Source: Rhodococcus ruber
GTDB lineage: Bacteria; Actinomycetota; Actinomycetes; Mycobacteriales; Mycobacteriaceae
NCBI RefSeq assembly: GCF_027270735.1
Contig: NZ_JAPWIJ010000005.1
Location: 372,001-436,000, forward strand
Direction: 5' to 3'
DNA: 64,000 nt
Position numbers and translations under genes: made by a program. Positions 1 through 64,000 of this stretch are shown here, piece by piece. Below the pieces are notes generated by a model. The model made no database searches and was not told the origin of the DNA. It was given only the letters and a program-made list of their open reading frames with translations. Positions within the stretch are counted from its first letter, which is position 1. Each line of letters opens with the position of its first letter.

Positions 1-368
1 CACGCGCCGGAAGCGCCGGCGACGTCGTGACCGTCGTTCTGCCCGAGCAGCGCAAGGACACCGCAGTACTGCTGCGCAAGGCCGACATCAAGGTCACCCC
101 GATCCGCGTCACCGCCGACTCGCCTGCAGTGGCGAACCTCGTCGGCGAGCAGGCCCGCTACGTCGAGCCTGCACCGCGAGTCGAGCCGGCACCCGCCCGC
201 ACCGGTGCCCCGCGCAACAGCAATGCACGACGTGGCGGCCCGGCCCGGTCGGGTGGTCAGCCGCGCTCCGGTGGTCAGCCACGTAGCGGTGGCGGACAGC
301 CGCGTAGCGGTGGCGGCGGCCACAGCCGTCGTGCAGCAGGACCGGCCACGAGCCAGCGCAGCCGCTGA
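1..368 (+). CDS. DEAD-box RNA helicase, C-terminal end (5' truncated by window)
   Basis: Only the end of the gene is present; the reading frame is open from base 3, before the GTG at 27. The first residues read RAGSAGDVVTVVLPEQ, which matches the last conserved helicase motif (GRxGRAG...) of RhlE/DeaD-type RNA helicases, so the product probably unwinds structured RNA in the cytoplasm. After about 45 residues the chain turns into a low-complexity basic tail with several SGGQPR/SGGGQPR units. Such RGG-like tails usually give non-specific RNA binding. A strong hairpin follows the stop codon. The family is inferred from a short segment, so the subfamily cannot be assigned. Confidence 0.7.
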   Translation, partial: RAGSAGDVVTVVLPEQRKDTAVLLRKADIKVTPIRVTADSPAVANLVGEQARYVEPAPRVEPAPARTGAPRNSNARRGGPARSGGQPRSGGQPRSGGGQPRSGGGGHSRRAAGPATSQRSR

Positions 369-379
369 TTCCAGCCTGA

Positions 380-416
380 GCGCGGAAAGCCCTTCTTTTA
401 CGAGGGCTTTCCGCGC
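380..416. terminator. Bidirectional hairpin terminator
   Basis: A perfect 14-bp stem (GCGCGGAAAGCCCT, 380-393, with its complement at 403-416) has a 9-base loop. It is followed by a T-rich stretch on the plus strand. It lies between the convergent helicase and MFS genes and overlaps the MFS stop codon at 398-400, so it can serve both. Confidence 0.85.
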
Positions 417-1663
417 TTTCCTGTTCTCACGCTCACCACCGCAGCAACCGCACAGAGGCCGGCTGCACCGAACCACGCCATCGTGTATGCGCCGGTGGCG
501 TCTCGCACTACGCCTGCGACGACCGATGCGATACCGGCACCGATCTGATGTGAGGCGAACACCCAGCCGAACACCAGCGAACCTCGATCACCGAAAACCT
601 CTCGACACAGCGCAATCGTGGGCGGAACCGTTGCCACCCAATCCAATCCGTAGATCACCACGAAGATGACGATCGACGGCTGGATGGTCGCGGACAGCAA
701 CCAGGGCAGGAACAGCAGCGACACTCCACGAAATCCGTAGTACGCCGCCAGTAGGTAGCGCGGGTCGACCCGATCGGTGAGCCACCCCGATCCGATGGTC
801 CCGACGATGTCGAAGATTCCCACCACCGCCAGCAGTCCCGCTGCGGTGGTTTCGTGCATTCCGTGGTCGTGTGCGGACGGGATGAAGTGAGTTCCGATGA
901 GCCCGTTCGTCGTTGCACCACAGATCGCGAAGCCCACCACGAGAGCCCAGAACGTACGAACGCGGCTCGCATCACGCAACGCCTGTATCGCGGCCCTGGC
1001 AGGGTTCACCGTCGGGTCCGCAGCCACCGCCGTGTAGCCCTCCGGCGCTCCGTAGGGGGTCACCCCGATGTCCGCAGGCATGTTGCGCAGCCATCGCAGC
1101 ACGAACGGGACCACGATCAGCGAGCCACCCGCGATGAGGAACGACGCGGCGCGCCAACCGGACCTGTCGACGAGCTGGGCGATCAGCGGCAGGAAGATCA
1201 GCTGCCCCGTCGCGCTGCCGGCCGTCAAAATGCCCGATACGAGGCCACGACGCCGCACGAACCACCGGTTGGTCACCACCGCCGCGAAGACCAGAGCCAT
1301 CGAACCCGTGCCGAGACCGATCAAGACGCCCCAGGTCAGCACCAGCTGCCACGCCTGGGTCACGAACACACTCAGAGCACTGCCTGCTGCCACGACGACC
1401 AACGCCGTCGACGTCACCGCCCGGATTCCGAAGCGGTCCATCAGGGCCGCGGCGAACGGAGCCGTCAGCCCGAAGAGCACGAGATTGACGCCGACCGCCA
1501 GGGACAGCATCGACCGCGGCCAACCGAACTCCTCCTGCAACGGCACCATCAACACGCTCGGTGCCGCCCGGAAGCCTGCTGCACCGACGAGAGCGAGGAA
1601 TGCCACGGCCGCGACGATCCACGCCGGATGAATCCGCCTTCGGGTCCCGATCTCGGAAGTCAC
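398..1663 (-). CDS. MFS transporter (monocarboxylate-like)
   Basis: A 421-residue membrane protein with about 12 hydrophobic segments in two halves and a charged central loop (about residues 190-230), the normal architecture of the major facilitator superfamily. The motif region around DRFGIRAV after the second membrane segment fits the conserved cytoplasmic loop. General appearance resembles the OFA/monocarboxylate porters, but no substrate can be read from the sequence. It starts at a GTG and is divergent from the ECF transporter gene, with only 40 bases between the two start codons, so the promoters must overlap. It ends inside a hairpin terminator. Confidence 0.8.
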   Translation of the reverse strand: MTSEIGTRRRIHPAWIVAAVAFLALVGAAGFRAAPSVLMVPLQEEFGWPRSMLSLAVGVNLVLFGLTAPFAAALMDRFGIRAVTSTALVVVAAGSALSVFVTQAWQLVLTWGVLIGLGTGSMALVFAAVVTNRWFVRRRGLVSGILTAGSATGQLIFLPLIAQLVDRSGWRAASFLIAGGSLIVVPFVLRWLRNMPADIGVTPYGAPEGYTAVAADPTVNPARAAIQALRDASRVRTFWALVVGFAICGATTNGLIGTHFIPSAHDHGMHETTAAGLLAVVGIFDIVGTIGSGWLTDRVDPRYLLAAYYGFRGVSLLFLPWLLSATIQPSIVIFVVIYGLDWVATVPPTIALCREVFGDRGSLVFGWVFASHQIGAGIASVVAGVVRDATGAYTMAWFGAAGLCAVAAVVSVRTGKRGKPS

Positions 1664-1703
1664 GCCAGACAGTCTGCCTCAGTCGAGCTGGCACACTGGA
1701 GCG

Positions 1704-3737
1704 GTGACCGTCAGTTCTCCTCGCACTCCGAAGTCAGGGCCCCTCGGCCCTCAGGAATTGGCGACCGCCGCGGTCATGAGCAGCTTCACCGTCGCGTTGA
1801 CGGTGATCGGCGTGCTCGTGCCCATGGCAACAATTCTTCAGGTCGTCGCGGCCATTCCCATGTCGGTAGTCGCACTCCGGTATCGGACGCGCGCGCTTGT
1901 CACCGCAGCGGTGGCAGGCACCCTCGTCGGATTCGTCGCTGCCGGTACCCAGACGGCACTCACCGTGGCCAGCGCCGCGTTGTTGGGCGGCCTGGTCGGG
2001 CGGGCGAAGCGCAAGAAGCAAGGACTGTTCGGCGTGCTGCTCACCTCGATGGTCGTTGGGCCGGCGCTCGGAGCCCTGACGGTGTTGTTGCTCCTGATCC
2101 TCGTTCCGCTGCGCACGTTGTTCCTCGATACCCTCCGCAACACCCTGGAGGGAGTGTCCAGGTTGCTCGAGCGTGCGTCGGCCTTGCAGGGTGCCGCCGA
2201 TGTACTCCGCAGCAGCTCCACCGCGGTGCTCGACAACTGGTGGTGGTGGGTCGGCGGTTCCATCGCGTTCGGGATCGTCACCGGAACGCTGTTCGCCTGG
2301 CTGATCCTCACCGCCATCCTCGACCGTCTCTCCACCATCCCCACCCCCGAGGCTCTCGTCTCGAGCACCGATGACGAGGAGATCGGGCCGTTGCCGGTCA
2401 CCCTCACCTCGGTCGGATATCGGTACCCGGGAAGCACTACAGCTGCGTTGACCGGAGTCGACCTGCGCATCGAACGGGGCGAATTCGTTGCGATCGTCGG
2501 TCACAACGGCTCCGGAAAATCGACCCTGACGAGGATCCTCGCCGGCCTTGAACCATCGGACGGCACCGTGAACAGGCCCGGCGCAACCGGCCTCGGCCGA
2601 TACGGTGGCACCGCCATGGTCCTGCAGCGACCCGAGAGCCAGATCCTGGGCACCCGCGTCGCCGACGACGTGGTGTGGGGACTGCCGCCCGGCGACTCCC
2701 GTCCCGACGTCGACGCCTTGCTCGACGAGGTGGGCCTCGGCGGCATGGGTTCCCGCGACACCGCATCGCTGTCCGGCGGCGAGATGCAGCGCCTGGCCGT
2801 GGCCGCGGCACTGGCTCGCCGTCCTGCCCTGCTCATTGCCGATGAAGCAACCGCCATGATCGACGCTGCCGGGCGCGAGCATCTGGTCTCGCTCCTCGCC
2901 GAACTACCTCGTAGACATGGCATGTCGGTCGTGCTCGTCACCCACCATGTCTCGGAAACGGTTGCCGCTGATCGCGTCGTGCATCTGCACGAGGGGTATC
3001 AGGTACGGCACGACTCATCGTGGATGCAACCGAATACCGCAAATTCTGCTGTACTGCACGACAATTCGAGCCAACGCCTGCTCGAAGTAGCCGATGTTCG
3101 GCACACCTACAACCGTCGCACTCCCTGGGCGCAGACCGCACTGAACGGGATCGACATCACCGTCAAGCGTGGTGAAGGGGTCCTCGTTCTCGGCGGAAAC
3201 GGCTCGGGCAAGTCGACTTTGGCGTGGATCATGGCCGGACTCACCGGCCCGACGAAGGGCACCGCGCAGCTCGACGGCAAGGCCATGACCACGCGGGTGG
3301 GCGACGTCGGACTGGCGTTTCAACATTCCCGCCTGCAGTTGCAGCGTCGCACCGTCTCCGAGGACATCGCCGCGGCAGCCGGGCCCGAAACAGGTTCTGC
3401 CACAGTCTCGGCCGCCATGGATGCGGTCGGTCTCGACAGGTCCCTGGCTGCCCGCGAGATCGATTCGCTCAGCGGTGGTCAGATGCGACGCGTCGTGCTG
3501 GCCGGGCTCATCGCGCGTCGGCCTCGCGTGCTGGTTCTCGACGAGCCTCTGGCCGGCCTCGACCCACCCGGCCGTGACGACATCATCGGTGTTCTCGCCG
3601 GACTGCGTGAACGCGGCGTCGCGATCGTCGTGATCTCACACGATGTGGACGGCATGGACACCGTCTGCAGCCGCACGATCACGATGGCCGACGGCCACAT
3701 CGTCTCCGATTCGATCCTGGGGAGTGTGCCCTCGTGA
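1704..3737 (+). CDS. ECF-type transporter: membrane domain fused to two ABC ATPases
   Basis: A 677-residue fusion. Residues about 20-205 form five or six membrane segments, in the place of an S-like or membrane component. Two ATPase domains follow. The first has Walker A GHNGSGKS near 266-273, Q-loop near 308, LSGGE at 356 and Walker B LLIADE near 376. The second has GGNGSGKS near 497, LSGGQ at 589 and VLVLDEP near 609. The downstream EcfT gene overlaps the stop codon (GTGA), so both are made together and should form one energy-coupling-factor importer for a vitamin, metal or similar micronutrient. The layout resembles M. tuberculosis Rv2326c/Rv2325c. Substrate unknown. Confidence 0.85.
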   Translation: MTVSSPRTPKSGPLGPQELATAAVMSSFTVALTVIGVLVPMATILQVVAAIPMSVVALRYRTRALVTAAVAGTLVGFVAAGTQTALTVASAALLGGLVGRAKRKKQGLFGVLLTSMVVGPALGALTVLLLLILVPLRTLFLDTLRNTLEGVSRLLERASALQGAADVLRSSSTAVLDNWWWWVGGSIAFGIVTGTLFAWLILTAILDRLSTIPTPEALVSSTDDEEIGPLPVTLTSVGYRYPGSTTAALTGVDLRIERGEFVAIVGHNGSGKSTLTRILAGLEPSDGTVNRPGATGLGRYGGTAMVLQRPESQILGTRVADDVVWGLPPGDSRPDVDALLDEVGLGGMGSRDTASLSGGEMQRLAVAAALARRPALLIADEATAMIDAAGREHLVSLLAELPRRHGMSVVLVTHHVSETVAADRVVHLHEGYQVRHDSSWMQPNTANSAVLHDNSSQRLLEVADVRHTYNRRTPWAQTALNGIDITVKRGEGVLVLGGNGSGKSTLAWIMAGLTGPTKGTAQLDGKAMTTRVGDVGLAFQHSRLQLQRRTVSEDIAAAAGPETGSATVSAAMDAVGLDRSLAAREIDSLSGGQMRRVVLAGLIARRPRVLVLDEPLAGLDPPGRDDIIGVLAGLRERGVAIVVISHDVDGMDTVCSRTITMADGHIVSDSILGSVPS

Positions 3738-4465
3738 CCACTGTCGTCCTGCGTCAAGTCCCCCGGCTCTCGCCGATCCATCGGCTGTGGGCCGGCACCA
3801 AACTCGTCGTCGTCCTGCTCCTGAGCGTCACTCTCGTGGTGGCACCGACGTGGCCCGCGCTCGGAATCGTGTTCGGACTGTTGGTGATCGCCGCGGTCAT
3901 TGCGCATGTTCCGATCACGGCGCTGCCGCGTCCACCGTGGTGGATCTGGGCATTGTTCGGCGTCGGAGCCTTGATCAATCTGCCGATCGGCGGCGCAGCC
4001 GTGCTGGTGTACCTGCGTGCGACGCTCTTCGTCTTCGTGCTGCTCGGTGCATCGATGATGATCGGCTGGACCACCTCGATGAGTGACATAGCCCCGGCCG
4101 TGTCGAAACTCGGCGCTCCGCTGAAGAAGCTGAAATTGCCGGTCGACGAGTGGGCGATCGCCGTGGCGTTGAGCCTGCGATCGCTACCGCTGTTGATCGA
4201 AGAGATGCGCACCCTCAACGCGGCCCGACGCCTTCGCCCCAAGCCCGTCGTCAACAGCGCCTCGGACAATTCGCTGGTCGACATCGTCACGACGGTCATG
4301 TCGGTGGCCATCCGACGGGCCGACGAGATGGGTACGGCCATCACTGCTCGCGGCGGCACCGGAATGATCACCGCCACCGACTCTCGCTTCAAGGCCTCGG
4401 ACGCGGTGACTCTGGCCGTGGTGACGGTGGCCTGCGCCGCGGCGATCGCGATCAGCTTCCTGTGA
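3734..4465 (+). CDS. ecfT: ECF transporter transmembrane coupling protein EcfT
   Basis: A 243-residue CbiQ/EcfT-family protein with about five membrane segments and the cytoplasmic coupling region containing RSLPLLIEEMRTLNAARRLR, which fits the Ala-Arg helices that contact the ATPases. EcfT links substrate capture to ATP hydrolysis in energy-coupling-factor importers. The GTG start overlaps the TGA of the fused ATPase gene by four bases, indicating translational coupling. It ends only 7 bases from the convergent gene at 4473; I see no hairpin there. Confidence 0.85.
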   Translation: MTTVVLRQVPRLSPIHRLWAGTKLVVVLLLSVTLVVAPTWPALGIVFGLLVIAAVIAHVPITALPRPPWWIWALFGVGALINLPIGGAAVLVYLRATLFVFVLLGASMMIGWTTSMSDIAPAVSKLGAPLKKLKLPVDEWAIAVALSLRSLPLLIEEMRTLNAARRLRPKPVVNSASDNSLVDIVTTVMSVAIRRADEMGTAITARGGTGMITATDSRFKASDAVTLAVVTVACAAAIAISFL

Positions 4466-4472
4466 GGCTGGA

Positions 4473-6125
4473 CTACTCGCCCGCGAGGCGCTCGGTGCGC
4501 GAGTTCAGTGCCTTGACGAACACATCGGGGATGTCGCGCGGATCCTCGGCCACGTAGCTCGTTCCACCTGTGACCGCTGAGATCTGCTGCAGCGCAACCG
4601 GATCTGCATCACTGGTGACGCCGACGGTAACGATGACGATGGGCCGCACCGGATCTTGTTCCTTCTGCAGCGCTGCCAGCAACTGATCCAGCGTGATACT
4701 GCCGTCGTCTTCGTTGGCTCCGTCGGTCAGGATGATGACGCTGTTGACGTAGTTCGGGTCGTAGCCCTCCTTGACCCGGCGGAATGCGGCCAGAGTGGTG
4801 TCGTACAGCCCGGTTCCGCCCCCGACCAGAGCAGGTAGACCACGAATGGCGTCGAGGATCGCCTGGCGTTGTGGCTTGCCGCCGAACGTGTTGCTCACCG
4901 GACCGAGCGGTACCAGTTCTCGATAGTCCTGTTTTCCACCGCCGAGCCCGATGGAGAAAGCCCACAGACCCATCTGAGTCTGGTCACTGAAGAGATCGTT
5001 GGCACCGACCGATGCATCGACGGTCAGCGCGATGCGAGTCGAGTCACCCGATTTCGCGGCCATCGAACCCGACACGTCCTCGACCACGAGGGTGCGGAGC
5101 GGCAGTGCGAGCACGGCCCAATCTCTCAACGTCGTCTCGATGGACAGGGGGTTCTTGATCTCCAGCGAAGCAACGGACCCGACGCCCTTGCCGCCGGGCA
5201 ACGGAGTTCCACTCGAGGTTCGGAAGCCGGCCGCGACCAAGGTATCGGTAGCCGACTGGGTGGCCAGGACCGACGCCAGTGCCGCTCCGGCCTCCTTGAC
5301 GCGGTCGTAGTCGGGCCCGGCCGGAGCGGTCACCGCCAACGGATAATTGAGGAAGTAACTGCCGGTCGGCGGAACCGACTCGGTGAGCTCCGAGCCCGGG
5401 TTGTCCGCCTCGTAGGCAAGCAGCGCCTGTTCGGTGGCCACACTGGTACCTCCCTCGGCGGCCACCTCGGCGACGAGATCGGGGGTGTCGTGTGGGACGT
5501 CGGCAATCCGTCCGAAGTCCTGCGCCATGGGCACCAGCGCTGCGGACACGGCCTTGGCATCCGAGATCGCGACCTCGGATTCGGCGAGCGCGCCGAGAAT
5601 TGCTGCGTTCGACGCACTGCTGGTCAATGGATCGCCGATGCGTTGCCCGGGAAGTTGCAACACGCTGAGCCAGGTCTCGGTCACGGGCTCTGCATCGGAC
5701 TTCGAGACCAGAACGGGGAGCGTGTTCGCCACGGACGTCTTGGCCAGCTCGGGCAGGGCACCGGTAGAGCGCAGGGTCTTGAGCAGCCACAGCGTCGAAT
5801 CCGGGATCCACAGATCCGGACGGTTCTCGGTGCCCGCGATTTCCGTCGCAGTGTCGGTGGGACGCTCGGAGCGGATGTCGAAGTTCACGCACCCACGATC
5901 GAACTCGCCTGCCTGGGAGACGATCTGCTGCACCGGCTCAGCGATGGAGGCGTCCACCGCGAGCGAGACGGTGTCGAGGGAATCGCAGGAATTCGCACCG
6001 GACGCACGGACGGCCTGGACGCCGAACCAACCGCCCGCCGCCACCACGACTACCGCAAGCGCAGCTGCGCCCCAGGTCAAGACAGGACTGAACCTGCGAC
6101 TGCTGCCGCTGTGACGTCCCGACAT
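4473..6125 (-). CDS. Membrane-anchored solute-binding/VWA-domain protein (copy 1)
   Basis: A 550-residue protein with a short basic N-terminus, one hydrophobic segment (about residues 18-38) and no lipobox cysteine, so it is probably anchored with its bulk outside. Residues about 45-320 look like a periplasmic-type solute-binding domain (DLWIPDSTLWL and PPTGSYFLNYPLAV), with cysteines at 47 and 79. Residues about 340-550 form a von Willebrand A domain with a full MIDAS-like set: DVSGS at 350-354, GGTGLYDTT and ILTDGANED. The combination is common in actinobacteria but has no established function; adhesion or assembly of a surface complex is plausible. It is the downstream member of a tandem pair with the gene at 6227. 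Confidence 0.75.
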   Translation of the reverse strand: MSGRHSGSSRRFSPVLTWGAAALAVVVVAAGGWFGVQAVRASGANSCDSLDTVSLAVDASIAEPVQQIVSQAGEFDRGCVNFDIRSERPTDTATEIAGTENRPDLWIPDSTLWLLKTLRSTGALPELAKTSVANTLPVLVSKSDAEPVTETWLSVLQLPGQRIGDPLTSSASNAAILGALAESEVAISDAKAVSAALVPMAQDFGRIADVPHDTPDLVAEVAAEGGTSVATEQALLAYEADNPGSELTESVPPTGSYFLNYPLAVTAPAGPDYDRVKEAGAALASVLATQSATDTLVAAGFRTSSGTPLPGGKGVGSVASLEIKNPLSIETTLRDWAVLALPLRTLVVEDVSGSMAAKSGDSTRIALTVDASVGANDLFSDQTQMGLWAFSIGLGGGKQDYRELVPLGPVSNTFGGKPQRQAILDAIRGLPALVGGGTGLYDTTLAAFRRVKEGYDPNYVNSVIILTDGANEDDGSITLDQLLAALQKEQDPVRPIVIVTVGVTSDADPVALQQISAVTGGTSYVAEDPRDIPDVFVKALNSRTERLAGE

Positions 6126-6226
6126 CGACTTCGCCCCCTACTACTCCCCCGACACCCGTGTTCCGGGACTGCTTCGCGCTGCCCGAAGTGACGGAGAGCA
6201 CGCGGCGCACAGCATAGCCGCTCCCG

Positions 6227-7858
6227 TCACCGACCGGAACGGCTCCTCAGCGCATTGACGAACACATTCGGGATTTCGGCCGGATTTCGTGCGACGAAGC
6301 TCGTACCGCCGGTGGCAGCGGAAATTTGCTGCAGCACACCGGCATCAGCGTCATCGGTGATGCCGATGGTGACGATGACGACCGGTCTGGACGGGTCCTG
6401 CTCTGAACGCAAAGTCGACAACAGCTCGTCGAGCGAGATGCTGTCGGGGTCCTCGTTGGTGCCGTCGGTGAGAATGATGACGCTGTTGACCGCGTTGGGG
6501 TCGTAACCCTCCTGCACGGTGCGGAACGCGGCCAACGTGGTGTCGTACAAGCCGGTACCGCCCCCGACCAGCGTCGGAAGGGTTCGAGTCTGTTGCAGCA
6601 GTACCTCGCGCTGAGTGGTGTTGCCGACCTTCTCGTCCATGCGCCGGATCGGTGCCAGCTCCTTGTAATCCTGACTGCCGCCGCCCAGTCCGATCGAAAA
6701 TGCCCACAACCCCATCGACGCGTTGTCGGGGAACAGGCGATTGCCGGTCTCGCTGGCCTGCACCGTCATGGCGATGCGCGTATTCGCACCCGCGCTGTAG
6801 TTCATCGATCCGGAGACGTCTTCCATCACCAATGCTCGCGAGGGAAGCGCCAACACCTGGTACTGCTGCAGCGTCGACTCGGCGGCCTGCTGATCGGCAA
6901 TCGTCAGGGGCGTCACCTCCCCGATCCCACGATCGGAATCCAGCACTGCATCGTCTGCTCCGCGGAATCCGGCCTCGGACAACGCCTGTTGGCCTTGCTC
7001 GGATTCGATGGCCGCCGACAGAGCCGTTCCGACGGACTTTGCGGCCTCGTGCCGTTCGTCTGCAGGCTCGGTCACGGCCAACGGGAAGTTCAGGAAGATG
7101 CTGCCCGTCGGCGGTACCGTCGCGCCGAGGTCTCCGTCGTTGTCGACCTGGTATTGCAAGAAGGTCTGCTCGGAGACCACTGCGACGCCGCCGTCGGCGA
7201 CCACGTCGTCCAGACGTGTTGTCGGATCGGCCTCACCGCGGGTGGCGGCCTGAGCCTGGGCGATGGGAACGAGAGCCGCCCCGACCGAGTCGAGTGCCTT
7301 CTCGTCCGATCCGGCCTCGGCCACCGCACCCAGGATCGCCGCGTCGGAGATGGTGTTGGTCAACGGATTCCCGATGCGCAGGCCTTCGAGCTTCAGGGCA
7401 GTGAGCCAGGTATCGAAGAACGGCACCTCGTCCTTGCGTGTTGCGAGCACAGCTGGGGTACTGGCCACCGACTGACTCGCGAGGTCGATCAGCGACGCGG
7501 TGGACCGGACCGTCTTGCCGACCCACAGTGACGAATCCGGAATCCAGAGAGAGGGAACATCGGCACCCTTGGCCACTGCAGCCGACACCTGACCCGACTC
7601 GCTCGCGGTCACCTCGATCCGAGCGCAATCCAGATCCTCCGCGGACGTGCCGTCGACGATCTTCTGCAGCACCGGCGCGATCGCGGGGTCCGCGGCCAGC
7701 GAGTAGGACGCGGGGTCGCCGCATTCGGAACCGAAGGCCTTCTGTGCAACGACCACGCCGCCAGCGATCACGACGAGGAGCGCGACGGCAATGATGCCGT
7801 ACTTCACCACTCCTCTACTGCTCGTCGTGGACGACGAAGCACTGTGCCTACCGGGCAT
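6227..7858 (-). CDS. Membrane-anchored solute-binding/VWA-domain protein (copy 2)
   Basis: A 543-residue paralogue of the neighbouring gene with the same architecture: basic N-terminus, one membrane segment (about 18-40), solute-binding-like region with the shared DxPSLWIPDSSLWVGKT and PPTGSIFLNFPLAV stretches, then a VWA domain carrying EDVSGSM, GGTGLYDTT and ILTDGTNED. The two copies differ most in the solute-binding half, so they may bind different ligands or surface partners while the VWA half is kept. The genes are separated by 101 bases with no obvious terminator and probably form one transcript. Function is not established. Confidence 0.75.
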   Translation of the reverse strand: MPGRHSASSSTTSSRGVVKYGIIAVALLVVIAGGVVVAQKAFGSECGDPASYSLAADPAIAPVLQKIVDGTSAEDLDCARIEVTASESGQVSAAVAKGADVPSLWIPDSSLWVGKTVRSTASLIDLASQSVASTPAVLATRKDEVPFFDTWLTALKLEGLRIGNPLTNTISDAAILGAVAEAGSDEKALDSVGAALVPIAQAQAATRGEADPTTRLDDVVADGGVAVVSEQTFLQYQVDNDGDLGATVPPTGSIFLNFPLAVTEPADERHEAAKSVGTALSAAIESEQGQQALSEAGFRGADDAVLDSDRGIGEVTPLTIADQQAAESTLQQYQVLALPSRALVMEDVSGSMNYSAGANTRIAMTVQASETGNRLFPDNASMGLWAFSIGLGGGSQDYKELAPIRRMDEKVGNTTQREVLLQQTRTLPTLVGGGTGLYDTTLAAFRTVQEGYDPNAVNSVIILTDGTNEDPDSISLDELLSTLRSEQDPSRPVVIVTIGITDDADAGVLQQISAATGGTSFVARNPAEIPNVFVNALRSRSGR

Positions 7859-7930
7859 GACATGACCTCTCCGTAGCGAGCGAGAGGGAGAAGATCACCC
7901 GCCCCGCCGTTCGGTTCGCCAGATACTACG

Positions 7931-8362
7931 TCAGGCGTAGATCTTCACGAACGTCTTCAACGAGTTCTCGATGTCGCCCTTGAGTGCACGGGCCACGCCG
8001 GAACCGATCGGACCGAACAGCGGTGCACCACCCAGGTTGATGTCGATGGTGATCTCGGAACCGTCGCCCTTGGATTTCACGGACATGTTCAGACCGATCT
8101 TGACTCCGCCCTTGCCGTTGCCCTTGAGCTCGAGCTTCTTGGGCGGATCGTAGGACTCGATCTTCCAGGACACCCGGTTGCGCATGCCTTTCACGCTGGC
8201 GATGGAGTCCAGAGTGGTGCCGACGGCCAACTGCTCGGGCAGCTCACCGCGCCACGCTTCGTGGATGGAGAGCCACTGCTCGTAACCGGACAGATCGGAC
8301 GCATGCGCCCACGTCTGCTCGGGGGTCAGCGGGACGTCGAGGGAAACCTTCAGCTTGGCCAC
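7931..8362 (-). CDS. SRPBCC protein resembling Rv0910 (toxin-like)
   Basis: A 143-residue soluble protein with the START/polyketide-cyclase-like fold pattern: N-terminal strand KVSLDVPLTPEQTW, HASDLSGYEQWL, then the basic hairpin VKGMRNRVSWKIESYDPP and a C-terminal amphipathic helix. Length and wording closely match M. tuberculosis Rv0910, which was reported as the toxin of the Rv0909-Rv0910 pair; other SRPBCC proteins bind hydrophobic ligands. Here the Rv0909-like gene is about 9 kb away at 17582. The start codon is GTG without a visible Shine-Dalgarno sequence. A TACCAT element ends 7 bases before it, so the message may be leaderless. Confidence 0.75.
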   Translation of the reverse strand: MAKLKVSLDVPLTPEQTWAHASDLSGYEQWLSIHEAWRGELPEQLAVGTTLDSIASVKGMRNRVSWKIESYDPPKKLELKGNGKGGVKIGLNMSVKSKGDGSEITIDINLGGAPLFGPIGSGVARALKGDIENSLKTFVKIYA

Positions 8363-8384
8363 AGCAGGGATGGTAACCGCTGCG

Positions 8385-8428
8385 CGAGAAGTGCCCGTGT
8401 GAGGCCTTGCTCACACGGGCACTTCTCG
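8385..8428 (-). terminator. Long perfect hairpin downstream of actP
   Basis: A 19-bp perfect stem (arms 8385-8403 and 8410-8428; core GAAGTGCCCGTGTGAG) with a 6-base loop. It lies 18 bases beyond the actP stop codon and 22 bases before the start codon of the SRPBCC gene. No T-tract follows on either strand, so it is a terminator of the T-less type or an mRNA-stabilising structure that separates the two units. Confidence 0.65.
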
Positions 8429-8446
8429 ATCACATCTGCGGGTGTA

Positions 8447-10081
8447 CTAGTGCGCGCTGGCCTTTTCCGCACCGATGCCGGTGAGGGAACGAACTTCCAT
8501 TTCGGCCTGCTTGTCGGTGTTCTCGGTGTCCTTCGAGATCAGCGTTCCGACGATACCGAGGATGAATGCCAGCGGGATCGACACGATGCCCGGGTTGGAG
8601 AGCGGGAACCAGGCGAAATCCGAGCCGGGGATCATCGACGTCTTCGATCCCGATACGGCCGGGGAGAAGATGATCAGCACGATCGTCGAGATCAGGCCGC
8701 CGTACATGCTGAACAGTGCGCCCGTGGTGGTGAAGCGACGCCAGAACAGCGAGTACAGAATGGTCGGCAGGTTCGCGGCCGCAGCGACGGCGAACGCGAG
8801 TGCCACCAGGAAGGCGATGTTCTGCCCGTTGGCGAGGATGCCGAGGCCGATGGCCAGGATGCCGATGACGACGGCCGTGATCCGCGAGACCTTGACCTGC
8901 TTCTTGTCGTCGACCTTGCCCTTCTTGATGACGCTCGCGTAGATGTCGTGAGCGAACGACGCCGACGCGGTGATCGTCAAGCCGGCGACCACGGCGAGGA
9001 TGGTCGCGAAGGCGACCGCCGAGATGACACCGAGCAGAATGACGCCGCCGAGCTCGAACGCCAACAGCGGGGCCGCGGAGTTCTGACCGCCGGCCGAGGC
9101 CAGGATGCGGTCCGGTCCGACTATCGCCGCGGCACCGTAGCCGAGCACGAGGGTGAACAGGTAGAACGCGCCGATGAGCGCGATGGCCCACACGACGCTG
9201 CGACGAGCTTCCTTGGCGGTGGGCACCGTGTAGAAGCGCATCAGCACGTGCGGCAGACCCGCGGTGCCGAGCACGAGTGCGATACCGAGCGAAAGGAAGT
9301 TGATCTTCGAGGTGGCGCTGCCGCCGTACTGAGCACCGGGCTCGATGACATCGCGGGCACCGACGATCGGGTCGGCCGAGCTCGACACCATCGCCTGAGC
9401 GCTACCGAGAAGCTCGGAGAAGTTCAGGCCGAACTTCGCGAGCACGAGAACGGTCATGAATGCGGCGCCGGCGATGAGCAGAACGGCCTTGATGATCTGC
9501 ACCCAGGTGGTGCCCTTCATGCCGCCGATGAGCACGTACGCGATCATCAGCACACCGACGATGGCGATGACGATGGACTGCCCGGTGCGGTCGGAGATGT
9601 CGAGCAACAATGCGACGAGTCCGCCGGCACCTGCCATCTGTGCGAGCAGGTAGAACAGCGAGACGGTCAGGGTGGACAACGCAGCCGCGGTGCGAACCGG
9701 GCCTTGCTTGAGCCGGAAGCTCAGCACGTCCGCCATGGTGAATTTGCCTGTGTTCCTGAGCAACTCGGCCACCAGGAGCAGCGCGACGAGCCAGGCGACG
9801 AGGAAGCCGATGGAGTACAGGAAGCCGTCGTAGCCATACACGGCGATGGCACCGGCGATACCGAGAAAGCTTGCCGCGGAAAGGTAGTCGCCGGCGATGG
9901 CGACGCCGTTCTGAGGCCCGGAGAATCCGCCGCCTGCGGTGAAGAACTCCGCGGAGGTCGCGTTCTTCTTCGAGGCGCGGATGACGACGGCCATCGTGAT
10001 GAGGACGAACGCGCCGAAGATGGCGATGTTGACGATCGGTTCACCGACGGTGGTGTCGGCGGCCTGGGCAAGAATGTTCAC
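8447..10081 (-). CDS. actP: Sodium:solute symporter, cation/acetate type (ActP)
   Basis: A 544-residue SSS-family permease with about 13 membrane segments. Family signatures include GDYLSAASFLGIAGAIAVYGYDG in the first core helices and GTAGLPHVLMRFYTVPTAKEARRS in the middle, typical of ActP acetate permeases. It should take up acetate or related short carboxylates with Na+ or H+. The gene overlaps the DUF485 gene by four bases, the usual actP partner arrangement, and the pair is preceded by a CRP/GlxR-like site. A hairpin closes the unit. Glycolate or pyruvate remain possible substrates. Confidence 0.85.
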   Translation of the reverse strand: MNILAQAADTTVGEPIVNIAIFGAFVLITMAVVIRASKKNATSAEFFTAGGGFSGPQNGVAIAGDYLSAASFLGIAGAIAVYGYDGFLYSIGFLVAWLVALLLVAELLRNTGKFTMADVLSFRLKQGPVRTAAALSTLTVSLFYLLAQMAGAGGLVALLLDISDRTGQSIVIAIVGVLMIAYVLIGGMKGTTWVQIIKAVLLIAGAAFMTVLVLAKFGLNFSELLGSAQAMVSSSADPIVGARDVIEPGAQYGGSATSKINFLSLGIALVLGTAGLPHVLMRFYTVPTAKEARRSVVWAIALIGAFYLFTLVLGYGAAAIVGPDRILASAGGQNSAAPLLAFELGGVILLGVISAVAFATILAVVAGLTITASASFAHDIYASVIKKGKVDDKKQVKVSRITAVVIGILAIGLGILANGQNIAFLVALAFAVAAAANLPTILYSLFWRRFTTTGALFSMYGGLISTIVLIIFSPAVSGSKTSMIPGSDFAWFPLSNPGIVSIPLAFILGIVGTLISKDTENTDKQAEMEVRSLTGIGAEKASAH

Positions 10082-10428
10082 GACTTCGCTCCCTGGGAGG
10101 CTTCCATCTCGGCGCGCAAGGCTGCGGCGCGAGGATCGAGTTCACGGTTGGCGAACTTCACATAGATGCCGGTGATGGCGAACGTCGTGATGAACTGGCC
10201 GAGGCCGAGCAGCAGGCCGACGTTGATGTTGCCCCACACCTTGGTCGACATGAAGTCGACTGCGTATGTGCTCAGCAGCACGTAGACGACGTACCAGACC
10301 AGGAAGAACCCGGCCATCGGGAACACGAAGCTACGCAGGCGGTGTCGGAGTTCCTGGAACTCCGGACTGGCTTGCATGTCTACGAACGCTTGCGCGTCCG
10401 GTGGCGAATTGGTTTCCGGTGCGGTCAC
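10078..10428 (-). CDS. DUF485 membrane protein, partner of ActP
   Basis: A 116-residue protein with two membrane segments (SFVFPMAGFFLVWYVVYVLL and a second around VGLLLGLGQFITTFAITGIYV), matching the DUF485 family that is almost always encoded directly before acetate symporters. Its role is unknown; assistance or regulation of the symporter is assumed from gene order. The GTG start has a good AGGAG ribosome-binding site six bases upstream. The stop codon overlaps the actP start. Confidence 0.85.
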   Translation of the reverse strand: MTAPETNSPPDAQAFVDMQASPEFQELRHRLRSFVFPMAGFFLVWYVVYVLLSTYAVDFMSTKVWGNINVGLLLGLGQFITTFAITGIYVKFANRELDPRAAALRAEMEASQGAKS

Positions 10429-10476
10429 CTTGGACTCCTGAAGTTGATGTGAGCTCTAGCTGAGTCGGAACAGTAA

Positions 10477-10492
10477 TGAGAGTCAGGTCACA
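10477..10492. promoter_or_regulatory. CRP/GlxR-like binding site
   Basis: TGAGA-N6-TCACA matches the TGTGA-N6-TCACA consensus of cAMP receptor proteins in 9 of 10 positions. It lies 49 bases before the DUF485 start codon in the 148-base gap upstream of the DUF485/actP unit. GlxR and related regulators control acetate metabolism in corynebacteria, which suits the location. Assignment rests on the motif alone. Confidence 0.45.
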
Positions 10493-10576
10493 AAATCAGG
10501 AGGTGGCGTCGATCACACGGCGGGCTGCGGGAGTGTGCGACGAGCGGTCGAGAATGGCGGCCGAGCGGTGTGCGCC

Positions 10577-12319
10577 CTACAGTTCGCGCTCTCGGTCTTT
10601 GCCCATGTCGAGGCCCTCGGGCAGGTGCAGTCGGGCGAAGATGCGGGAGATGTCCGACGGCACCGTCTTTCGGGTGGCGAGGCTGACGACGATCATCGCG
10701 GCGAAGGCGACGGGAACGCTGACTGCGGCCGGGTAGCCGAGTATCGCTGCCGCCCAACCGCCGAGGATGCCGTCGGAGATGGGGGTGACGACGGAGATCG
10801 ACGCGGCCACGAGTGAGATACCGCCGCCGAGGAGCAGCCCGGTTGCTGCTCCTGCTGCGGTGAGTCCGCGCCACCAGATACCGAGTACGAGCAGTGGGCA
10901 CAGGGTGGACGCCGCGACGGCGAACACGAGCCCGACAGTGCGTGAGAGGTCCAGCGAGACAACGCCGATCGACAGGGCGAGCGGTACGGCGCCGGCGAGT
11001 ATCGCGGCGACGCGGAAGTCCCGCACCTTGCCCGAGAGCACATCGGTACTCAACACTCCGGCGATGCTGACCAGCAGACCGGACGAGGTCGACAGGAAGG
11101 CCGCGATGGCACCGGCGGCCACGAGAGCGGCGAGCAGCTGCCCCGGAATTCCGGACAGCACGGACCCCGGCAACAGCAGTACCGCGGCGTCCGATGCCCC
11201 GGTGATGAGCAGTTGCGGTACGTACAGGCGCGCGAAAACGCCGAGCACCGTCGGGAACAGGTAGAACATGCCGAGTAGCGCCAGCACGGTCAACGATGTG
11301 AGTCGCGCGGCTCGGCCGTCCGGGTTGGTGTAGAACCGCACCAGCACGTGCGGCAGTCCCAGCGTGCCGAGGAACGTGGCCAGAATCAGCGAATACACCT
11401 GATACAGCGGATGCGCGCCGCCCAGTCCCCCGCCGGGCATCGACCAGGCCCGGTCGGTCGTCGGCGCTCCCGCCACCACGGGGACGGGCGAGCCGGCGTC
11501 GAGCGTGAGCACAGTGCCCGATCCGAGCTCGTGTTCGCCTGCCTCGAGACGCACTCGGCCGTCGACGCTCCCGTCGTCGAGGGTGCCGGCCACGGATACG
11601 ACGATCGGTGAATCCACCTGTACGAGAACATCGGTGGTGATGTCGACGACGGTCTGTTCTGTCACGGTCGGCGGAGCCGGGCTGCCGACGCTTCGGTCGT
11701 CGGAATAGAAATGCACGGCCAACACCAGTGCCGGAATGGCGATCGCGGTGAGCTTGAGCCAGTACTGGAACGCCTGCACGAAGGTGATCGAGCGCATTCC
11801 ACCGCCCACGACGTTGGCGATGACGATGAGCCCGACAGACAGGGCCCCGACCCAGCCCGGTACGCCGAGGAGGATGTTCAGGGTCAGGCCCGCTCCCTGG
11901 AACTGCGGCACCAGATACAGCGCGCAGATGACCACCACCACCAGCATGGCCACGGTACGCAACCATGGCGCGCCGAGCCGGAACTCGACGAAATCCGGCA
12001 CCGTGTACGCGCCACTCCGGCGCAGGGGCGCGGCGACGAACAGCAGCAGACCCAGGTAGCCCGCGGTGAAGCCGACGGGATACCACAGCGCGTCGGCACC
12101 GTACTTGGCTATGAGACCGGCGACACCGAGAAACGATGCAGCAGAAAGATACTCACCGCTGATGGCTGCGGCGTTCCACCGCGGCCCGACGGAACGCGAA
12201 GCCACCAGAAAGTCCGAGGTGGTGCGGGCCAACCGAACTCCGTAGACGCCGATGCCCACGGTGGCCGCAGCTGCCAGGAGCAGCGCGATCACCGTTGCGA
12301 CGGGAATGGACTGGTTCAC
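10577..12319 (-). CDS. SSS-family monocarboxylate-type symporter with extracytoplasmic insertion
   Basis: A 580-residue sodium:solute symporter. SGEYLSAASFLGVAGLIAKYGADA near residues 54-77 and GTLGLPHVLVRFYTNPDGRAARL mark the same subfamily as ActP and the corynebacterial monocarboxylate carrier MctC. Residues about 206-300 are a hydrophilic, beta-rich, Ser/Thr/Val/Asp-rich insertion between membrane segments 6 and 7, absent from the ActP copy at 8447. It follows the small membrane-protein gene by six bases and sits at the end of a run with a LytS/LytTR pair, so its expression is probably under that two-component system. Pyruvate, acetate or propionate are likely substrates. Confidence 0.8.
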   Translation of the reverse strand: MNQSIPVATVIALLLAAAATVGIGVYGVRLARTTSDFLVASRSVGPRWNAAAISGEYLSAASFLGVAGLIAKYGADALWYPVGFTAGYLGLLLFVAAPLRRSGAYTVPDFVEFRLGAPWLRTVAMLVVVVICALYLVPQFQGAGLTLNILLGVPGWVGALSVGLIVIANVVGGGMRSITFVQAFQYWLKLTAIAIPALVLAVHFYSDDRSVGSPAPPTVTEQTVVDITTDVLVQVDSPIVVSVAGTLDDGSVDGRVRLEAGEHELGSGTVLTLDAGSPVPVVAGAPTTDRAWSMPGGGLGGAHPLYQVYSLILATFLGTLGLPHVLVRFYTNPDGRAARLTSLTVLALLGMFYLFPTVLGVFARLYVPQLLITGASDAAVLLLPGSVLSGIPGQLLAALVAAGAIAAFLSTSSGLLVSIAGVLSTDVLSGKVRDFRVAAILAGAVPLALSIGVVSLDLSRTVGLVFAVAASTLCPLLVLGIWWRGLTAAGAATGLLLGGGISLVAASISVVTPISDGILGGWAAAILGYPAAVSVPVAFAAMIVVSLATRKTVPSDISRIFARLHLPEGLDMGKDREREL

Positions 12320-12325
12320 CGACGC

Positions 12326-12688
12326 CTAGTCCTCGACCAGACCGACGAACTCCGTCTCGTTGCGCTCGGCCCGGCGCACGTACGCCCAACCGACCCCGAA
12401 CAGCAACGGGTAGATCGCCACTCCGAGCACCAACCACGGCAACCCGATACCCAGCAGCGCGACATCGGTGAAGCGCTCGAGCAGCAGGACCGACAACGGT
12501 ATTGCGAACAGTATCGACAGCGTCATCACCGCCAACCGCACCGACAGCAGCAGTTGCGCACGAACCAGGCTACGAACCAGAGCGTCGCCCACCTCGGTTT
12601 GCTCCTGCACTTCGACGCGGGTGCGCACCATCCGTGCGCCACGACGTTGCGAGAGTACGACGCGCTGCCGATGCGGTTGACTCACCAC
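12326..12688 (-). CDS. Small two-helix membrane protein (DUF485-like position)
   Basis: A protein of about 120 residues with two hydrophobic segments (RLAVMTLSILFAIPLSVLLL and LGIGLPWLVLGVAIYPLLFG) and a charged C-terminus. It holds the same position relative to the SSS symporter as DUF485 proteins do relative to ActP, and C. glutamicum has a similar small gene beside mctC. The sequence itself is only loosely DUF485-like. GTG GTG gives two possible starts (12688 or 12685), with AGGGG just upstream inside the end of the response-regulator gene. Confidence 0.7.
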   Translation of the reverse strand: MVSQPHRQRVVLSQRRGARMVRTRVEVQEQTEVGDALVRSLVRAQLLLSVRLAVMTLSILFAIPLSVLLLERFTDVALLGIGLPWLVLGVAIYPLLFGVGWAYVRRAERNETEFVGLVED

Positions 12689-12698
12689 GCACCCCTGA

Positions 12699-13499
12699 TC
12701 ATCGCGACGACCACGATTGCAGCGGCCCGCGGACCAGTCTGTCCTTGAGCTCCCTGGCGTGCCTGCGGCTCACCGGCAACTCACAGGCGGCCAGATCTCC
12801 ACTGCCACGCAAGCACACCACCAGACCCGAACCGACACTGCGGATTCCCGTCACCAGCCGCAGCGAGACCAGATAGGAGCGGTGCACCCGGAGGAATCCG
12901 GCATCGGCCCAACGACTTTCGAGTGCAGAGATCGGTATCCGCACCAGATGCGAGCCGTTGGCGGTGTGCAATCTGGCGTAGTCGCCGTCGGCCTCGACCC
13001 ATGCGACCGAGGAGCGGTGGACCAGGGTGGTGGTTCCACCGAGTTCGACGGGAATGACCTCGTCGGCGGAGGTGTCGGCGGACTGCGCCGGTCGACGCCG
13101 GGCAACCAGGACGCGTCGAACGGCCTCGGCGAGCCGATCCTCGCGCAGTGGCTTGAGCAGATAGTCGACGGCACCCAAGTCGTAGGCGGCGAGCGCCCGA
13201 TCGTCGTGGGCGGTGACGAACACGACGGCGGGTGGCCGAGCGAATGCCGACAGGATGCCGGCCAGCTCGAGTCCGTCGAGGCCGGGCATGTTGATGTCGA
13301 GGAACACGGCATCGACAACGGGTTGCGCGGAGGTCTGCTGGAGCTGCCGTAGCGCGGTGGTCGCGTCCTGCGCGGTGTAGACCTCGGCGACGGCGTCCTG
13401 CTCGCGTAGCAGGAAGGCGAGCTCATCGAGCGCAGGGCGCTCGTCGTCCACCGCGAGCACGACCAAACCTCGTCCGCTCGTGGTTCCGGCCTGCGTCAT
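12699..13499 (-). CDS. LytTR-family response regulator
   Basis: A 266-residue regulator. The receiver domain (about 12-130) has the acidic pair DDE at 18-20, phospho-acceptor D68 in FLDINMPGLDG and the lysine in YLLKPLR. A LytTR DNA-binding domain occupies about 160-260 (WVEADGDYARLHTANGSHLVR and FLRVHRSYLVSLR). Its start overlaps the kinase stop by four bases. The closest described systems are YpdB/BtsR-type regulators of pyruvate transport, so control of the downstream SSS symporter is likely. Confidence 0.9.
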   Translation of the reverse strand: MTQAGTTSGRGLVVLAVDDERPALDELAFLLREQDAVAEVYTAQDATTALRQLQQTSAQPVVDAVFLDINMPGLDGLELAGILSAFARPPAVVFVTAHDDRALAAYDLGAVDYLLKPLREDRLAEAVRRVLVARRRPAQSADTSADEVIPVELGGTTTLVHRSSVAWVEADGDYARLHTANGSHLVRIPISALESRWADAGFLRVHRSYLVSLRLVTGIRSVGSGLVVCLRGSGDLAACELPVSRRHARELKDRLVRGPLQSWSSR

Positions 13500-14668
13500 G
13501 CCCGCACACCCGGCCTGAATTTCGGCACGCGCATGCTCACCTTCGTGCCTGCGCCCGGTGCGGTGTCCACTACGAGACCGTAGTCGTTTCCGAAGGCCGC
13601 CCGCAGCCGATCGTCCACGTTCGCCAATCCGACATGGGCCGCGTCCTCGGTGTGCAGGCTGCCCGACCGCAGCACCTCGGGGTCCATTCCCACGCCGTCG
13701 TCCTCGATGCTGATCACCGCGTCGGTGCCCTCGTCGGCAGCGATGATCGTCACGCGTCCGCCGTCGGCCTTGCCGGACAGGCCGTGCCGGACGGCATTCT
13801 CGACCAGCGGCTGCAACGCGAGGAACGGCAGCGCAACGCCCAGTACCTCGGGCGCGACCTGCAACGAGACCTGCAACGAATCACCGAAGCGGGCGCGCTC
13901 GAGTGTCAAGTACCGGTCGATGTTGCGAAGTTCGTCCGCGAGCACGGTGAATTCACCGGCATTGCGGAACGAATACCGAGTGAAATCGGCGAATTCGAGC
14001 ACCAGCTCCCTGGCCCGATCGGGATCGGTACGGACGAACGACGCGATGGTACCCAGTGCGTTGTAGATGAAGTGCGGGCTGATCTGCGCTCGGAGCGCCC
14101 GAACCTCGGCGCGATCCAACCGAGCCCTCGACGCATCGAGTTCGGCGAGTTCGATCTGCCCGCACGCGTAGCGAGCGACCTCGGCGATGGCACCGAGCAC
14201 GCCCGGTCCCGGCTCGTCGACCATGGCCGCACCCAACACCCCGACCACCGGCGAATCGTCGACTACCAGCGGCTGCGCCACCAGCGCCTTCACCGGATGG
14301 ATCGACCCGAGCGGCAGGCGCACCAACACTCGTCGCTGCCCGTCCACGGCTCGCTTCGCCGCCTCCACGAACGCCGGTGTCAGCTCCTCCCACGGACCGT
14401 CCCAGGCCAACAGGGAACCGTCGGGATCGCAGATACCGAGCGCGTCCGCCCCGGTCAGTACTCGCAGATGCGGTGCCGCGACCGATGCCGAGCGGGCGTC
14501 GAGACCATCGCGCAGCGGCTTGGCCGCCAGCGATGCGGTGTGCAGCGTGGAGTGCACGGCCCGTTCGGCCGGGGTGGTCAGATCGCGCCGACCACGCAGG
14601 CTGATGACTGCGATCACGGTGACGATCAGCGCCACGATCACTGCCAGCCAGGCCAGAGCAGCCGTCAT
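13496..14668 (-). CDS. LytS-type sensor histidine kinase
   Basis: A 390-residue kinase with one N-terminal membrane helix (3-24), a GAF-like sensor region (about 40-170), a His_kinase domain with QISPHFIYNALGTI (phospho-acceptor H199), and an ATPase domain with PLVENAVRHGL and IEDDGVGMDP. The start at 14668 was chosen because ATGA overlaps the stop of the esterase gene; a longer open frame runs upstream but is antisense-like noise over that gene. A single membrane helix and a cytoplasmic GAF-like domain suggest sensing of an intracellular metabolite, possibly a carboxylate. It should phosphorylate the LytTR regulator at 12699. Confidence 0.88.
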   Translation of the reverse strand: MTAALAWLAVIVALIVTVIAVISLRGRRDLTTPAERAVHSTLHTASLAAKPLRDGLDARSASVAAPHLRVLTGADALGICDPDGSLLAWDGPWEELTPAFVEAAKRAVDGQRRVLVRLPLGSIHPVKALVAQPLVVDDSPVVGVLGAAMVDEPGPGVLGAIAEVARYACGQIELAELDASRARLDRAEVRALRAQISPHFIYNALGTIASFVRTDPDRARELVLEFADFTRYSFRNAGEFTVLADELRNIDRYLTLERARFGDSLQVSLQVAPEVLGVALPFLALQPLVENAVRHGLSGKADGGRVTIIAADEGTDAVISIEDDGVGMDPEVLRSGSLHTEDAAHVGLANVDDRLRAAFGNDYGLVVDTAPGAGTKVSMRVPKFRPGVRA

Positions 14669-15846
14669 CGTGCGCACGTACCCGAAGTCGGTACGTTCAG
14701 GAATCGTTCGACGAGCCAGTCGACTCCGATGCCGTTGGCCGCCAGCTCGGCGTGGCCCTGTTGCGGTTCGGACCTGAACTCGACGTCGTCGCCCATGCCG
14801 CAGGCTGTCGCAACGGCATCCCGAGTCCACTGCGGATCGATCAGGTCGTCGCGCTCGCCGACCAGTACGAACAGCGGAACGTCGGTGCGAGATGCCGGCA
14901 GCACCACCGATTCGAGCCAGTCCGTCATCCGATTCGCTGCATGCTCGGTGGCCGGGAGAGCATCGGCCGGGTCGATGACAGCTCCGGCGTCGGCCTTCGA
15001 GAAGCCGAGCAGATCGCTGCACGCCGTCAGTGCGGTCACGTTGTCGGCGAACGTGCCGCGGATGTAGTCCGAACGCTCGGCGCTCGGATCCGCGACGTGC
15101 AGACCCTCGAACAGATACGGCACCAGCAGCTGGCGCGGCAAGGTCTGTTCGGTCTCGGGGGCGAGGATGCGAGTCAGATCCGCGGTGGGCGAGAGCGCCG
15201 CGGCACCCACCAACTGCAAGCCGTCGCCGTAGTCTGCGCTGCGCTCGGCAGCTGCCCAGACCGCCTGCCCACCTTGAGAAGTGCCCACTGCACCCCACCG
15301 GGTACCGACGTCGGGCACCACGTTACGGGCAGCGCGCACCGCGTCGATGACGTCGTAGGCTGCGGCGTTTCGGTCGAGGTACGCCGGATCCCCCGGCGTC
15401 CCGAGCCCCTGGTAGTCCGTCACCACCACCACGGTGCCGCGCTCGAGGAACGGCGTCACCAATCCGATGGTGCCCAACAGATTCGGGTAGAGCGAGGGCG
15501 CGCATTCGTCGGTGACGCCGGTGGTGCCGTGCCCGACCGAGACGATCGGCCAGCCGCCCGGAGGCGCAGAACCCTTGGGCACGAACACCGTTCCCGATGT
15601 CTCGGTACCGCCACCGCTCACCCCATCGGTGGTGCGGTAGACGATCTTCGTGGCCGTCCCCCCGAGGTACGCGACGCCGATGTCGACCTGGCCCAGCTGC
15701 ATCGCCGACACGATCGCGCCGCGCTCGGGGCCCTCGGGCGCAGGAATCGCTGCAGGGACGGACGGTTCGGGTGGCACCACCGGCGTGCTGCAGGCGGCAA
15801 GAGCGAACACCAGTGCCGCGGCCGCCACCAACCCGCTCGACCTCAC
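14665..15846 (-). CDS. Lipoprotein alpha/beta hydrolase (secretory-lipase family)
   Basis: A 393-residue protein beginning with a lipoprotein signal, VRSSGLVAAAALVFALAAC, with the lipobox LAAC, so it is exported and lipid-anchored. The hydrolase domain shows the nucleophile elbow GTSQGG, an HGTTG stretch and a late histidine in QQGHAELA, as in LIP-type secretory lipases. It probably cleaves esters at the cell surface. The GTG start at 15846 has AGGAG about ten bases upstream. The stop overlaps the kinase start by four bases, tying the esterase to the LytS/LytTR unit. Substrate not readable from sequence. Confidence 0.85.
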   Translation of the reverse strand: MRSSGLVAAAALVFALAACSTPVVPPEPSVPAAIPAPEGPERGAIVSAMQLGQVDIGVAYLGGTATKIVYRTTDGVSGGGTETSGTVFVPKGSAPPGGWPIVSVGHGTTGVTDECAPSLYPNLLGTIGLVTPFLERGTVVVVTDYQGLGTPGDPAYLDRNAAAYDVIDAVRAARNVVPDVGTRWGAVGTSQGGQAVWAAAERSADYGDGLQLVGAAALSPTADLTRILAPETEQTLPRQLLVPYLFEGLHVADPSAERSDYIRGTFADNVTALTACSDLLGFSKADAGAVIDPADALPATEHAANRMTDWLESVVLPASRTDVPLFVLVGERDDLIDPQWTRDAVATACGMGDDVEFRSEPQQGHAELAANGIGVDWLVERFLNVPTSGTCAR

Positions 15847-15874
15847 TGTCTCTGCGCTCCTACATAACGTTCGT

Positions 15875-17506
15875 CTACATCGTGCGTCGTTCGATGCGGG
15901 CCTCGGCCGCAATCTCTTCCACGTCCAGACCATTCAACACTGCGCGCAGAGCTTCGTCGTCCAGCTCCCCCGAGTCGCGGGCGGCAACCAGCGCCGCCCG
16001 CTGCGCGACCAGCACGTTGTGCCGCAGGGTATCGAACAGCGCTCCGGCCGCCGCAATTCGCTTCTCCCGATCCTCGGTCTCGTCCGCGTCCAATCGTGCC
16101 CGCACCGAACGGCGAACGCGCGAGATGACCTCGGCTACCCGATCGCTGTCGACCCCCGCGATTCCGTCCTTTGCCGCACGCTCGAGGTAGGTCTCGGCGG
16201 CGGTGCGGGCGATGGCCTGCGAAAGCAATCGCTGATTGTCGGTGCGTTGCTGCTCGAGCGGATCTGCGACGTCGAGTCGGCGAATCAGCAACGGAAGCGT
16301 CAAGCCCTGCAGCAGCAAGGTGCCGACCGCGACGACGAACGCGACGGCTTGAATCACAGCGCGACCGGGGAATTCGTCCCCCACCACCGTCGTCAACGGC
16401 ACACCGGCGGCCGCGGCAAGCGTCACCACTCCGCGCATACCCGCCCAGGAGAGCACCAGGTTCTGCTGCCAGGTCAGACCGGTCTCGCGTGGTGCCTTTC
16501 GCCGAAACAGTCTGCGAAACAACATGTGTCGACCCGAATTGGCGAAAATCCAGGCAGGGCGGACGGCCATGACCACTACGAGCACCACCAGCGCGTACCC
16601 GAATACATGATGGACCGGCAACCCCTCGCGTTGCACTTCCTCGATCACGAACTTCAGTTGTAAACCCATGTAGGCGAACACGAATGCTTCGAGGAGCAGA
16701 TCGAGCGTCGGCCACACCTGGCGTTCCTGGACCCGAGTGGTGACCGAGACATCCGCGGTGATGCGGCCCAACACGAAGCCGGCGGTGACGACGGCCAGGA
16801 CACCGGACGCATGAATTTCCTCGGCCGCCAGATAGGCCGCGAAGGGCAGCACCAGACCGAGCACTGTCTCGAGGGCCGAATCGGCGATGCGCTTGCGGAC
16901 GAACCGGACGATGCGCGACAGGACCAGCCCAACCAGGACGCCCCCGACGATCTCGTAGGCGAAGAACAACACCGGTGAACCCAGTTCGATGCGGCTACCC
17001 GTCACCGACGCCACGGCCAGAGTGAACAGGGTCAATGCGGCCGCGTCGTTGACCAGGCTCTCCCCGGTGAGAATGGCCATCATTCTCGCGGGGAGGCCCA
17101 GCTTGCGGCCGACGGCGATCGCAGACACCGCGTCGGGTGGGGCTACGACGGCACCGAGCACCAGGGCCGCACCGAGCGTCAGTTCCGGAATCAGCAGATT
17201 CGCGAACCAGCCGACGGCGACCGTCGTCACGATCACCATCACCAGTCCGAGCCGGAGGATCTGGGCGAGGTTCCGCCGGAAGGTGACGAACGAGAAATCG
17301 AGCGCAGCCGAGTACAGCAGCGGTGGAAGCACCACGCCGAGGATCAGCTGGGGCGAGAGACTGACATGCGGAACGCCGGGAACGAAGGAGGCGATCGACC
17401 CGACGGTGACCAGAACGAGCGGGACCTGAAGGTCCAGACGCTTGGCGAAACCGGCGACGGCGATCGCGAAAATGACTACGAGAAGAAGAATCGGTCCGTC
17501 CACCAA
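15875..17506 (-). CDS. CPA1-family Na+/H+ antiporter
   Basis: A 543-residue protein with about 12 membrane segments in residues 1-400 and a cytoplasmic tail of about 130 residues rich in charged helices. VVAPPDAVSAIAVGRKLGLP and ESLVNDAAALTLF carry the conserved Asp and Asn-Asp of CPA1 (NhaP) exchangers, which expel Na+ in exchange for protons. The next gene downstream, the lipoprotein esterase, begins 28 bases after its stop on the same strand, so the antiporter may be co-transcribed with the sensor/symporter unit. That would be sensible if the symporters use Na+. Confidence 0.87.
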   Translation of the reverse strand: MVDGPILLLVVIFAIAVAGFAKRLDLQVPLVLVTVGSIASFVPGVPHVSLSPQLILGVVLPPLLYSAALDFSFVTFRRNLAQILRLGLVMVIVTTVAVGWFANLLIPELTLGAALVLGAVVAPPDAVSAIAVGRKLGLPARMMAILTGESLVNDAAALTLFTLAVASVTGSRIELGSPVLFFAYEIVGGVLVGLVLSRIVRFVRKRIADSALETVLGLVLPFAAYLAAEEIHASGVLAVVTAGFVLGRITADVSVTTRVQERQVWPTLDLLLEAFVFAYMGLQLKFVIEEVQREGLPVHHVFGYALVVLVVVMAVRPAWIFANSGRHMLFRRLFRRKAPRETGLTWQQNLVLSWAGMRGVVTLAAAAGVPLTTVVGDEFPGRAVIQAVAFVVAVGTLLLQGLTLPLLIRRLDVADPLEQQRTDNQRLLSQAIARTAAETYLERAAKDGIAGVDSDRVAEVISRVRRSVRARLDADETEDREKRIAAAGALFDTLRHNVLVAQRAALVAARDSGELDDEALRAVLNGLDVEEIAAEARIERRTM

Positions 17507-17581
17507 GACGATTGTGCCGTCAGCCGCGCACTATGGCGCGACCGACGGCCGCTCCGACGAACTCCAGACGACCGATACGTC

Positions 17582-17770
17582 CTACTTGTCCGGAATTGCC
17601 TTCTTTGCTGCTTCTTGGACCTTGTCGATCTTGTCGGAGTACTTGCCACCGGTCTTGTTGTCGATGAAGTCCCCCGCCTTCTCCACGACGTCGTCGATCT
17701 TGTCCGAGTTCTCGGCCGCAAGGTCCTTGCCCTTGTCGACGATGCCCTTCAGATTGTCTGCGAAGCCCAT
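17582..17770 (-). CDS. MT0933-family antitoxin-like small protein (Rv0909-like)
   Basis: A 62-residue acidic/basic helical protein (DNLKGIVDKGKDLAAENS, KAGDFIDNKTGGKYSDKIDK). The wording KxGDFxDxKTGGKYSDKIDKVQ is diagnostic of the MT0933_antitox family, which includes M. tuberculosis Rv0909, the proposed antitoxin of SRPBCC protein Rv0910. It lies 40 bases after ctpE, as Rv0909 follows Rv0908, but the SRPBCC gene is not next to it; it is at 7931. A good AGGAG ribosome-binding site precedes the ATG. Similar sequences also occur in CsbD-like stress proteins, so the antitoxin role is only family-based. Confidence 0.8.
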   Translation of the reverse strand: MGFADNLKGIVDKGKDLAAENSDKIDDVVEKAGDFIDNKTGGKYSDKIDKVQEAAKKAIPDK

Positions 17771-17810
17771 GACTGTCTCCTGTCGCTGGAATGATCGAAC
17801 ATCTCGAAGC

Positions 17811-20225
17811 TTACGTTTTGTACTGACTGTTGCGTAGTGACGTTCGATTGCGTAGCGCCGATCCGAATCGATGGGCGACCTCGACCAGCGCGATTCCGAT
17901 GCCGCCGATGATCAGTGCACTGGTGGTGGCTCCGAGGTTCGACGGGTCGAGCTTGAAGAAGGTACGGCAGAACGGGATTGCGAACAGCAACAGGTAGCCG
18001 CCCACCGAACCGGCGAGCAGCAGGATCTTCCACCAGTTGTAGGGCCTCGCGACGACGGCCAGCACCCACAACGCGATCATGATCAGGGTGATCAATGCGG
18101 TGGTGCTGGCCTGCGTCACCTGCGTCTCTGTGGCGTTCGGGCCGGCATAGACCAGCAGGTAGGAGACGAATGTGCACGAGCCGACGATCAGTCCGGACGG
18201 TACGGCCAGCCGCATCACCCGCGAGACGAATCCACTGCGCGCCCGCTCGTTGTTGGGCGCGAGCGAGAGCACGAACGCCGGGATGCCGATGGTGAACCAC
18301 GCCGCGATCGTCACGTGCCGCGGCAGGAACGGATACGGAATCGGCTCGAAGTGGAAGATCTGGGAGAGCACGCCCGAGAGCCCGATGAGAAACGCCAACA
18401 GCACCGAGTACACGGTCTTGGTGAGAAACAGGTTCGAGACGCGTTCGATGTTGCCGATGACGCGGCGTCCCTCCCCCACGACGTAGGGCAGCGTGGCGAA
18501 CTTGTTGTCCAACAAGACGATCTGCGCGACCGCTCGGGTGGCGGCGCTTCCCGAGCCCATCGATACGCCGATATCGGCGTCCTTGAGAGCCAGCACGTCG
18601 TTGACGCCGTCACCGGTCATCGCGACCGTGTGGCCGCGAGATTGCAACGCGCCCACCATCGCCCGCTTCTGATCGGGCCGAACGCGGCCGAACGTGGTGG
18701 AACGGGCGAGAGTGTCGGCCAACTGCTCCGAGTCCTCGGGCAGCTCTCGCGCGTCGATCGGGGCGTCGCCGCCGGGCAGGCCGAGCGATCCGGCGACCGC
18801 ACCGACCGAGACGGCATTGTCGCCGGAAATCACCTTCACCTGTACGTGCTGACTTGCGAAGTATTCCAACGTCTCTCGGGCATCCTCGCGCACCTTCTGC
18901 TCGAGAATCACCAGCGCTCGCGGGGTGACGACGCCGGGCGCATTCGCATCGTCGACGGCACTGTCGGAGCTGGCGAGCAGCAACACACGCAGGCCGTGGG
19001 AACCGGCGTCCTCGGCACGCCGGGCGATGTCGGCGGAGGCGTCGAGCAACACGTCGGGGGCACCGAGCAACCAGTTTCCGTGCTCGCCGTACGACAGTCC
19101 GCTCCACTTCTTCGCCGAGGAGAACGGGGCAACGGCCGTCTGCGTCCACCCCGGTGCGTCGGGATACGCCTCGCCCACGGCCTGCACACTGGCATTGGGC
19201 CGCGGATCGTCGTGCGCCAGCGACGCGAGAGCCGCTGTGACGGAATCGGAATCGAGCTCGTCCATCAGTACCAACTCGGACAGCCGCATACCGTTCTCGG
19301 TCAGGGTGCCGGTCTTGTCGGCACACACCACGTCGACCCGCGCGAGTCCTTCGATGGCAGGCAGCTCCTGCACCAGGCATTGCCGTTGTCCGAGCCGAAT
19401 CACACCCACCGCGAACGCGATCGACGTCATCAGTACCAGGCCCTCGGGGACCATCGGAACGAGTGCGGCCACCATGCCGTTGAGGGCAGGCCGCAAAGCC
19501 TGCCCGCTGGAGAACAATTGGTTGTAGATGATCAGTGCGCCGGCCGGAATCATCAGGTACGTGATGAACTTCAAGATCTTGTCGATACCGCTGCGCAGCT
19601 CGGACTTGACCAGGGTGAACTTGCTGGCCTCCTCGGCCAGCTTGGCCGCGTAGGCATCGCGCCCCACCTTGGTCGCGCGATACGCCCCGCTCCCCGAGAC
19701 CACGAAGCTGCCCGAAAGTACTTGCGCTGCTTGAAGTTTGTGCACCGTGTCGGCTTCACCGGTGAGCAACGACTCGTCGATCTCGAGGCTCGCGGTCTCG
19801 ATGACCTCGCCGTCGACGACGATCTGATCACCGGGCCCCAGTTCGACGATGTCGCCGAGCACGACCTCGTCGGGCGGAATCTGCTTCGACTTGCCCTCGC
19901 GTCGTACCTGGGGCTTGTTCTGACCGACGATCGCCAGCCGATCCAGCGTGCGCTTGGCGCGAATCTCCTGAATGATGCCGATGCCGCTGTTCGCGACGAT
20001 CAACAGCCCGAACATGCCGTCGATCACCGAACCCGTCGAGAGCACGATGATCAACAGCACACCGAGAATCGCGTTGATACGGGTGAACACGTTGCCGCGG
20101 ACGATGTCGCGAACCGACCGAGAAGCGCGGGCCGGAACGTCGTTCGACTTTCCCTCGGCCTTGAGCTCGGCAGCTTCCGCCTCGGTCAGACCGGTGTCAC
20201 GCTGCGCATCGGCGTCGATAGACAT
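17811..20225 (-). CDS. ctpE: P-type ATPase, CtpE-like (Ca2+ transport)
   Basis: An 804-residue P-type ATPase. Two membrane segments lie at about 52-88, the actuator motif LTGEAD at 154, two segments at about 218-275 with PMVPEGL in the fourth helix, the phosphorylation motif [12 protein letters not shown] (D303), and the hinge [22 protein letters not shown]. Six C-terminal membrane helices follow. Mycobacterial CtpE was reported to import Ca2+; the PEGL rather than CPC motif in helix 4 excludes heavy-metal pumps. It follows the MBL-fold gene by 23 bases and precedes the Rv0909-like gene, reproducing the mycobacterial order. Confidence 0.88.
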
Positions 20226-20248
20226 GCGTGCAGCCTAGTGTGGCTCGG

Positions 20249-21373
20249 TCAGCCCAGCCGAGCCCACCAGCGATCGTCGTGCAGCGTTCTCATGCCGTCT
20301 ATTCGCTGGCCCGGCATCGGCACCGCCACCTGCACTCCGACGTCCTGCGCAGCCGCGTGCAGCCGCACGATCGGCTCGGACCACGGGTGAAAAGCCAGGT
20401 TGAACGTCGCCCAGTGGATCGGCACGAAGATGCCCGACGCCGTCAGATCCACGTGCGCAGTGACCGCTTCCTCCGGGTTCATGTGGATGTCCGGCCACCG
20501 CACGTCGTAGGCACCGACGGGAAGAAGCGTCAGATCGAACGGTCCGTACTTGCTGCCGATCTCGGCGAACTTCGGTGTGTAGCCGGTGTCGCCGCCGAAG
20601 AAGACCCGACGGACCGGACCGGCGAAGGCCCAGGACGCCCACTGCGTCGAGTCCCGGGTGAGACCGCGGCCCGAGAAGTGCCGAGCTTCGGTGCAGGTGA
20701 CGGTGAGGCCGCCGATGTTCGTCTGCTCGTCCCAGTCCAACTCGATGATGCGTTCGTTCGGCACGCGCCACTTGCGCAGGTGCGCGCCGATTCCCAGTGG
20801 CACCACGAACGGTGCCGACTGCGTACTCGCCAGCTTCTGCACGGTCGCCTTATCGAGATGGTCGTAATGATCGTGGGAGATCACGATGGCGTCGACCCGC
20901 GGCAGGTCGGTCAACTCGACCGGCGTCGGATGCAGCCGCGCGGGGCCGACCACTCTGGACGGGGAGACACGATTGCTCCATACCGGATCGGCGAGAACCC
21001 GATATCCGTCGACCTCGACGAGCACGCTCGAGTGTCCGTACCAGGTGACGGCAAGCTCACCCGCATCCACGGGAGCGATCGGCGGGGCCAACGGGATCGG
21101 CCGCTGCGGCTTGCCCTTGCCGCGTTCGGTGACGAGCGAGACGAACATGTTCTGTTGCCCCTTCTCGCCGCGCCCCGGTACGTAGCTGGAACTGGGGTCG
21201 GAGTTGTGGAACCGGCGATCGCGGTATCGCGGCGACCCGGCCGCGTACGGCGAGATCTGCGCCCGTCGGGCACCGATCGCCGACGGGAGTCCCCACAGCG
21301 CACGCGCCAACCATGCCCCGCCCACAGCTGCGGACGCTCCTGCTACCCACTTCGTCTTCGTCACGGGCACCAC
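20249..21373 (-). CDS. MBL-fold metallo-hydrolase (Rv0906-like, UlaG/NAPE-PLD type)
   Basis: A 374-residue protein with one N-terminal hydrophobic stretch (about 10-30) and a metallo-beta-lactamase fold: ISHDHYDHLD is the HxHxDH metal motif, with further metal ligands in GDTGYTPKF and the late PIHWATFN. The WYGHSSVLVEVDG and NRVSPSRVVGPARLHPTPV stretches resemble the NAPE-hydrolysing phospholipase D group. From memory it corresponds to Rv0906, which sits two genes before ctpE in mycobacteria. Substrate unknown; a phospholipid-derived compound is plausible. Confidence 0.82.
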   Translation of the reverse strand: MVPVTKTKWVAGASAAVGGAWLARALWGLPSAIGARRAQISPYAAGSPRYRDRRFHNSDPSSSYVPGRGEKGQQNMFVSLVTERGKGKPQRPIPLAPPIAPVDAGELAVTWYGHSSVLVEVDGYRVLADPVWSNRVSPSRVVGPARLHPTPVELTDLPRVDAIVISHDHYDHLDKATVQKLASTQSAPFVVPLGIGAHLRKWRVPNERIIELDWDEQTNIGGLTVTCTEARHFSGRGLTRDSTQWASWAFAGPVRRVFFGGDTGYTPKFAEIGSKYGPFDLTLLPVGAYDVRWPDIHMNPEEAVTAHVDLTASGIFVPIHWATFNLAFHPWSEPIVRLHAAAQDVGVQVAVPMPGQRIDGMRTLHDDRWWARLG

Positions 21374-21458
21374 AGTAGGCGGCGCCGACGTCTTCGCAGC
21401 TCACCCGTAACCTTGCCGTAGAATATTCGCGTCGGTTTTGCTGCTAGAAGGGGAGACA

Positions 21459-23384
21459 TTGAGTACCGAACAGCTCGAATTCCAGGCGGAGACGCGTCAG
21501 CTCCTGGATCTGATGGTGCACTCCATCTACTCCAACAAGGACAGCTTTCTCCGTGAACTGATCTCCAACTCCTCGGACGCGCTGGACAAGCTGCGCCTGG
21601 AGTCGTACCGCAACAAAGACCTGGACGTCGACGTCACGGATCTTCACATCGAGATCGATATCGACTCCGCGGCCCGCACGCTCACCATCCGCGACAACGG
21701 CATCGGCATGTCGCGCTCCGAGGTCATCGACCTGATCGGCACGCTGGCCAAGTCCGGCACGGCCGAGGTGCGCAAGAAGCTCAAGGAAGCCAAGGACGCA
21801 GCTGCTTCCGAGGAACTGATCGGCCAGTTCGGCATCGGCTTCTACTCCACGTTCATGGTCGCCGAGAAGGTCACGCTGCTCACCCGCAAGGCAGGCGAGA
21901 GCACTGCCACCCGGTGGGAGTCCACCGGCGAGGGCACCTACGAGATCACCGACGTCGACGACGCCCCGCAGGGCTCCTCGGTGACGCTCGCGCTCAAGCC
22001 CGCCGACGAGGAGGACCACCTCCACGATTACGCGTCCGAGCGCAAGATCAAGGAACTGGTCAAGAAGTACTCCGACTTCATCGCCTGGCCCATTCGCATC
22101 GACGTCGAGAAGCGCGTCAAGAGCGAAGAGGAAGGTGGCGAGGACACCGTCACGATCGAGACGGAAACGATCAACTCGCAGAAGGCGCTGTGGACCCGCT
22201 CCAAGGACGAGGTGTCCGAGGAGGAGTACAAGGAGTTCTACAAGCACGTCAGCCACGCCTGGGACGAGCCGCTCGAGGTCATCCCGTTCAAGGCCGAGGG
22301 CACGTTCGAATACCAAGCGCTGCTGTTCATTCCGTCGCAGGCACCGTTCGACCTGTTCATGCGCGAGAGCAAGGCGGGCGTGCACCTGTACGTCAAGCGC
22401 GTGTTCATCATGGACGACTCGCAGGAACTGCTGCCCGAGTACCTGCGCTTCGTCAAGGGTGTCGTCGACGCAGCGGACCTCTCGCTCAACGTCTCTCGCG
22501 AGATCCTGCAGCAGGACCGGCAGATCCGGGCAATCCGTCGACGCCTCACCAAGAAGGTGCTCTCGACGGTCAAGGAACTGCAGAGCGAGCAGCCCGACAA
22601 GTACACAACGCTGTGGTCGCAGTTCGGCACGGTCCTCAAGGAGGGCTTGATCTCCGACAGTGACAACCGCGAAACCCTTTTGGGCATTTCGTCGTTCGCG
22701 TCCACGAACTCCGAGGAGGGCGTGACCACCCTCGCCGAGTACGTGGACCGGATGAAGGACGGACAGCAGCAGATCTACTACATGACGGGCGAATCCCGTC
22801 AGCAGATCGAGAGCTCGCCGCACATGGAGGCATTCAAGGCTCGCGGCCTCGAGGTGCTGCTGCTCACCGATTCGGTCGACGAAGTGTGGGTCGGCAACGT
22901 CACCGACTTCGACGGAAAGTCGTTCCAGTCCATCGCCAAGGGCGAGGTGGACCTCGACACCGAAGAGGAGAAGAAGGAGTCCGAGGCCAAGCGCGAGGAA
23001 CAGGACAAGGAATTCGCAGACTTGCTGACCTGGCTCACCGAGACCCTCGGCGAGGACGTGAAGGAGGTACGTCTGTCGACACGACTGACGACGTCACCGG
23101 CCTGCGTCGTCGGCGACGAATTCAGCTTCTCGCCGCAGCTCGAGAAGATGTACAAGGCCTCGGGCCAGTTCGTGCCGACCTCCAAGCGCATTCTCGAACT
23201 CAACCCCACCCACGACCTGGTGACGGGATTGAAGAAGGCCCGCGAGGATCGCAGCGATGATCCGCACCTCGCCGAGACTGCCGAATTGCTTTATGCCACC
23301 GCCTTGTTGGCCGAGGGCACCGAGCTCAAGGACCCGGCGAAATTCTCCCGACTGCTGGCGGATCGGTTGACCCGCACCATCTGA
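21459..23384 (+). CDS. htpG: Molecular chaperone HtpG (Hsp90)
   Basis: A 641-residue Hsp90. The N-terminal ATPase domain carries ELISNSSDALDKLR, DNGIGM and GQFGIGFYS; the middle domain has the catalytic-loop arginine region (LNVSREILQQDR); the C-terminal dimerisation domain ends at LADRLTRTI without the eukaryotic MEEVD tail. It remodels client proteins with DnaK under stress. The TTG start at 21459 was chosen because AAGGGGAGA lies six bases upstream and MSTEQLEFQAETRQLL matches the family N-terminus; an earlier TTG at 21438 would overlap that site. It is divergent from the MBL-fold gene and ends at a hairpin. Confidence 0.95.
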   Translation: MSTEQLEFQAETRQLLDLMVHSIYSNKDSFLRELISNSSDALDKLRLESYRNKDLDVDVTDLHIEIDIDSAARTLTIRDNGIGMSRSEVIDLIGTLAKSGTAEVRKKLKEAKDAAASEELIGQFGIGFYSTFMVAEKVTLLTRKAGESTATRWESTGEGTYEITDVDDAPQGSSVTLALKPADEEDHLHDYASERKIKELVKKYSDFIAWPIRIDVEKRVKSEEEGGEDTVTIETETINSQKALWTRSKDEVSEEEYKEFYKHVSHAWDEPLEVIPFKAEGTFEYQALLFIPSQAPFDLFMRESKAGVHLYVKRVFIMDDSQELLPEYLRFVKGVVDAADLSLNVSREILQQDRQIRAIRRRLTKKVLSTVKELQSEQPDKYTTLWSQFGTVLKEGLISDSDNRETLLGISSFASTNSEEGVTTLAEYVDRMKDGQQQIYYMTGESRQQIESSPHMEAFKARGLEVLLLTDSVDEVWVGNVTDFDGKSFQSIAKGEVDLDTEEEKKESEAKREEQDKEFADLLTWLTETLGEDVKEVRLSTRLTTSPACVVGDEFSFSPQLEKMYKASGQFVPTSKRILELNPTHDLVTGLKKAREDRSDDPHLAETAELLYATALLAEGTELKDPAKFSRLLADRLTRTI

Positions 23385-23394
23385 GTGCCTTGCG

Positions 23395-23442
23395 GCAGTG
23401 GTGTGGTCAGGTGCCCCAGGCGGCACATAACCACACCACTGC
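23395..23442. terminator. Bidirectional hairpin after htpG
   Basis: A 13-bp perfect stem (GCAGTGGTGTGGT at 23395-23407, complement at 23430-23442) encloses a 22-base loop. It lies between the convergent htpG and permease genes. No T-run follows. Confidence 0.6.
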
Positions 23443-23455
23443 GGCGCAGCCGCAC

Positions 23456-25102
23456 TCACTGCGGAGGCAGGATGTGCTCCCCCGTCTTGTCGGTGCTCAG
23501 CGACAGTGAACTGATGTAGAGAATCTCGCCCTCGGGTCCGGTCTTGGCCGAGCGAATCATGTCGGGTCGCTCGAATTCCATGCCGCTGACGTGGCACATC
23601 ACGAGCTCGTCGGACGGGTTGCCGTGCTCGTCGAACATGGGCAGATCGATGCCGTCGTCGGTGCGTCGCAGGTAGTACTTGCCCTTGGTTGCCACCGCAA
23701 GGATCGGCGGAAGTACCAGTGCGAGAACGAGAGCCACGATCGGTGAGTACGGTTTGATCGCAGATCCGAATGCCCCGAAGAACACCAGAATCGACAGGAT
23801 TGCCGAGGCCGCCATCGATCCGAAGCCGACCGGGTTGATGTTGTAGAGCATGCCGCGTCGGAACTCGGGCACCTTGGGCGAGAGCTTCAGGATGTACTTG
23901 TTGAAGACGATGTCCGAGGCCACCACGGCAATCCACGCGATGCCGCAGTTGGCGTAGAAGCCGAGGATGTTGTTGAGGAAGCTGAACATGTTGGCTTCCA
24001 TCAGGATCAGCGCGATCGCAAGATTGAAGAGCACGAAGACCATGCGGCCCGGGTACGTCTTGGTGAGCCGTGTGTACGAGTTGGTCCACGCCAGTGATCC
24101 CGAGTACGCGTTGGTGACATTGATCTTGATCTGGCTGATGACGACGAGGATCACAGCGAGCGTCATGGCGAGCCAGCCCGGCATGAAGTTCTCGTAGATC
24201 TCCAGGAACTGGTGCACCGGCTCGTTGGCGATGGTGGATCCGTCGACGACGTTCGCAATCAAGTAGACGGCGAGGAACAGACCGACGACCTGCTTGAGGG
24301 CACCGAAGATGACCCAGCCCGGTCCGGCGAGAAGCACTGCCGTCCACCAGCGCCGGGAATTCTCGGGCGTCTTGGGTGGCATGAAACGCAAGTAGTCGAT
24401 CTGCTCGGCGATCTGCGCGATGAGCGAGAGACAGACGCCCGCGGCAAGCAATGCCGATCCGACGTTGACGCCCTTACCGTCGGCTCCGTCCTGACCGCCG
24501 TAGGCGAAGAACTCTCCGACCGAGTCCGGATTGCTGATCACCAAGTAGACGAACGGCAGCACCATCAGCACCAGCCACAGCGGGGTGGTCCAGACCTGAA
24601 GTTTGGCAAGGGCTTTCATGCCGTAGATCACCAACGGAATCACCATGATCGTGGACACCGCGTACCCGATGGGCAACGGAATACTCAGACCCAGTTCGAG
24701 TCCCTGCGCCATGATCGAGCCTTCGAGCGCGAAGAAGATGAAGGTGAACGTCGCGAAGATGACATTGGTGACGACCGATCCGTAATAGCCGAATCCGCTT
24801 CCGCGCGTGATCAAGTCGAGGTCGATGTTGTAGCGCGCAGCGTAATATGCGAGCGGGAGCCCGGTCAGGAAGATCACGACGGCGAACACCAGGATGCCCC
24901 AGAGTGCGTTGCCGGTTCCGTACGAGATTCCGATGTTGGCACCGATGGCGAAGTCCGCGAGATACGCGATGCCGCCGAGCGCGGACGTCGCGACAACACC
25001 GGTTCCCCATTTGCGGTAGCTACGCGGCGCGAAGCGCAGCGTGTAGTCCTCGAGCGTCTCTTTGAGCGCGGTGTCTGTCGGCGCTGGCTGTACGGCGGTC
25101 AT
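23456..25102 (-). CDS. NCS1-family permease (purine/cytosine type)
   Basis: A 548-residue transporter with about 12 membrane segments and a hydrophilic C-terminal tail of about 80 residues. GIAYLADFAIGANIGISYGTGN in the first helix and the TNAYSGSLAWTNSYTRL region resemble the nucleobase:cation symporter-1 family. The N-terminus DYTLRFAPRSYRKWG is also typical. It imports a nucleobase, hydantoin, vitamin-like pyrimidine or similar compound with Na+ or H+. The long soluble tail with DDGIDLPMFDEHGN is less usual and may be regulatory. Confidence 0.82.
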   Translation of the reverse strand: MTAVQPAPTDTALKETLEDYTLRFAPRSYRKWGTGVVATSALGGIAYLADFAIGANIGISYGTGNALWGILVFAVVIFLTGLPLAYYAARYNIDLDLITRGSGFGYYGSVVTNVIFATFTFIFFALEGSIMAQGLELGLSIPLPIGYAVSTIMVIPLVIYGMKALAKLQVWTTPLWLVLMVLPFVYLVISNPDSVGEFFAYGGQDGADGKGVNVGSALLAAGVCLSLIAQIAEQIDYLRFMPPKTPENSRRWWTAVLLAGPGWVIFGALKQVVGLFLAVYLIANVVDGSTIANEPVHQFLEIYENFMPGWLAMTLAVILVVISQIKINVTNAYSGSLAWTNSYTRLTKTYPGRMVFVLFNLAIALILMEANMFSFLNNILGFYANCGIAWIAVVASDIVFNKYILKLSPKVPEFRRGMLYNINPVGFGSMAASAILSILVFFGAFGSAIKPYSPIVALVLALVLPPILAVATKGKYYLRRTDDGIDLPMFDEHGNPSDELVMCHVSGMEFERPDMIRSAKTGPEGEILYISSLSLSTDKTGEHILPPQ

Positions 25103-25164
25103 GGCTCAGTAACGTAGGACCGCCACGTTGCCGCCGTGTCTTGCGTATGTGTAGCTACTGTTAC

Positions 25165-26502
25165 TCATTCCGACGATTCGGACATGCGCCTGGGAATCGA
25201 CCGCGGAGCGCCCCCACATGCGTCGGTCACCAGCGCAACCGCACTCGCGAGCACCGGTGCTCGCATCAGCCAACCCAGCACCGCCCAGCCGAGAGTCAGA
25301 TGCTCGAGCGCACACCCGATCGCGCGCGTGCCGTCGGCGACGACGCATCCATCGCTGCTCTCGTACCGGACTCGGCGCAGCGTTCCCGGATGGTCCTCGG
25401 CGGCCGCGATCACCAGACCCGCCGAAGGGCGACGTGCGAACCACGGCCCGACGACGCTGCACGGGTCGCACGTGACGGACGCGTACAACGTGCCCGATGC
25501 ACGGTCGGGACGTGCGTGCCATCGAGGGAGCCAGTTGCGAACCTGCGATCGGTGTTCGTTCCAGGCCGGCCCGAACCTCGCTGTCAGATGGGCCGTCTCG
25601 TTCCATGCCGCGATGCCGCTACTGAATGCGGCACCCGCCACTGCGGCCAGGAGCAGTGCCGGCGCATCGAACAGCACCGCGCCGGCCACGAGAATCAGCA
25701 CCGCGCACAGCTGCATCGGATTGGCCACGTAGGCATAGGGTCCCGAGGTGACGAGCCGAGTGGGCGGATCCCAGGGAAACGGCGTTCCGTGGCCGATGAT
25801 CGCGAAATCCCAGACGGCACGCATGGCCACGATACCCAGCACGGCAATCACCTGAATCGTCACCGAATCCAGCGCACCTCCTGTCCCGGCGAGCACTCCT
25901 GCCCACGACCTTCCGGTTGCCTCGAACGCGACAGAGGGAATCACGAAGACCAGCAGCGACGCGAACAGCACCATCTGCAGCACCACCCGAACCCGCAGTG
26001 CTCGCCGAGACGCCGTCAGCATGCCCAACGCCGTTGCCGGAACCAGACATACGAGAACGGCGAGCAGTTCGCCCCACCACCACGACGGCGTCAGGACCAC
26101 CAGGGGCTCGAGACTGCCCATCACCAGAACGTCGGCCGTGACCAGGACGGCGACCACCGGCAGCGCATTCACCCAGCGAGACAACAGGATCGGTACCGCT
26201 CCCCACAGCAACGCCCACCCGAACATCACATCGACCGGCACCTCGAACCATTCGAGACCGTCGGTCCCGAAGCTCCACCATCCCAGGCGAACCGCGAGTG
26301 CGTTGACGGGCAGCAGACTCACCGTGCTCCACAGCAGCGCCAGCAGTGCACCGCCGCGCACCCTCACGTCCGCTCCGACACCCCACAGACCGGCGATCCA
26401 CAGCACCGCGACCGAGACCAGCGGCACCATCAGTACCGCCGATCTCAGCACCGCGGTGTCCAGACCGGTCTGCACTGCCGAGCTCACGATCACTGCGCTC
26501 AC
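25165..26502 (-). CDS. Membrane methyltransferase (ICMT-like) fused to a DCC (DUF393) domain
   Basis: A 445-residue protein. Residues about 15-225 hold six or seven hydrophobic segments (RLGWWSFGTDGLEWFEVPVDV between them). Residues 225-325 match isoprenylcysteine/phospholipid methyltransferases: PPTRLVTSGPYAYVANPMQ, then NETAHLTARFG with the conserved carboxylate, then NEHRSQVRNWLP. Residues about 337-425 look like a DCC/DUF393 thioredoxin-like domain with C345DPC348. The GTG start at 26502 overlaps the upstream stop codon (GTGA). It may methylate a lipid or small hydrophobic molecule; the redox domain suggests thiol chemistry. Function not established. Confidence 0.7.
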   Translation of the reverse strand: MSAVIVSSAVQTGLDTAVLRSAVLMVPLVSVAVLWIAGLWGVGADVRVRGGALLALLWSTVSLLPVNALAVRLGWWSFGTDGLEWFEVPVDVMFGWALLWGAVPILLSRWVNALPVVAVLVTADVLVMGSLEPLVVLTPSWWWGELLAVLVCLVPATALGMLTASRRALRVRVVLQMVLFASLLVFVIPSVAFEATGRSWAGVLAGTGGALDSVTIQVIAVLGIVAMRAVWDFAIIGHGTPFPWDPPTRLVTSGPYAYVANPMQLCAVLILVAGAVLFDAPALLLAAVAGAAFSSGIAAWNETAHLTARFGPAWNEHRSQVRNWLPRWHARPDRASGTLYASVTCDPCSVVGPWFARRPSAGLVIAAAEDHPGTLRRVRYESSDGCVVADGTRAIGCALEHLTLGWAVLGWLMRAPVLASAVALVTDACGGAPRSIPRRMSESSE

Positions 26503-27470
26503 GCCTGCAGGTCGAGCGAATCCAGTAGGTACCCCGCTGCCCGCTCGGCCACGAAGGTCTCGATGGGACCGAAGTACCAGGCGGGCGCAAGTTCGCGGTC
26601 GAAGTTCAACGTCCACGTCACTGCGGTACGGCCGTCGCCCTGCTCTGCCCAGCGAACGTCGATCGTCTTCCAGGTCAGCCACGTCGCGAGCGGGGTCGTG
26701 TCCGAGACCACCTGCATCCGAACCGACGTCGTGGTTCGCTCGGTCACCTCGAGCGTCAACGCCGACGACTGCTCACCCCAGTGATGAGTCGACATCATCG
26801 CGGGCCGATGGTGTGCCCCGGCGAATTCGACAACCCTCCGGTCACCGAGCTGCGAGCCCTGCACGTCCTCGTGCTGCGGCTCCGGAAACCCCCAGGACAG
26901 AATGCCCGACGGCGCAACCTCGTGAAATCGCAGCGGCGAGCCGACGGCCGAATCCACCTCGGCGGAGGAGGCGTCGAACACGCGGGTTGCCGACACGGTG
27001 GAGTCCGACGGGAACGTCGTCATCGGCAGCACCCCCTCGGACGCCATGACGAGTACGAGCACGGGCAGAACCGAAATCTGGAGCTTGCCACCGCCCTGCC
27101 GCCGGAAGTAGGAGACAAGACCCACCACGATGATGGCCACGCCGTAAAAAATCGGAGCCGCGAAGATGACGCAGATGAAGCCTTCACCCAGCACGATCAT
27201 CGACAGCAACAGGCACACCGTCACCACCTTGACCGTCGTTCCGATGGCGCTACCCCACGGTGCCGACAGCACGACGACGATTGCGAGTACGGCAGGAATC
27301 CCGACGTAGAACGCTGCGGTCTGGTCTTGGCCGGTGTCCTGCAGAATCTTCCGAACGATCACGGCCACGGCGAAGGCGAGCACGATGGCAGCCAACACCC
27401 ACTGCTGACGGTTCGGTCGATGCGACTGCTCTGGCACGAAATCTGGCTCGGGTCCCCCTGTACCGGTCAT
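26499..27470 (-). CDS. Membrane protein with C-terminal SRPBCC-like domain
   Basis: A 323-residue protein with four hydrophobic helices (about 25-45, 52-72, 80-97 and 100-120) followed by a soluble part. Within residues 150-310, RVFDASSAEVDSAVG, TTTSVRMQVVSDTTPLATW and GDGRTAVTWTLNFDRELAPAWYFGPIE resemble a polyketide-cyclase/START-like domain. It is translationally coupled to the methyltransferase-DCC gene. No function is known; a membrane-tethered lipid-binding protein that hands substrate to the methyltransferase is a reasonable idea, not a demonstrated one. No Shine-Dalgarno sequence precedes the ATG. Confidence 0.6.
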   Translation of the reverse strand: MTGTGGPEPDFVPEQSHRPNRQQWVLAAIVLAFAVAVIVRKILQDTGQDQTAAFYVGIPAVLAIVVVLSAPWGSAIGTTVKVVTVCLLLSMIVLGEGFICVIFAAPIFYGVAIIVVGLVSYFRRQGGGKLQISVLPVLVLVMASEGVLPMTTFPSDSTVSATRVFDASSAEVDSAVGSPLRFHEVAPSGILSWGFPEPQHEDVQGSQLGDRRVVEFAGAHHRPAMMSTHHWGEQSSALTLEVTERTTTSVRMQVVSDTTPLATWLTWKTIDVRWAEQGDGRTAVTWTLNFDRELAPAWYFGPIETFVAERAAGYLLDSLDLQA

Positions 27471-27487
27471 TGTGACAGTCGATCACA
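27471..27487. promoter_or_regulatory. Inverted repeat touching a start codon
   Basis: TGTGA-N7-TCACA directly abuts the ATG of the membrane SRPBCC gene (start 27470, minus strand). It resembles a CRP half-site pair but the spacer is one base too long. It could be an operator or a small hairpin over the translation start. Confidence 0.35.
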
Positions 27488-27514
27488 CCAGAAGGGTGCC
27501 TCGCGGCGGATGAG

Positions 27515-28090
27515 TCAGGCGACTGCGCTGGCGTCCAGTAGCGAGAAGTTCGACAGTTCGGCACGAAGCATGTTCATCGCCCGATGCTGGGCCACCCGAA
27601 CGGCTCCGGCCGTCATTCCGAGGGCAGCGCCGGTTTGTGGTGCCGTCAGACCCCACACCACACGCATCAGAATGATCTTGCGGTACCTCGTCGGCAGGGT
27701 GTCCATCAGAGCCTGCGCGTGATTGCGCAGTTCACCGCCGAGAGCGACCTGCTCCGGCCCGGCGTCCTGAGACTGCTCCTCGGGCATTTCGTCGATGGAG
27801 AACGTCTGTCGCAACACCGATTTACGCCCGGCGTCGGCCAACTTGTGGGCAGCGATTCCGTACACGAAGGCCATGAAGGGCTTGCCCATGTCGCGGTACT
27901 TCGGGATTGCGGTGACCAGGGCGAGACACACGTCTTGCACGACATCGTCGGCGGCGACGTCGAGGTTGCCGATTCGGGCGGCGCAATATCTGCGTACCGG
28001 CGGCTGGATCAGCACGAGCACCTGCTCGAGGGCGGTTCGATCTCCCGCGACGGCCTGCGGTACTACCTCGTCGAGCCTGTCCACGCCCAT
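27515..28090 (-). CDS. Sigma-70 family RNA polymerase sigma factor (SigD/ShbA-like)
   Basis: A 191-residue ECF-size sigma factor. Region 2 is in residues about 25-90 (RRYCAARIGNLDVAADDVVQDVCLALVTAIPKYR, FMAFVYGIAAHKLADAGRK) and region 4 in about 125-180 (LPTRYRKIILMRVVWGLTAPQTGAALGMTAGAVRVAQHRAMNMLR). The wording is close to mycobacterial SigD and streptomycete ShbA. The start at 28090 was chosen over a GTG at 28111 because GAGGAG stands eight bases upstream. No anti-sigma gene is adjacent. It is divergent from the hydrolase gene and 44 bases upstream of the membrane SRPBCC gene's convergently oriented neighbourhood on the same strand. Confidence 0.88.
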   Translation of the reverse strand: MGVDRLDEVVPQAVAGDRTALEQVLVLIQPPVRRYCAARIGNLDVAADDVVQDVCLALVTAIPKYRDMGKPFMAFVYGIAAHKLADAGRKSVLRQTFSIDEMPEEQSQDAGPEQVALGGELRNHAQALMDTLPTRYRKIILMRVVWGLTAPQTGAALGMTAGAVRVAQHRAMNMLRAELSNFSLLDASAVA

Positions 28091-28180
28091 GGCCGATCTC
28101 CTCACTGGCAACGCGCGCCCTCACCTGAACGCTCATCAGTGCTTCGGTGCAGATTCCCGCTCGGCTTGGTCGCAGTGGCT

Positions 28181-28203
28181 ATCACATCCGAGAAAAATGT
28201 GAT
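28181..28203. promoter_or_regulatory. Inverted repeat in the sigma/hydrolase divergent promoter region
   Basis: ATCACAT-N9-ATGTGAT, two perfect 7-base arms, sits in the 197-base gap between the divergent sigma-factor gene and the alpha/beta hydrolase gene, about 90 bases from each. It is placed like a shared operator. The binding protein is unknown. Confidence 0.4.
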
Positions 28204-28287
28204 TCAGGTAACACGGCGTGTCGCGGGAGCGAAGTACCCGACAACAACCAAGTCGCAGCACGTGACCTTCACACCCGCGGAGCGCAC

Positions 28288-29235
28288 ATGAACACCAGCG
28301 AGCAGACCAATCAGGTCGGTCGTCGCAGCACCGTTGCTGCCGGCGATGGCACTGCGCTGGCGGTTCGCGAATTCGGACATCCGAATGCGCCTCTGACCGC
28401 GGTATTCGTGCACGGACACTGCCTGCGCATGCAGTCGTGGACCGACCTGCGCCGGCAGGTGGAGCAGTCGTGGGGAGACGACGTTCGAATCGTGATGTAC
28501 GACCACCGCGGTCACGGGGAATCGAGTGCGGCCGCGCCGGAGAGCTGCACCATCGATCAGCTCGGCGAGGACCTGGCCGACGTGATCCGCGCTGTCGTCC
28601 CGGTGGGGCCGTTCGTCGTGGTCGGACACTCGATGGGTGGCATGACGGCGCTCTCCTACGCGCGTCAGTACCCCGACGCCATCGGCTCGCGTCTGGTCGG
28701 GGTCGGATTGATCGCGACGACCGCGGGCGGGATCACCGACGACGGGCTCGGTAGTTGCCTCGCGCACCCGGCCGTGTCGGCGTTTCAGGCAGCTGTTCGA
28801 CGCGCCCCTCGACTGATGTCGGGTGCCAAGTGGCTCAGTCGCGGAGTGTGCGCCCCCATCGTCAGGACGGCGGGATGCGGCTCCCACAAAGTCAGCCCGC
28901 GGGTGGTCACGCTGGCGACGGCCATGCTCGGCGACACGTCCATCGTGACGATGGCGGCGTTCCTCGGCGCGTTCCGCGGTCTCGACGAGGTGGCCGGTCT
29001 GGCCGCGCTGGCTTCGATTCCCACCCTGGTGCTGTGTGGCTCGGACGACCTGATGACGCCGATGCGACACTCGGAAACCCTCGCCTCCCACCTCCCCGAC
29101 GCACGGTTGGTGCGCGTCGCGCAGGCCGGACACATGGTGATTCTCGAACGAGCACACGAGGTGGCGGACGCCATCGTCGAACTCGTGACGGCAGCTCGTC
29201 GGGCCCACGTGGGGGATCTTGCCCTGGCTCGCTAG
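28288..29235 (+). CDS. Alpha/beta hydrolase
   Basis: A 315-residue alpha/beta-hydrolase-fold protein. VFVHGHCLRMQSW forms the oxyanion region, GHSMGG holds the nucleophile serine, and the acid and histidine of the triad are probably in CGSDDLMTP and QAGHMVILE. The sequence has no signal peptide. Related proteins include haloperoxidase-like and ester hydrolases. The ATG at 28288 was chosen as the first family-like start; longer upstream open frames have no support. It is divergent from the sigma factor and may belong to its regulon. Confidence 0.82.
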   Translation: MNTSEQTNQVGRRSTVAAGDGTALAVREFGHPNAPLTAVFVHGHCLRMQSWTDLRRQVEQSWGDDVRIVMYDHRGHGESSAAAPESCTIDQLGEDLADVIRAVVPVGPFVVVGHSMGGMTALSYARQYPDAIGSRLVGVGLIATTAGGITDDGLGSCLAHPAVSAFQAAVRRAPRLMSGAKWLSRGVCAPIVRTAGCGSHKVSPRVVTLATAMLGDTSIVTMAAFLGAFRGLDEVAGLAALASIPTLVLCGSDDLMTPMRHSETLASHLPDARLVRVAQAGHMVILERAHEVADAIVELVTAARRAHVGDLALAR

Positions 29236-29247
29236 ACCTTCCGACGA

Positions 29248-29283
29248 CTGTGGCCCGCACCGGATATCCGATGCGGGCCACAG
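29248..29283. terminator. Bidirectional hairpin terminator
   Basis: A 12-bp perfect stem (CTGTGGCCCGCA at 29248-29259, complement at 29272-29283) with a 12-base loop lies between the convergent hydrolase (ends 29235) and the secreted-protein gene (ends 29303). Confidence 0.7.
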
Positions 29284-29302
29284 CAGTGTTGTCGAGGCGG
29301 TG

Positions 29303-29977
29303 TTACTTCTTGACTGCGGGCGGAGCGTTGAGCAGCTGGATGAACTGTCCGGCGTTACCGATGACCGCGCCGAGGCCACCGGCGGAGGTGCCGGCGAGCG
29401 ATCCGATGGCACCGAGGGCGATCGCGCCGATGACGCAGCCGCCGATGGGGCCGGCTCCGAGAAGAGTTGCAACCGGTGCAGTCACGACGACTCCGGTGAT
29501 GATTCCGAGGAGGCATCCGCCGACGATTCCGGTTGCAGCACCGAGGAATCCACCGACAGAGGCCGTGAGGCTGAGGTTGTCCTTGACACCCGCGACTGCG
29601 GCGGGCAGATCGACCTGCTGCAGGCCGGGGAGGGAGGTGGAGACCGGGGTTGCCGCGGCAGGCGAGACATCGGCGGTCAGGGTGGCGTGGTTACCGTCGA
29701 TCACGGCCGCGACGGGGTGCGAGAATCCGTCGGCGGCAATGGACAGCGGAACCGAGTCGACCAGTGCGCCATTGGCGTCACGGACCACGAGGTGGTTGTC
29801 TTCGTTGCTCAGAGTGCCGGCCGTCGTGTCGACGAGGACCTGGTTGCCGGCCTGGGTGACGTTCCACCCGACGGCAGCGGCGGGAGCCGGTGCCGGATCC
29901 GCGTAGGCGGTGCCCATGGCGGTCGTCATCGCTGCAATGACCAATGCGGACGTTGCCGCGAATCGAGTCAGCTTCAT
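29303..29977 (-). CDS. Secreted protein of unknown function
   Basis: A 224-residue protein with a Sec signal peptide (MKLTRFAATSALVIAAMTTAMGTAYA, cleavage after AYA) and an Ala/Pro-rich mature N-terminus. The middle (about 40-115) is beta-rich; the last 100 residues are Gly/Ala-rich and hydrophobic (FLGAATGIVGGCLLGIITGVVV, GGCVIGAIALGAIGSLAG), with two cysteines. It resembles secreted proteins frequent in Rhodococcus with no assigned role. The glycine-rich tail could insert into or associate with the mycolate envelope. The ATG at 29977 was chosen because the signal peptide starts there. Confidence 0.65.
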   Translation of the reverse strand: MKLTRFAATSALVIAAMTTAMGTAYADPAPAPAAAVGWNVTQAGNQVLVDTTAGTLSNEDNHLVVRDANGALVDSVPLSIAADGFSHPVAAVIDGNHATLTADVSPAAATPVSTSLPGLQQVDLPAAVAGVKDNLSLTASVGGFLGAATGIVGGCLLGIITGVVVTAPVATLLGAGPIGGCVIGAIALGAIGSLAGTSAGGLGAVIGNAGQFIQLLNAPPAVKK

Positions 29978-30169
29978 GTTCCTCTGTCTTTCGTCGTGTC
30001 CATCTCTCGATACCGAGCAGCGAAAAGCTATGGGCACAACAAGCGGGTGAGGCGAACCGAAGATGAACGAACGGGGTCGAATCGAACAACGATCGATCGC
30101 ATCAACCCGAAAGGGACAGAACGACTTTCAGCGACCGATCGGTTCGTAAAGGGGACCCACGGGCTGTCT

Positions 30170-31504
30170 CTACTTACCGAAAAGACCAGGCTTGTTGCTG
30201 CCTCCGTGACCCACTCCGAAGTCGTAGGCGGACTCGGCGTGCTCGTGCTCGTCGAGGCCGTCGGCTTCGTGCTGCGCGTCGGCACGCACGCCCATGACAG
30301 CCTTGATCGCGAATGCGATGCCGGTGGTGACCACCGCGCAGTAGACGAACACCGCCACCACTGCGATCGCCTGCACCCACAGCTGATGCAGGCCGCCGCC
30401 GTAGAACAGACCGTCCACACCCGCAGGCATCTGTGCACTGGCAACAAGCCCGATCATCAGCGTGCCGACGATGCCACCGACGAGGTGCACGCCGACGACG
30501 TCGAGTGAATCGTCGTAACCGAAGCGGTATTTGAGGCCGATGGCCAGAGCACACAGAGCACCCGACGCGATGCCGATCGCCGCGGCACCTATCGGAGTGA
30601 CCGCTGCGCACGACGGGGTGATGGCCACCAGACCTGCTACGACGCCCGAGGCCGCGCCGAACGATGTGGCGTGACCGTCTCGCCACTTCTCGACGACGAG
30701 CCACGCCGCCATGGACATTGCTCCGGCACCCATCGTATTCACCAATGCCACCGCGGCGACGCCGTCCGCGGCCAACGACGATCCCGCGTTGAAGCCGAAC
30801 CAGCCGAACCACAGCAACCCGGCGCCGAGCATGACGGCCGGAAGATTGTGTGGGCGCATGGGATCTCGCGGCCAGCCACGACGCTTGCCGACCACGAGCG
30901 CGAGCACCAGCCCGGCTACTCCGGCATTGATCTCCACGGCCGTGCCGCCGGCGAAGTCGATCGCGCCGAGCCTGTTGGTCAACCATCCGCCGAACTCACT
31001 GGTGAGCCCGTCGAGCGAGAACACCCAGTGCGCCACAGGGAAATACACCAGGGTGGACCACAGGGCCGCGAACAGCACCCACGGCACGAAGCGCATCCGG
31101 TCTGCGACGGCACCGGAGATCAGCGCGACCGTCACCATGGCAAATCCTGCCTGGAACGCTGCGAACACCAACGCCGGAACGGTTCCCACCAACGGAATCG
31201 ACACCGTGCCCGCCGCCGAGGTGTACACCCCGCCCAATAGACCCTCGAAACCGGCGTACTGCAACGGGTTTCCGATCCACCCGCCGATCACGTTGTCGCC
31301 GAACACCATCGAGAACCCGAACACCAACCACAGCAGCCACACGACGGCGATGGCCGACAGGCTCATCATCATCATGTTCAGCACGCTCTTCGAGCGCACC
31401 ATGCCGCCGTAGAAGAAGGCCAGGCCGGGCGTCATCAGCAGCACCAGCGCGGTGCTGGCCAGCAGCCACGCGGTATCGCCCGCATCGGGCGCGCCGGTGA
31501 TCAC
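30170..31504 (-). CDS. amt: Ammonium transporter (Amt family)
   Basis: A 444-residue Amt/Mep/Rh channel with 11 membrane helices. LMTPGLAFFYGGMVRSKSVLNMMM is the N-terminal signature. The twin pore histidines lie in VAHWVFSLDG and GVHLVGGIVGT, and the extracellular ammonium-site aromatic residues are in the usual context. The C-terminal tail (DEHEHAESAYDFG) is the cytoplasmic part that GlnK proteins contact. The GTG start overlaps the echA6 stop (GTGA); no glnK gene follows, unlike the usual amtB-glnK-glnD operon. It is the downstream gene of echA6. Confidence 0.9.
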   Translation of the reverse strand: MITGAPDAGDTAWLLASTALVLLMTPGLAFFYGGMVRSKSVLNMMMMSLSAIAVVWLLWLVFGFSMVFGDNVIGGWIGNPLQYAGFEGLLGGVYTSAAGTVSIPLVGTVPALVFAAFQAGFAMVTVALISGAVADRMRFVPWVLFAALWSTLVYFPVAHWVFSLDGLTSEFGGWLTNRLGAIDFAGGTAVEINAGVAGLVLALVVGKRRGWPRDPMRPHNLPAVMLGAGLLWFGWFGFNAGSSLAADGVAAVALVNTMGAGAMSMAAWLVVEKWRDGHATSFGAASGVVAGLVAITPSCAAVTPIGAAAIGIASGALCALAIGLKYRFGYDDSLDVVGVHLVGGIVGTLMIGLVASAQMPAGVDGLFYGGGLHQLWVQAIAVVAVFVYCAVVTTGIAFAIKAVMGVRADAQHEADGLDEHEHAESAYDFGVGHGGSNKPGLFGK

Positions 31505-32232
31505 CTGCCCACGAACTTCGGCTTGCGCTTCTCGGCACGGGCCCGCCGCGCTTCCCTCATGTCCTCGCTGCTCCACGCGGCCTCGAACGCCGCATGCTGC
31601 TCCGGCGTCGGATCATCGCGAATCTCGTCGTCGTTGAACACGAGCTTGAGGTGTTTCAGGGCCAGCGGAGCGAGTTCGGTGATCGACTCGGCCCACTGCG
31701 TTGCAACCGTGAGATCGCCGAGCTTGTTGGCCAGCCCGCACGTGTACGCCTGCTCTGCGTGTACCCGCTCCCCACCCAGCAGGATGGTGCGCGCCACTCC
31801 CCCACCGGCGAGCGCAGCCAACCGCCGGATGGTCCAGTTGCTCACCGCGATACCGAGGCGCGTCGACGGAATCTCGAAGAAGCTTCCCGGCGCAACGACC
31901 CGCAGATCGCAGGCGATCGCCAGCTGCGTCCCCGCACCCACGGCCGGGCCGTTCACCGCAGCCACCACCGGAATCGAGGCGCGTTCGATCGCCGTCAGCA
32001 TCTCTTCGAGGATCTGCCCGAACGAGTCGGGAAACGCATCACCGGTCAGATCCGCACCTGCGCAGAAGCTGGTGCCCTGACCGGTGATGACAACGACCCG
32101 CGCGCCGTCACGCTCGGCCTGTTCCACACCGTGGCGCACCGCAAGACACAGCTCCGTGTTCAACGCATTGCGTCGATCCGGGCGCTGCAATTCGAGAGTG
32201 ACGACATCGCCGTCACGAGAGAGTCCGATCAC
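31501..32232 (-). CDS. echA6: EchA6-type pseudo-crotonase
   Basis: A 243-residue crotonase-fold protein, the same length as M. tuberculosis EchA6. CDLRVVAPGSFFEIPSTRLGIAVSNWTIRRLAAL matches EchA6 closely. The two catalytic glutamates of true enoyl-CoA hydratases are missing: PSTRLG replaces the PExxLG glutamate, and VARTILLGGE lacks the second. Mycobacterial EchA6 does not hydrate enoyl-CoA but binds acyl-CoA and supplies fatty acids to FAS-II for mycolic acid synthesis. The same role is inferred here. It overlaps the ammonium transporter gene by four bases. Confidence 0.85.
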   Translation of the reverse strand: MIGLSRDGDVVTLELQRPDRRNALNTELCLAVRHGVEQAERDGARVVVITGQGTSFCAGADLTGDAFPDSFGQILEEMLTAIERASIPVVAAVNGPAVGAGTQLAIACDLRVVAPGSFFEIPSTRLGIAVSNWTIRRLAALAGGGVARTILLGGERVHAEQAYTCGLANKLGDLTVATQWAESITELAPLALKHLKLVFNDDEIRDDPTPEQHAAFEAAWSSEDMREARRARAEKRKPKFVGR

Positions 32233-32294
32233 GAGAGCAGAGGTTACCGACCAGTACCGGTTTTACCTACTGGGTGGCTGATCTACTGGTAGCC

Positions 32295-33362
32295 GTGATC
32301 GACACTCGAATCGCCGTCATCGGCGCGGGGCAGGCCGGACTCTCGGCCGGCTACCACCTCCATCGAGCAGGCCTGGACGCAGGCGCAGGCTTCGTGATGC
32401 TGGACGGCGCCCCCAGTCCTGGCGGTGCCTGGCAGTTCCGGTGGCCTTCGCTGACGCTGAGCACCGTCAATGGTGTCCACGACCTGCCCGGTATGACCTT
32501 CTCCGAAACGCTGGGCGACGAGCCGGCCGAGACTGTTCCGGCCGCCGAGGCCGTCCCCCGCTACTACCGCGAGTACGAGGAACGCTTCGAACTACATGTT
32601 CGACGCCCCGTCACGGTCACCGTCGTGTGCGATCGCGAGCCTCTCTTCCGGGTCGAGGCCGGGGAGACGGTCGTCATGGCCGAGGGATTGATCAACGCCA
32701 CCGGAACGTGGGAGAAGCCGTTCGTTCCGCATTACGACGGAGCCGAGACGTTCACCGGCAGGCAATTGCACACCAAGGATTACCGGACCGCCGACGAGTT
32801 CGCCGGCAAGCACGTCGTGGTGGTGGGCGGCGGGATCTCGGCCGTCCAGCTGCTCGACGAGATTTCCCAGGTGACGACCACAACATGGGTGACGCGCCGA
32901 CCACCGGTGTTCAGGGACAGTCAGTTCGACCACGACGCCGGACGCCAAGCCGTTGCCATGGTCGAGGAGCGGGTGCGAGCGGGCCTGCCACCGGGCTCGG
33001 TCGTCTCGGTGACCGGTCTGCTGCTGACGCCGTCGTTGGCCGCGGCACGCGAGCGCGGCGCGCTCGAGCGCAGGCCGATGTTCTCGAGGATCACCGCAGA
33101 TTCGGTGGTGTGGGACGACGGATCGAGCCAACACACCGACGTGATTCTGTGGGCCACCGGTTTTCGCAGCGCACTCGACCACCTGGCTCCTCTGCGCTTG
33201 CGCGGGCACGGCGGAGGAATCGTCATGGACGGCCGGCTCGCCACTCGAGTGGCGGCGAACCATCGCGTCCACTTGCTCGGCTACGGGCCGTCCGCGAGCA
33301 CGATCGGAGCGAACCGCGCCGGACGAGCCGCGGTGACGGAGATACTCGAAACGCTGGGCTAA
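32295..33362 (+). CDS. FAD-dependent monooxygenase-like flavoprotein (CzcO type)
   Basis: A protein of about 355 residues. GAGQAGLSAGYHL near the N-terminus is the FAD-binding Rossmann motif; GGAWQFRWPSLTLST follows; VVVVGGGISAVQLLDE near residue 180 is a second, NADPH-type Rossmann motif; the ATGFRSALDHL motif near residue 290 is the conserved late ATG motif. This is the layout of flavin-containing monooxygenase/NAD(P)-binding proteins. The GTG at 32295 is preferred because MIDTRIAVIGAGQAG is the common N-terminus; a GTG at 32274 would add seven residues. Its stop overlaps the convergent HemD-like gene. Substrate unknown. Confidence 0.78.
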   Translation: MIDTRIAVIGAGQAGLSAGYHLHRAGLDAGAGFVMLDGAPSPGGAWQFRWPSLTLSTVNGVHDLPGMTFSETLGDEPAETVPAAEAVPRYYREYEERFELHVRRPVTVTVVCDREPLFRVEAGETVVMAEGLINATGTWEKPFVPHYDGAETFTGRQLHTKDYRTADEFAGKHVVVVGGGISAVQLLDEISQVTTTTWVTRRPPVFRDSQFDHDAGRQAVAMVEERVRAGLPPGSVVSVTGLLLTPSLAAARERGALERRPMFSRITADSVVWDDGSSQHTDVILWATGFRSALDHLAPLRLRGHGGGIVMDGRLATRVAANHRVHLLGYGPSASTIGANRAGRAAVTEILETLG

Positions 33363-34180
33363 GAGAGTTGCTCGGTCACGAACTTCGCCAGTGCGCCCAA
33401 TCGTGCCCGGCTCGGCATCGAGGTCGGGACACCCAACGCATCCAACGGGGCCGATGTCACCGGACCCACGCAGATCGCGGCGACGTGGCCTCGAAGCGCG
33501 TCCAGGAAGGCGTCGAGCCGGCCGTTGTCCTTCGCGGTCGAGAGCAGCGACGCGACGGCGGGGGCGCTGGTGAACGTCACCGCGTCCACACGACGGTCGA
33601 TGATCTGCGACAGAAGGTCGATGAGCGGAGCCTGGTCCACGGGACGGATCCAGCGGTACACCGGGATCGGTCGGACGTGCGCACCGAGTTCCCCCAGCGC
33701 ATCGCTGAGATGGATCGTCGGTTCCCATTCGGTGATGACGCCGTGCAGCTGCACCGCAACGTCCACTCCGGAAACACCTTCGGCGGCAAGATGATCGGAT
33801 ACTTCCTGCGAGGCCTCGGTGGCCGGCGACCACTCTTCTCGAAGCCCCGTGCCGCGAATTGCCCCGCGCGCCTTGGGGCCTCGGGCAATGATTCGCGTGT
33901 GCCCCAGTGCTGTCAGGAGGTCTTCGCGCATACCCCAGTCGGCCGCCGCGTCGAGCCAGCCCCGAAAACCGATGCCGGTACTGATCACGACAATCTGCGG
34001 TGGACGCTCGACGATGCCCTCGGTGGCCGACTTCAACTCGGAGTCGTCGATCAGGGGCAGAACGTGAATCGCCGCGGCGTGAACGATGTTCGCGCCGCGG
34101 CGTTCGAGCATGGTGGCCAATTCGTCCGCGCGCCGCTCGGCGGTGAGGGCAACGGTCTTGCCGTCGAGCGGTTCCGACAT
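33359..34180 (-). CDS. Uroporphyrinogen-III synthase-like protein
   Basis: A 273-residue protein of the HemD fold: two Rossmann-like lobes, with the first around KTVALTAERRADELATMLERRGANIVHAAAI and the second around VDAVTFTSAPAVASLLSTAKD, plus the C-terminal CVGPVTSAPLDALGVPT, all typical. HemD cyclises hydroxymethylbilane. No other heme gene is nearby, and actinobacteria usually carry hemD fused to a methyltransferase elsewhere. This copy may be a paralogue of the Rv0260c type, here without the response-regulator domain. Stops overlap with the flavoprotein gene at 33359-33362. Confidence 0.75.
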   Translation of the reverse strand: MSEPLDGKTVALTAERRADELATMLERRGANIVHAAAIHVLPLIDDSELKSATEGIVERPPQIVVISTGIGFRGWLDAAADWGMREDLLTALGHTRIIARGPKARGAIRGTGLREEWSPATEASQEVSDHLAAEGVSGVDVAVQLHGVITEWEPTIHLSDALGELGAHVRPIPVYRWIRPVDQAPLIDLLSQIIDRRVDAVTFTSAPAVASLLSTAKDNGRLDAFLDALRGHVAAICVGPVTSAPLDALGVPTSMPSRARLGALAKFVTEQLS

Positions 34181-34220
34181 GAGTACAGACTAGGCCCCCG
34201 ACGTGCCTGGAACTGACAGG

Positions 34221-35069
34221 TCAGCTGCTGAACTTGTCCGGGTCCGGGCCGGTGCGGCCGTCGGCGGAGTCCAGCGCATTGATCTGCTGAATCTCGTCGT
34301 TGCTCAGCTCGAAGCCGAAGACGTCGAAGTTGCTGGCAATGCGCTCGGGGGTGACCGACTTGGGGATCACGACGTTGCCGAGCTGGATGTGCCAGCGCAG
34401 AATCACCTGGGCCGGGGTAACTCCGTGCGCCTCGGCGATGGGCGCGAAGGCCGGATCGTCCAGGACGGTGCCGGAGCCGAGCGGGCTCCAGGCCTCGGTG
34501 GCGATGCCCTTCGAGGTGTGGAAGGCGCGCAGCTCTTCCTGGATCAGACGCGGATGCAGCTCGATCTGGTTGATCGACGGCGTCTCGCCGACCGCGTCGA
34601 TCAGCTTCTCGAGGGTGGGAATGGTGAAATTGGAGACGCCGATCGAACCGATCCGGCCGTCGGCCTTGAGCTTCTGGAAAGCCTTGAAGGTATCGATGTA
34701 CTTGTCGCGATCGAGCTGCTGCCAGTGAATGAGGTACAGGTCGAGGTATTCGAGGCCCAGACGATCCATGCTGGCGTCGAAGGCCTTCAAGGTGGAGTCG
34801 TAGCCCTGATCGTCGTTCCACAGCTTGGTGGTGATGAACAGCTCGTCACGGGCGATGCCGGACTCCGCGATCGCCTTGCCGGTGCCGGCCTCGTTCTCGT
34901 ACACCTTGGCGGTGTCGATGCTGCGGTACCCGACCTTCAGCGCCTCGGACACGGCGGCCTGGGCACCGTCGTCGGGAACCTGCCATACGCCGAACCCGAG
35001 CTGGGGAATGGACGTGCCGTCGTTGAGCACGATGGTCGGGACAGTACTGGTCTCGGCTGAATACGTCAT
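34221..35069 (-). CDS. Aldo/keto reductase
   Basis: A 282-residue NADPH-dependent reductase of the AKR5 type. The catalytic tetrad is visible: Asp and Tyr in SIDTAKVYENE, Lys in FITTKLWN, His in YLIHWQ. IPKSVTPERIASNFDVFGFEL is the C-terminal cofactor-binding segment. It reduces aldehydes or ketones in the cytoplasm; M. tuberculosis Rv2971 has the same length. The ATG at 35069 was chosen; the frame stays open far upstream but that part is not protein-like. It is divergent from the ABC-F gene. Confidence 0.88.
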   Translation of the reverse strand: MTYSAETSTVPTIVLNDGTSIPQLGFGVWQVPDDGAQAAVSEALKVGYRSIDTAKVYENEAGTGKAIAESGIARDELFITTKLWNDDQGYDSTLKAFDASMDRLGLEYLDLYLIHWQQLDRDKYIDTFKAFQKLKADGRIGSIGVSNFTIPTLEKLIDAVGETPSINQIELHPRLIQEELRAFHTSKGIATEAWSPLGSGTVLDDPAFAPIAEAHGVTPAQVILRWHIQLGNVVIPKSVTPERIASNFDVFGFELSNDEIQQINALDSADGRTGPDPDKFSS

Positions 35070-35126
35070 ACGAATGCCAACGGACGGCGCTGTGAATCTG
35101 TTCCCGGTCCCGGGGATACTGGTCCG

Positions 35127-36758
35127 GTGACTGCCACGCTCCGCATCGACGATCTGGCCGCTTTTCACGGCGATCGAACTCTGTTCTCCGGGCTCGACCT
35201 CACGGTGACCGAGGGCGATGTGATCGGGCTCGTCGGCGCGAACGGCGCAGGTAAATCGACGCTGTTGACGCTGCTCGCGGGTGTGGGGACGGCCGATCAC
35301 GAGGGTGAGATCTACACCAGCCCACCCGACGCGACCGTCGGCTATCTCGCACAGGAGCCCGAGCGAATTACCGGGGAGACGGTGCTGGACTTCCTCGGTC
35401 GACGGACCGGGGTGACCGACGCCGAATCGTCGATGAACGCGGCCGCCGAGGCTCTCGGTTCGAGTGACGACGACCTCTACACCCCAGCACTGGAGAAGTG
35501 GCTGGCTCTCGGCGGCGCGGATCTGGCGGAGCGCACGGCGAAGGTGCTGGCGGATCTCGGTTTGGATGTCGACGGGTCTGCGCTCATGACGGCGCTGTCC
35601 GGTGGGCAGGCTGCGCGCGCCGGTCTCGCGGCGATTCTGCTCGCGCGCTACGACATTCTTCTGCTCGACGAGCCGACCAATGACCTCGATCTGGCAGGCC
35701 TCGAGCAACTCGAGCAGTTCGTCGTCGCGACGCGGGCGGCGATCGTCGTCGTCAGTCACGACCGCGAATTTCTGGCGCGGACGGTGACGGGTGTCGTCGA
35801 GCTCGATCGGGCGCAGCGTCGTATCGATGTGTACGACGGCAGCTACCAGTCCTATCTGGCGGAACGCGAGATTGCGCGCCAGCATGCGCGGGAGAAGTAC
35901 GACGAGTTCGCAGACACCAAGTCGGCGTTGGAGTCCCGGGCCCAGATGCAGCGAAACTGGATGGAATCGGGGGTGCGCAATGCGCGCCGCAAGGCCACCG
36001 ACAACGACAAGATCGCCCGCAAGACCCGCGCCGAGTCCACCGAGAAGCAGGCCGCGAAAGCTCGTCAGACACAGCGCCGCATCGAGCGGCTCGAGGTGGT
36101 CGAGGAACCCCGCAAGGAATGGGAGCTGCGAATGGAGATTGCGGCGGCTCCCCGTAGCGGCACCGTTGTCTCGGTGTTGGGCGGTGCTGTCGTTCGCCGA
36201 TCGGAGTTCACATTCGGTCCGGTGACGACGCAGATCGAGTGGGGCGATCGAATCCTCATCACCGGGCCCAATGGCTCCGGCAAGACGACGCTGCTCTCGG
36301 TCCTGCTGGGCCGGTTGACGCCGGACGAGGGAATGGCCTCACTGGGTTCGGGTGTGGCGGTCGGCGAAATCGACCAGGCACGAGCATATTTCGTCGGCGA
36401 GGGGACAGTGTCCGACGCATTGAGTGCAGCGGTTCCGGACTGGCCCGACGCCGAAGTGCGGACGTTGCTGGCCAAGTTCGGACTGCGCGGCGACGACGCG
36501 CTGCGGCCGGCGTCATCCCTCTCGCCGGGTGAGCGAACTCGTGCGGCACTCGCATTGCTACAGGCCCGCGGCGTGAACCTGCTGGTGTTGGACGAGCCCA
36601 CCAACCACCTCGACCTACCTGCCATCGAACAACTCGAACGTGCGATGGAGAACTTCGAGGGAACCCTGTTGCTGGTCACCCACGACCGCCGAATGCTCGA
36701 CACCGTTCGCAGTACTCGTCACTGGACGATGAACGATGGGCAGCTGAGCGAGAAGTAG
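35127..36758 (+). CDS. ABC-F family ATPase (ribosome-associated)
   Basis: A 543-residue soluble protein with two ABC domains and no membrane helix. Domain 1 has GANGAGKS (about 35-42), [10 protein letters not shown] and [12 protein letters not shown] charged linker of about 80 residues follows ([23 protein letters not shown]...). Domain 2 has GPNGSGKT (about 380), [11 protein letters not shown] and [11 protein letters not shown]. This is the ABC-F plan; members bind the ribosomal E site and either rescue stalled ribosomes or protect against antibiotics. Length matches M. tuberculosis Rv1473 rather than EttA. A resistance role cannot be read from sequence. Confidence 0.87.
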
Positions 36759-36765
36759 GTCGCGC

Positions 36766-36816
36766 TGAATCGGGTGCAGCTGGCCGCGGTGAGCGCGGTC
36801 AGCTGCACCCGATTCA
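36766..36816. terminator. Bidirectional hairpin between convergent genes
   Basis: A 17-bp perfect outer stem (GAATCGGGTGCAGCTG at 36767-36782 and its complement at 36800-36815, plus one more pair), with an inner extension CCGCG/CGCGG and a 5-base loop. It separates the ABC-F gene (ends 36758) from the hydrolase (ends 36819). Confidence 0.75.
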
Positions 36817-36818
36817 CG

Positions 36819-37649
36819 TCAGCTCAGCAGAATCTCGTTCACCTCTGCGGCGGGAAGCATCGGCAACGTGTGATGCGTGGCTCCGTCGAGTATCACGGTC
36901 CGCGCTGCAGGCAGGACGGTTCGGACCGCCGATTCGATGCGAGCAGCGTTGTGCACCTTCCCTTTCCCTGCCAGCACCACGGTTGTCGCTACACCGAAGT
37001 TCGCGAACGCAGCAGGTTTCGGCCGTTTCGGAACAATGATTTTTGTGGTCGGAGCATGCGCGGCTCCCAGAGCAAGTACGTCGAGCCAATCCGGATCCAA
37101 CTGCGCGTCATCGGTTTCCCATCGCACGAAAGCACGCTGCCGTGTCTCGTTGGGAGACAGCAATGTCGGCAGGGCGTGCAGCAGGTACCGCGGACTCATG
37201 GAGCCGAAGCAGGAATTGGGATCGAGTAGCGTCAGCGTATCGATGCGACTTTCGTTGCGCAGGGCGTACGCCAGAGCGATCATCGCGCCGTAGGAATGTC
37301 CGCAGAGCGCCGCGGTGGGCAGCTCGAGCTCATCCAGCACCGCCGTCACCCAGTTCAGCAGCTCGTCCACGGAGTCGATGGACTGCTCACCCGGCACGCT
37401 CCGTCCGACATCGCCCATGAGGTCCACCGCGTACACCCGATATCGCTGCGAGAGCGCCGCCACGTTGGCGAACCACACGGTCGACGTCGCGCCCGCGCCC
37501 GGTAGTAACACCAGAGCCGGACCGTCGACGGGTCCGCAGGCGTTGATTCGTGTGGAGCCGTGCACCGTTTTCACGTCGATGGCTTGGGTATGTGCCGGCC
37601 ACTCCCGCAGCACTCGGTCGTATGCGGCATAGAACTTCTCCAACGTCAC
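36819..37649 (-). CDS. Alpha/beta hydrolase, MarR-linked
   Basis: A 276-residue alpha/beta hydrolase. LVLLPGAGATSTVWFANV forms the oxyanion loop, CGHSYGA the nucleophile elbow, and DGATHHTLP near the C-terminus supplies the histidine. No signal peptide. It is divergent from the MarR regulator with 81 bases between the start codons and a palindromic operator in between. The usual logic is repression of the hydrolase by MarR until a lipophilic or aromatic ligand appears. Substrate unknown. Confidence 0.82.
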   Translation of the reverse strand: MTLEKFYAAYDRVLREWPAHTQAIDVKTVHGSTRINACGPVDGPALVLLPGAGATSTVWFANVAALSQRYRVYAVDLMGDVGRSVPGEQSIDSVDELLNWVTAVLDELELPTAALCGHSYGAMIALAYALRNESRIDTLTLLDPNSCFGSMSPRYLLHALPTLLSPNETRQRAFVRWETDDAQLDPDWLDVLALGAAHAPTTKIIVPKRPKPAAFANFGVATTVVLAGKGKVHNAARIESAVRTVLPAARTVILDGATHHTLPMLPAAEVNEILLS

Positions 37650-37656
37650 GGCAACC

Positions 37657-37694
37657 CTCTATTCTCTCGATGATCGAGATAGTAGACAATAGAG
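37657..37694. promoter_or_regulatory. Nested palindromes, probable MarR operator
   Basis: A perfect 15-base palindrome, TCTCGAT-G-ATCGAGA, lies at 37665-37679. Outer arms CTCTATT (37657) and AATAGAG (37688) form a second, wider inverted repeat. Both lie in the 81-base gap between the divergent hydrolase and MarR genes, where autoregulatory MarR operators normally occur. Confidence 0.6.
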
Positions 37695-37730
37695 AGACTT
37701 CTCGTCCAGCATCTCCCGAGGGACCAGCAC

Positions 37731-38186
37731 ATGACCGAGCCCATTTCTGCCGTCCATCAGCTACGTGCGCTGACCGTCGACCTCGATCTTCTGGGCGCGG
37801 AGTTCGCGCAGAGACATGCGCTCCATCCGACGGATATCCGGGCGCTGATCTGCCTCCTCGACGCGGACCGAGCCGGAACGCGCGCTACCCCCGGTTGGCT
37901 AGGAACCCAGCTGGGCCTGGAATCCGCGTCGGTCACAGCCCTGATCGATCGAATGGCGAAGCGAGAGTTGGTATCACGTGAGTCCGACCCAGCCGATCGC
38001 CGGCGAGTACTCCTCCGGGTCACCGCACATGCAGCCGAACTCGGCACCACGTTCTTCGGCCCCGTCATCGGCCGAGCAGTCGACGAGCTGGCGCGCTTCA
38101 CACCCGAGCAGCGGGCGACGATCGACGAGTTTCTGACGACCATGCGCGCCATTGTCGCCTCCGCCCGGGACCAACAGACTTCGTAG
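37731..38186 (+). CDS. MarR-family transcriptional regulator
   Basis: A 151-residue regulator. The winged helix-turn-helix (about 45-105) includes LGTQLGLESASVTALIDRMAKRELVSRESDPADRRRVLLRVT, the standard MarR recognition helix and wing. The flanking helices form the dimer interface. It most likely represses itself and the divergent hydrolase through the palindromes at 37657-37694. The ligand is not inferable. Confidence 0.88.
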   Translation: MTEPISAVHQLRALTVDLDLLGAEFAQRHALHPTDIRALICLLDADRAGTRATPGWLGTQLGLESASVTALIDRMAKRELVSRESDPADRRRVLLRVTAHAAELGTTFFGPVIGRAVDELARFTPEQRATIDEFLTTMRAIVASARDQQTS

Positions 38187-38251
38187 CGACATCGAACTCA
38201 TTCGTTATTACCCGTTGACAGATCGTTGGGTTTATACAACACTTCATTGTC

Positions 38252-38524
38252 ATGAGCCCCGTCAAGCGCGGTACCGCGCTCCCGATCTTCAACAGGGTGG
38301 GTGTTCTGCGGGCAGAACGAAAGATGAGCCGCGCACAACTGGCCGAACTCGTCGAGGTGAACCCGCAGACAGTGGGAGCCCTCGAACGAGGCGACCACTA
38401 CCCGAGCTTGGACCTCGCGATGCGCATCTGCGACGTCTTCGATCTGCCGATCGAAGCAGTGTTCTCGCGCACCGAACTCGGACCACTCTCGGCCGAACTC
38501 TTCCGAAGGGAAAAGGATCGATGA
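38252..38524 (+). CDS. XRE-family helix-turn-helix regulator
   Basis: A 90-residue DNA-binding protein of the Cro/C1 (YozG-like) type: VGVLRAERKMSRAQLAELVEVNPQTVGALERGDHYPSLDLAMRICDVFDLPIEAVF covers the five-helix fold. Such small XRE proteins usually head ABC-exporter operons. The ATG overlaps no recognisable Shine-Dalgarno site; TATACA at 38233 ends 13 bases before it, so the leader may be very short. Its stop overlaps the next start (ATGA), making a four-gene unit with the membrane protein and ABC transporter. Confidence 0.85.
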   Translation: MSPVKRGTALPIFNRVGVLRAERKMSRAQLAELVEVNPQTVGALERGDHYPSLDLAMRICDVFDLPIEAVFSRTELGPLSAELFRREKDR

Positions 38525-39072
38525 CTACGCCCGGCTCCGACATCCTCACCCGCTACCAGGAGCGTCGCACGCGGCGCTTCTTGGAGAACGACGCGAAAAC
38601 CCGTCACTGGCTTCCGAACTGGCGCACCCAGAAACGTCGACGCATACTCGTCGTCTTCCTGTTGGCGTCCTTGCTCACCCTGTTGGTGGTTGCCGTGTGG
38701 TCGCTGTTCTCCCGGTGGGCACCGATCGCATGGATCCCGGCCACGGTGATGTTTCTCGTCGCGTGGACGATGCTGCAGACAGTGTCCCGTCGGCACAGCG
38801 ATGCACCGGTGGGCGCACTCGACGAATGGGAAGTGCAGCAGCGCAACGAAGCACGGTCGATCGGCCTCACCGTCACCCAGGCTCTGGTGATGATGGCAAT
38901 TCTTCCAGTGATCGTGCTGTCGGGAGGGTACGACAACGAAAACCTTTCTTACGCCGCGGGTTTGTGGACGCTTGTTGCCCTGCTGACCGGCGGGTGCTCC
39001 CCCGCAATCATTCTCGCCTGGATCACCCCCGACCCCGAACCAGAAGACACCGAAGATTTCGACCAGCAGTAA
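38521..39072 (+). CDS. Membrane protein of unknown function in XRE/ABC operon
   Basis: A 183-residue protein with a basic N-terminus (RYQERRTRRF), four hydrophobic segments in two pairs (about 42-62, 66-84, 116-136 and 142-165) and an acidic C-terminus (DPEPEDTEDFDQQ). The ATG at 38521 overlaps the XRE stop. The next gene, an ABC ATPase, starts 16 bases downstream. No family is recognisable; a sensor or accessory subunit for the exporter is possible from context. Confidence 0.7.
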   Translation: MTTPGSDILTRYQERRTRRFLENDAKTRHWLPNWRTQKRRRILVVFLLASLLTLLVVAVWSLFSRWAPIAWIPATVMFLVAWTMLQTVSRRHSDAPVGALDEWEVQQRNEARSIGLTVTQALVMMAILPVIVLSGGYDNENLSYAAGLWTLVALLTGGCSPAIILAWITPDPEPEDTEDFDQQ

Positions 39073-39088
39073 CGACCGAAAGGGCACC

Positions 39089-39982
39089 ATGAGCACCCTC
39101 ACGATCGACTCCGTCTCCAAGAGATACGGCGACAAGATCGCCCTGGACAACCTGAGTTTCGACGTCCGGCCGGGCGAGCTGTTCGGCTTCGTCGGCAGCA
39201 ACGGCGCGGGCAAGACCACCACGATGCGCATCGCATTGGGCGTACTGTCTGCAGATTCCGGCCAGGTTCTGTTGGGCGGCAAGCCCGTCGACCTCGACGT
39301 CCGCCGCACCATCGGATACATGCCAGAGGAACGCGGCCTGTACCCGAAGATGAAGGTCGGCCCGCAACTGGCGTACATGGCCGAGCTCCATGGCTTGTCG
39401 TCGAAGGATGCCAAAGCTGCGGTGATTCGCTGGACCGAACGTCTGGGCATCGACGAGCGAGTGAACGACACCGTCGACGCGCTGAGCCTGGGCAATCAGC
39501 AGCGCGTGCAGTTGGCAGCAGCGCTGGTGCACGACCCCGCGGTTCTCGTGTTGGACGAGCCGTTCTCCGGCCTCGACCCGATCGCCGTCGACGTCATGAG
39601 CGAGGTCCTCCGCGAAAAAGCGGCTGCCGGAGTGCCGGTGGTGTTCTCGAGCCACCAACTCGACCTGGTGCAACGTCTGTGCGACCGTGTCGGCATCATC
39701 GCCGCCGGCTCGATGAAAGCCGTCGGCACCGTCGACGAACTACGCGGATCGGGAGATTCGCACCTGCACGTCCACGCACCGAACGCTGCCCCCGGATGGG
39801 CGTCGGGCATCGACGGAGTGAGCATCCTCGACCACAGCGACGGCATCACCGTTCTGGGGTTGGCACCGGGAGCCGACGATCAAGCAGTTCTGCGGGCCGC
39901 GCTCGCGACCGGACCGGTCCATGAATTCTCCATCCAGAAACCTTCCCTGAGCGACCTGTTCCGAGAGGCGGTAGTGGCATGA
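39089..39982 (+). CDS. ABC transporter ATP-binding protein (NatA-like)
   Basis: A 297-residue ATPase. GSNGAGKTT (about 36-44) is Walker A, LSLGNQQRVQLAAAL the signature (LSxGxxQR form), VLVLDEPFSGLDP Walker B, and SSHQLD the switch histidine. The C-terminal 80 residues form the extra domain seen in NatA/YhaQ exporters. GAAAGGG supplies the ribosome-binding site. The stop overlaps the permease start by four bases (ATGA). It energises export through the partner at 39979; Na+ or a lipophilic toxin are the commonest substrates in the family. Confidence 0.88.
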   Translation: MSTLTIDSVSKRYGDKIALDNLSFDVRPGELFGFVGSNGAGKTTTMRIALGVLSADSGQVLLGGKPVDLDVRRTIGYMPEERGLYPKMKVGPQLAYMAELHGLSSKDAKAAVIRWTERLGIDERVNDTVDALSLGNQQRVQLAAALVHDPAVLVLDEPFSGLDPIAVDVMSEVLREKAAAGVPVVFSSHQLDLVQRLCDRVGIIAAGSMKAVGTVDELRGSGDSHLHVHAPNAAPGWASGIDGVSILDHSDGITVLGLAPGADDQAVLRAALATGPVHEFSIQKPSLSDLFREAVVA

Positions 39983-41178
39983 GCTCACAACTGAATTCCT
40001 TCAGCGCGGTCTCATTGATCGCCAAGCGCGAGTTCACCGTTCAGGTGATGAAGAAGAGCTTCGTCATCAGCAACGTCATCATTCTCGCCGTCATCGTCGG
40101 CGGCATCATCGCGTACTCGATCTTCTCGGGCAGCGGTGACGAGGAGCGCGACGTCGTCGGCATCGCTGGTGATCAGTCAATCGCGGCCGTAGTGGAAGCA
40201 ACCGGCGACGCCGTCGGTTCTCCGGTCGAAGTTCGTGAGATCGCCGACGCGGGGGCCGCACGGAGCGGCGTCGAATCCGGGGATCTCGACGTGGCGCTGG
40301 TGCCGGACGGAACCGCAGGCGCATACACAGCCGTCACCGAGTCCGATCTGACCGGGACGTTGAGAGCAGTCGTCGAGGGCAGTGTTGCGACGCAGGCCAC
40401 GAATGCTGCACTGGCGCAACAGGGTGTCGACCAGAACGAACTCGCAGCGTCGACGGGTGCCGCGACGGTCACCGTCGACGCCATCGATCCGCCGGACCCC
40501 GAAGCCGGTCAGCGGACCGCTCTGGCGCTGTCGGCAGTGTTCCTGCTGTACGCCCAGATCATCGGCTTCGGCATGTACGTCGCGATGGGCGTCGTCGAAG
40601 AGAAGTCCTCACGGGTCGTCGAACTGCTGCTCTCCACCGTTCGCCCGCTGCAGCTGCTGTGGGGCAAGATCCTCGGCATCGGTGCCGTCGGAATCCTGCA
40701 GCTCGCTCTATACGGAATTGCCGGTGTGGGAGCAGGATTGGGCACGGGCGTCCTCACCGTCACCGGTGCCGCCGTGAGTGTCTTCGCTGCCACGTTGGCC
40801 TGGTTCATCCTGGGCTTCGCCTTCTTTGCGGTGCTCTATGCGGCAGGCGGGTCGATGGTCTCGCGGCAAGAGGACGTGAACTCGACGACAATGCCGCTCC
40901 TGATCCTGATCATGGCAATGTTCTTCGCCGCCTTCTACTCCGTCAGCGATCCGGAGAGCACACTCGCGAACACATTGAGCTGGATCCCCCCGTTCTCCGC
41001 GATCATGATGCCGTTACGCATCGCCGCCGGCGTGACCTCGCCGGTGCAGATCGTCGGATCGGCGGTCCTGATGATCATCACCACCGCCATCCTGGCGATG
41101 GGTGCAGCGAAGATCTACCAGCGATCCATCCTTCGAATCGGCAAGACCGTCTCCTGGAAGGAAGCGTTTGCTCGCTAG
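39979..41178 (+). CDS. ABC transporter permease (NatB-like, ABC-2)
   Basis: A 399-residue permease: one N-terminal helix (about 28-48), a large external region (about 50-175), then five or six helices from about 178 to 380, containing the conserved cytoplasmic EEKSSRVVELLLSTVRPLQLLWGKI and the GGSMVSRQEDVNSTTMPL loop. This is the NatB/ABC-2 exporter plan. It is coupled to the ATPase gene by a four-base overlap. Confidence 0.86.
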   Translation: MSSQLNSFSAVSLIAKREFTVQVMKKSFVISNVIILAVIVGGIIAYSIFSGSGDEERDVVGIAGDQSIAAVVEATGDAVGSPVEVREIADAGAARSGVESGDLDVALVPDGTAGAYTAVTESDLTGTLRAVVEGSVATQATNAALAQQGVDQNELAASTGAATVTVDAIDPPDPEAGQRTALALSAVFLLYAQIIGFGMYVAMGVVEEKSSRVVELLLSTVRPLQLLWGKILGIGAVGILQLALYGIAGVGAGLGTGVLTVTGAAVSVFAATLAWFILGFAFFAVLYAAGGSMVSRQEDVNSTTMPLLILIMAMFFAAFYSVSDPESTLANTLSWIPPFSAIMMPLRIAAGVTSPVQIVGSAVLMIITTAILAMGAAKIYQRSILRIGKTVSWKEAFAR

Positions 41179-41202
41179 GGTTCGCTGCGTAGGCTCCCCG
41201 AT

Positions 41203-42696
41203 ATGAGCCCACGGACATCCGCCGCCGAGATTCTCGATTCCGTTCTCGACGGCGGATCGTTCGTGTCCTGGGACTCCACGCCCGTGGACGTCCATCCTGG
41301 GGAGTCCTATCTGAGGGACCTGGCCAAGGCTCGCGAGAAGAGCGGCGTCGACGAATCGGTGTTGACCGGCGAGGGCACCATCGAGGGCCGACGCGTGGTG
41401 ATCATCGCCTGCGAGTTCGCCTTTCTCGCCGGCTCGATCGGCGTTGCAGCTGCCGAGCGCATCACCTCCGCTGTCGAACGCGCCACCGCCGAAGGATTGC
41501 CATTGATCGCCTCCCCCACGTCCGGCGGAACGCGAATGCAGGAGGGCACACTCGCGTTCGTGCAGATGGTCAAGATCGCCGCCGCCGTCACCGCGCACAA
41601 GATGGCACATCTGCCATATCTGGTGTACCTCCGCAATCCCACGACCGGCGGGGTGTTCGCATCCTGGGGTTCGCTGGCCCACGTCACCGTCGCCGAACCC
41701 GGAGCGCTCATCGGATTCCTCGGCCCCCGCGTCTATCAGGCGTTGTACGACAAGCCTTTTCCCGACGGAGTCCAGACCGCCGAGAACCTGTACCAACACG
41801 GCGTCATCGACGGGGTGGTGCCGGTCGATCAGTTGGGGAATCTACTCACTCGAGCCCTGCGGGTGATCCTCGACGCCCCGACGTGGACCGATACCGCTGA
41901 TGACAGTCCCGCACCCATGACCGAGCGGTCGGCCTGGCATTCGGTGCAGTCGTCGCGTCGCGCCGATCGCCCCGGAATTCGGCAACTGATCGAACATGCT
42001 GCTACCGAACAGGTTCCGCTCAGTGGTACCGGGCAGGGCGAGGCCGATACCTCGATCCTGTTGTCGCTGTGCCGCATTCGCGGTGTCTCCTGCGTGCTTT
42101 TCGGAAACGACCGCAGCAGCAGCTCCGCCAGCGCGACAATGGGCCCGGCGGCATTGCGCGAGGCCCGACGCGGAATGCGTCTGGCCGAGGAATTGCGAAT
42201 TCCGCTGGTGCTCGTGATCGACACGTTCGGCGCAGCTCTGTCCAAGGAAGCAGAGGAGGGCGGCCTGGCACCCGAGATTGCGCGCTCCATCTCGGATCTG
42301 GTCACCGTCGACACTCCCACGGTGTCGGTGCTGCTCGGCCAGGGCACCGGCGGCGGAGCACTCGCACTGCTGCCTGCCGATCGCGTCCTGTGCGCCCAGA
42401 ACGGCTGGCTCGCACCACTTCCGCCCGAGGGTGCCAGCGCCATCGTGCACCGCGACACCGCCCACGCTGCAGAGATGGCCGAGGCACAGGGCATCCGGTC
42501 GGTCGATCTACTGCGCGACGGCATCGTCGACGCCATCGTGCCCGAACTCCCCGACGCGGCCGACGAGCCGGCCGCGTTCTCCGGTCGCATCGCCGATGCC
42601 ATCGCCCGAGAACTGCACACGCTGTCGACCGTCGATTCCGCCACTCGGACTCGGAACAGGCTCGGCCGCTACCGCACTCTCGGGGTCACCTTGTGA
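41203..42696 (+). CDS. accD3: Acyl-CoA carboxylase carboxyltransferase, AccD3 type
   Basis: A 497-residue carboxyltransferase joining a beta-type half (ASPTSGGTRMQEGTLAFVQMVKIAAAV, NPTTGGVFASWGSLAHVTVAEPGALIGFLGPRV) to an alpha-type half (LVLVIDTFGAALSKEAEEGGLAPEIARSI, LLGQGTGGGALALLPADRVL). These carry the oxyanion glycines that hold biotin and acyl-CoA. It transfers CO2 from biotin to an acyl-CoA such as acetyl-CoA or propionyl-CoA; AccD3 is the mycobacterial member near echA6 and prrA. No zinc finger is visible at the N-terminus. The convergent small gene starts beyond its stop, 18 bases away at its end. Confidence 0.85.
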   Translation: MSPRTSAAEILDSVLDGGSFVSWDSTPVDVHPGESYLRDLAKAREKSGVDESVLTGEGTIEGRRVVIIACEFAFLAGSIGVAAAERITSAVERATAEGLPLIASPTSGGTRMQEGTLAFVQMVKIAAAVTAHKMAHLPYLVYLRNPTTGGVFASWGSLAHVTVAEPGALIGFLGPRVYQALYDKPFPDGVQTAENLYQHGVIDGVVPVDQLGNLLTRALRVILDAPTWTDTADDSPAPMTERSAWHSVQSSRRADRPGIRQLIEHAATEQVPLSGTGQGEADTSILLSLCRIRGVSCVLFGNDRSSSSASATMGPAALREARRGMRLAEELRIPLVLVIDTFGAALSKEAEEGGLAPEIARSISDLVTVDTPTVSVLLGQGTGGGALALLPADRVLCAQNGWLAPLPPEGASAIVHRDTAHAAEMAEAQGIRSVDLLRDGIVDAIVPELPDAADEPAAFSGRIADAIARELHTLSTVDSATRTRNRLGRYRTLGVTL

Positions 42697-42714
42697 GTGG
42701 AAACTCGACCCCTG

Positions 42715-43146
42715 CTACGAGACCGGAGTGGAGCCTGCGGAACGACCGCAGGCTCCGCCGTGCACCTGCGAGGTCACGAGCGCCAACACGTCGCCCGCGC
42801 GTAGGTCTGCGGGCAACTCGACCGGACTGACGCAGCTGCGTCCTGGGCTGTGCACGTCCACCTTGACCACCGGACCCACCGAATGTCGGTTGACCACCAC
42901 GGCCTGCAGCAGATCACCGAACTCGGCATCGACGCCCACTTCACCTGCGATGACCGAGCGCACCCGAGTCACCAGAATGCGGCCCCACTGCACCGGAGTG
43001 CCCTGCGCATCGGCCAGATCCTCCAGCGCAACGCCGTCGACGGTGATTCGGCCGCACACACAGTGCGTATCGGCGGGCCACAGCGATGGATCGCACCGCG
43101 CAACATAGGCGGCACCGAGAGACGGAAGCATGTCGAGAAGTGTCAT
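42715..43146 (-). CDS. Conserved hypothetical protein
   Basis: A 143-residue soluble protein with five cysteines (18, 29, 31, 105, 133), including a CVC pair. The beta-rich centre (HCVCGRITVDGVALEDLADAQGTPVQWGRILVTRVRSV) and the stretch VVVNRHSVGPVVKVDVH resemble no family I can name. The ATG at 43146 is the only start that fits the gene body. It is convergent with accD3 (18 bases) and divergent from prpE, sharing a 193-base promoter region with phased TTGACG repeats, which suggests it is co-regulated with prpE. Confidence 0.55.
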   Translation of the reverse strand: MTLLDMLPSLGAAYVARCDPSLWPADTHCVCGRITVDGVALEDLADAQGTPVQWGRILVTRVRSVIAGEVGVDAEFGDLLQAVVVNRHSVGPVVKVDVHSPGRSCVSPVELPADLRAGDVLALVTSQVHGGACGRSAGSTPVS

Positions 43147-43188
43147 GAGAAGCAGTCTTGCGCCGCGCGGAGGCGTCGAACAGAGGTG

Positions 43189-43229
43189 TTGACGCAATAT
43201 TGACGGCGCATCAGCGAATATTGACGGCG
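43189..43229. repeat. Phased direct repeats upstream of prpE
   Basis: The 13-base unit AATATTGACGGCG occurs at 43196-43208 and 43217-43229, exactly 21 bases apart. A third TTGACG lies at 43189-43194, eleven bases before the first. The three hexamers thus fall on one face of the helix, as expected for cooperative binding of a regulator in the divergent prpE/hypothetical promoter. Confidence 0.6.
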
Positions 43230-43339
43230 TGTGGGCAAGAGTGCACGCGGCGACCGCCGGTCGACGGGATTCCGCCGGTCGTCGCCGGTAGTGCGCAACC
43301 CGGCCCGGACCACCCCACCCTCGAACTACGCTCCAGAGC

Positions 43340-45196
43340 ATGAGTGGCGAGTATCGGCAGGCGTTCGAGAACAGCATCGACAACCGCGAGCAATTCTGGC
43401 TCGATGCCGCAACGGGAGTCGACTGGGACACCCCGCCTACCAGCGCGTTCGACGGCTCGCGGTGGTTTCCCGGGGCCCGTCTGAACACCTGCTTCAACGC
43501 CCTGGACCGGCACGTCGACGCCGGGCACGGCGACCGGACCGCGTTGATCTACGACTCGGCGATGCTCGGACTCACTCGCAGCTACACCTACTCCGAACTC
43601 CTCGACCAGGTCGCTCGATTCGCCGGGGTACTGCGCGAGCACGGTGTGGGGCCGGGCGACCGCGTGGTGATCTACCTACCGATGATTCCCGAGGCCGTCG
43701 TCGCGATGCTGGCGTGTGCGCGACTCGGTGCGGTGCACTCGGTGGTGTTCGGCGGATTCGCCGCCAAAGAACTCGCCGCGCGCATCGACGACGCCGAGCC
43801 GGTACTGCTGATCACCGCGAGCGGCGGGTTCGAGCCCGGTCGCGTCATCGAATACCTTCCCCTGGTGCAGCGCGCCCTCACTCTGACGACCGCGAAAACA
43901 CCGTCGGTGATCGTGAAATCGCGCGAGGGAATCGCCGGCGACCACGAGTGGCTGGACTGGGACACCCTCATCGCCGACGCCACCGCCGCACAACCGGTTT
44001 CGGTGCTGGCCACCGATCCGCTGTACATCCTCTACACCTCAGGAACGACGGGAAAGCCCAAGGGTGTGGTGCGCGACAACGGCGGCCATGCCGTCGCGCT
44101 GACGTGGTCGATGCGCAACATCTACGACGTGGGGCCCGGGCAGGTGATGTGGACGGCATCCGATGTCGGCTGGGTCGTCGGACATTCGTACATCGTCTAC
44201 GCACCCCTGTTCGCCGGTGCCACAACGGTTCTGTACGAGGGCAAGCCCGTCGGCACTCCAGATGCAGGCGCATTCTGGCGGGTGATCCAGGATCACGGTG
44301 TCCGTGCCCTGTTCACGGCACCGACTGCGCTGCGTGCGATCCGCAAGGTCGATCCCCACGCCGCCGAGCTCGAGAAGTACGACACCTCCTCGCTCGAAAC
44401 CCTGTTCGTCGCCGGCGAACGCCTGGATCCCGATACCTACGAGTGGATTTCGCGCACGCTCGATCGACCGGTGGTCGACCACTGGTGGCAGACCGAGACC
44501 GGGTGGGCGATCTGCGCCAATCTTCGCGGGCTGGAACCACTTCCGATCAAACCCGGATCGCCGACCGTACCGGTACCGGGGTTCCAGGTGGGCATCCTCG
44601 ACGCGTCGGGCAATCCGGTGGACGCAGGCACCGAGGGCAACATCGTCGTGCAACTGCCACTGCCGCCCGGCGCGCTGGTCGGACTGTGGAACGACGAATC
44701 ACGTTTCCAGCGTTCGTATCTCGATACGTTCCCCGGTTACTACCTCACCGGCGACTCCGGCTACATCGATGCCGACGGTTACGTCTATGTACTCGGCCGC
44801 AGCGACGACGTCATCAACGTTGCAGGCCACCGCCTGTCCACCGGGTCGATGGAGGCGGTGCTCGCGGGCCATCCCGCCGTCGCCGAATGCGCCGTCATCG
44901 GTATCCACGACGACCTCAAAGGCCAGCGCCCCAGCGGATACGTGGTTCTCAAGGCCGGCGAGAACATCTCCGAGGAGCAATTGCGTACCGAACTGGTGGC
45001 CATGGTGCGCGATCAGATCGGTGCGCTGGCGACGTTCCGCGACGTGACGATCGTCGGAGCGCTGCCGAAGACCCGATCGGGCAAGATCCTGCGGAAGACG
45101 ATGCGCCAGATCGTCGCAGGCGAGGAGTACGGCGTGCCATCGACCATCGAGGATCCGGCCGTCCTCGATGCACTGGAGAAGCTGCTCGGCAGATAG
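43340..45196 (+). CDS. prpE: Acyl-CoA synthetase, propionyl-CoA synthetase type
   Basis: A 618-residue AMP-forming ligase. The A3 motif YTSGTTGKPKG is near residue 233, the HWWQTETGW motif near 380, YYLTGDSGY near 470, and the C-terminal lysine motif PKTRSGKILRK near 575. The FWLDAATGVDWDTPP N-terminus and the HWWQTE form are those of PrpE/acetate-propionate synthetases. It activates a short carboxylate to the acyl-CoA, supplying the methylcitrate cycle or methylmalonyl pathway. The lysine in RSGK is the usual acetylation switch. Butyrate or acetate are alternative substrates. Confidence 0.85.
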   Translation: MSGEYRQAFENSIDNREQFWLDAATGVDWDTPPTSAFDGSRWFPGARLNTCFNALDRHVDAGHGDRTALIYDSAMLGLTRSYTYSELLDQVARFAGVLREHGVGPGDRVVIYLPMIPEAVVAMLACARLGAVHSVVFGGFAAKELAARIDDAEPVLLITASGGFEPGRVIEYLPLVQRALTLTTAKTPSVIVKSREGIAGDHEWLDWDTLIADATAAQPVSVLATDPLYILYTSGTTGKPKGVVRDNGGHAVALTWSMRNIYDVGPGQVMWTASDVGWVVGHSYIVYAPLFAGATTVLYEGKPVGTPDAGAFWRVIQDHGVRALFTAPTALRAIRKVDPHAAELEKYDTSSLETLFVAGERLDPDTYEWISRTLDRPVVDHWWQTETGWAICANLRGLEPLPIKPGSPTVPVPGFQVGILDASGNPVDAGTEGNIVVQLPLPPGALVGLWNDESRFQRSYLDTFPGYYLTGDSGYIDADGYVYVLGRSDDVINVAGHRLSTGSMEAVLAGHPAVAECAVIGIHDDLKGQRPSGYVVLKAGENISEEQLRTELVAMVRDQIGALATFRDVTIVGALPKTRSGKILRKTMRQIVAGEEYGVPSTIEDPAVLDALEKLLGR

Positions 45197-45269
45197 GCGG
45201 CGGTAATACGAGCAACCATGGCCGAAACCCGCGCGCCACAGCGACGTCCTACGCGATAGCGTCGTCGGC

Positions 45270-46172
45270 ATGACAGATCTCGACACCCGTCCTTCCGTCG
45301 ACTGGCTCGCCCTCGGTGCGGTCACCGTCACGGTGGTCTCGTGGGCCTCGGCTTTCGTAGCGATTCGCGGCGTCGGCGAGTCGTTCGGAGCCGGCCCGCT
45401 GGCATTGGGGCGACTGCTCATCGGATCTTTCGCACTCGGCGCGATAGTTCTGGTCAAAAGACGGTGGGTCAAGCCGAATCGGACACAGTGGCTGCAGATC
45501 GTCAGCATCGGTGTCTTCTGGTTCGGCATCTACAACGTCTCCCTCAACGCAGCCGAACAGCGCGTCGACGCCGGCACGACGTCGATGATCATCCAGATCG
45601 GACCGATTCTGGTCGCCCTGTTCGCGGGTCTGCTTCTGGGCGAGGGCTTTCCGAAGTGGTTGGTGATCGGTGCCGGTATAGCGTTCGCCGGCGCGGTGAT
45701 GGTCGGTGTCGTCACCGCCGTCACCACCACCTCGACCACCAGGACGGACGCCGACTTCCTCGGCATCGCATTGTGTCTGATATCCGCAGTGACCTATGCG
45801 ATCGGAGTACTCAGCCAGAAGCCGGTACTGCGCACGATTCCCGGCCTGCAGGTCACCTGGATGGCGTGCACCATCGGCGCGGTGTGCACGCTGCCCTTCG
45901 CGCCTGCTCTGCTCGACGACCTGTCGACCGCCTCGACCGGCGCCACCGGCGGACTGATCTATCTGGGCCTGGTGCCGACGGCACTGGCCTTCAGCACCTG
46001 GGCCTACGCGTTGACGCGAATGAACGCAGGCAAGCTCGGCATCACCACGTACGCCGTGCCGCCGATCACCATCACTCTCGCCTGGCTGCTGCTGGGCGAA
46101 GTGCCGCACTACCTCGCCGTGGTCGGCGGAGTGATCTGCCTGGTGGGAGTCGGGTTGTCCCGCAGACGCTAA
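45270..46172 (+). CDS. EamA/DMT-family transporter
   Basis: A 300-residue protein with ten membrane helices in two homologous halves (EamA repeats at about 10-145 and 160-295). The FAPALLDD and GLIYLGLVPTALAFSTWAYALTRM stretches are typical of the family. It probably exports a small metabolite or amino acid. Its stop overlaps the photolyase stop by four bases with no terminator between the two convergent genes. Confidence 0.85.
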   Translation: MTDLDTRPSVDWLALGAVTVTVVSWASAFVAIRGVGESFGAGPLALGRLLIGSFALGAIVLVKRRWVKPNRTQWLQIVSIGVFWFGIYNVSLNAAEQRVDAGTTSMIIQIGPILVALFAGLLLGEGFPKWLVIGAGIAFAGAVMVGVVTAVTTTSTTRTDADFLGIALCLISAVTYAIGVLSQKPVLRTIPGLQVTWMACTIGAVCTLPFAPALLDDLSTASTGATGGLIYLGLVPTALAFSTWAYALTRMNAGKLGITTYAVPPITITLAWLLLGEVPHYLAVVGGVICLVGVGLSRRR

Positions 46173-47497
46173 AGCGCCTTGAACCGTGCAATCGCCACTT
46201 CACGCTCGTGCTTGTGGTCGACGATCGGCTCCGCATAGTCCTTCGGGCGACCGAACTTCAACGTGTGCACGGCTTTACCCTCTTCACCACGCAGCTCCGG
46301 CACCCAGCGTCGAACGTAGTCGCCGGTGGGGTCGAACTTCTCGCCCTGGGTGATGGGGTTGAACACACGGAAGTACGGCGAAGCGTCGGTACCGGTTCCC
46401 GCGGTCCACTGCCAACCGTGTTGATTGCTCGCCAGATCGCCGTCGACGAGATGCTGCATGAAGTAACGCGCTCCCCGCCACCACGGCAGGTGCAGATCCT
46501 TGACGAGGAACGACGCGACGATCATGCGGACCCGGTTGTGCATCCACTTCTCCGAGTTCAACTGCCGCATACCGGCATCGACGATCGGGAAGCCCGTCTC
46601 CCCCGTGCACCACGCCTCGAACAACTCGTCGGCGTGCTTGCCCGAGTCCAGTTCGATCGCGTCGAACTTCTTGACGTAGTTTTCCCGGGCACTGTCGGGA
46701 CGCTGAAAAAGGATGTCGCCGTAGAAGTCTCGCCAACAGATCTGCCGACGATACGACGCGGACCCCTCGCTGCGCAGTGTGCCGAGGTCGGCCAACATCG
46801 TCCGCGGGTGAATGGTTCCGTACTTCAGGTGCACCGACATCCGGCTTGTCGAATCCAAATCGGGACGATTGCGCTCGTCGTCGTACGCAGAAACCTCGTC
46901 GAGAAATTCCTTCCACTGCTTCGACGCGGCCTCCTCGCCGGCTGCCGCGTCGGACGCCTCCTTCTCGGAAGGAATCTTCACGCGCCGAACACCTTTGACC
47001 TCGTCCGGGTCGATCCACGTCGCACTGGCGGCCGACGTGTCGGCAGGCCCGCGCCAGCCGTGTTCCAACCACTGGCGTGAGTAGGGCGTGAACACCTTGT
47101 ACGGCTCGCCGTCGTTCTTGAGGATCCGCCCGGGGGCGACCGCATACGGGGAGCCGGTCTCGACCAGGGTCACCTTCTCGCCCACCCGCTTGTCTCGCTC
47201 GCGACCGTAGGGGCCGTAGTCGGCACTGATGTGGACGTCCTCGGCGTCGATCGCCTTCGCCACCTTCGGGACCACCGTCTCGGGGTCGCCGTGCACCACC
47301 ATCAACCTGCCGTCGAGCTGCTCGTTCAGTGCCTCGAGAGACCGAAACAGGAAGTCCTTGCGTGGACCGCCGGAGGGCTTCAGCAAGCGGTCGTCGAGCA
47401 CGAACAGCCCGAGTACCGGATCTCCGGACTCGGCGGCGGCGGTGAGTGTGGGCAGATCCCCCAAACGGAGGTCACGGCGGAACCATACGAGCGACAT
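46169..47497 (-). CDS. phr: Deoxyribodipyrimidine photolyase (cryptochrome/photolyase family)
   Basis: A 442-residue flavoprotein. The N-terminal antenna domain begins VWFRRDLRLGDLPTL. The FAD-binding domain carries YGTIHPRTML, QICWRDFYGDILF, FPIVDAGMRQLNSEKWMHNRVRMIVASFLVKDL and LVDGDLASNQHGWQWTAGTGTDASPYFRVFNP, all hallmarks of class I CPD photolyases. It repairs UV-induced pyrimidine dimers with blue light. The ATG at 47497 matches the family N-terminus. It is divergent from the diguanylate cyclase gene with 121 bases between them. Confidence 0.93.
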   Translation of the reverse strand: MSLVWFRRDLRLGDLPTLTAAAESGDPVLGLFVLDDRLLKPSGGPRKDFLFRSLEALNEQLDGRLMVVHGDPETVVPKVAKAIDAEDVHISADYGPYGRERDKRVGEKVTLVETGSPYAVAPGRILKNDGEPYKVFTPYSRQWLEHGWRGPADTSAASATWIDPDEVKGVRRVKIPSEKEASDAAAGEEAASKQWKEFLDEVSAYDDERNRPDLDSTSRMSVHLKYGTIHPRTMLADLGTLRSEGSASYRRQICWRDFYGDILFQRPDSARENYVKKFDAIELDSGKHADELFEAWCTGETGFPIVDAGMRQLNSEKWMHNRVRMIVASFLVKDLHLPWWRGARYFMQHLVDGDLASNQHGWQWTAGTGTDASPYFRVFNPITQGEKFDPTGDYVRRWVPELRGEEGKAVHTLKFGRPKDYAEPIVDHKHEREVAIARFKAL

Positions 47498-47618
47498 GGT
47501 GTCAGTCTTACCCAACCGTCCGGAGTGCAACCCGCCCGCGTCGATTCCCTCCGCCCGACCCCAGGTGCAGTTACCGTGTATGCGGCACCGCGCCTGCCGG
47601 GGAGGAACACGCGTCGAC

Positions 47619-48689
47619 ATGGCATTCGAGTGGGGAGCGCCCCATCGGTACGACTTCTTTCCCGATTACCTGGTTCGACGGAACTTGATGACGCTCGCGC
47701 GAATCGCCGTTGTCCTGGCCACGGTGGTCCTGGGCCTACAGTCCCTGTTGTTCGAGCTCGGCACCGACCGGAGCAACTCCGGTGCGATGGTCGTGGCCGT
47801 AGGGGTTGCTGTCGTCGACGTGGGGTGGGCTGCGCTGCTGTGGCGATCACGTCCGTGGTTCACGGAAACACAGTCCCTGTGCTTCGTGGTCACCGCAGTC
47901 GTCTTCATGACCACCACTGGACTACTCGTTTCGATCCCGCTTCTCGGCCTGGCCGAATGTACCGGGTTCGCCGTCGTCTGTGGCTACGTGGTGTTTTTTC
48001 ACGGCCCTCGTGTTTTCGTCGCAGCGATCACCGGCGCGGTGTCGGCGACCATCGCCATCGGGATTGCCGAGCTACACGACGGCGTTCCACCGATACAGGT
48101 TGCGGCACTGGGTGCGTCGGTTCTGATCATCATCGGCGCAGTGCCGATGATGACACTCGTGATCGTCGGCATGATGACCCTCGACGTCGAGGACTCGGAG
48201 ATCGACGAACTCACCAGGACATTCAACCGTCGCGGGCTCGACCGGGAAGTTCGGCAGTCGATCACGTCGTCCGACTCCGCACAGTCCATCACCGTCTACC
48301 TCCTCGATCTCGACAAGTTCAAGTCGATCAACGACACGTACGGTCATTCCGCTGGCGACGAGGTACTCGTCGCGGTGGCCGATGCTCTGCGACGAACCGA
48401 ACCGGCGATGACAGTGGCGCGGCTCGGCGGCGAGGAATTCGTGGTGGTCGACGCAGCCACGCCAGCCCCGTCGACCGCTCCCGAAGCCACGGCCGAAGGG
48501 CTGCGGCGCGCAGTTCGTGAAGCCGCCACACCCGTGGTCACGGCCAGCATCGGCGTCAGCGGACCGATGCACACGGACTCGTCTTCCGTCGACCGAACAT
48601 TGCGTGCGGCGGTGGCAGCTGCGGATCGCGCGATGTACGAGGCCAAGCGTGCGGGCGGCGACCGAGCACATCACGATTCGATGTCGTGA
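47619..48689 (+). CDS. Membrane diguanylate cyclase (GGDEF domain)
   Basis: A 356-residue protein with six hydrophobic segments in residues 25-190 and a GGDEF domain from about 193 to 345. LLDLDKFKSINDTYGHSAGDEVL holds metal and substrate residues, and the active-site loop is GGEEF at 270-274, so cyclic di-GMP synthesis is expected. The allosteric RxxD site five residues before the loop is not present (EPAM instead), so product inhibition is probably absent. The ATG at 47619 has GGAGGAA upstream. The membrane part is a MASE-like sensor of unknown input. Confidence 0.85.
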   Translation: MAFEWGAPHRYDFFPDYLVRRNLMTLARIAVVLATVVLGLQSLLFELGTDRSNSGAMVVAVGVAVVDVGWAALLWRSRPWFTETQSLCFVVTAVVFMTTTGLLVSIPLLGLAECTGFAVVCGYVVFFHGPRVFVAAITGAVSATIAIGIAELHDGVPPIQVAALGASVLIIIGAVPMMTLVIVGMMTLDVEDSEIDELTRTFNRRGLDREVRQSITSSDSAQSITVYLLDLDKFKSINDTYGHSAGDEVLVAVADALRRTEPAMTVARLGGEEFVVVDAATPAPSTAPEATAEGLRRAVREAATPVVTASIGVSGPMHTDSSSVDRTLRAAVAAADRAMYEAKRAGGDRAHHDSMS

Positions 48690-48781
48690 AAGAACTCTCA
48701 GAGTACCGCCAACAACGGCTCACCGTGGTCGCAAGAAGTCCCTCTAGCTTGGGAAACACCCCGAGAGACGAGGAGAACATC

Positions 48782-48988
48782 ATGACGAACACCCGCCCCT
48801 TCCCCGGCGCTCTTTCCCTGGTGAACAGCACCTGCACTTTCGAGAAGTACTACGAGCAGCTCTACGCCAAGGCTCCGGCACTCGCCTGGTCACTCGATGC
48901 CGACACCGGCCGCCGCAGTGCTCTCGAGGAGTTCTTCGCCAAGACGCCCGAAGAACGCCGAACCACCGTCGACAGCTGGGTTGCCTGA
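48782..48988 (+). CDS. Small protein of unknown function before prrA
   Basis: A 68-residue protein with no membrane helix. It is mildly acidic, with one cysteine, several aromatic residues and a helical C-terminal half ([25 protein letters not shown]). A strong ribosome-binding site (AGGAG, seven bases before the ATG) supports translation. Its stop lies 17 bases before the prrA start, so it is probably the first gene of the prrAB transcript. I recognise no family. Confidence 0.55.
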
Positions 48989-49005
48989 ACCGTCACAATG
49001 GACCG

Positions 49006-49734
49006 GTGACCGAATCGTCGAGTTCCCCTGCCACCGTCCTCGTCGTCGATGACGACGCCGACGTGCTGTCCTCACTGCAACGTGGACTGCGCCTGTCGGG
49101 ATTCACCGTCATCACCGCATCCGACGGAGCAGAGGCACTCGGCGTGGTCTCCAGATCCACACCCGACGCGATCGTCCTGGACATCAACATGCCGGTACTC
49201 GACGGGGCCAGCGTCGTGACCGCGTTGCGCGCGATGGGCAACGACATCCCGATCTGCGTGCTCAGTGCCCGTAGCTCGGTGGACGATCGCATCGCCGGGC
49301 TCGAATCCGGGGCCGACGACTACCTCACCAAGCCGTTCGTGCTGGCAGAACTCGTTGCGAGAATCCGCGCAATGCTCCGCCGACGAGGCACCAATCCAGT
49401 TGTGCCAGTGATAGATTCGGGTGTACCGAACTCGGCGGTGGCCATCGGGAGCCTGGTGGTCGACATCCCCGGTTATCGCGTGCATCGCGGCGGCGTCGAC
49501 ATCGACCTGACCAAGCGGGAATTCGAATTGCTGGCAATTCTGGCGAGAAACAAGGGTGTGGTCCTCACGCGTGAGCGATTGCTCGAACTGGTGTGGGGCT
49601 ACGACTTCGTCGCCGACACCAACGTCGTCGACGTGTTCGTCGGCTATCTTCGTCGCAAACTCGAATCCGATGGGTCACCGCGCATCCTGCACACCGTCCG
49701 AGGCGTCGGCTTCGTCGTCCGAGACGCCGCATGA
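49006..49734 (+). CDS. prrA: Response regulator PrrA (OmpR family)
   Basis: A 242-residue regulator. The receiver domain (about 8-125) has DDD at 15-17, phospho-acceptor D59 in [11 protein letters not shown] and lysine in YLTKPF. The OmpR-type winged helix is at about 140-240 ([46 protein letters not shown]). In M. tuberculosis PrrAB is essential and is linked to early intracellular growth and nitrogen or respiratory control. The gene overlaps prrB by four bases (ATGA). Confidence 0.9.
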
Positions 49735-51032
49735 GCTTCTCGCTGCGCGCCCGCGTCGCTGCCGCCACGGCCCTCGGTGCCACCCTCGTGGTTGCCGCAC
49801 TCGCGGTGGTCACCTCGGTTGCCATCTCCCGCAACAACGTCAATCAGCTCGACGAACGGTTGACGACAGCGTCACAGGTGCTGGTCCCGAACTCGTCGAC
49901 GTTGGAGGCCTTCATAGATCAACTCTCCGGCGCATTCGCCGTCACCATTCGCAGCGGTGACATCGTCGTCGCGTCCACACCGACGCGGCTGCCCGCGCTG
50001 GACACCGGATCGCAGACCGTCGACGTCGACGGCCAACGGTTCCGCGTCTACACGGCAGTATCGACCGTCGTGTCCACCATCTCCATTTCGATCGGAGTGC
50101 CGGCCCTCGAGGCACAACAGGTGACCGACGAGCAACAAAAACAGGTGCTGATGCTGGGGCTGGTTGCGATCGCCGTGTCCACGGGCCTGGGCTGGCTGTT
50201 CGGCGGGCGAGCCGTCAGACCGCTGGTGACGTTGACCCGCCAGGTCAGCGCGCAGCCACCGACTGCTCCCGAGACCCGCACCGGTGTGACCGAGGCCGAC
50301 GCACTCGCAGTCGCGATCGGGGGCATGCTGACCAGACTCAACGAGGCCCAGGACCGTACCAATGCCGCACTCGACACCGCACGCGACTTCGCTGCTGTCT
50401 CCGCACACGAACTGCGCACCCCACTGACGGCGATGCGCACCGACATCGAGGTCCTGCGAACCCTCGACCTCAAGCCCGCGCAGCAACGGGAGATTCTGGG
50501 TGATCTCGAGCGAACGCAAGGACGGGTGGAGACGACGCTGACCGCTCTGGAACGCCTCGCGTCGGGCGAACTGTCCAGTGAGGGCGACAGAGTCGAGACC
50601 GACATCATCGACATCTGCGACGTCGCAGCCCAGGACGCGCAGAGACTGCACCCCGAACTCGACATACGCGTGGAGTCCGCTCCCGATTCCGAGATCACGA
50701 TGCGCGCACTACCGACCGGTCTGCGATTGGCCGTCGACAACGTGATCGGCAATGCCGTCCGGCACGGCAACGCAACCTCGATCGTCATCACTGCCGAACG
50801 GGTGGACACGACGGTGCGCGTTCTGATCGACGACAACGGATCCGGGGTTCCCGTCGATGAACGCGAATCGGTGTTCGGCCGTTTCGAGCGCGGCACCAGG
50901 GCAGCGAAGGGCGGCTCGGGGCTCGGCCTGGCACTGGTTGCGCAGCAGGCCGAATTGCACGGTGGCCGTGTCTACTTCACCGACAGTCCACTGGGCGGCG
51001 CGCGCCTGGTGATGGAGTTGCAGATTCGCTGA
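49731..51032 (+). CDS. prrB: Sensor histidine kinase PrrB
   Basis: A 433-residue kinase with two membrane helices (about 10-33 and 139-160) bounding a sensor region of about 100 residues outside the membrane, a HAMP-like segment (about 160-205), a HisKA domain with [19 protein letters not shown] (H226), and an ATPase domain with [20 protein letters not shown] and GSGLGLALV. It should autophosphorylate and signal to PrrA. The start at 49731 overlaps the prrA stop. Confidence 0.9.
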
Positions 51033-51094
51033 GTTGCGGCATTCGTTACGCGGGAGAAACCCGCAGGATCGCCCGATGCGAGGAGTATGGAATC

Positions 51095-52132
51095 GTGCAC
51101 TCGTCATCGGATTTCACCGTTCCCGTCATCGACATCTCGCCCTACGTTCTGGGTGACCGCTCCCCGGAGGCCGACGCGATCGCGCGCCGAAGCGTGGCAT
51201 CGGACGTCGACCATGCATGCAGCACAGTCGGTTTCATGCAGATCGTCGGACACGGCATCCGGGACGACGTCGTTGCCGGGCTCGCGTCGGCGATGGATTC
51301 GTTCTTCGGACTCGATCCAGCACAGAAATCGGCTTACATCTGCCCGCCCGAGCTCAATCGCGGCTACACCGCCCCGAAGAGCGAAACGTTGAGCCTGAGC
51401 TTGGGGCTCGATTCGGCGTCGGGCATGAACGACTACTTCGAGGCATTCAACGTCGGCACCGGTGAGCCGAACACCTGGCCCGAGTCGACCGGGTTCCGGA
51501 GCGCCGTCGAACTGTATTTTGCCGAAGCTGCCCGTGTGGCACGGACGCTGACCGGGGTGTTCGCCGATGCGCTGGGGGAATCGCCGAACCTGTTCTCACG
51601 CATCACCGATCAGTCACTCGACACGCTGCGCATGAACAACTACGCGCTGGATCCGGGCACCGACGTCCCGGAGTGTGAACTCACCGGAATGAGCGAGCAC
51701 ACCGACTACGGATTGGTGACGGTGCTCTGGGCCGATCGGGTACCCGGCCTACAGGTCCTCGGTGCCGACCGGCTGTGGCACGACGTGCAGCCTGCCGAGG
51801 GCGCGATGCTGGTGAATCTGGGTGATCTGACAGCCCGGTTGACCAACGATCGCTGGATGTCGACTCTGCATCGTGTGCGGCCACCGGTATCGGGCGGAAC
51901 GATTCGACGCAGGCGTTCTGCCGCCTTCTTTCACGACGGAAACCTCGACGCACTGATCGCACCGTTGGCGTCGTGCGTCGAGACAGGCGCAGTGCCCCGG
52001 TACCGACCGGTCACCGTGGCCGAACACATCCAGGCAAAGCTGGCAGGTTCCCGAGGCGGAACGGCGAATGCCTCGGCAACCCGCGAAGCCGAGCGAGTAC
52101 GACGCGCTGTTACTCGACCTGCGGTTACTTGA
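51095..52132 (+). CDS. 2-oxoglutarate/Fe(II)-dependent oxygenase (IPNS family)
   Basis: A 345-residue enzyme. VPVIDISPYV at the N-terminus, NNYAL, and the Fe(II) ligands in EHTDYG (H202, D204) and LHRV (H259) fit the isopenicillin-N-synthase-like family; the RxS motif for the 2-oxoglutarate carboxylate is RRRSAAFF near 272-279. It oxidises a small molecule using O2, with 2-oxoglutarate giving succinate. The GTG at 51095 follows GAGGAG by nine bases. Its stop overlaps the FKBP gene by eight bases (convergent). Substrate unknown. Confidence 0.85.
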   Translation: MHSSSDFTVPVIDISPYVLGDRSPEADAIARRSVASDVDHACSTVGFMQIVGHGIRDDVVAGLASAMDSFFGLDPAQKSAYICPPELNRGYTAPKSETLSLSLGLDSASGMNDYFEAFNVGTGEPNTWPESTGFRSAVELYFAEAARVARTLTGVFADALGESPNLFSRITDQSLDTLRMNNYALDPGTDVPECELTGMSEHTDYGLVTVLWADRVPGLQVLGADRLWHDVQPAEGAMLVNLGDLTARLTNDRWMSTLHRVRPPVSGGTIRRRRSAAFFHDGNLDALIAPLASCVETGAVPRYRPVTVAEHIQAKLAGSRGGTANASATREAERVRRAVTRPAVT

Positions 52133-52484
52133 CGTCGAGCAGGTCGATGACGAACACGAGCGTCTTGCCGGACAGGCGGTGACCTGCGCCGGCTGGGCCG
52201 TAGGCGAGCTCGGGCGGAATGGTGAGCTGACGGCGTCCGCCGACCTTCATTCCGGGGATGCCGTCCTGCCAACCCTGAATCAGTCCGCGCAACGGGAACT
52301 GGATGGATTCGCCGCGGTTCCAGGACGAGTCGAACTCTTCGCCCGAGTCGAACTCGACGCCGACGTAGTGCACCTCGACGGTGCCGCCTGCAACTGCCTC
52401 TGCGCCGTCACCCTCGACGAGGTCGACCGTCACCAGGTCCAATGGTGCGGGTCCGGCCTGAAATTCGATCACTGGCTTCGTCAC
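52125..52484 (-). CDS. FKBP-type peptidyl-prolyl isomerase
   Basis: A 119-residue single FKBP domain: GGTVEVHYVGVEFDSGEEFDSSWNRGESIQFPLRGLIQGWQDGIPGMKVGGRRQLTIPPELAYG carries the drug-binding-site residues Tyr, Phe, Asp and Trp and the family signature. It interconverts cis/trans prolyl bonds in the cytoplasm. No signal peptide. The GTG at 52484 is chosen because AGGAG lies seven bases upstream. Confidence 0.9.
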   Translation of the reverse strand: MTKPVIEFQAGPAPLDLVTVDLVEGDGAEAVAGGTVEVHYVGVEFDSGEEFDSSWNRGESIQFPLRGLIQGWQDGIPGMKVGGRRQLTIPPELAYGPAGAGHRLSGKTLVFVIDLLDVK

Positions 52485-52569
52485 TGAAGTCTCCTGCGGT
52501 TGATGCCGGCCCGCCGACGCCGGCTGTGAAGCTCTGGGCATATTCCGCTTCGACTTTACGTCGTGACGG

Positions 52570-53244
52570 TCAACCAATTGGAGCTGGCATCAAATTCGTC
52601 TTGTATTCGCAGGTCAACGTGTTGCCGGTTGCGGGGTCGCCCATCTCCACCTTCCAGGCGTCGGAGAACTGATTCACCCCGTGGTGCATCGAGATGGTGC
52701 CCGAGATCAATACCGTTCCACGCGAGAACAGTCCGCGTTCGGTGAGCACGTCCAGCCAGTACTGCGGAGCGAGGAGATCACCGAGCGTTCCGGCCTGAAT
52801 GAGTGCTCCGTCCGCCCAGGCGGTCAGGGTGATCTCGTCCAGTCGATCGGCCACGTCGGTCAACCGCCACGCGCTGGTACCCAGCACGTCAGGGGCGGCG
52901 TTCTTGCTCCACGCGACGCTGTGAACTTCCAGGTCACGATCGGTGTGATCGCACGCAACCGTGAGCAGTACGTCGTCGATCGTGTTGCCCAGGACGACCA
53001 GGGCCCACTCGGCCTCACCCGAGGTGCGGCCGTGCTGGACGGCGACGGTGTCGGTCTGCTGCGCCAAGTAGGGCGAGATGGGGTACAGCGCCGGGGTCAC
53101 CGTCGGGGCGGGTACCCCCAATTCGGCCAGCTCCGCGATGTGCGAGGCCACCTCTTCCTGGTTGCGGCCTGCGTACCCCGCATTGAGCAGCGTGGTGACC
53201 TCGAGCGACTCGGTCGTGCCGTCGGGCAGCGTGAATGTGAGCAT
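52570..53244 (-). CDS. DUF2848 protein (FAH-like fold)
   Basis: A 224-residue soluble protein. YAGRNQEEVASHIAELAELGVPAPTVTPALYPISPYL and the C-terminal FSRGTVLISGTISMHHGVNQFSDAWKVEMGDPATGNTL are the DUF2848 signatures; the fold recalls fumarylacetoacetate hydrolases. No function is established. The gene is divergent from the MHS transporter, and a 26-base palindromic operator lies between them. With the GntR and nitrilase genes it forms a catabolic locus, probably for a nitrogen-containing or amide compound. Confidence 0.75.
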   Translation of the reverse strand: MLTFTLPDGTTESLEVTTLLNAGYAGRNQEEVASHIAELAELGVPAPTVTPALYPISPYLAQQTDTVAVQHGRTSGEAEWALVVLGNTIDDVLLTVACDHTDRDLEVHSVAWSKNAAPDVLGTSAWRLTDVADRLDEITLTAWADGALIQAGTLGDLLAPQYWLDVLTERGLFSRGTVLISGTISMHHGVNQFSDAWKVEMGDPATGNTLTCEYKTNLMPAPIG

Positions 53245-53300
53245 CAGTAAGGACCCTCTCCTCGTAAATTTTCTGTTTCCGATACGCCGAAAGCCTTGCG

Positions 53301-53326
53301 CATACGTCTTGTATACAGCAAGTATG
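53301..53326. promoter_or_regulatory. GntR/FCD operator between DUF2848 and MHS transporter
   Basis: A 26-base imperfect palindrome has CATAC (53301-53305) and GTATG (53322-53326) as outer arms and TGTATACA (53310-53317) as perfect core. TTGTATACAG at 53309 fits the TNGTNNNACNA-type motif of FadR/FCD GntR regulators. It is 57 bases from the DUF2848 start and 49 from the transporter start. Confidence 0.7.
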
Positions 53327-53374
53327 GAGCACGTACAACGGATAGAGTGATCCCAGGCACACGAAGGAGTCGTC

Positions 53375-54724
53375 ATGACCGAACCTGTTTCGGTGGATAG
53401 AAAGGGCCTGGCCAAGGCCTTCGCGGCCAGCCTGACCGGAACGGCATTGGAGTGGTACGACTTCGCCGTCTACTCGGCCGCCGCCGCGCTGGTGTTTCCG
53501 CTGGTCTTCTTCCCGGACAGCGACCCGCTGACCGGAACACTGCTGGCCTTCTCGACATACGCCGTCGGGTACATCGCCCGTCCGGTCGGCGGATTCGTCT
53601 TCGGACGCCTCGGCGACGTGATCGGGCGAAAACAGCTACTCGTCATCACCCTGCTGTTGATCGGCGTCACGACATTCGCCATCGGCTTGATCCCCGGATA
53701 CGACACCATCGGCATCGCAGCTCCGATCATCCTCGTCACGATGCGGTTCTGCCAGGGCGTTGCCGTCGGCGGCGAGTGGGGCGGTGCCGTCCTGCTCTCC
53801 AGCGAATACGGCGATCCCCGCAAGCGTGGCTTCTGGTCTTCCGCCGCGCAGATCGGACCACCGGCGGGAAACCTGCTCGCCAACGGCGCCCTCGCAATCC
53901 TGACACTGTCGCTGACCGACCAGCAGTTCGAGTCCTGGGGATGGCGGGTGGCATTCCTCTTCTCGTCCGTACTCGTCGGGTTCGGTTTGTGGATCCGCCT
54001 GAAGCTCGAGGACACCCCGGTGTTCAAGGCACTCCAGGAAAGCGGAGATCGCTCGGAAGCCCCGATCAGCGAGGTGTTCAAGACCGAACTCCGCCCATTG
54101 GTGGCAGGCATCATGTCTCGTGTCGCACCGGACGTCATCTACGCGCTGTTCACGGTTTTCTCCATCACCTACGGCACGCAGAAACTGGGCTTCGAGCGCA
54201 GCGAAGTACTCACGGCCATCCTGATCGGATCGGCGTGCCAGCTCGGCCTGATCCCGCTCGCCGGAGCGGTGTCCGACCGGATCAACCGACGTCTCGTCTA
54301 CGGCGTCGCAGCCGTGGGCGGTGTTGCCTGGAGCGCGATCTTCTTCCTCGTCATCGGCGGCGGATCTCTACCGCTGCTGATCCTGGGTGTGGTGGTGGGC
54401 CTGGCGTTCCACTCGTTCATGTACGGGCCACAGGCAGCGTTTGTCACCGAGCAGTTCAGCGTGCGATTGCGCTCCACCGGTAGCTCGTTGGCGTACACGA
54501 TCGCCGGTGTGTTCGGCGGGGCGATGGCACCGTTGATCTTCGTGTACCTGTTGGACAAGACGGACAGTTGGGTGCCAATCGCCGGATACATCGTGGTCGT
54601 CGGTGCCGTGACACTCGTCGGCCTCGCACTCGGCCGCAACCCCGACCCCACCGAGGACGAGCACTACGTGCTACTGAACCAGGAGCACGAAAAGGCTACG
54701 CGCGCAGCAGAGTCTGAAGTGTGA
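53375..54724 (+). CDS. MFS transporter, metabolite:H+ symporter (MHS) family
   Basis: A 449-residue protein with 12 membrane helices. The start LTGTALEWYDFAVYS, ARPVGGFVFGRLGDVIGRK and FCQGVAVGGEWGGAVLLSSEY are signatures of the MHS family (proline/betaine, shikimate, alpha-ketoglutarate and aromatic-acid importers). It should take up the compound degraded by the adjacent genes. AAGGAG lies eight bases before the ATG. Its stop overlaps the convergent GntR gene by 29 bases. Confidence 0.87.
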   Translation: MTEPVSVDRKGLAKAFAASLTGTALEWYDFAVYSAAAALVFPLVFFPDSDPLTGTLLAFSTYAVGYIARPVGGFVFGRLGDVIGRKQLLVITLLLIGVTTFAIGLIPGYDTIGIAAPIILVTMRFCQGVAVGGEWGGAVLLSSEYGDPRKRGFWSSAAQIGPPAGNLLANGALAILTLSLTDQQFESWGWRVAFLFSSVLVGFGLWIRLKLEDTPVFKALQESGDRSEAPISEVFKTELRPLVAGIMSRVAPDVIYALFTVFSITYGTQKLGFERSEVLTAILIGSACQLGLIPLAGAVSDRINRRLVYGVAAVGGVAWSAIFFLVIGGGSLPLLILGVVVGLAFHSFMYGPQAAFVTEQFSVRLRSTGSSLAYTIAGVFGGAMAPLIFVYLLDKTDSWVPIAGYIVVVGAVTLVGLALGRNPDPTEDEHYVLLNQEHEKATRAAESEV

Positions 54725-55337
54725 CCTCGAGGTGAGCGTCGATCTTCTCGTGTACCAGGCCCTCATCGCCCGCACCGAGTGCGTCGATGATGGCCTGGTG
54801 CTCGGCGCACACCCGATGCTGCCGGTTGGCGGCGGTGAACAACGCACTCAAGCCCACGCGAAGCTGGCGTGCTCGCAGACCGGCATATGTACGAGAGAGC
54901 AGATCGCTTCCCGCCGAATCGATCAGACTCTGGTGAAATGTGCCGTCCCAGTCGATGAACTGCTTGGGTGCATCCGCATCGCCCGAGTTCATCAGCAACT
55001 CCTGCTGCGTCAGCGCGTTCTGCATCGCCGCGATCGGAGCATCACCGGCGCGCAGTGCTCGGGTGGCCGCGTGCCGCTCGAGGACGCCGCGGAGATCCAT
55101 CAGTTCGGCGATCTGCCGTCCGGACATAGCCGGTACGTGCGCGCCGCGCTTGGGCACCATCTCGACCAGACCCTCGGACTGCAACATCAGCAGCGCTTCA
55201 CGAACCGGTGTGCGCGATACTCCGATTCGCGTCGCGAGCTCCTGCTCGTTGAGAAAAGTGCCGGTGGCGGCCGGTGACGACAACACCTGATCGCGCACGA
55301 ACAGATACGCCTTCTCCCTCCCCGACAGCGGCTGCAT
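54696..55337 (-). CDS. GntR-family regulator (FCD/FadR subfamily)
   Basis: A 213-residue regulator: N-terminal winged helix (about 10-75, LNEQELATRIGVSRTPVREALLMLQSEGLVEMVPKRGAHV) and a C-terminal FCD ligand domain (about 85-210) with the metal-binding Asp/His residues in DWDGTFHQSLIDSAG and CAEHQAIIDAL. Ligands are usually carboxylates. The ATG at 55337 is preferred because the frame to the GTG at 55370 lacks a ribosome-binding site. The gene is divergent from the nitrilase gene; the GTATAC element at 55345 overlaps its start, as expected for autoregulation. Confidence 0.86.
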   Translation of the reverse strand: MQPLSGREKAYLFVRDQVLSSPAATGTFLNEQELATRIGVSRTPVREALLMLQSEGLVEMVPKRGAHVPAMSGRQIAELMDLRGVLERHAATRALRAGDAPIAAMQNALTQQELLMNSGDADAPKQFIDWDGTFHQSLIDSAGSDLLSRTYAGLRARQLRVGLSALFTAANRQHRVCAEHQAIIDALGAGDEGLVHEKIDAHLEVTLQTLLRA

Positions 55338-55350
55338 ACGATATGTATAC
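55335..55350. promoter_or_regulatory. GTATAC-containing element, likely second GntR site
   Basis: CATAC at 55335 and GTATAC at 55345-55350 repeat the outer and core elements of the operator at 53301. The site overlaps the GntR start codon and lies 34 bases before the nitrilase start, so it would repress both. The match outside GTATAC is imperfect. Confidence 0.5.
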
Positions 55351-55383
55351 CTGTCTTCCTCCGACGACACCAGGAGTCACACC

Positions 55384-56184
55384 GTGAGCTCGTCCATCCG
55401 CATCAGCCTTGCCCAGATCACCAGCGGCGAACACCCCGCCGAGAACCTCGAACTCATCGAGACTCATGCCCGTGCAGCAGCACATGCCGGATCGGACGTC
55501 GTCGTGTTTCCGGAGGCGACGATGCGTTGCTTCGGCGGACCCATCCGAAAGTTCGCACAGCCTCTCGACGGCGAATGGGCCAACGCAGTGCGCTCCATCG
55601 CGTCGGACGCCGGGATCACCGTCGTCGCGGGGATGTTCACGCCCGCCGCCGACGACAGAGTGACCAACACACTGCTCGTCACCGGCCCCGGCATCGATGC
55701 GAGCTACGACAAGATTCACCTGTTCGACGCGTTCGGATTTGCCGAATCCGACACCGTCGCACCGGGTTCGGACCCACTGGTACTGGACATTGCCGGGGTT
55801 CGAGTGGGCTTCGCGACCTGCTACGACATTCGATTCCCGGCACTGTTCCAGAAACTCGGCGACCTCGGCGCGGAACTCGTTCTCGTTCCGGCGTCGTGGG
55901 GAGCGGGTGACGGCAAAGTGGACCAGTGGACCCTGCTCGCTCGCGCACGCGCGTTGGATTCGACGACGTTCATCGCAGCCTGCGACCAAGCCGAACCTGT
56001 TGCCGCCGAGGGAAATGCACCATTGGGCGTGGGACACAGCGTCGTCTGCTCCCCCACCGGCGAAATTCTCGGGCAACGCGACGCGACGCCCGGCATGCTG
56101 ACGATCGACATCGATACTGCAATGGTCGCCGCCGTGCGCAAGACGCTGCCGGTATTGAAGAATCGCAAGCACTTCGACGCCTGA
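55384..56184 (+). CDS. Carbon-nitrogen hydrolase (nitrilase superfamily)
   Basis: A 266-residue nitrilase-superfamily enzyme. The Glu-Lys-Cys triad is complete: E44 in VVFPEATMRCFG, K110 in SYDKIHLFDAFGF, and C146 in GFATCYDIRFPALFQ. It hydrolyses an amide, carbamoyl or nitrile group in the cytoplasm, releasing ammonia. The sequence most resembles Nit2/omega-amidase-like and NIT branches. GTG start with AGGAG seven bases upstream. Divergent from the GntR gene and probably repressed by it. Confidence 0.86.
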   Translation: MSSSIRISLAQITSGEHPAENLELIETHARAAAHAGSDVVVFPEATMRCFGGPIRKFAQPLDGEWANAVRSIASDAGITVVAGMFTPAADDRVTNTLLVTGPGIDASYDKIHLFDAFGFAESDTVAPGSDPLVLDIAGVRVGFATCYDIRFPALFQKLGDLGAELVLVPASWGAGDGKVDQWTLLARARALDSTTFIAACDQAEPVAAEGNAPLGVGHSVVCSPTGEILGQRDATPGMLTIDIDTAMVAAVRKTLPVLKNRKHFDA

Positions 56185-56186
56185 CA

Positions 56187-56252
56187 GTGCCGCGAACTCG
56201 AAGCTATGGACGGGATTCGGCCGTAAAGCGTCCATAACTTCGAGTTCGGCAC
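56187..56252. repeat. Long imperfect hairpin
   Basis: Arms of 19 bases (56194-56212 and 56229-56247) pair with one mismatch. They are extended by GTGCC/GGCAC pairs (56187-56191, 56248-56252) across a two-base bulge. It lies three bases beyond the nitrilase stop. No T-run follows, so it could be a terminator or a palindromic repeat. Confidence 0.55.
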
Positions 56253-56266
56253 GGGGATACGACAAA

Positions 56267-56295
56267 GCCGCCGGCTCCCGAGGGGAGCCGGCGGC
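56267..56295 (-). terminator. GC-rich terminator of gltA
   Basis: A 13-bp stem GCCGCCGGCTCCC / GGGAGCCGGCGGC with a 3-base loop, followed on the minus strand by TTTGTC. It lies 15 bases beyond the gltA stop codon and fits an intrinsic terminator. Confidence 0.8.
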
Positions 56296-56310
56296 GTTGT
56301 TGTGCAACAG

Positions 56311-57609
56311 CTAGCGGGAGCTGACGTCCTGGTAGTCGCGCTCGGTGTAGCCGGTGTAGATCTGACGCGGACGGCCGATCTTGCCGGTCGTGTCCTCGTT
56401 CTGCTCGCGCCAGTGCGCGATCCAGCCCGGAAGACGGCCCATCGCGAACAAGACCGTGAACATGCGCGGCGGGAAGCCCATCGCGCGGTAGATCAGGCCG
56501 GTGTAGAAGTCCACGTTGGGGTACAGCTTGCGCTCGACGAAGTAGTCGTCGGTGAGAGCGGTCTCTTCGAGCTTGAGAGCGATCTCGAGCAGCTCGTCGC
56601 CGTTGCCCAGCTTGCCGAGGATCGTGTGCGCGGTTTCCTTGACCAGCGTCGCGCGCGGATCGAAGTTCTTGTACACCCGGTGTCCGAAGCCCATGAGCTT
56701 GACGCCGTCTTCCTTGTTCTTGACTCGACGCAGGAAGTCGGTGGCGTCGCCGCCCTCGGCCTTGATCTTGTCGAGCATCTCGAGCACGGCCTGGTTGGCT
56801 CCGCCGTGCAGCGGGCCCCACAGCGCATTGATGCCGCCGGAGATCGAGGTGAACAGGTTGGCCTGCGAGGATCCGACGAGGCGCACCGTCGACGTGGAGC
56901 AGTTCTGCTCGTGGTCGGCATGCAGGATGAGCAGCATGTCGAGTGCCTTGACGATCTCGGGATCGACCTCGTACGGCTCGGCGGGGAAGCCGAACGTCAT
57001 GCGCAGGAAGTTCTCGACCAGACTCTTCGAGTTGTCCGGGTAGAGGAACGGCTGGCCGACCGACTTCTTGTAGGCGTAGGCCGCGATGGTCGGCAGCTTG
57101 GCCAGCAGACGGATGGTGGAGAGCTCGACCTGCTCGGGATCGTTCGGCTCCAACGAATCCTGGTAGTACGCCGACAGCGCGTTGACCGCGCTCGACAGCA
57201 CAGGCATCGGGTGCGCGTTGCGCGGGAAGCCGTCGAAGAACCGCTTGAGGTCCTCGTGCAGCAGCGTGTGGCGACGGATCCGGTCGGTGAACGTCTCGAG
57301 CTCATCTGCGGACGGCAGCTCCCCGTAGATCAACAGATAGCTGACCTCGATGAACGACGACTTGCCCGCAAGCTGTTCGATCGGGTACCCGCGGTAGCGC
57401 AGGATCCCCGCGTCACCGTCGATGTACGTGATGGCCGACTTGGTGGACGCGGTGTTGACGAACCCGCCGTCCAGCGTCGTGTAGCCGGTGGTCGCCAGCA
57501 GCTTTCCCAGCTCGATGCCGTTGTTGCCTTCAGTGGCCTCGGCAATCGACATGGAATATTCGCCACCGGGGTAGGTGAGGGTGGCTTTGGCATCATTCTC
57601 AGCGGGCAC
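56311..57609 (-). CDS. gltA: Citrate synthase GltA (type II)
   Basis: A 432-residue hexamer-type citrate synthase. Catalytic residues are present: H268 in WGPLHGGANQ, H310 in GFGHRVYKN and D367 in NVDFYTG. It condenses acetyl-CoA with oxaloacetate, the first TCA step. The GTG at 57609 was chosen because GAGAGGGA precedes it and ENDAKATLTYPGGEY matches the actinobacterial N-terminus. It sits at the end of the pdxH/kinase run but has its own 70-base leader with repeats. Confidence 0.95.
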   Translation of the reverse strand: MPAENDAKATLTYPGGEYSMSIAEATEGNNGIELGKLLATTGYTTLDGGFVNTASTKSAITYIDGDAGILRYRGYPIEQLAGKSSFIEVSYLLIYGELPSADELETFTDRIRRHTLLHEDLKRFFDGFPRNAHPMPVLSSAVNALSAYYQDSLEPNDPEQVELSTIRLLAKLPTIAAYAYKKSVGQPFLYPDNSKSLVENFLRMTFGFPAEPYEVDPEIVKALDMLLILHADHEQNCSTSTVRLVGSSQANLFTSISGGINALWGPLHGGANQAVLEMLDKIKAEGGDATDFLRRVKNKEDGVKLMGFGHRVYKNFDPRATLVKETAHTILGKLGNGDELLEIALKLEETALTDDYFVERKLYPNVDFYTGLIYRAMGFPPRMFTVLFAMGRLPGWIAHWREQNEDTTGKIGRPRQIYTGYTERDYQDVSSR

Positions 57610-57628
57610 GAATGGTCCCTCTCGAACT

Positions 57629-57658
57629 CGTGTAACGGACACGTACTTAAAACGGACA
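57629..57658. promoter_or_regulatory. Inverted and direct repeats upstream of gltA
   Basis: CGTGT-N5-ACACG (57629-57643) is a perfect inverted repeat. AACGGACA occurs at 57634 and again at 57651, 17 bases apart. Both lie 20-50 bases before the gltA start codon. Placement fits an operator for carbon-dependent control of citrate synthase. Confidence 0.45.
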
Positions 57659-57679
57659 GTTCTTACGTCGATAGTGAAA

Positions 57680-58618
57680 CTAGTCTCTCGACGCCTCGGA
57701 CGCCCAGGGAGGGTCGGCACCGGGGCGCGAAACCGTGATTGCCGCTGCCTTCGCGGCGAACTCGAGCGCTTGTTGCCAATCTTGCTTGCTCATCGCCTTC
57801 ACCGCGTTCGATGTGATAATGGTCTCCTTCTGCAAAAAGCTCAGCAGAGCCCCGTGCACGGTGTCACCAGCGCCTATCGTGTCGACGACGTCGACGGCCA
57901 CACCCGGCACCGAGATCTCGTCGTCTGCAGTGAAGACCGAAATTCCGTCGCCGCCACGCGTCATGACAACAGCGGTGACCCCGGCCGCGAGCCAGTCGTC
58001 GACGGTGGTCCCCTGCGTTCCCAGCCCCAGCCAGTACGAGTCGTCCTCGGACACCTTGAGGATGTCGATGCTCGGCAGCCACGAGCGGAAACGGTCTCGG
58101 AAACCGTCGGCGGTGATGTCGCCGCTGGTGCTGTCGATGGCGGCCGGCCGGATGTTGGGGTCGAGCATCGTCAGCTTGCCCGCCGCCCGCGCCCGATGCA
58201 GCAATCCCGCGTACATCGACGCGCCGGGCTCGTAGAGCAGAGACAACGTGCCGAACGAAAGGACGCTGATCTCGTCCGGGAGATCGCCGGGATCTGCCAC
58301 GAGCCGATCGGCGGTGCCATCGGCATAGAACGAGTATTCGGCGCTGCCGTCCTCGGCGAGGGTGGTCATCGCCAAGGTGGTCGGCTCGTCGCCGCGCTGA
58401 ACCCACGAGATGTCGACGCCCGCGTCGCGCAGACTCGCCAGGATCTGCTCGCCGAACGAGTCACGCGAGATGCGGGAGAGATACGCCACGGGCGAACCCA
58501 ATCGACCGATCGCAACGGCGACGTTGAACGGTCCGCCGCCGAGTTTGGGCGACAGCAGCGGCCCCTCGTGCACCGGGACCAGGTCGACCAACGCTTCGCC
58601 GCACACCAGAATCGTCAC
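57680..58618 (-). CDS. PfkB-family carbohydrate kinase (fructokinase-like)
   Basis: A 312-residue ribokinase-fold kinase. The N-terminal GGGPFNVAVAIGRLG and the C-terminal DTIGAGDTVHGALLSFL with the catalytic Asp are the two PfkB signatures. It phosphorylates a sugar, probably fructose or a related hexose or ketose, at the expense of ATP. The GTG start overlaps the epimerase stop (GTGA). With the epimerase and MFS genes it makes a small sugar-use unit under the pdxH promoter. Confidence 0.87.
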   Translation of the reverse strand: MTILVCGEALVDLVPVHEGPLLSPKLGGGPFNVAVAIGRLGSPVAYLSRISRDSFGEQILASLRDAGVDISWVQRGDEPTTLAMTTLAEDGSAEYSFYADGTADRLVADPGDLPDEISVLSFGTLSLLYEPGASMYAGLLHRARAAGKLTMLDPNIRPAAIDSTSGDITADGFRDRFRSWLPSIDILKVSEDDSYWLGLGTQGTTVDDWLAAGVTAVVMTRGGDGISVFTADDEISVPGVAVDVVDTIGAGDTVHGALLSFLQKETIITSNAVKAMSKQDWQQALEFAAKAAAITVSRPGADPPWASEASRD

Positions 58619-59535
58619 TTCTCGTACCTCATTCCCCAGGTGCCCGACCAGGTTTGCCCCGGCTCGAGCACGATCAGATCGATCTCGGAGTTCAACGCAT
58701 CGGGTGGGCAGGTCATCGGTTCGATCGCCAACGCCCGCCCTCGGTCGGGATAGGCCTGATCGTTGGCCGGATCGGCGGTGAACACCTGCACCCAGCCGAA
58801 ACTCGAGTCGGTCCACAACACTGTCGCGGTGCCGTCGGGGCCACGCAGAACATGGTTCGCACGACCGTCGCCGTCGGGCAGCGACGCACTGAACGGGGTG
58901 TCCAGCTGCACGCCCTGCAGCGTGCGCGGCTCCCGGAAGTCGTACTCGGTATCGGCCGTCGCAACGGAATTACCCACGGGCAGATTGCGCACCGGATCGA
59001 GCGGCAGCCGGGTCCCGGCGGAGAGCTCGAGCGTGCACTCGTCGAGCGGCACATCCCCCACTCGGACGTAGGTGTGGAAACCCATCCCGTACGGCGCGGC
59101 CGAAGCACCGGTGTTCTTCGCGGACGCGGTCACGGTGAGACCGTCCGCCGACAGCTCGTGCACCACGGTCACCGTCAACGAGAACGGCCATCCCTCGTGC
59201 GTCCCGACGTCCACGCTCTGCTCGACGCGATTGTCGTTGTGGTCGACCAGAGTCCATGCCACCTTGCGGACGAATCCGTGGCTGGCGTTGTTCCGTGAGG
59301 GCTCGCTGATCTCCAACCGATGTTCGACGCCTTCGAAGGAGAACGTCCCGTCGGCCGTTCGGTTGGGCCATGGGGCCAACACCAGTCCCGCCGACAGCGG
59401 CGGCTTGCTGCCCGCGTCCCAGGTCTCGGTGAGCGCTGCGCCGTCGTACTCGAGAACCCGCAGGCCCGCTCCGACGGCAGCGATGTCTGCCCGATACTTT
59501 CCGCTCGTCAACGAGTAGGTCTGTGCGTCAGCCAT
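58615..59535 (-). CDS. Aldose 1-epimerase family protein
   Basis: A protein of about 306 residues of the galactose mutarotase fold. NRTADGTFSFEGVEHRLEISEPSRNNASHGFVRKVAW includes the substrate-binding Arg and His, GFHTYVRVG supplies the second His, and the C-terminal EPMTCPPDALN has the general-base Glu. It interconverts the anomers of a sugar. The ATG at 59535 is preferred over 59544; both overlap the MFS gene end. Coupled to the kinase gene downstream. Confidence 0.85.
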   Translation of the reverse strand: MADAQTYSLTSGKYRADIAAVGAGLRVLEYDGAALTETWDAGSKPPLSAGLVLAPWPNRTADGTFSFEGVEHRLEISEPSRNNASHGFVRKVAWTLVDHNDNRVEQSVDVGTHEGWPFSLTVTVVHELSADGLTVTASAKNTGASAAPYGMGFHTYVRVGDVPLDECTLELSAGTRLPLDPVRNLPVGNSVATADTEYDFREPRTLQGVQLDTPFSASLPDGDGRANHVLRGPDGTATVLWTDSSFGWVQVFTADPANDQAYPDRGRALAIEPMTCPPDALNSEIDLIVLEPGQTWSGTWGMRYEK

Positions 59536-60820
59536 GACCGCCATTGTTCACCACCACACCCACTCGGTAGCGAATGAATGCCGGAAGCGCCAACGCAGCG
59601 ATCGAGACACCGATGACGACCAGTACGCCGCCGCCTGCCGCGGCGGCTGCCGTCCCCACCGACGCGGCTGCAGCGCCGTGCAGCACGTCACCGATGCGAG
59701 GCCCGCCCGCGACGACGACGATGAAGACACCTTGCAGTCGGCCGCGCATCTCGTCGGTCGCAACGGTTTGCAGCATCGTGCTGCGGAACGCCGCCGAAAT
59801 CATGTCGGCCCCGCCGCCGAGGGCCAGGAACGCCAGCGCGAACCACAGGGCAACGGCGGTCGCCCCATCGGTGGCTGCGCCTACGGCGACGCCGAACCCG
59901 ATCATCGCCACGCCCCACACGACGATGCAGATCAGCACCGCCAGGCCTTGCCTGCGCACTCGTGGAAGCCAGCCCGAGAACACTCCACCCACCACCGCGC
60001 CCGCGGACATCGCCGCGAACAGCATGCCCAGCACCGGCCCGCCCGACGCCGGATCGCCGAAGCTCTCGTGTGCGATCTGTGGAAAGAGAGCCCTGGGCAT
60101 ACCGAACACCATGGCAATGATGTCGACGACGAAGGATGCCAGCAGCACCTTCTGGGTGGCGAGATAGGCGAAACCGTCGAACACCGAACGTAATCCGGCT
60201 CGCTGACCCGACTTCGCCGGCGGAATTCCCGGCAGCCGGATCACGGCCCACAGCGTTGCGAACAGCGCGATGGTGTCGATCAGGTAGAGGGTCTCGAGCC
60301 CGATGTAGTAGATCAGGATGCCTGCACTCAGTGGGCCGGCGATCGCACCGAAGTTGAACACCGTCATGTTCAGAGAGTTCGCAGCGGGTAGCTGTTCTGC
60401 CGGCAGAATCCTGGGCAGAATCGCGCTGCGGGTCGGCTGATTCACCGCGAAGAATGCCTGCTGAACTGCCAAGAGCACCAGAATGATCCAGACGTTGTTC
60501 ACGCCGAGGAACGCCTGTAGCCAGAAGAGAGCGGATGTTCCGATCAGACCGCACGTGGTGATCATCAGCAGGGTGCGGCGGTCCATCACATCGGCCAGCG
60601 CGCCGCCCCACAGACCGAACACGATGAGCGGCACGAGGGCGAACACACCCGTCAGGCCTACATAGGCAGAGCTCAGCGTGATCTGAAATACCTGTTGCGG
60701 CACAGCAACAATGGAGAGTTGAGCACCGATGACGGTGACGATGTTCGCCAGCCACAGCCGACGGTAGGCCGGGGTCTTCAACGGTGTCGTATCGGCAAGA
60801 ATGCCGCGCAACCCGCTCAC
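59528..60820 (-). CDS. MFS transporter (multidrug/sugar-type, MFS_3)
   Basis: A 430-residue 12-helix MFS protein: [21 protein letters not shown] in helix 1, [15 protein letters not shown] as the cytoplasmic motif A, and RMISAAFRS-type loops later. It resembles enterobactin-exporter/MFS_3 proteins, which move drugs, siderophores or sugars. The GTG at 60820 overlaps the pdxH stop (GTGA); a longer upstream frame is antisense to pdxH and rejected. Its own end overlaps the epimerase start. Context suggests sugar transport, sequence suggests efflux. Confidence 0.8.
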
Positions 60821-61464
60821 GGCTGCAGACGCTCGATCACACCACTTGCCACCGTCAGGCGAATCCTGTTGTGCATGCGGCTGGTTCGGCCCTGCCAGAA
60901 TTCGACCGTCTCGGGCTCGACACGAAAGCCGCCCCAATTCGGGGGCACCGGTACATCGAGGCCGTCGAACGTTGCGGTGACCTCGGCCAGCTTGGCGGCC
61001 AGGTCTTGCCGCGAGCCGACGGGTCGGGACTGCTCGGACGCCCATGCGCCCAGCTGCGAGCCGCGCGGCCTGGTGCGCCAATAGGTTTCGGTGGTCTCGG
61101 CGTCGACCTTGACCACCGGACCGCGCACGGTGAGCTGCCGGGCGCTCGCGATCCACGGGAAGGTCACCGACGCGTAGGGATTCACGGCGAGCGCACGGCC
61201 CTTGTCCGAGTCGTAATTGGTGTAGAACACCACGCCGTCGGCATCGAGACCCTTGCACAGCACGGTGCGAGTAGCGGGTCTGCCTGCCTCGTCGACCGTC
61301 CCCAACACGATGGCGTTGGGCTCGGAAAGAGCTGCCGCCACCGCGTCGGCCAACCACTGCTGTGCCAGCGGGAACCACCCGCCGGCCAGAGCGTCGACAT
61401 CGAGGTCGTCGGGCTCGCCGTAGTCGACCCGCATGTGCGCCAGGCGCTGTTCATCTGCAGACAC
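60817..61464 (-). CDS. pdxH: Pyridoxamine 5'-phosphate oxidase
   Basis: A protein of about 215 residues. [39 protein letters not shown] and [21 protein letters not shown] bind FMN and substrate, and [15 protein letters not shown] is the C-terminal signature. It oxidises pyridoxine or pyridoxamine phosphate to PLP. The GTG at 61464 gives the usual N-terminus ([17 protein letters not shown]); an ATG at 61491 would add nine residues. It heads a four-gene overlapping run and is divergent from citA with about 105 bases between them. SerC, a PLP enzyme, lies just beyond citA. Confidence 0.88.
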
Positions 61465-61569
61465 GAACCCAGACGCTACTCCCGCGTACATGCTCGCTAT
61501 GGTTCTGGCACAGTACGCCCGGATGCGGCGCAGAGCCGGGCGCAAACGCGACGAGGGAGTCCACAGGCC

Positions 61570-62688
61570 ATGGCTGTTCAACACGTTCCCGAGGATTTCG
61601 TCTCCGGTCTCGAAGGCGTCGTCGCCTTCACCTCCGACATCGCCGAACCCGACAAGGACGGCGGCGCACTGCGCTACCGCGGTGTCGACATCGAAGAACT
61701 CGTCGCGCAGAACGTCACCTTCGGCGACGTCTGGGCCCTTCTCGTCGACGGCGAGTTCGGGCGTGGCCTCCCACCGGCCGAGCCCTTCCCCCTACCGATT
61801 CACACCGGCGACGTGCGCGTCGACGTCCAGGCCGGCCTGGCGATGCTCGCGCCCATCTGGGGCTACCAGCCGCTGCTCGACATCGACGACACCACCGCCC
61901 GCGACAACCTCGCCCGCGCCTCGGTGATGGCCCTGTCCTATGTCGCCCAGTCCGCTCGGGGCATCTACCAGCCCGCCGTCCCACAGAGCCGCATCGATCA
62001 GGCTGCGACCGTCACCGAACGCTTCATGGTCCGCTGGAAGGGCGAACCCGACCCCGCTCACGTCGCAGCGATCGACGCGTACTGGGTCTCGGCCGCCGAA
62101 CACGGCATGAACGCATCGACGTTCACCGCCCGCGTCATCGCCTCGACCGGGGCAGACGTCGCCGCCTGCCTCTCCGGTGCCATCGGCGCGATGTCGGGCC
62201 CTCTGCACGGCGGTGCGCCCGCACGCGTGTTGCCGATGATCGAGGAGGTCGAGAAGACCGGCGACGCTCGCGCCCTGATCACCGGCATCCTGGATCGCAA
62301 GGAAAAGCTCATGGGCTTCGGGCATCGCGTCTACCGCGCCGAGGACCCCCGCGCCCGCGTGCTGCGCGCTACTGCGAAGCGGCTGAACGCACCTCGCTAC
62401 GAGGTTGCTGCCGCGCTCGAACAGGCCGCGCTGACCGAACTGCGTGAACGCCGCCCCGACCGCGCCATCGAGACCAACGTCGAATTCTGGGCCGCGGTGA
62501 TCCTCGACTTCGCCGAGGTGCCGGCCCACATGATGCCTGCCATGTTCACCTGCGGTCGCACCGCAGGCTGGTGCGCTCACATCCTCGAGCAGAAGCGCCT
62601 GGGCAAGTTGGTGCGCCCCGCCGCCCTCTACACCGGCCCCGAACCACGCACCCCCGACTCCGTCGACGGCTGGGAGCTGATCCGGTAG
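61570..62688 (+). CDS. citA: Citrate synthase 2 (CitA type)
   Basis: A 372-residue citrate synthase-family protein, about 60 residues shorter than GltA. Catalytic histidines are present: H213 in GPLHGGAPA and H252 in [11 protein letters not shown]. The third residue, aspartate in the canonical NVDFY motif, is glutamate here (NVEFW, residue 305), so activity or specificity may differ. CitA could act as citrate or 2-methylcitrate synthase. It is divergent from pdxH, and serC follows 87 bases downstream on the same strand. Confidence 0.87.
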
Positions 62689-63894
<1,206 letters not shown>

Positions 63895-63990
63895 GCTAGT
63901 TGCCAGCAAGCTCCCAGCTGGGGTGCTCCCTTCGAGGCATACACTTGCATTCAAGTACGCAAGCGTAACGACCTCGGAGGGAGCGCTCGT

Positions 63991-64000
63991 ATGTTCAGGC
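63991..64000 (+). CDS. Start of next gene (truncated by window end)
   Basis: An ATG at 63991 follows a strong GGAGGGAGC ribosome-binding site by about eight bases. Only three codons (Met-Phe-Arg) are visible, so no product can be named. In related genomes the septation regulator SepH (DUF3071) lies beside serC, but nothing here confirms it. The 96 bases before it, 63895-63990, contain the small inverted repeat CTTGC...GCAAG (63951-63966) and no other gene. Confidence 0.4.

Follow-up and report, generated by a model that had tools for sequence, protein, structure and literature searches.

Background and comparison with described systems

Several two-component systems are known to control the uptake of short carboxylates. 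In Escherichia coli, BtsS/BtsR and YpdA/YpdB each combine a histidine kinase with a LytTR regulator and are described as acting on a carboxylate transporter; a 5TM-5TMR_LYT domain is typical of both kinases, and in BtsS its periplasmic side binds pyruvate (PMC10653868, PMC5552118). In Vibrio and Pseudomonas, CrbS/CrbR is reported to control acs, actP and a DUF485 protein, i.e. acetate import and activation, and CrbS holds SLC5, STAC and kinase domains in one protein (PMC5715377). Finally, the rhizobial RpuS/RpuR and MctS/MctR systems lie beside the monocarboxylate SSS transporter MctP, and RpuR acts via an imperfect direct repeat (PMC9100948).

The locus studied here lies in a 64,000-nucleotide stretch of Rhodococcus ruber DNA (the window), to which all coordinates refer. 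It shares with the E. coli systems a histidine kinase, a LytTR regulator and a predicted carboxylate-transporter target. The original prediction drew this parallel with BtsSR and YpdAB: the LytTR logic holds, but the sensor differs, as the kinase has no match to the 5TM-5TMR_LYT domain that characterises BtsS and YpdA. Moreover, a pair formed by a small membrane protein (P2) and an SSS-family symporter, together with an MctC-type target, is present here, unlike in BtsSR/YpdAB. CrbS/CrbR resembles our locus, as interpreted below, in the two-component control of acetate import and activation and in an SSS-type membrane part tied to the kinase. Here, however, the SSS protein and the kinase are encoded separately, with a LytTR-type regulator; no polypeptide joins SSS, STAC and kinase as in the SLC5/STAC sensor kinases CrbS, CbrA and RpuS. 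The rhizobial systems likewise place a two-component system beside a monocarboxylate SSS transporter, but RpuS, a pyruvate kinase sensor of the SLC5/STAC type, works with a different regulator and without a separate SSS pair.

Gene organization of the locus

All genes of the run are on the minus strand. An esterase, the kinase, the regulator, P2 and the symporter follow one another as originally described, with gene identities and junctions matching the coordinates and the sequence: esterase and kinase, and kinase and regulator, overlap by 4 bp, regulator and P2 are separated by 10 bp, and P2 and symporter by 6 bp. The run extends beyond the interval first described (10577..15846). Downstream, after a gap of 148 bp, the symporter is followed by genes for a DUF485 protein and for MctC. 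Upstream, the earlier description omitted a Na+/H+ antiporter gene (15875..17506, minus strand; PF00999, 192.9 bits; TIGR00831, 324.1 bits, above cut-off), whose end is separated from the esterase gene by 28 bp. This antiporter, a relative of which occurs at 64 of the 136 loci, is an upstream neighbour in the same directon, outside the core. On the 3' side of mctC, an SRPBCC protein of the Rv0910 family (7931..8362, minus strand; NF047960, 194.4 bits) has relatives in 65 of 136 loci and is regarded as a neighbour only, not assigned to the system. No known RNA element was detected at gathering score within 7000-18500.

The gene-order survey suggested with the original prediction was carried out on 136 loci. 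The four genes kinase-regulator-P2-SSS were found in a single order and on one strand in 129 of them, a count that scores as out of order two g18 loci for which a second regulator, 7 kb upstream, was taken. Thus, the run exceeds what chance would produce. P2 was present in 135 of 136 loci. The local regulator was not found at L088 and at four rearranged g22 loci, and one of the 136 loci (G035) holds a different kinase, 33% identical, on a 3.7-kb contig. Judged from these sequence comparisons, the conserved core is kinase-regulator-P2-SSS-DUF485-MctC.

The kinase and the LytTR regulator

The kinase gene (13496..14668, minus strand) encodes a His_kinase domain (PF06580, 81.5 bits for a cut-off of 25.2) and a HATPase_c domain. 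Residues 1-28 form a strong N-terminal hydrophobic segment, from which the His_kinase domain is separated by about 160 residues; a weaker hydrophobic stretch (residues 267-285) falls within the kinase core. The Pfam scan gave no match to 5TM-5TMR_LYT up to an E-value of 0.1, and on this ground the kinase was not classed as strictly LytS-type. Relatives of solved structure cover only the core of the kinase (6swj being the best) and, for the symporter, are distant members.

The regulator (12699..13499, minus strand) consists of a receiver (Response_reg PF00072, 80.6 bits) and a LytTR domain (PF04397, 59.4 bits), both above cut-off. The whole R. ruber genome contains one PF06580 kinase and one LytTR domain, and 36 of 37 genomes of the same genus have a single LytTR. 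The kinase itself is widespread, occurring in about half (151 of 296) of the genomes of a class-wide sample. The literature surveyed names no target for it.

The DUF485-mctC promoter region

The predicted target operon begins with the gene for the DUF485 membrane protein (10078..10428, minus strand; PF04341, 123.9 bits). The product of the second gene (8447..10081, minus strand) scores 909.6 bits with NF058657, well above the equivalog cut-off of 670, and is thus a member of the MctC family described in Corynebacterium glutamicum.

The gap before DUF485 contains two tandem half-sites (10538..10568, minus strand) matching the pattern CCGYTYRNCG twice with one mismatch, 21 bp from start to start. 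These are followed, 20 bp after the second, by a degenerate third half-site (10518..10527, minus strand; position worked out by hand), whose columns are partly conserved in a genus-weighted footprint of 128 loci. In the canonical LytTR site, as described, two direct repeats of 9 bp stand 10-13 bp apart (PMC11347149), and the half-sites found here, 10 bp long with a gap of 11 bp, agree with this layout.

Downstream of the repeats lies a palindrome, TGTGA-N6-TCTCA (10477..10492, minus strand), which we take to be CRP/GlxR-like. In raw counts, the form TGTGA-N6-[TC]C[AT]CA was found in 99 of 128 loci, in 82 of them exactly 76 bp from half-site 1. Its presence suggests an added carbon-status input at the mctC promoter.

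Conservation of the predicted regulator site

Within the window alone, the site could not be told apart from chance: three matches were found at up to two mismatches, and 5 of 100 shuffles reach that number. The case for the site is therefore comparative. The half-site pattern, which was derived from the same DUF485-mctC gaps that it was then scored on, occurs in 127 of the 129 gaps; 50 dinucleotide shuffles gave 3.3 on average and 8 at most. Half-site pairs spaced by exactly 21 bp numbered 81, and 20 rounds of shuffling produced none at 20-24 bp. The classical LytTR consensus was present in 81 of 129 gaps against 7.7. With no more than one mismatch allowed, the tandem was detected in 128 of the 129 gaps (L141, the exception, has two) and once among 3184 stretches of coding sequence, each 200 bp long, taken from these loci. 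Outside the gap, all 136 loci together hold six such tandems, including one in genome G025. The 128-locus footprint leaves out L144, where the SSS frame runs through the site and the tandem is exact.

The site follows the kinase. In kinase-less genomes, no tandem preceded mctC in any of the 16 examined (best candidates with 4-5 mismatches), these being taken from 58 mctC-bearing kinase-less genomes and from genera other than g3 and g30. Conversely, the tandem was present in all four kinase-bearing genomes examined whose mctC is outside the kinase locus (about 14 kb away in one, on another contig in three; a fifth such genome, G043, was left out). Within genus g29, five kinase-bearing loci each have two half-sites and seven kinase-less genomes have no tandem. 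Four g22 loci in which the block is inverted also keep the site. L197 and L204 likewise have the tandem. Among ten named loci outside the family with SSS and DUF485 genes, the tandem was missing in nine, the best having 4-6 mismatches, and L238 showed two mismatches. The genomes sampled from genus g3, presumably Corynebacterium, gave no kinase match. Corynebacterial acetate genes are controlled by RamA, RamB and GlxR.

Sequence comparison by itself shows which genes are present, how they are linked, where the site lies and that it co-occurs with the kinase. Since the tandem lies in this gap, co-occurs with the kinase, and the genome has a sole LytTR domain and a sole PF06580 kinase, the LytTR regulator most likely controls mctC through the tandem site. 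This supports the original proposal of a LytTR two-component unit linked to short-carboxylate uptake, but the predicted target becomes the second transporter, DUF485-mctC, instead of the SSS symporter inside the five-gene run.

Proposed circuit

We consider it likely that in these soil actinobacteria the kinase and its LytTR regulator act as a two-component switch dedicated to the uptake of acetate, and probably of related monocarboxylates, via MctC. The kinase, held by its single N-terminal segment, would be coupled to the membrane pair P2-SSS and would detect with it either the acid or its uptake, the ligand and the role of the symporter being presumed. It would then phosphorylate the regulator, which is predicted to bind the two or three direct half-sites, spaced by about two turns of the helix, before DUF485-mctC, and when bound probably activates MctC. 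In some genera the run continues with the acetate--CoA ligase gene acs, and in G025 a SatP-type transporter with acs replaces mctC. The evidence thus points to one promoter, one predicted binding site and a likely substrate for a widespread kinase, and the presence of a sole LytTR regulator and a sole PF06580 kinase in the genome makes a clean genetic test possible.

Role of P2 and the SSS symporter

P2 (12326..12688, minus strand) has two hydrophobic segments and is weakly DUF485-like, scoring 18.1 bits, below the cut-off of 28. The symporter (10577..12319, minus strand; PF00474, 137.6 bits) carries a polar insert of 70-90 residues after about residue 205. Its best NCBIfam model is the VC_2705-type TIGR03648, of which it is not a member (234.0 bits, cut-off 320.75), nor does it belong to the MctC model (196.6 bits, cut-off 670). 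The Pfam scan detected no STAC domain in kinase or symporter.

Of the 221 family genomes, 135 have the symporter, and these are exactly the ones with the orthologous kinase, whereas mctC is found in 192 of 221; for this reason, the symporter may take part in signalling together with the kinase. A count by eye over the 296 genomes of the class-wide sample gave 143 with both, 8 with the kinase alone and 2 with the symporter alone. We tentatively propose, at less than even probability, a split transporter-receptor in which P2-SSS would be chiefly the acetate-sensing part of the kinase, not an importer, gating an MctC or SatP/Acs acetate programme across many Actinomycetes. Separate proteins would thereby perform a function that CrbS and RpuS combine in a single polypeptide. 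If P2-SSS is indeed the sensor, this would be a case of unfused transporter-coupled acetate sensing in Actinobacteria, parallel to CrbS/R.

Alternatively, the N-terminal region of the kinase could sense a cytosolic metabolite, with P2-SSS as a mere co-transcribed second importer. The stretch of about 160 residues after the hydrophobic segment makes a cytosolic sensor possible, the symporter has the anatomy of its transporter family, and the eight class genomes with a kinase and no SSS match are in line with a plain importer. However, such an importer would be expected to detach more often, and the nearly invariable sharing of genomes by symporter and kinase, which mctC does not follow, counts against it. 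Of the competing explanations, this one retains an appreciable, though minority, probability.

Nature of the substrate

The switch proposed above is best matched to acetate, our best guess for the substrate on genomic grounds. This choice relies on two observations. In G025, which has no mctC match, an exact tandem precedes genes for an AceTr_1 acetate transporter and AcsA. In addition, acs lies next to mctC in 14 of the 129 loci, from genera g15, g19, g22 and g31. Acetate as the signal is thus based on a single genome with a replaced target and on four genera with acs beside mctC; in the R. ruber genome, acs is not beside mctC.

The same circuit could instead respond to pyruvate (or propionate), in the manner of BtsSR/YpdAB or of RpuS/R with MctP. 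MctC is described as carrying pyruvate and propionate besides acetate (PMC7918813), the E. coli LytS/LytTR systems are reported to respond to pyruvate (PMC10653868, PMC5552118), and RpuS/R to control the pyruvate symporter MctP (PMC9100948). But the replacement target in G025 combines an acetate transporter with an acetate--CoA ligase, and acs is the neighbour of mctC in four genera, so that we hold a pyruvate signal to be unlikely.

The esterase

The esterase gene (14665..15846, minus strand) encodes a LIP-family esterase/lipase lipoprotein (PF03583 LIP, 67.2 bits) with a lipobox LAAC and the motif GTSQG. Relatives adjoin the kinase in 49 of 136 loci; all 49 have GxSxG and 36 the strict lipobox pattern. 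This adjacency is found in all loci of three genera (18/18, 12/12 and 16/16), partially in two others (2/6 and 1/4) and in none of the 80 loci elsewhere. Where no YjbR gene intervenes, the esterase/kinase spacing is often tight. In the loci of R. jostii (L172) and R. opacus (L171), which have both the core and the esterase, about 400 bp lie between esterase and kinase.

According to the original prediction, the unit would sense a carboxylate and induce its own SSS importer, while the esterase, as an integral part, would supply the carboxylate. In favour of this model, the symporter is just behind the regulator, the esterase adjoins the kinase in 46 of 46 sampled kinase-bearing loci of three genera, and at least 16 of the 49 esterase-bearing loci, over three genera, have a possible start that would give the 4-bp overlap. 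The predicted regulator site, however, precedes DUF485-mctC, and no conserved tandem was found before the kinase operon or P2-SSS in the fetched loci; regulation of either by the same site was thus rejected. As for the esterase, 87 of 136 loci lack it next to the kinase, a YjbR gene is interposed in 19 of the 49 that have it there, and relatives occur in two g9 genomes (G105 and G118) in which no kinase match was found. Its place as a core part was rejected, and the model as a whole appears improbable. Random association, which would have spoken against any tie, is not what was observed either, the association being clade-limited and complete in the three genera. From its distribution, the esterase is a clade-limited accessory neighbour, predicted to be dispensable for the circuit, though it may feed acetate to the system. 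The restriction of the esterase-kinase tie to some genera tempers the tempting reading of the esterase as integral.

Other matches to the half-site pattern

That another regulator binds the repeats, with the kinase link as a phylogenetic coincidence, is very improbable: related genomes are not independent, but R. ruber has a sole LytTR domain, site and kinase vary together within g29, and the site is kept when mctC is away from the kinase and in the four inverted g22 loci.

A wider regulon in the R. ruber genome was considered and rejected, since the pattern gave 70+70 matches at up to two mismatches, against 44+39 for a reversed-pattern control, and no exact match. Eight other places with one mismatch were recorded. 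Six of them fall within open frames of 229-774 aa whose codon bias resembles that of coding sequence; the remaining two (L247 and L254) coincide with short frames only, of 81 and 117 aa.

The gene run and its neighbours

The five genes of the run lie on the minus strand of the window, with the coordinates, overlaps and gaps of the original prediction: esterase lipoprotein (14665-15846), PF06580 kinase (13496-14668), LytTR regulator (12699-13499), small membrane protein P2 (12326-12688) and SSS symporter (10577-12319). Upstream, a Na+/H+ antiporter gene ends 28 bp before the esterase. On the other side, after a 148-bp gap, SSS is followed by a DUF485 gene (10078-10428, minus strand) and mctC (8447-10081, minus strand), which scored 909.6 bits with the MctC equivalog model (cut-off 670). 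The next gene encodes an SRPBCC protein of the Rv0910 family (7931-8362, minus strand), and a relative was detected in 65 of the 136 loci examined (genera g1, g9, g20, g21, g23, g24 and g27 of the family sample). The R. ruber genome contains one PF06580 kinase and one LytTR domain.

Conservation of the core

The family sample comprised 221 genomes, and its 136 loci include the window. The kinase was detected in 136 genomes, SSS in 135 and MctC in 192; the kinase match in G035 is only distantly related and sits on a short contig. The regulator was present in all 136 loci, P2 and SSS in 135 each, DUF485 and MctC in 129 each. Since 135 kinase loci have SSS and SSS genomes total only 135, the two sets of genomes coincide. 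Kinase, regulator, P2 and SSS were ordered on a single strand in 129/136 loci, and the whole core through MctC in 123/136. Across 296 genomes sampled from the whole class, 151 had the kinase and 145 had SSS. By-eye comparison of the two lists placed 143 genomes in both; 8 had a kinase match without SSS, and the 2 with an SSS match but no kinase were 72% and 78% complete.

Spacing was scored from the start codon closest to the upstream stop, and the values are thus upper counts: start and stop lay within 30 bp for regulator/P2 in 127 of 130 loci, for P2/SSS in 121 of 130 and for kinase/regulator in 64 of 128. In four loci of genus g22 (L093, L115, L116, L122), the block from the regulator through P2, SSS and DUF485 to mctC lies in reverse orientation to the kinase, and the tandem of half-sites described below stays before DUF485-mctC. 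Kinase and regulator are 1-4 kb apart in ten Pseudonocardia/Actinomycetospora loci (L231, L234, L235, L237, L239, L240, L242, L244, L245, L246), three of which (L235, L244, L245) have two SSS matches each; wherever DUF485 was detected in these ten, no such tandem preceded it.

A predicted regulator site before DUF485-mctC

The SSS-DUF485 gaps have a common footprint. The half-site CCGYTYRNCG, derived from the same gaps in which it was counted, occurred in 127 of 129, compared with a mean of 3.3 and a maximum of 8 in 50 dinucleotide shuffles. Neighbouring half-sites were exactly 21 bp apart, start to start, in 81 pairs; no pair at 20-24 bp appeared in 20 shuffle rounds. With at most one mismatch, this tandem was present in 128/129 gaps, the remaining one (L141) having two mismatches, and in 1 of 3184 coding 200-bp stretches from the same loci. 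Graded over 128 gaps, 93 tandems were exact, 34 had one mismatch and one had two; L144, counted apart, was exact. A third, degenerate half-site lies 20 bp further on. Outside the gap, the 136 loci together yielded six such tandems, including that of G025 (see below). The classical LytTR consensus, [TA][AC][CA]GTTN[AG][TG], matched 81/129 gaps versus 7.7 in shuffles. Part of PMC11347149 describes the canonical LytTR site as two direct repeats of 9 bp with 10-13 bp between them.

The window tandem (10538-10568, minus strand, one mismatch) is by itself within chance expectation; the case is comparative. Among 80 named loci, a set overlapping the family loci, SSS and DUF485 were both present in 74. 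The tandem preceded DUF485 in 62 of these by a scripted test, plus two more by inspection. Nine Pseudonocardia/Actinomycetospora loci had no tandem (best 4-6 mismatches), and in L238, from an uncultured MAG, the best form had two mismatches.

Co-occurrence of site and kinase

Upstream regions of mctC were compared between 16 of the 58 mctC-bearing genomes without a kinase match (those with a listed mctC position, from genera g4, g18, g28, g29) and four of the five kinase-bearing genomes with mctC outside the retrieved kinase locus. The tandem was found in 0/16 of the former (best 4-5 mismatches) and 4/4 of the latter (three exact, one with one mismatch). The distant mctC was on a separate contig in three of these four genomes, and about 14 kb from the kinase in G183. 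Within genus g29, five kinase-bearing loci had two half-sites each and the seven kinase-less genomes tested had no tandem.

Comparison shows a conserved module, a predicted site and the co-occurrence of site and kinase. The run had been proposed to sense a short carboxylate and induce its own SSS importer. The tie between LytTR unit and uptake is supported, but the predicted site precedes DUF485-mctC, a target assignment that is clean and testable. The regulator would bind the DUF485-mctC promoter and activate it when acetate or a similar acid is sensed. Systems in which a two-component pair governs carboxylate uptake are already known; among the literature matches listed, which covered few subscription papers, none tied a LytTR system to acetate or mctC uptake in Actinobacteria.

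Sensing and candidate substrate

No match to the 5TM-5TMR_LYT domain, presented as a hallmark of LytS-type sensors in portions of PMC5552118 and PMC10653868, was found in the kinase. Within the family, P2-SSS invariably accompanies the kinase. SLC5/STAC kinases combine an SSS domain and the kinase in one protein, whereas in the window the two are separate genes; by analogy, P2-SSS plus kinase might, tentatively, be a split version of the same logic. According to sections of PMC5715377, acs, actP and a DUF485 gene are under CrbS/R control, and the system signals without transport through SLC5; RpuS/R controls mctP via a direct repeat (PMC9100948, in part). SSS (10580-12319) carries a polar insert of 70-90 residues at residues ~205-300 in 29 aligned family sequences. 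Split alignments suggest that many other families lack the insert or have a diverged form of it; it is therefore not essential everywhere.

In G025, kinase, regulator, P2 and SSS are present and mctC was not found. An exact tandem lies at the SSS stop, immediately before a GPR1/FUN34/YaaH gene (acetate uptake transporter model, 146.5 versus a cut-off of 50 bits), then an AcsA gene (951.9 versus 724.95 bits). At this locus (L165, oriented ~13123-15916), a SatP-type acetate transporter and AcsA stand in place of mctC, as a natural target replacement. Elsewhere, acs is next to mctC in 14/129 family loci (g15 3/4, g19 2/2, g22 8/15, g31 1/1), 13 of the 129 ending at most 700 bp from mctC, and in 14/74 of the overlapping named loci. 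Judged from these gene assignments, acetate is the substrate common to both arrangements. MctC substrates listed in part of PMC7918813 are pyruvate, propionate and acetate; an excerpt of PMC7026483 describes normal growth of a C. glutamicum strain lacking mctC at pH 7 with 100 mM acetate.

The esterase

The original prediction made the esterase an integral supplier of the carboxylate; its distribution does not support an integral place. It adjoins the kinase in only 49/136 loci, bound to genus: g1 18/18, g9 12/12, g23 16/16, g21 2/6, g20 1/4 and the rest 0/80. The single g20 case is doubtful (39% identity, ~2 kb from the kinase). In 29 of the 49 loci, no more than ~90 bp separate the esterase stop from a candidate kinase start, and at least 16 of these (g1, g9, g23) have a 4-bp overlap among the starts listed; the gap is at least 360 bp in the other 20. 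A YjbR gene (PF04237, 45.2 bits) intervenes before the kinase in 19/49, and loci without an adjacent esterase have other genes there (rough frame-based pick). The R. ruber genome holds at least 8 esterase matches at E 1e-20, and G105 and G118 have esterases 49% and 47% identical, yet no kinase match. On this evidence the esterase gene appears to be a neighbour specific to certain clades, and it may have a feeding role.

A CRP/GlxR-like palindrome

The motif TGTGA-N6-[TC]C[AT]CA was present in 99/128 gaps, and in 82/128 its distance from half-site 1 was exactly 76 bp, as counted without a shuffle control. It suggests a second, cAMP-type input at the mctC promoter. The window copy is at 10477-10492 (minus strand), downstream of the LytTR repeats.
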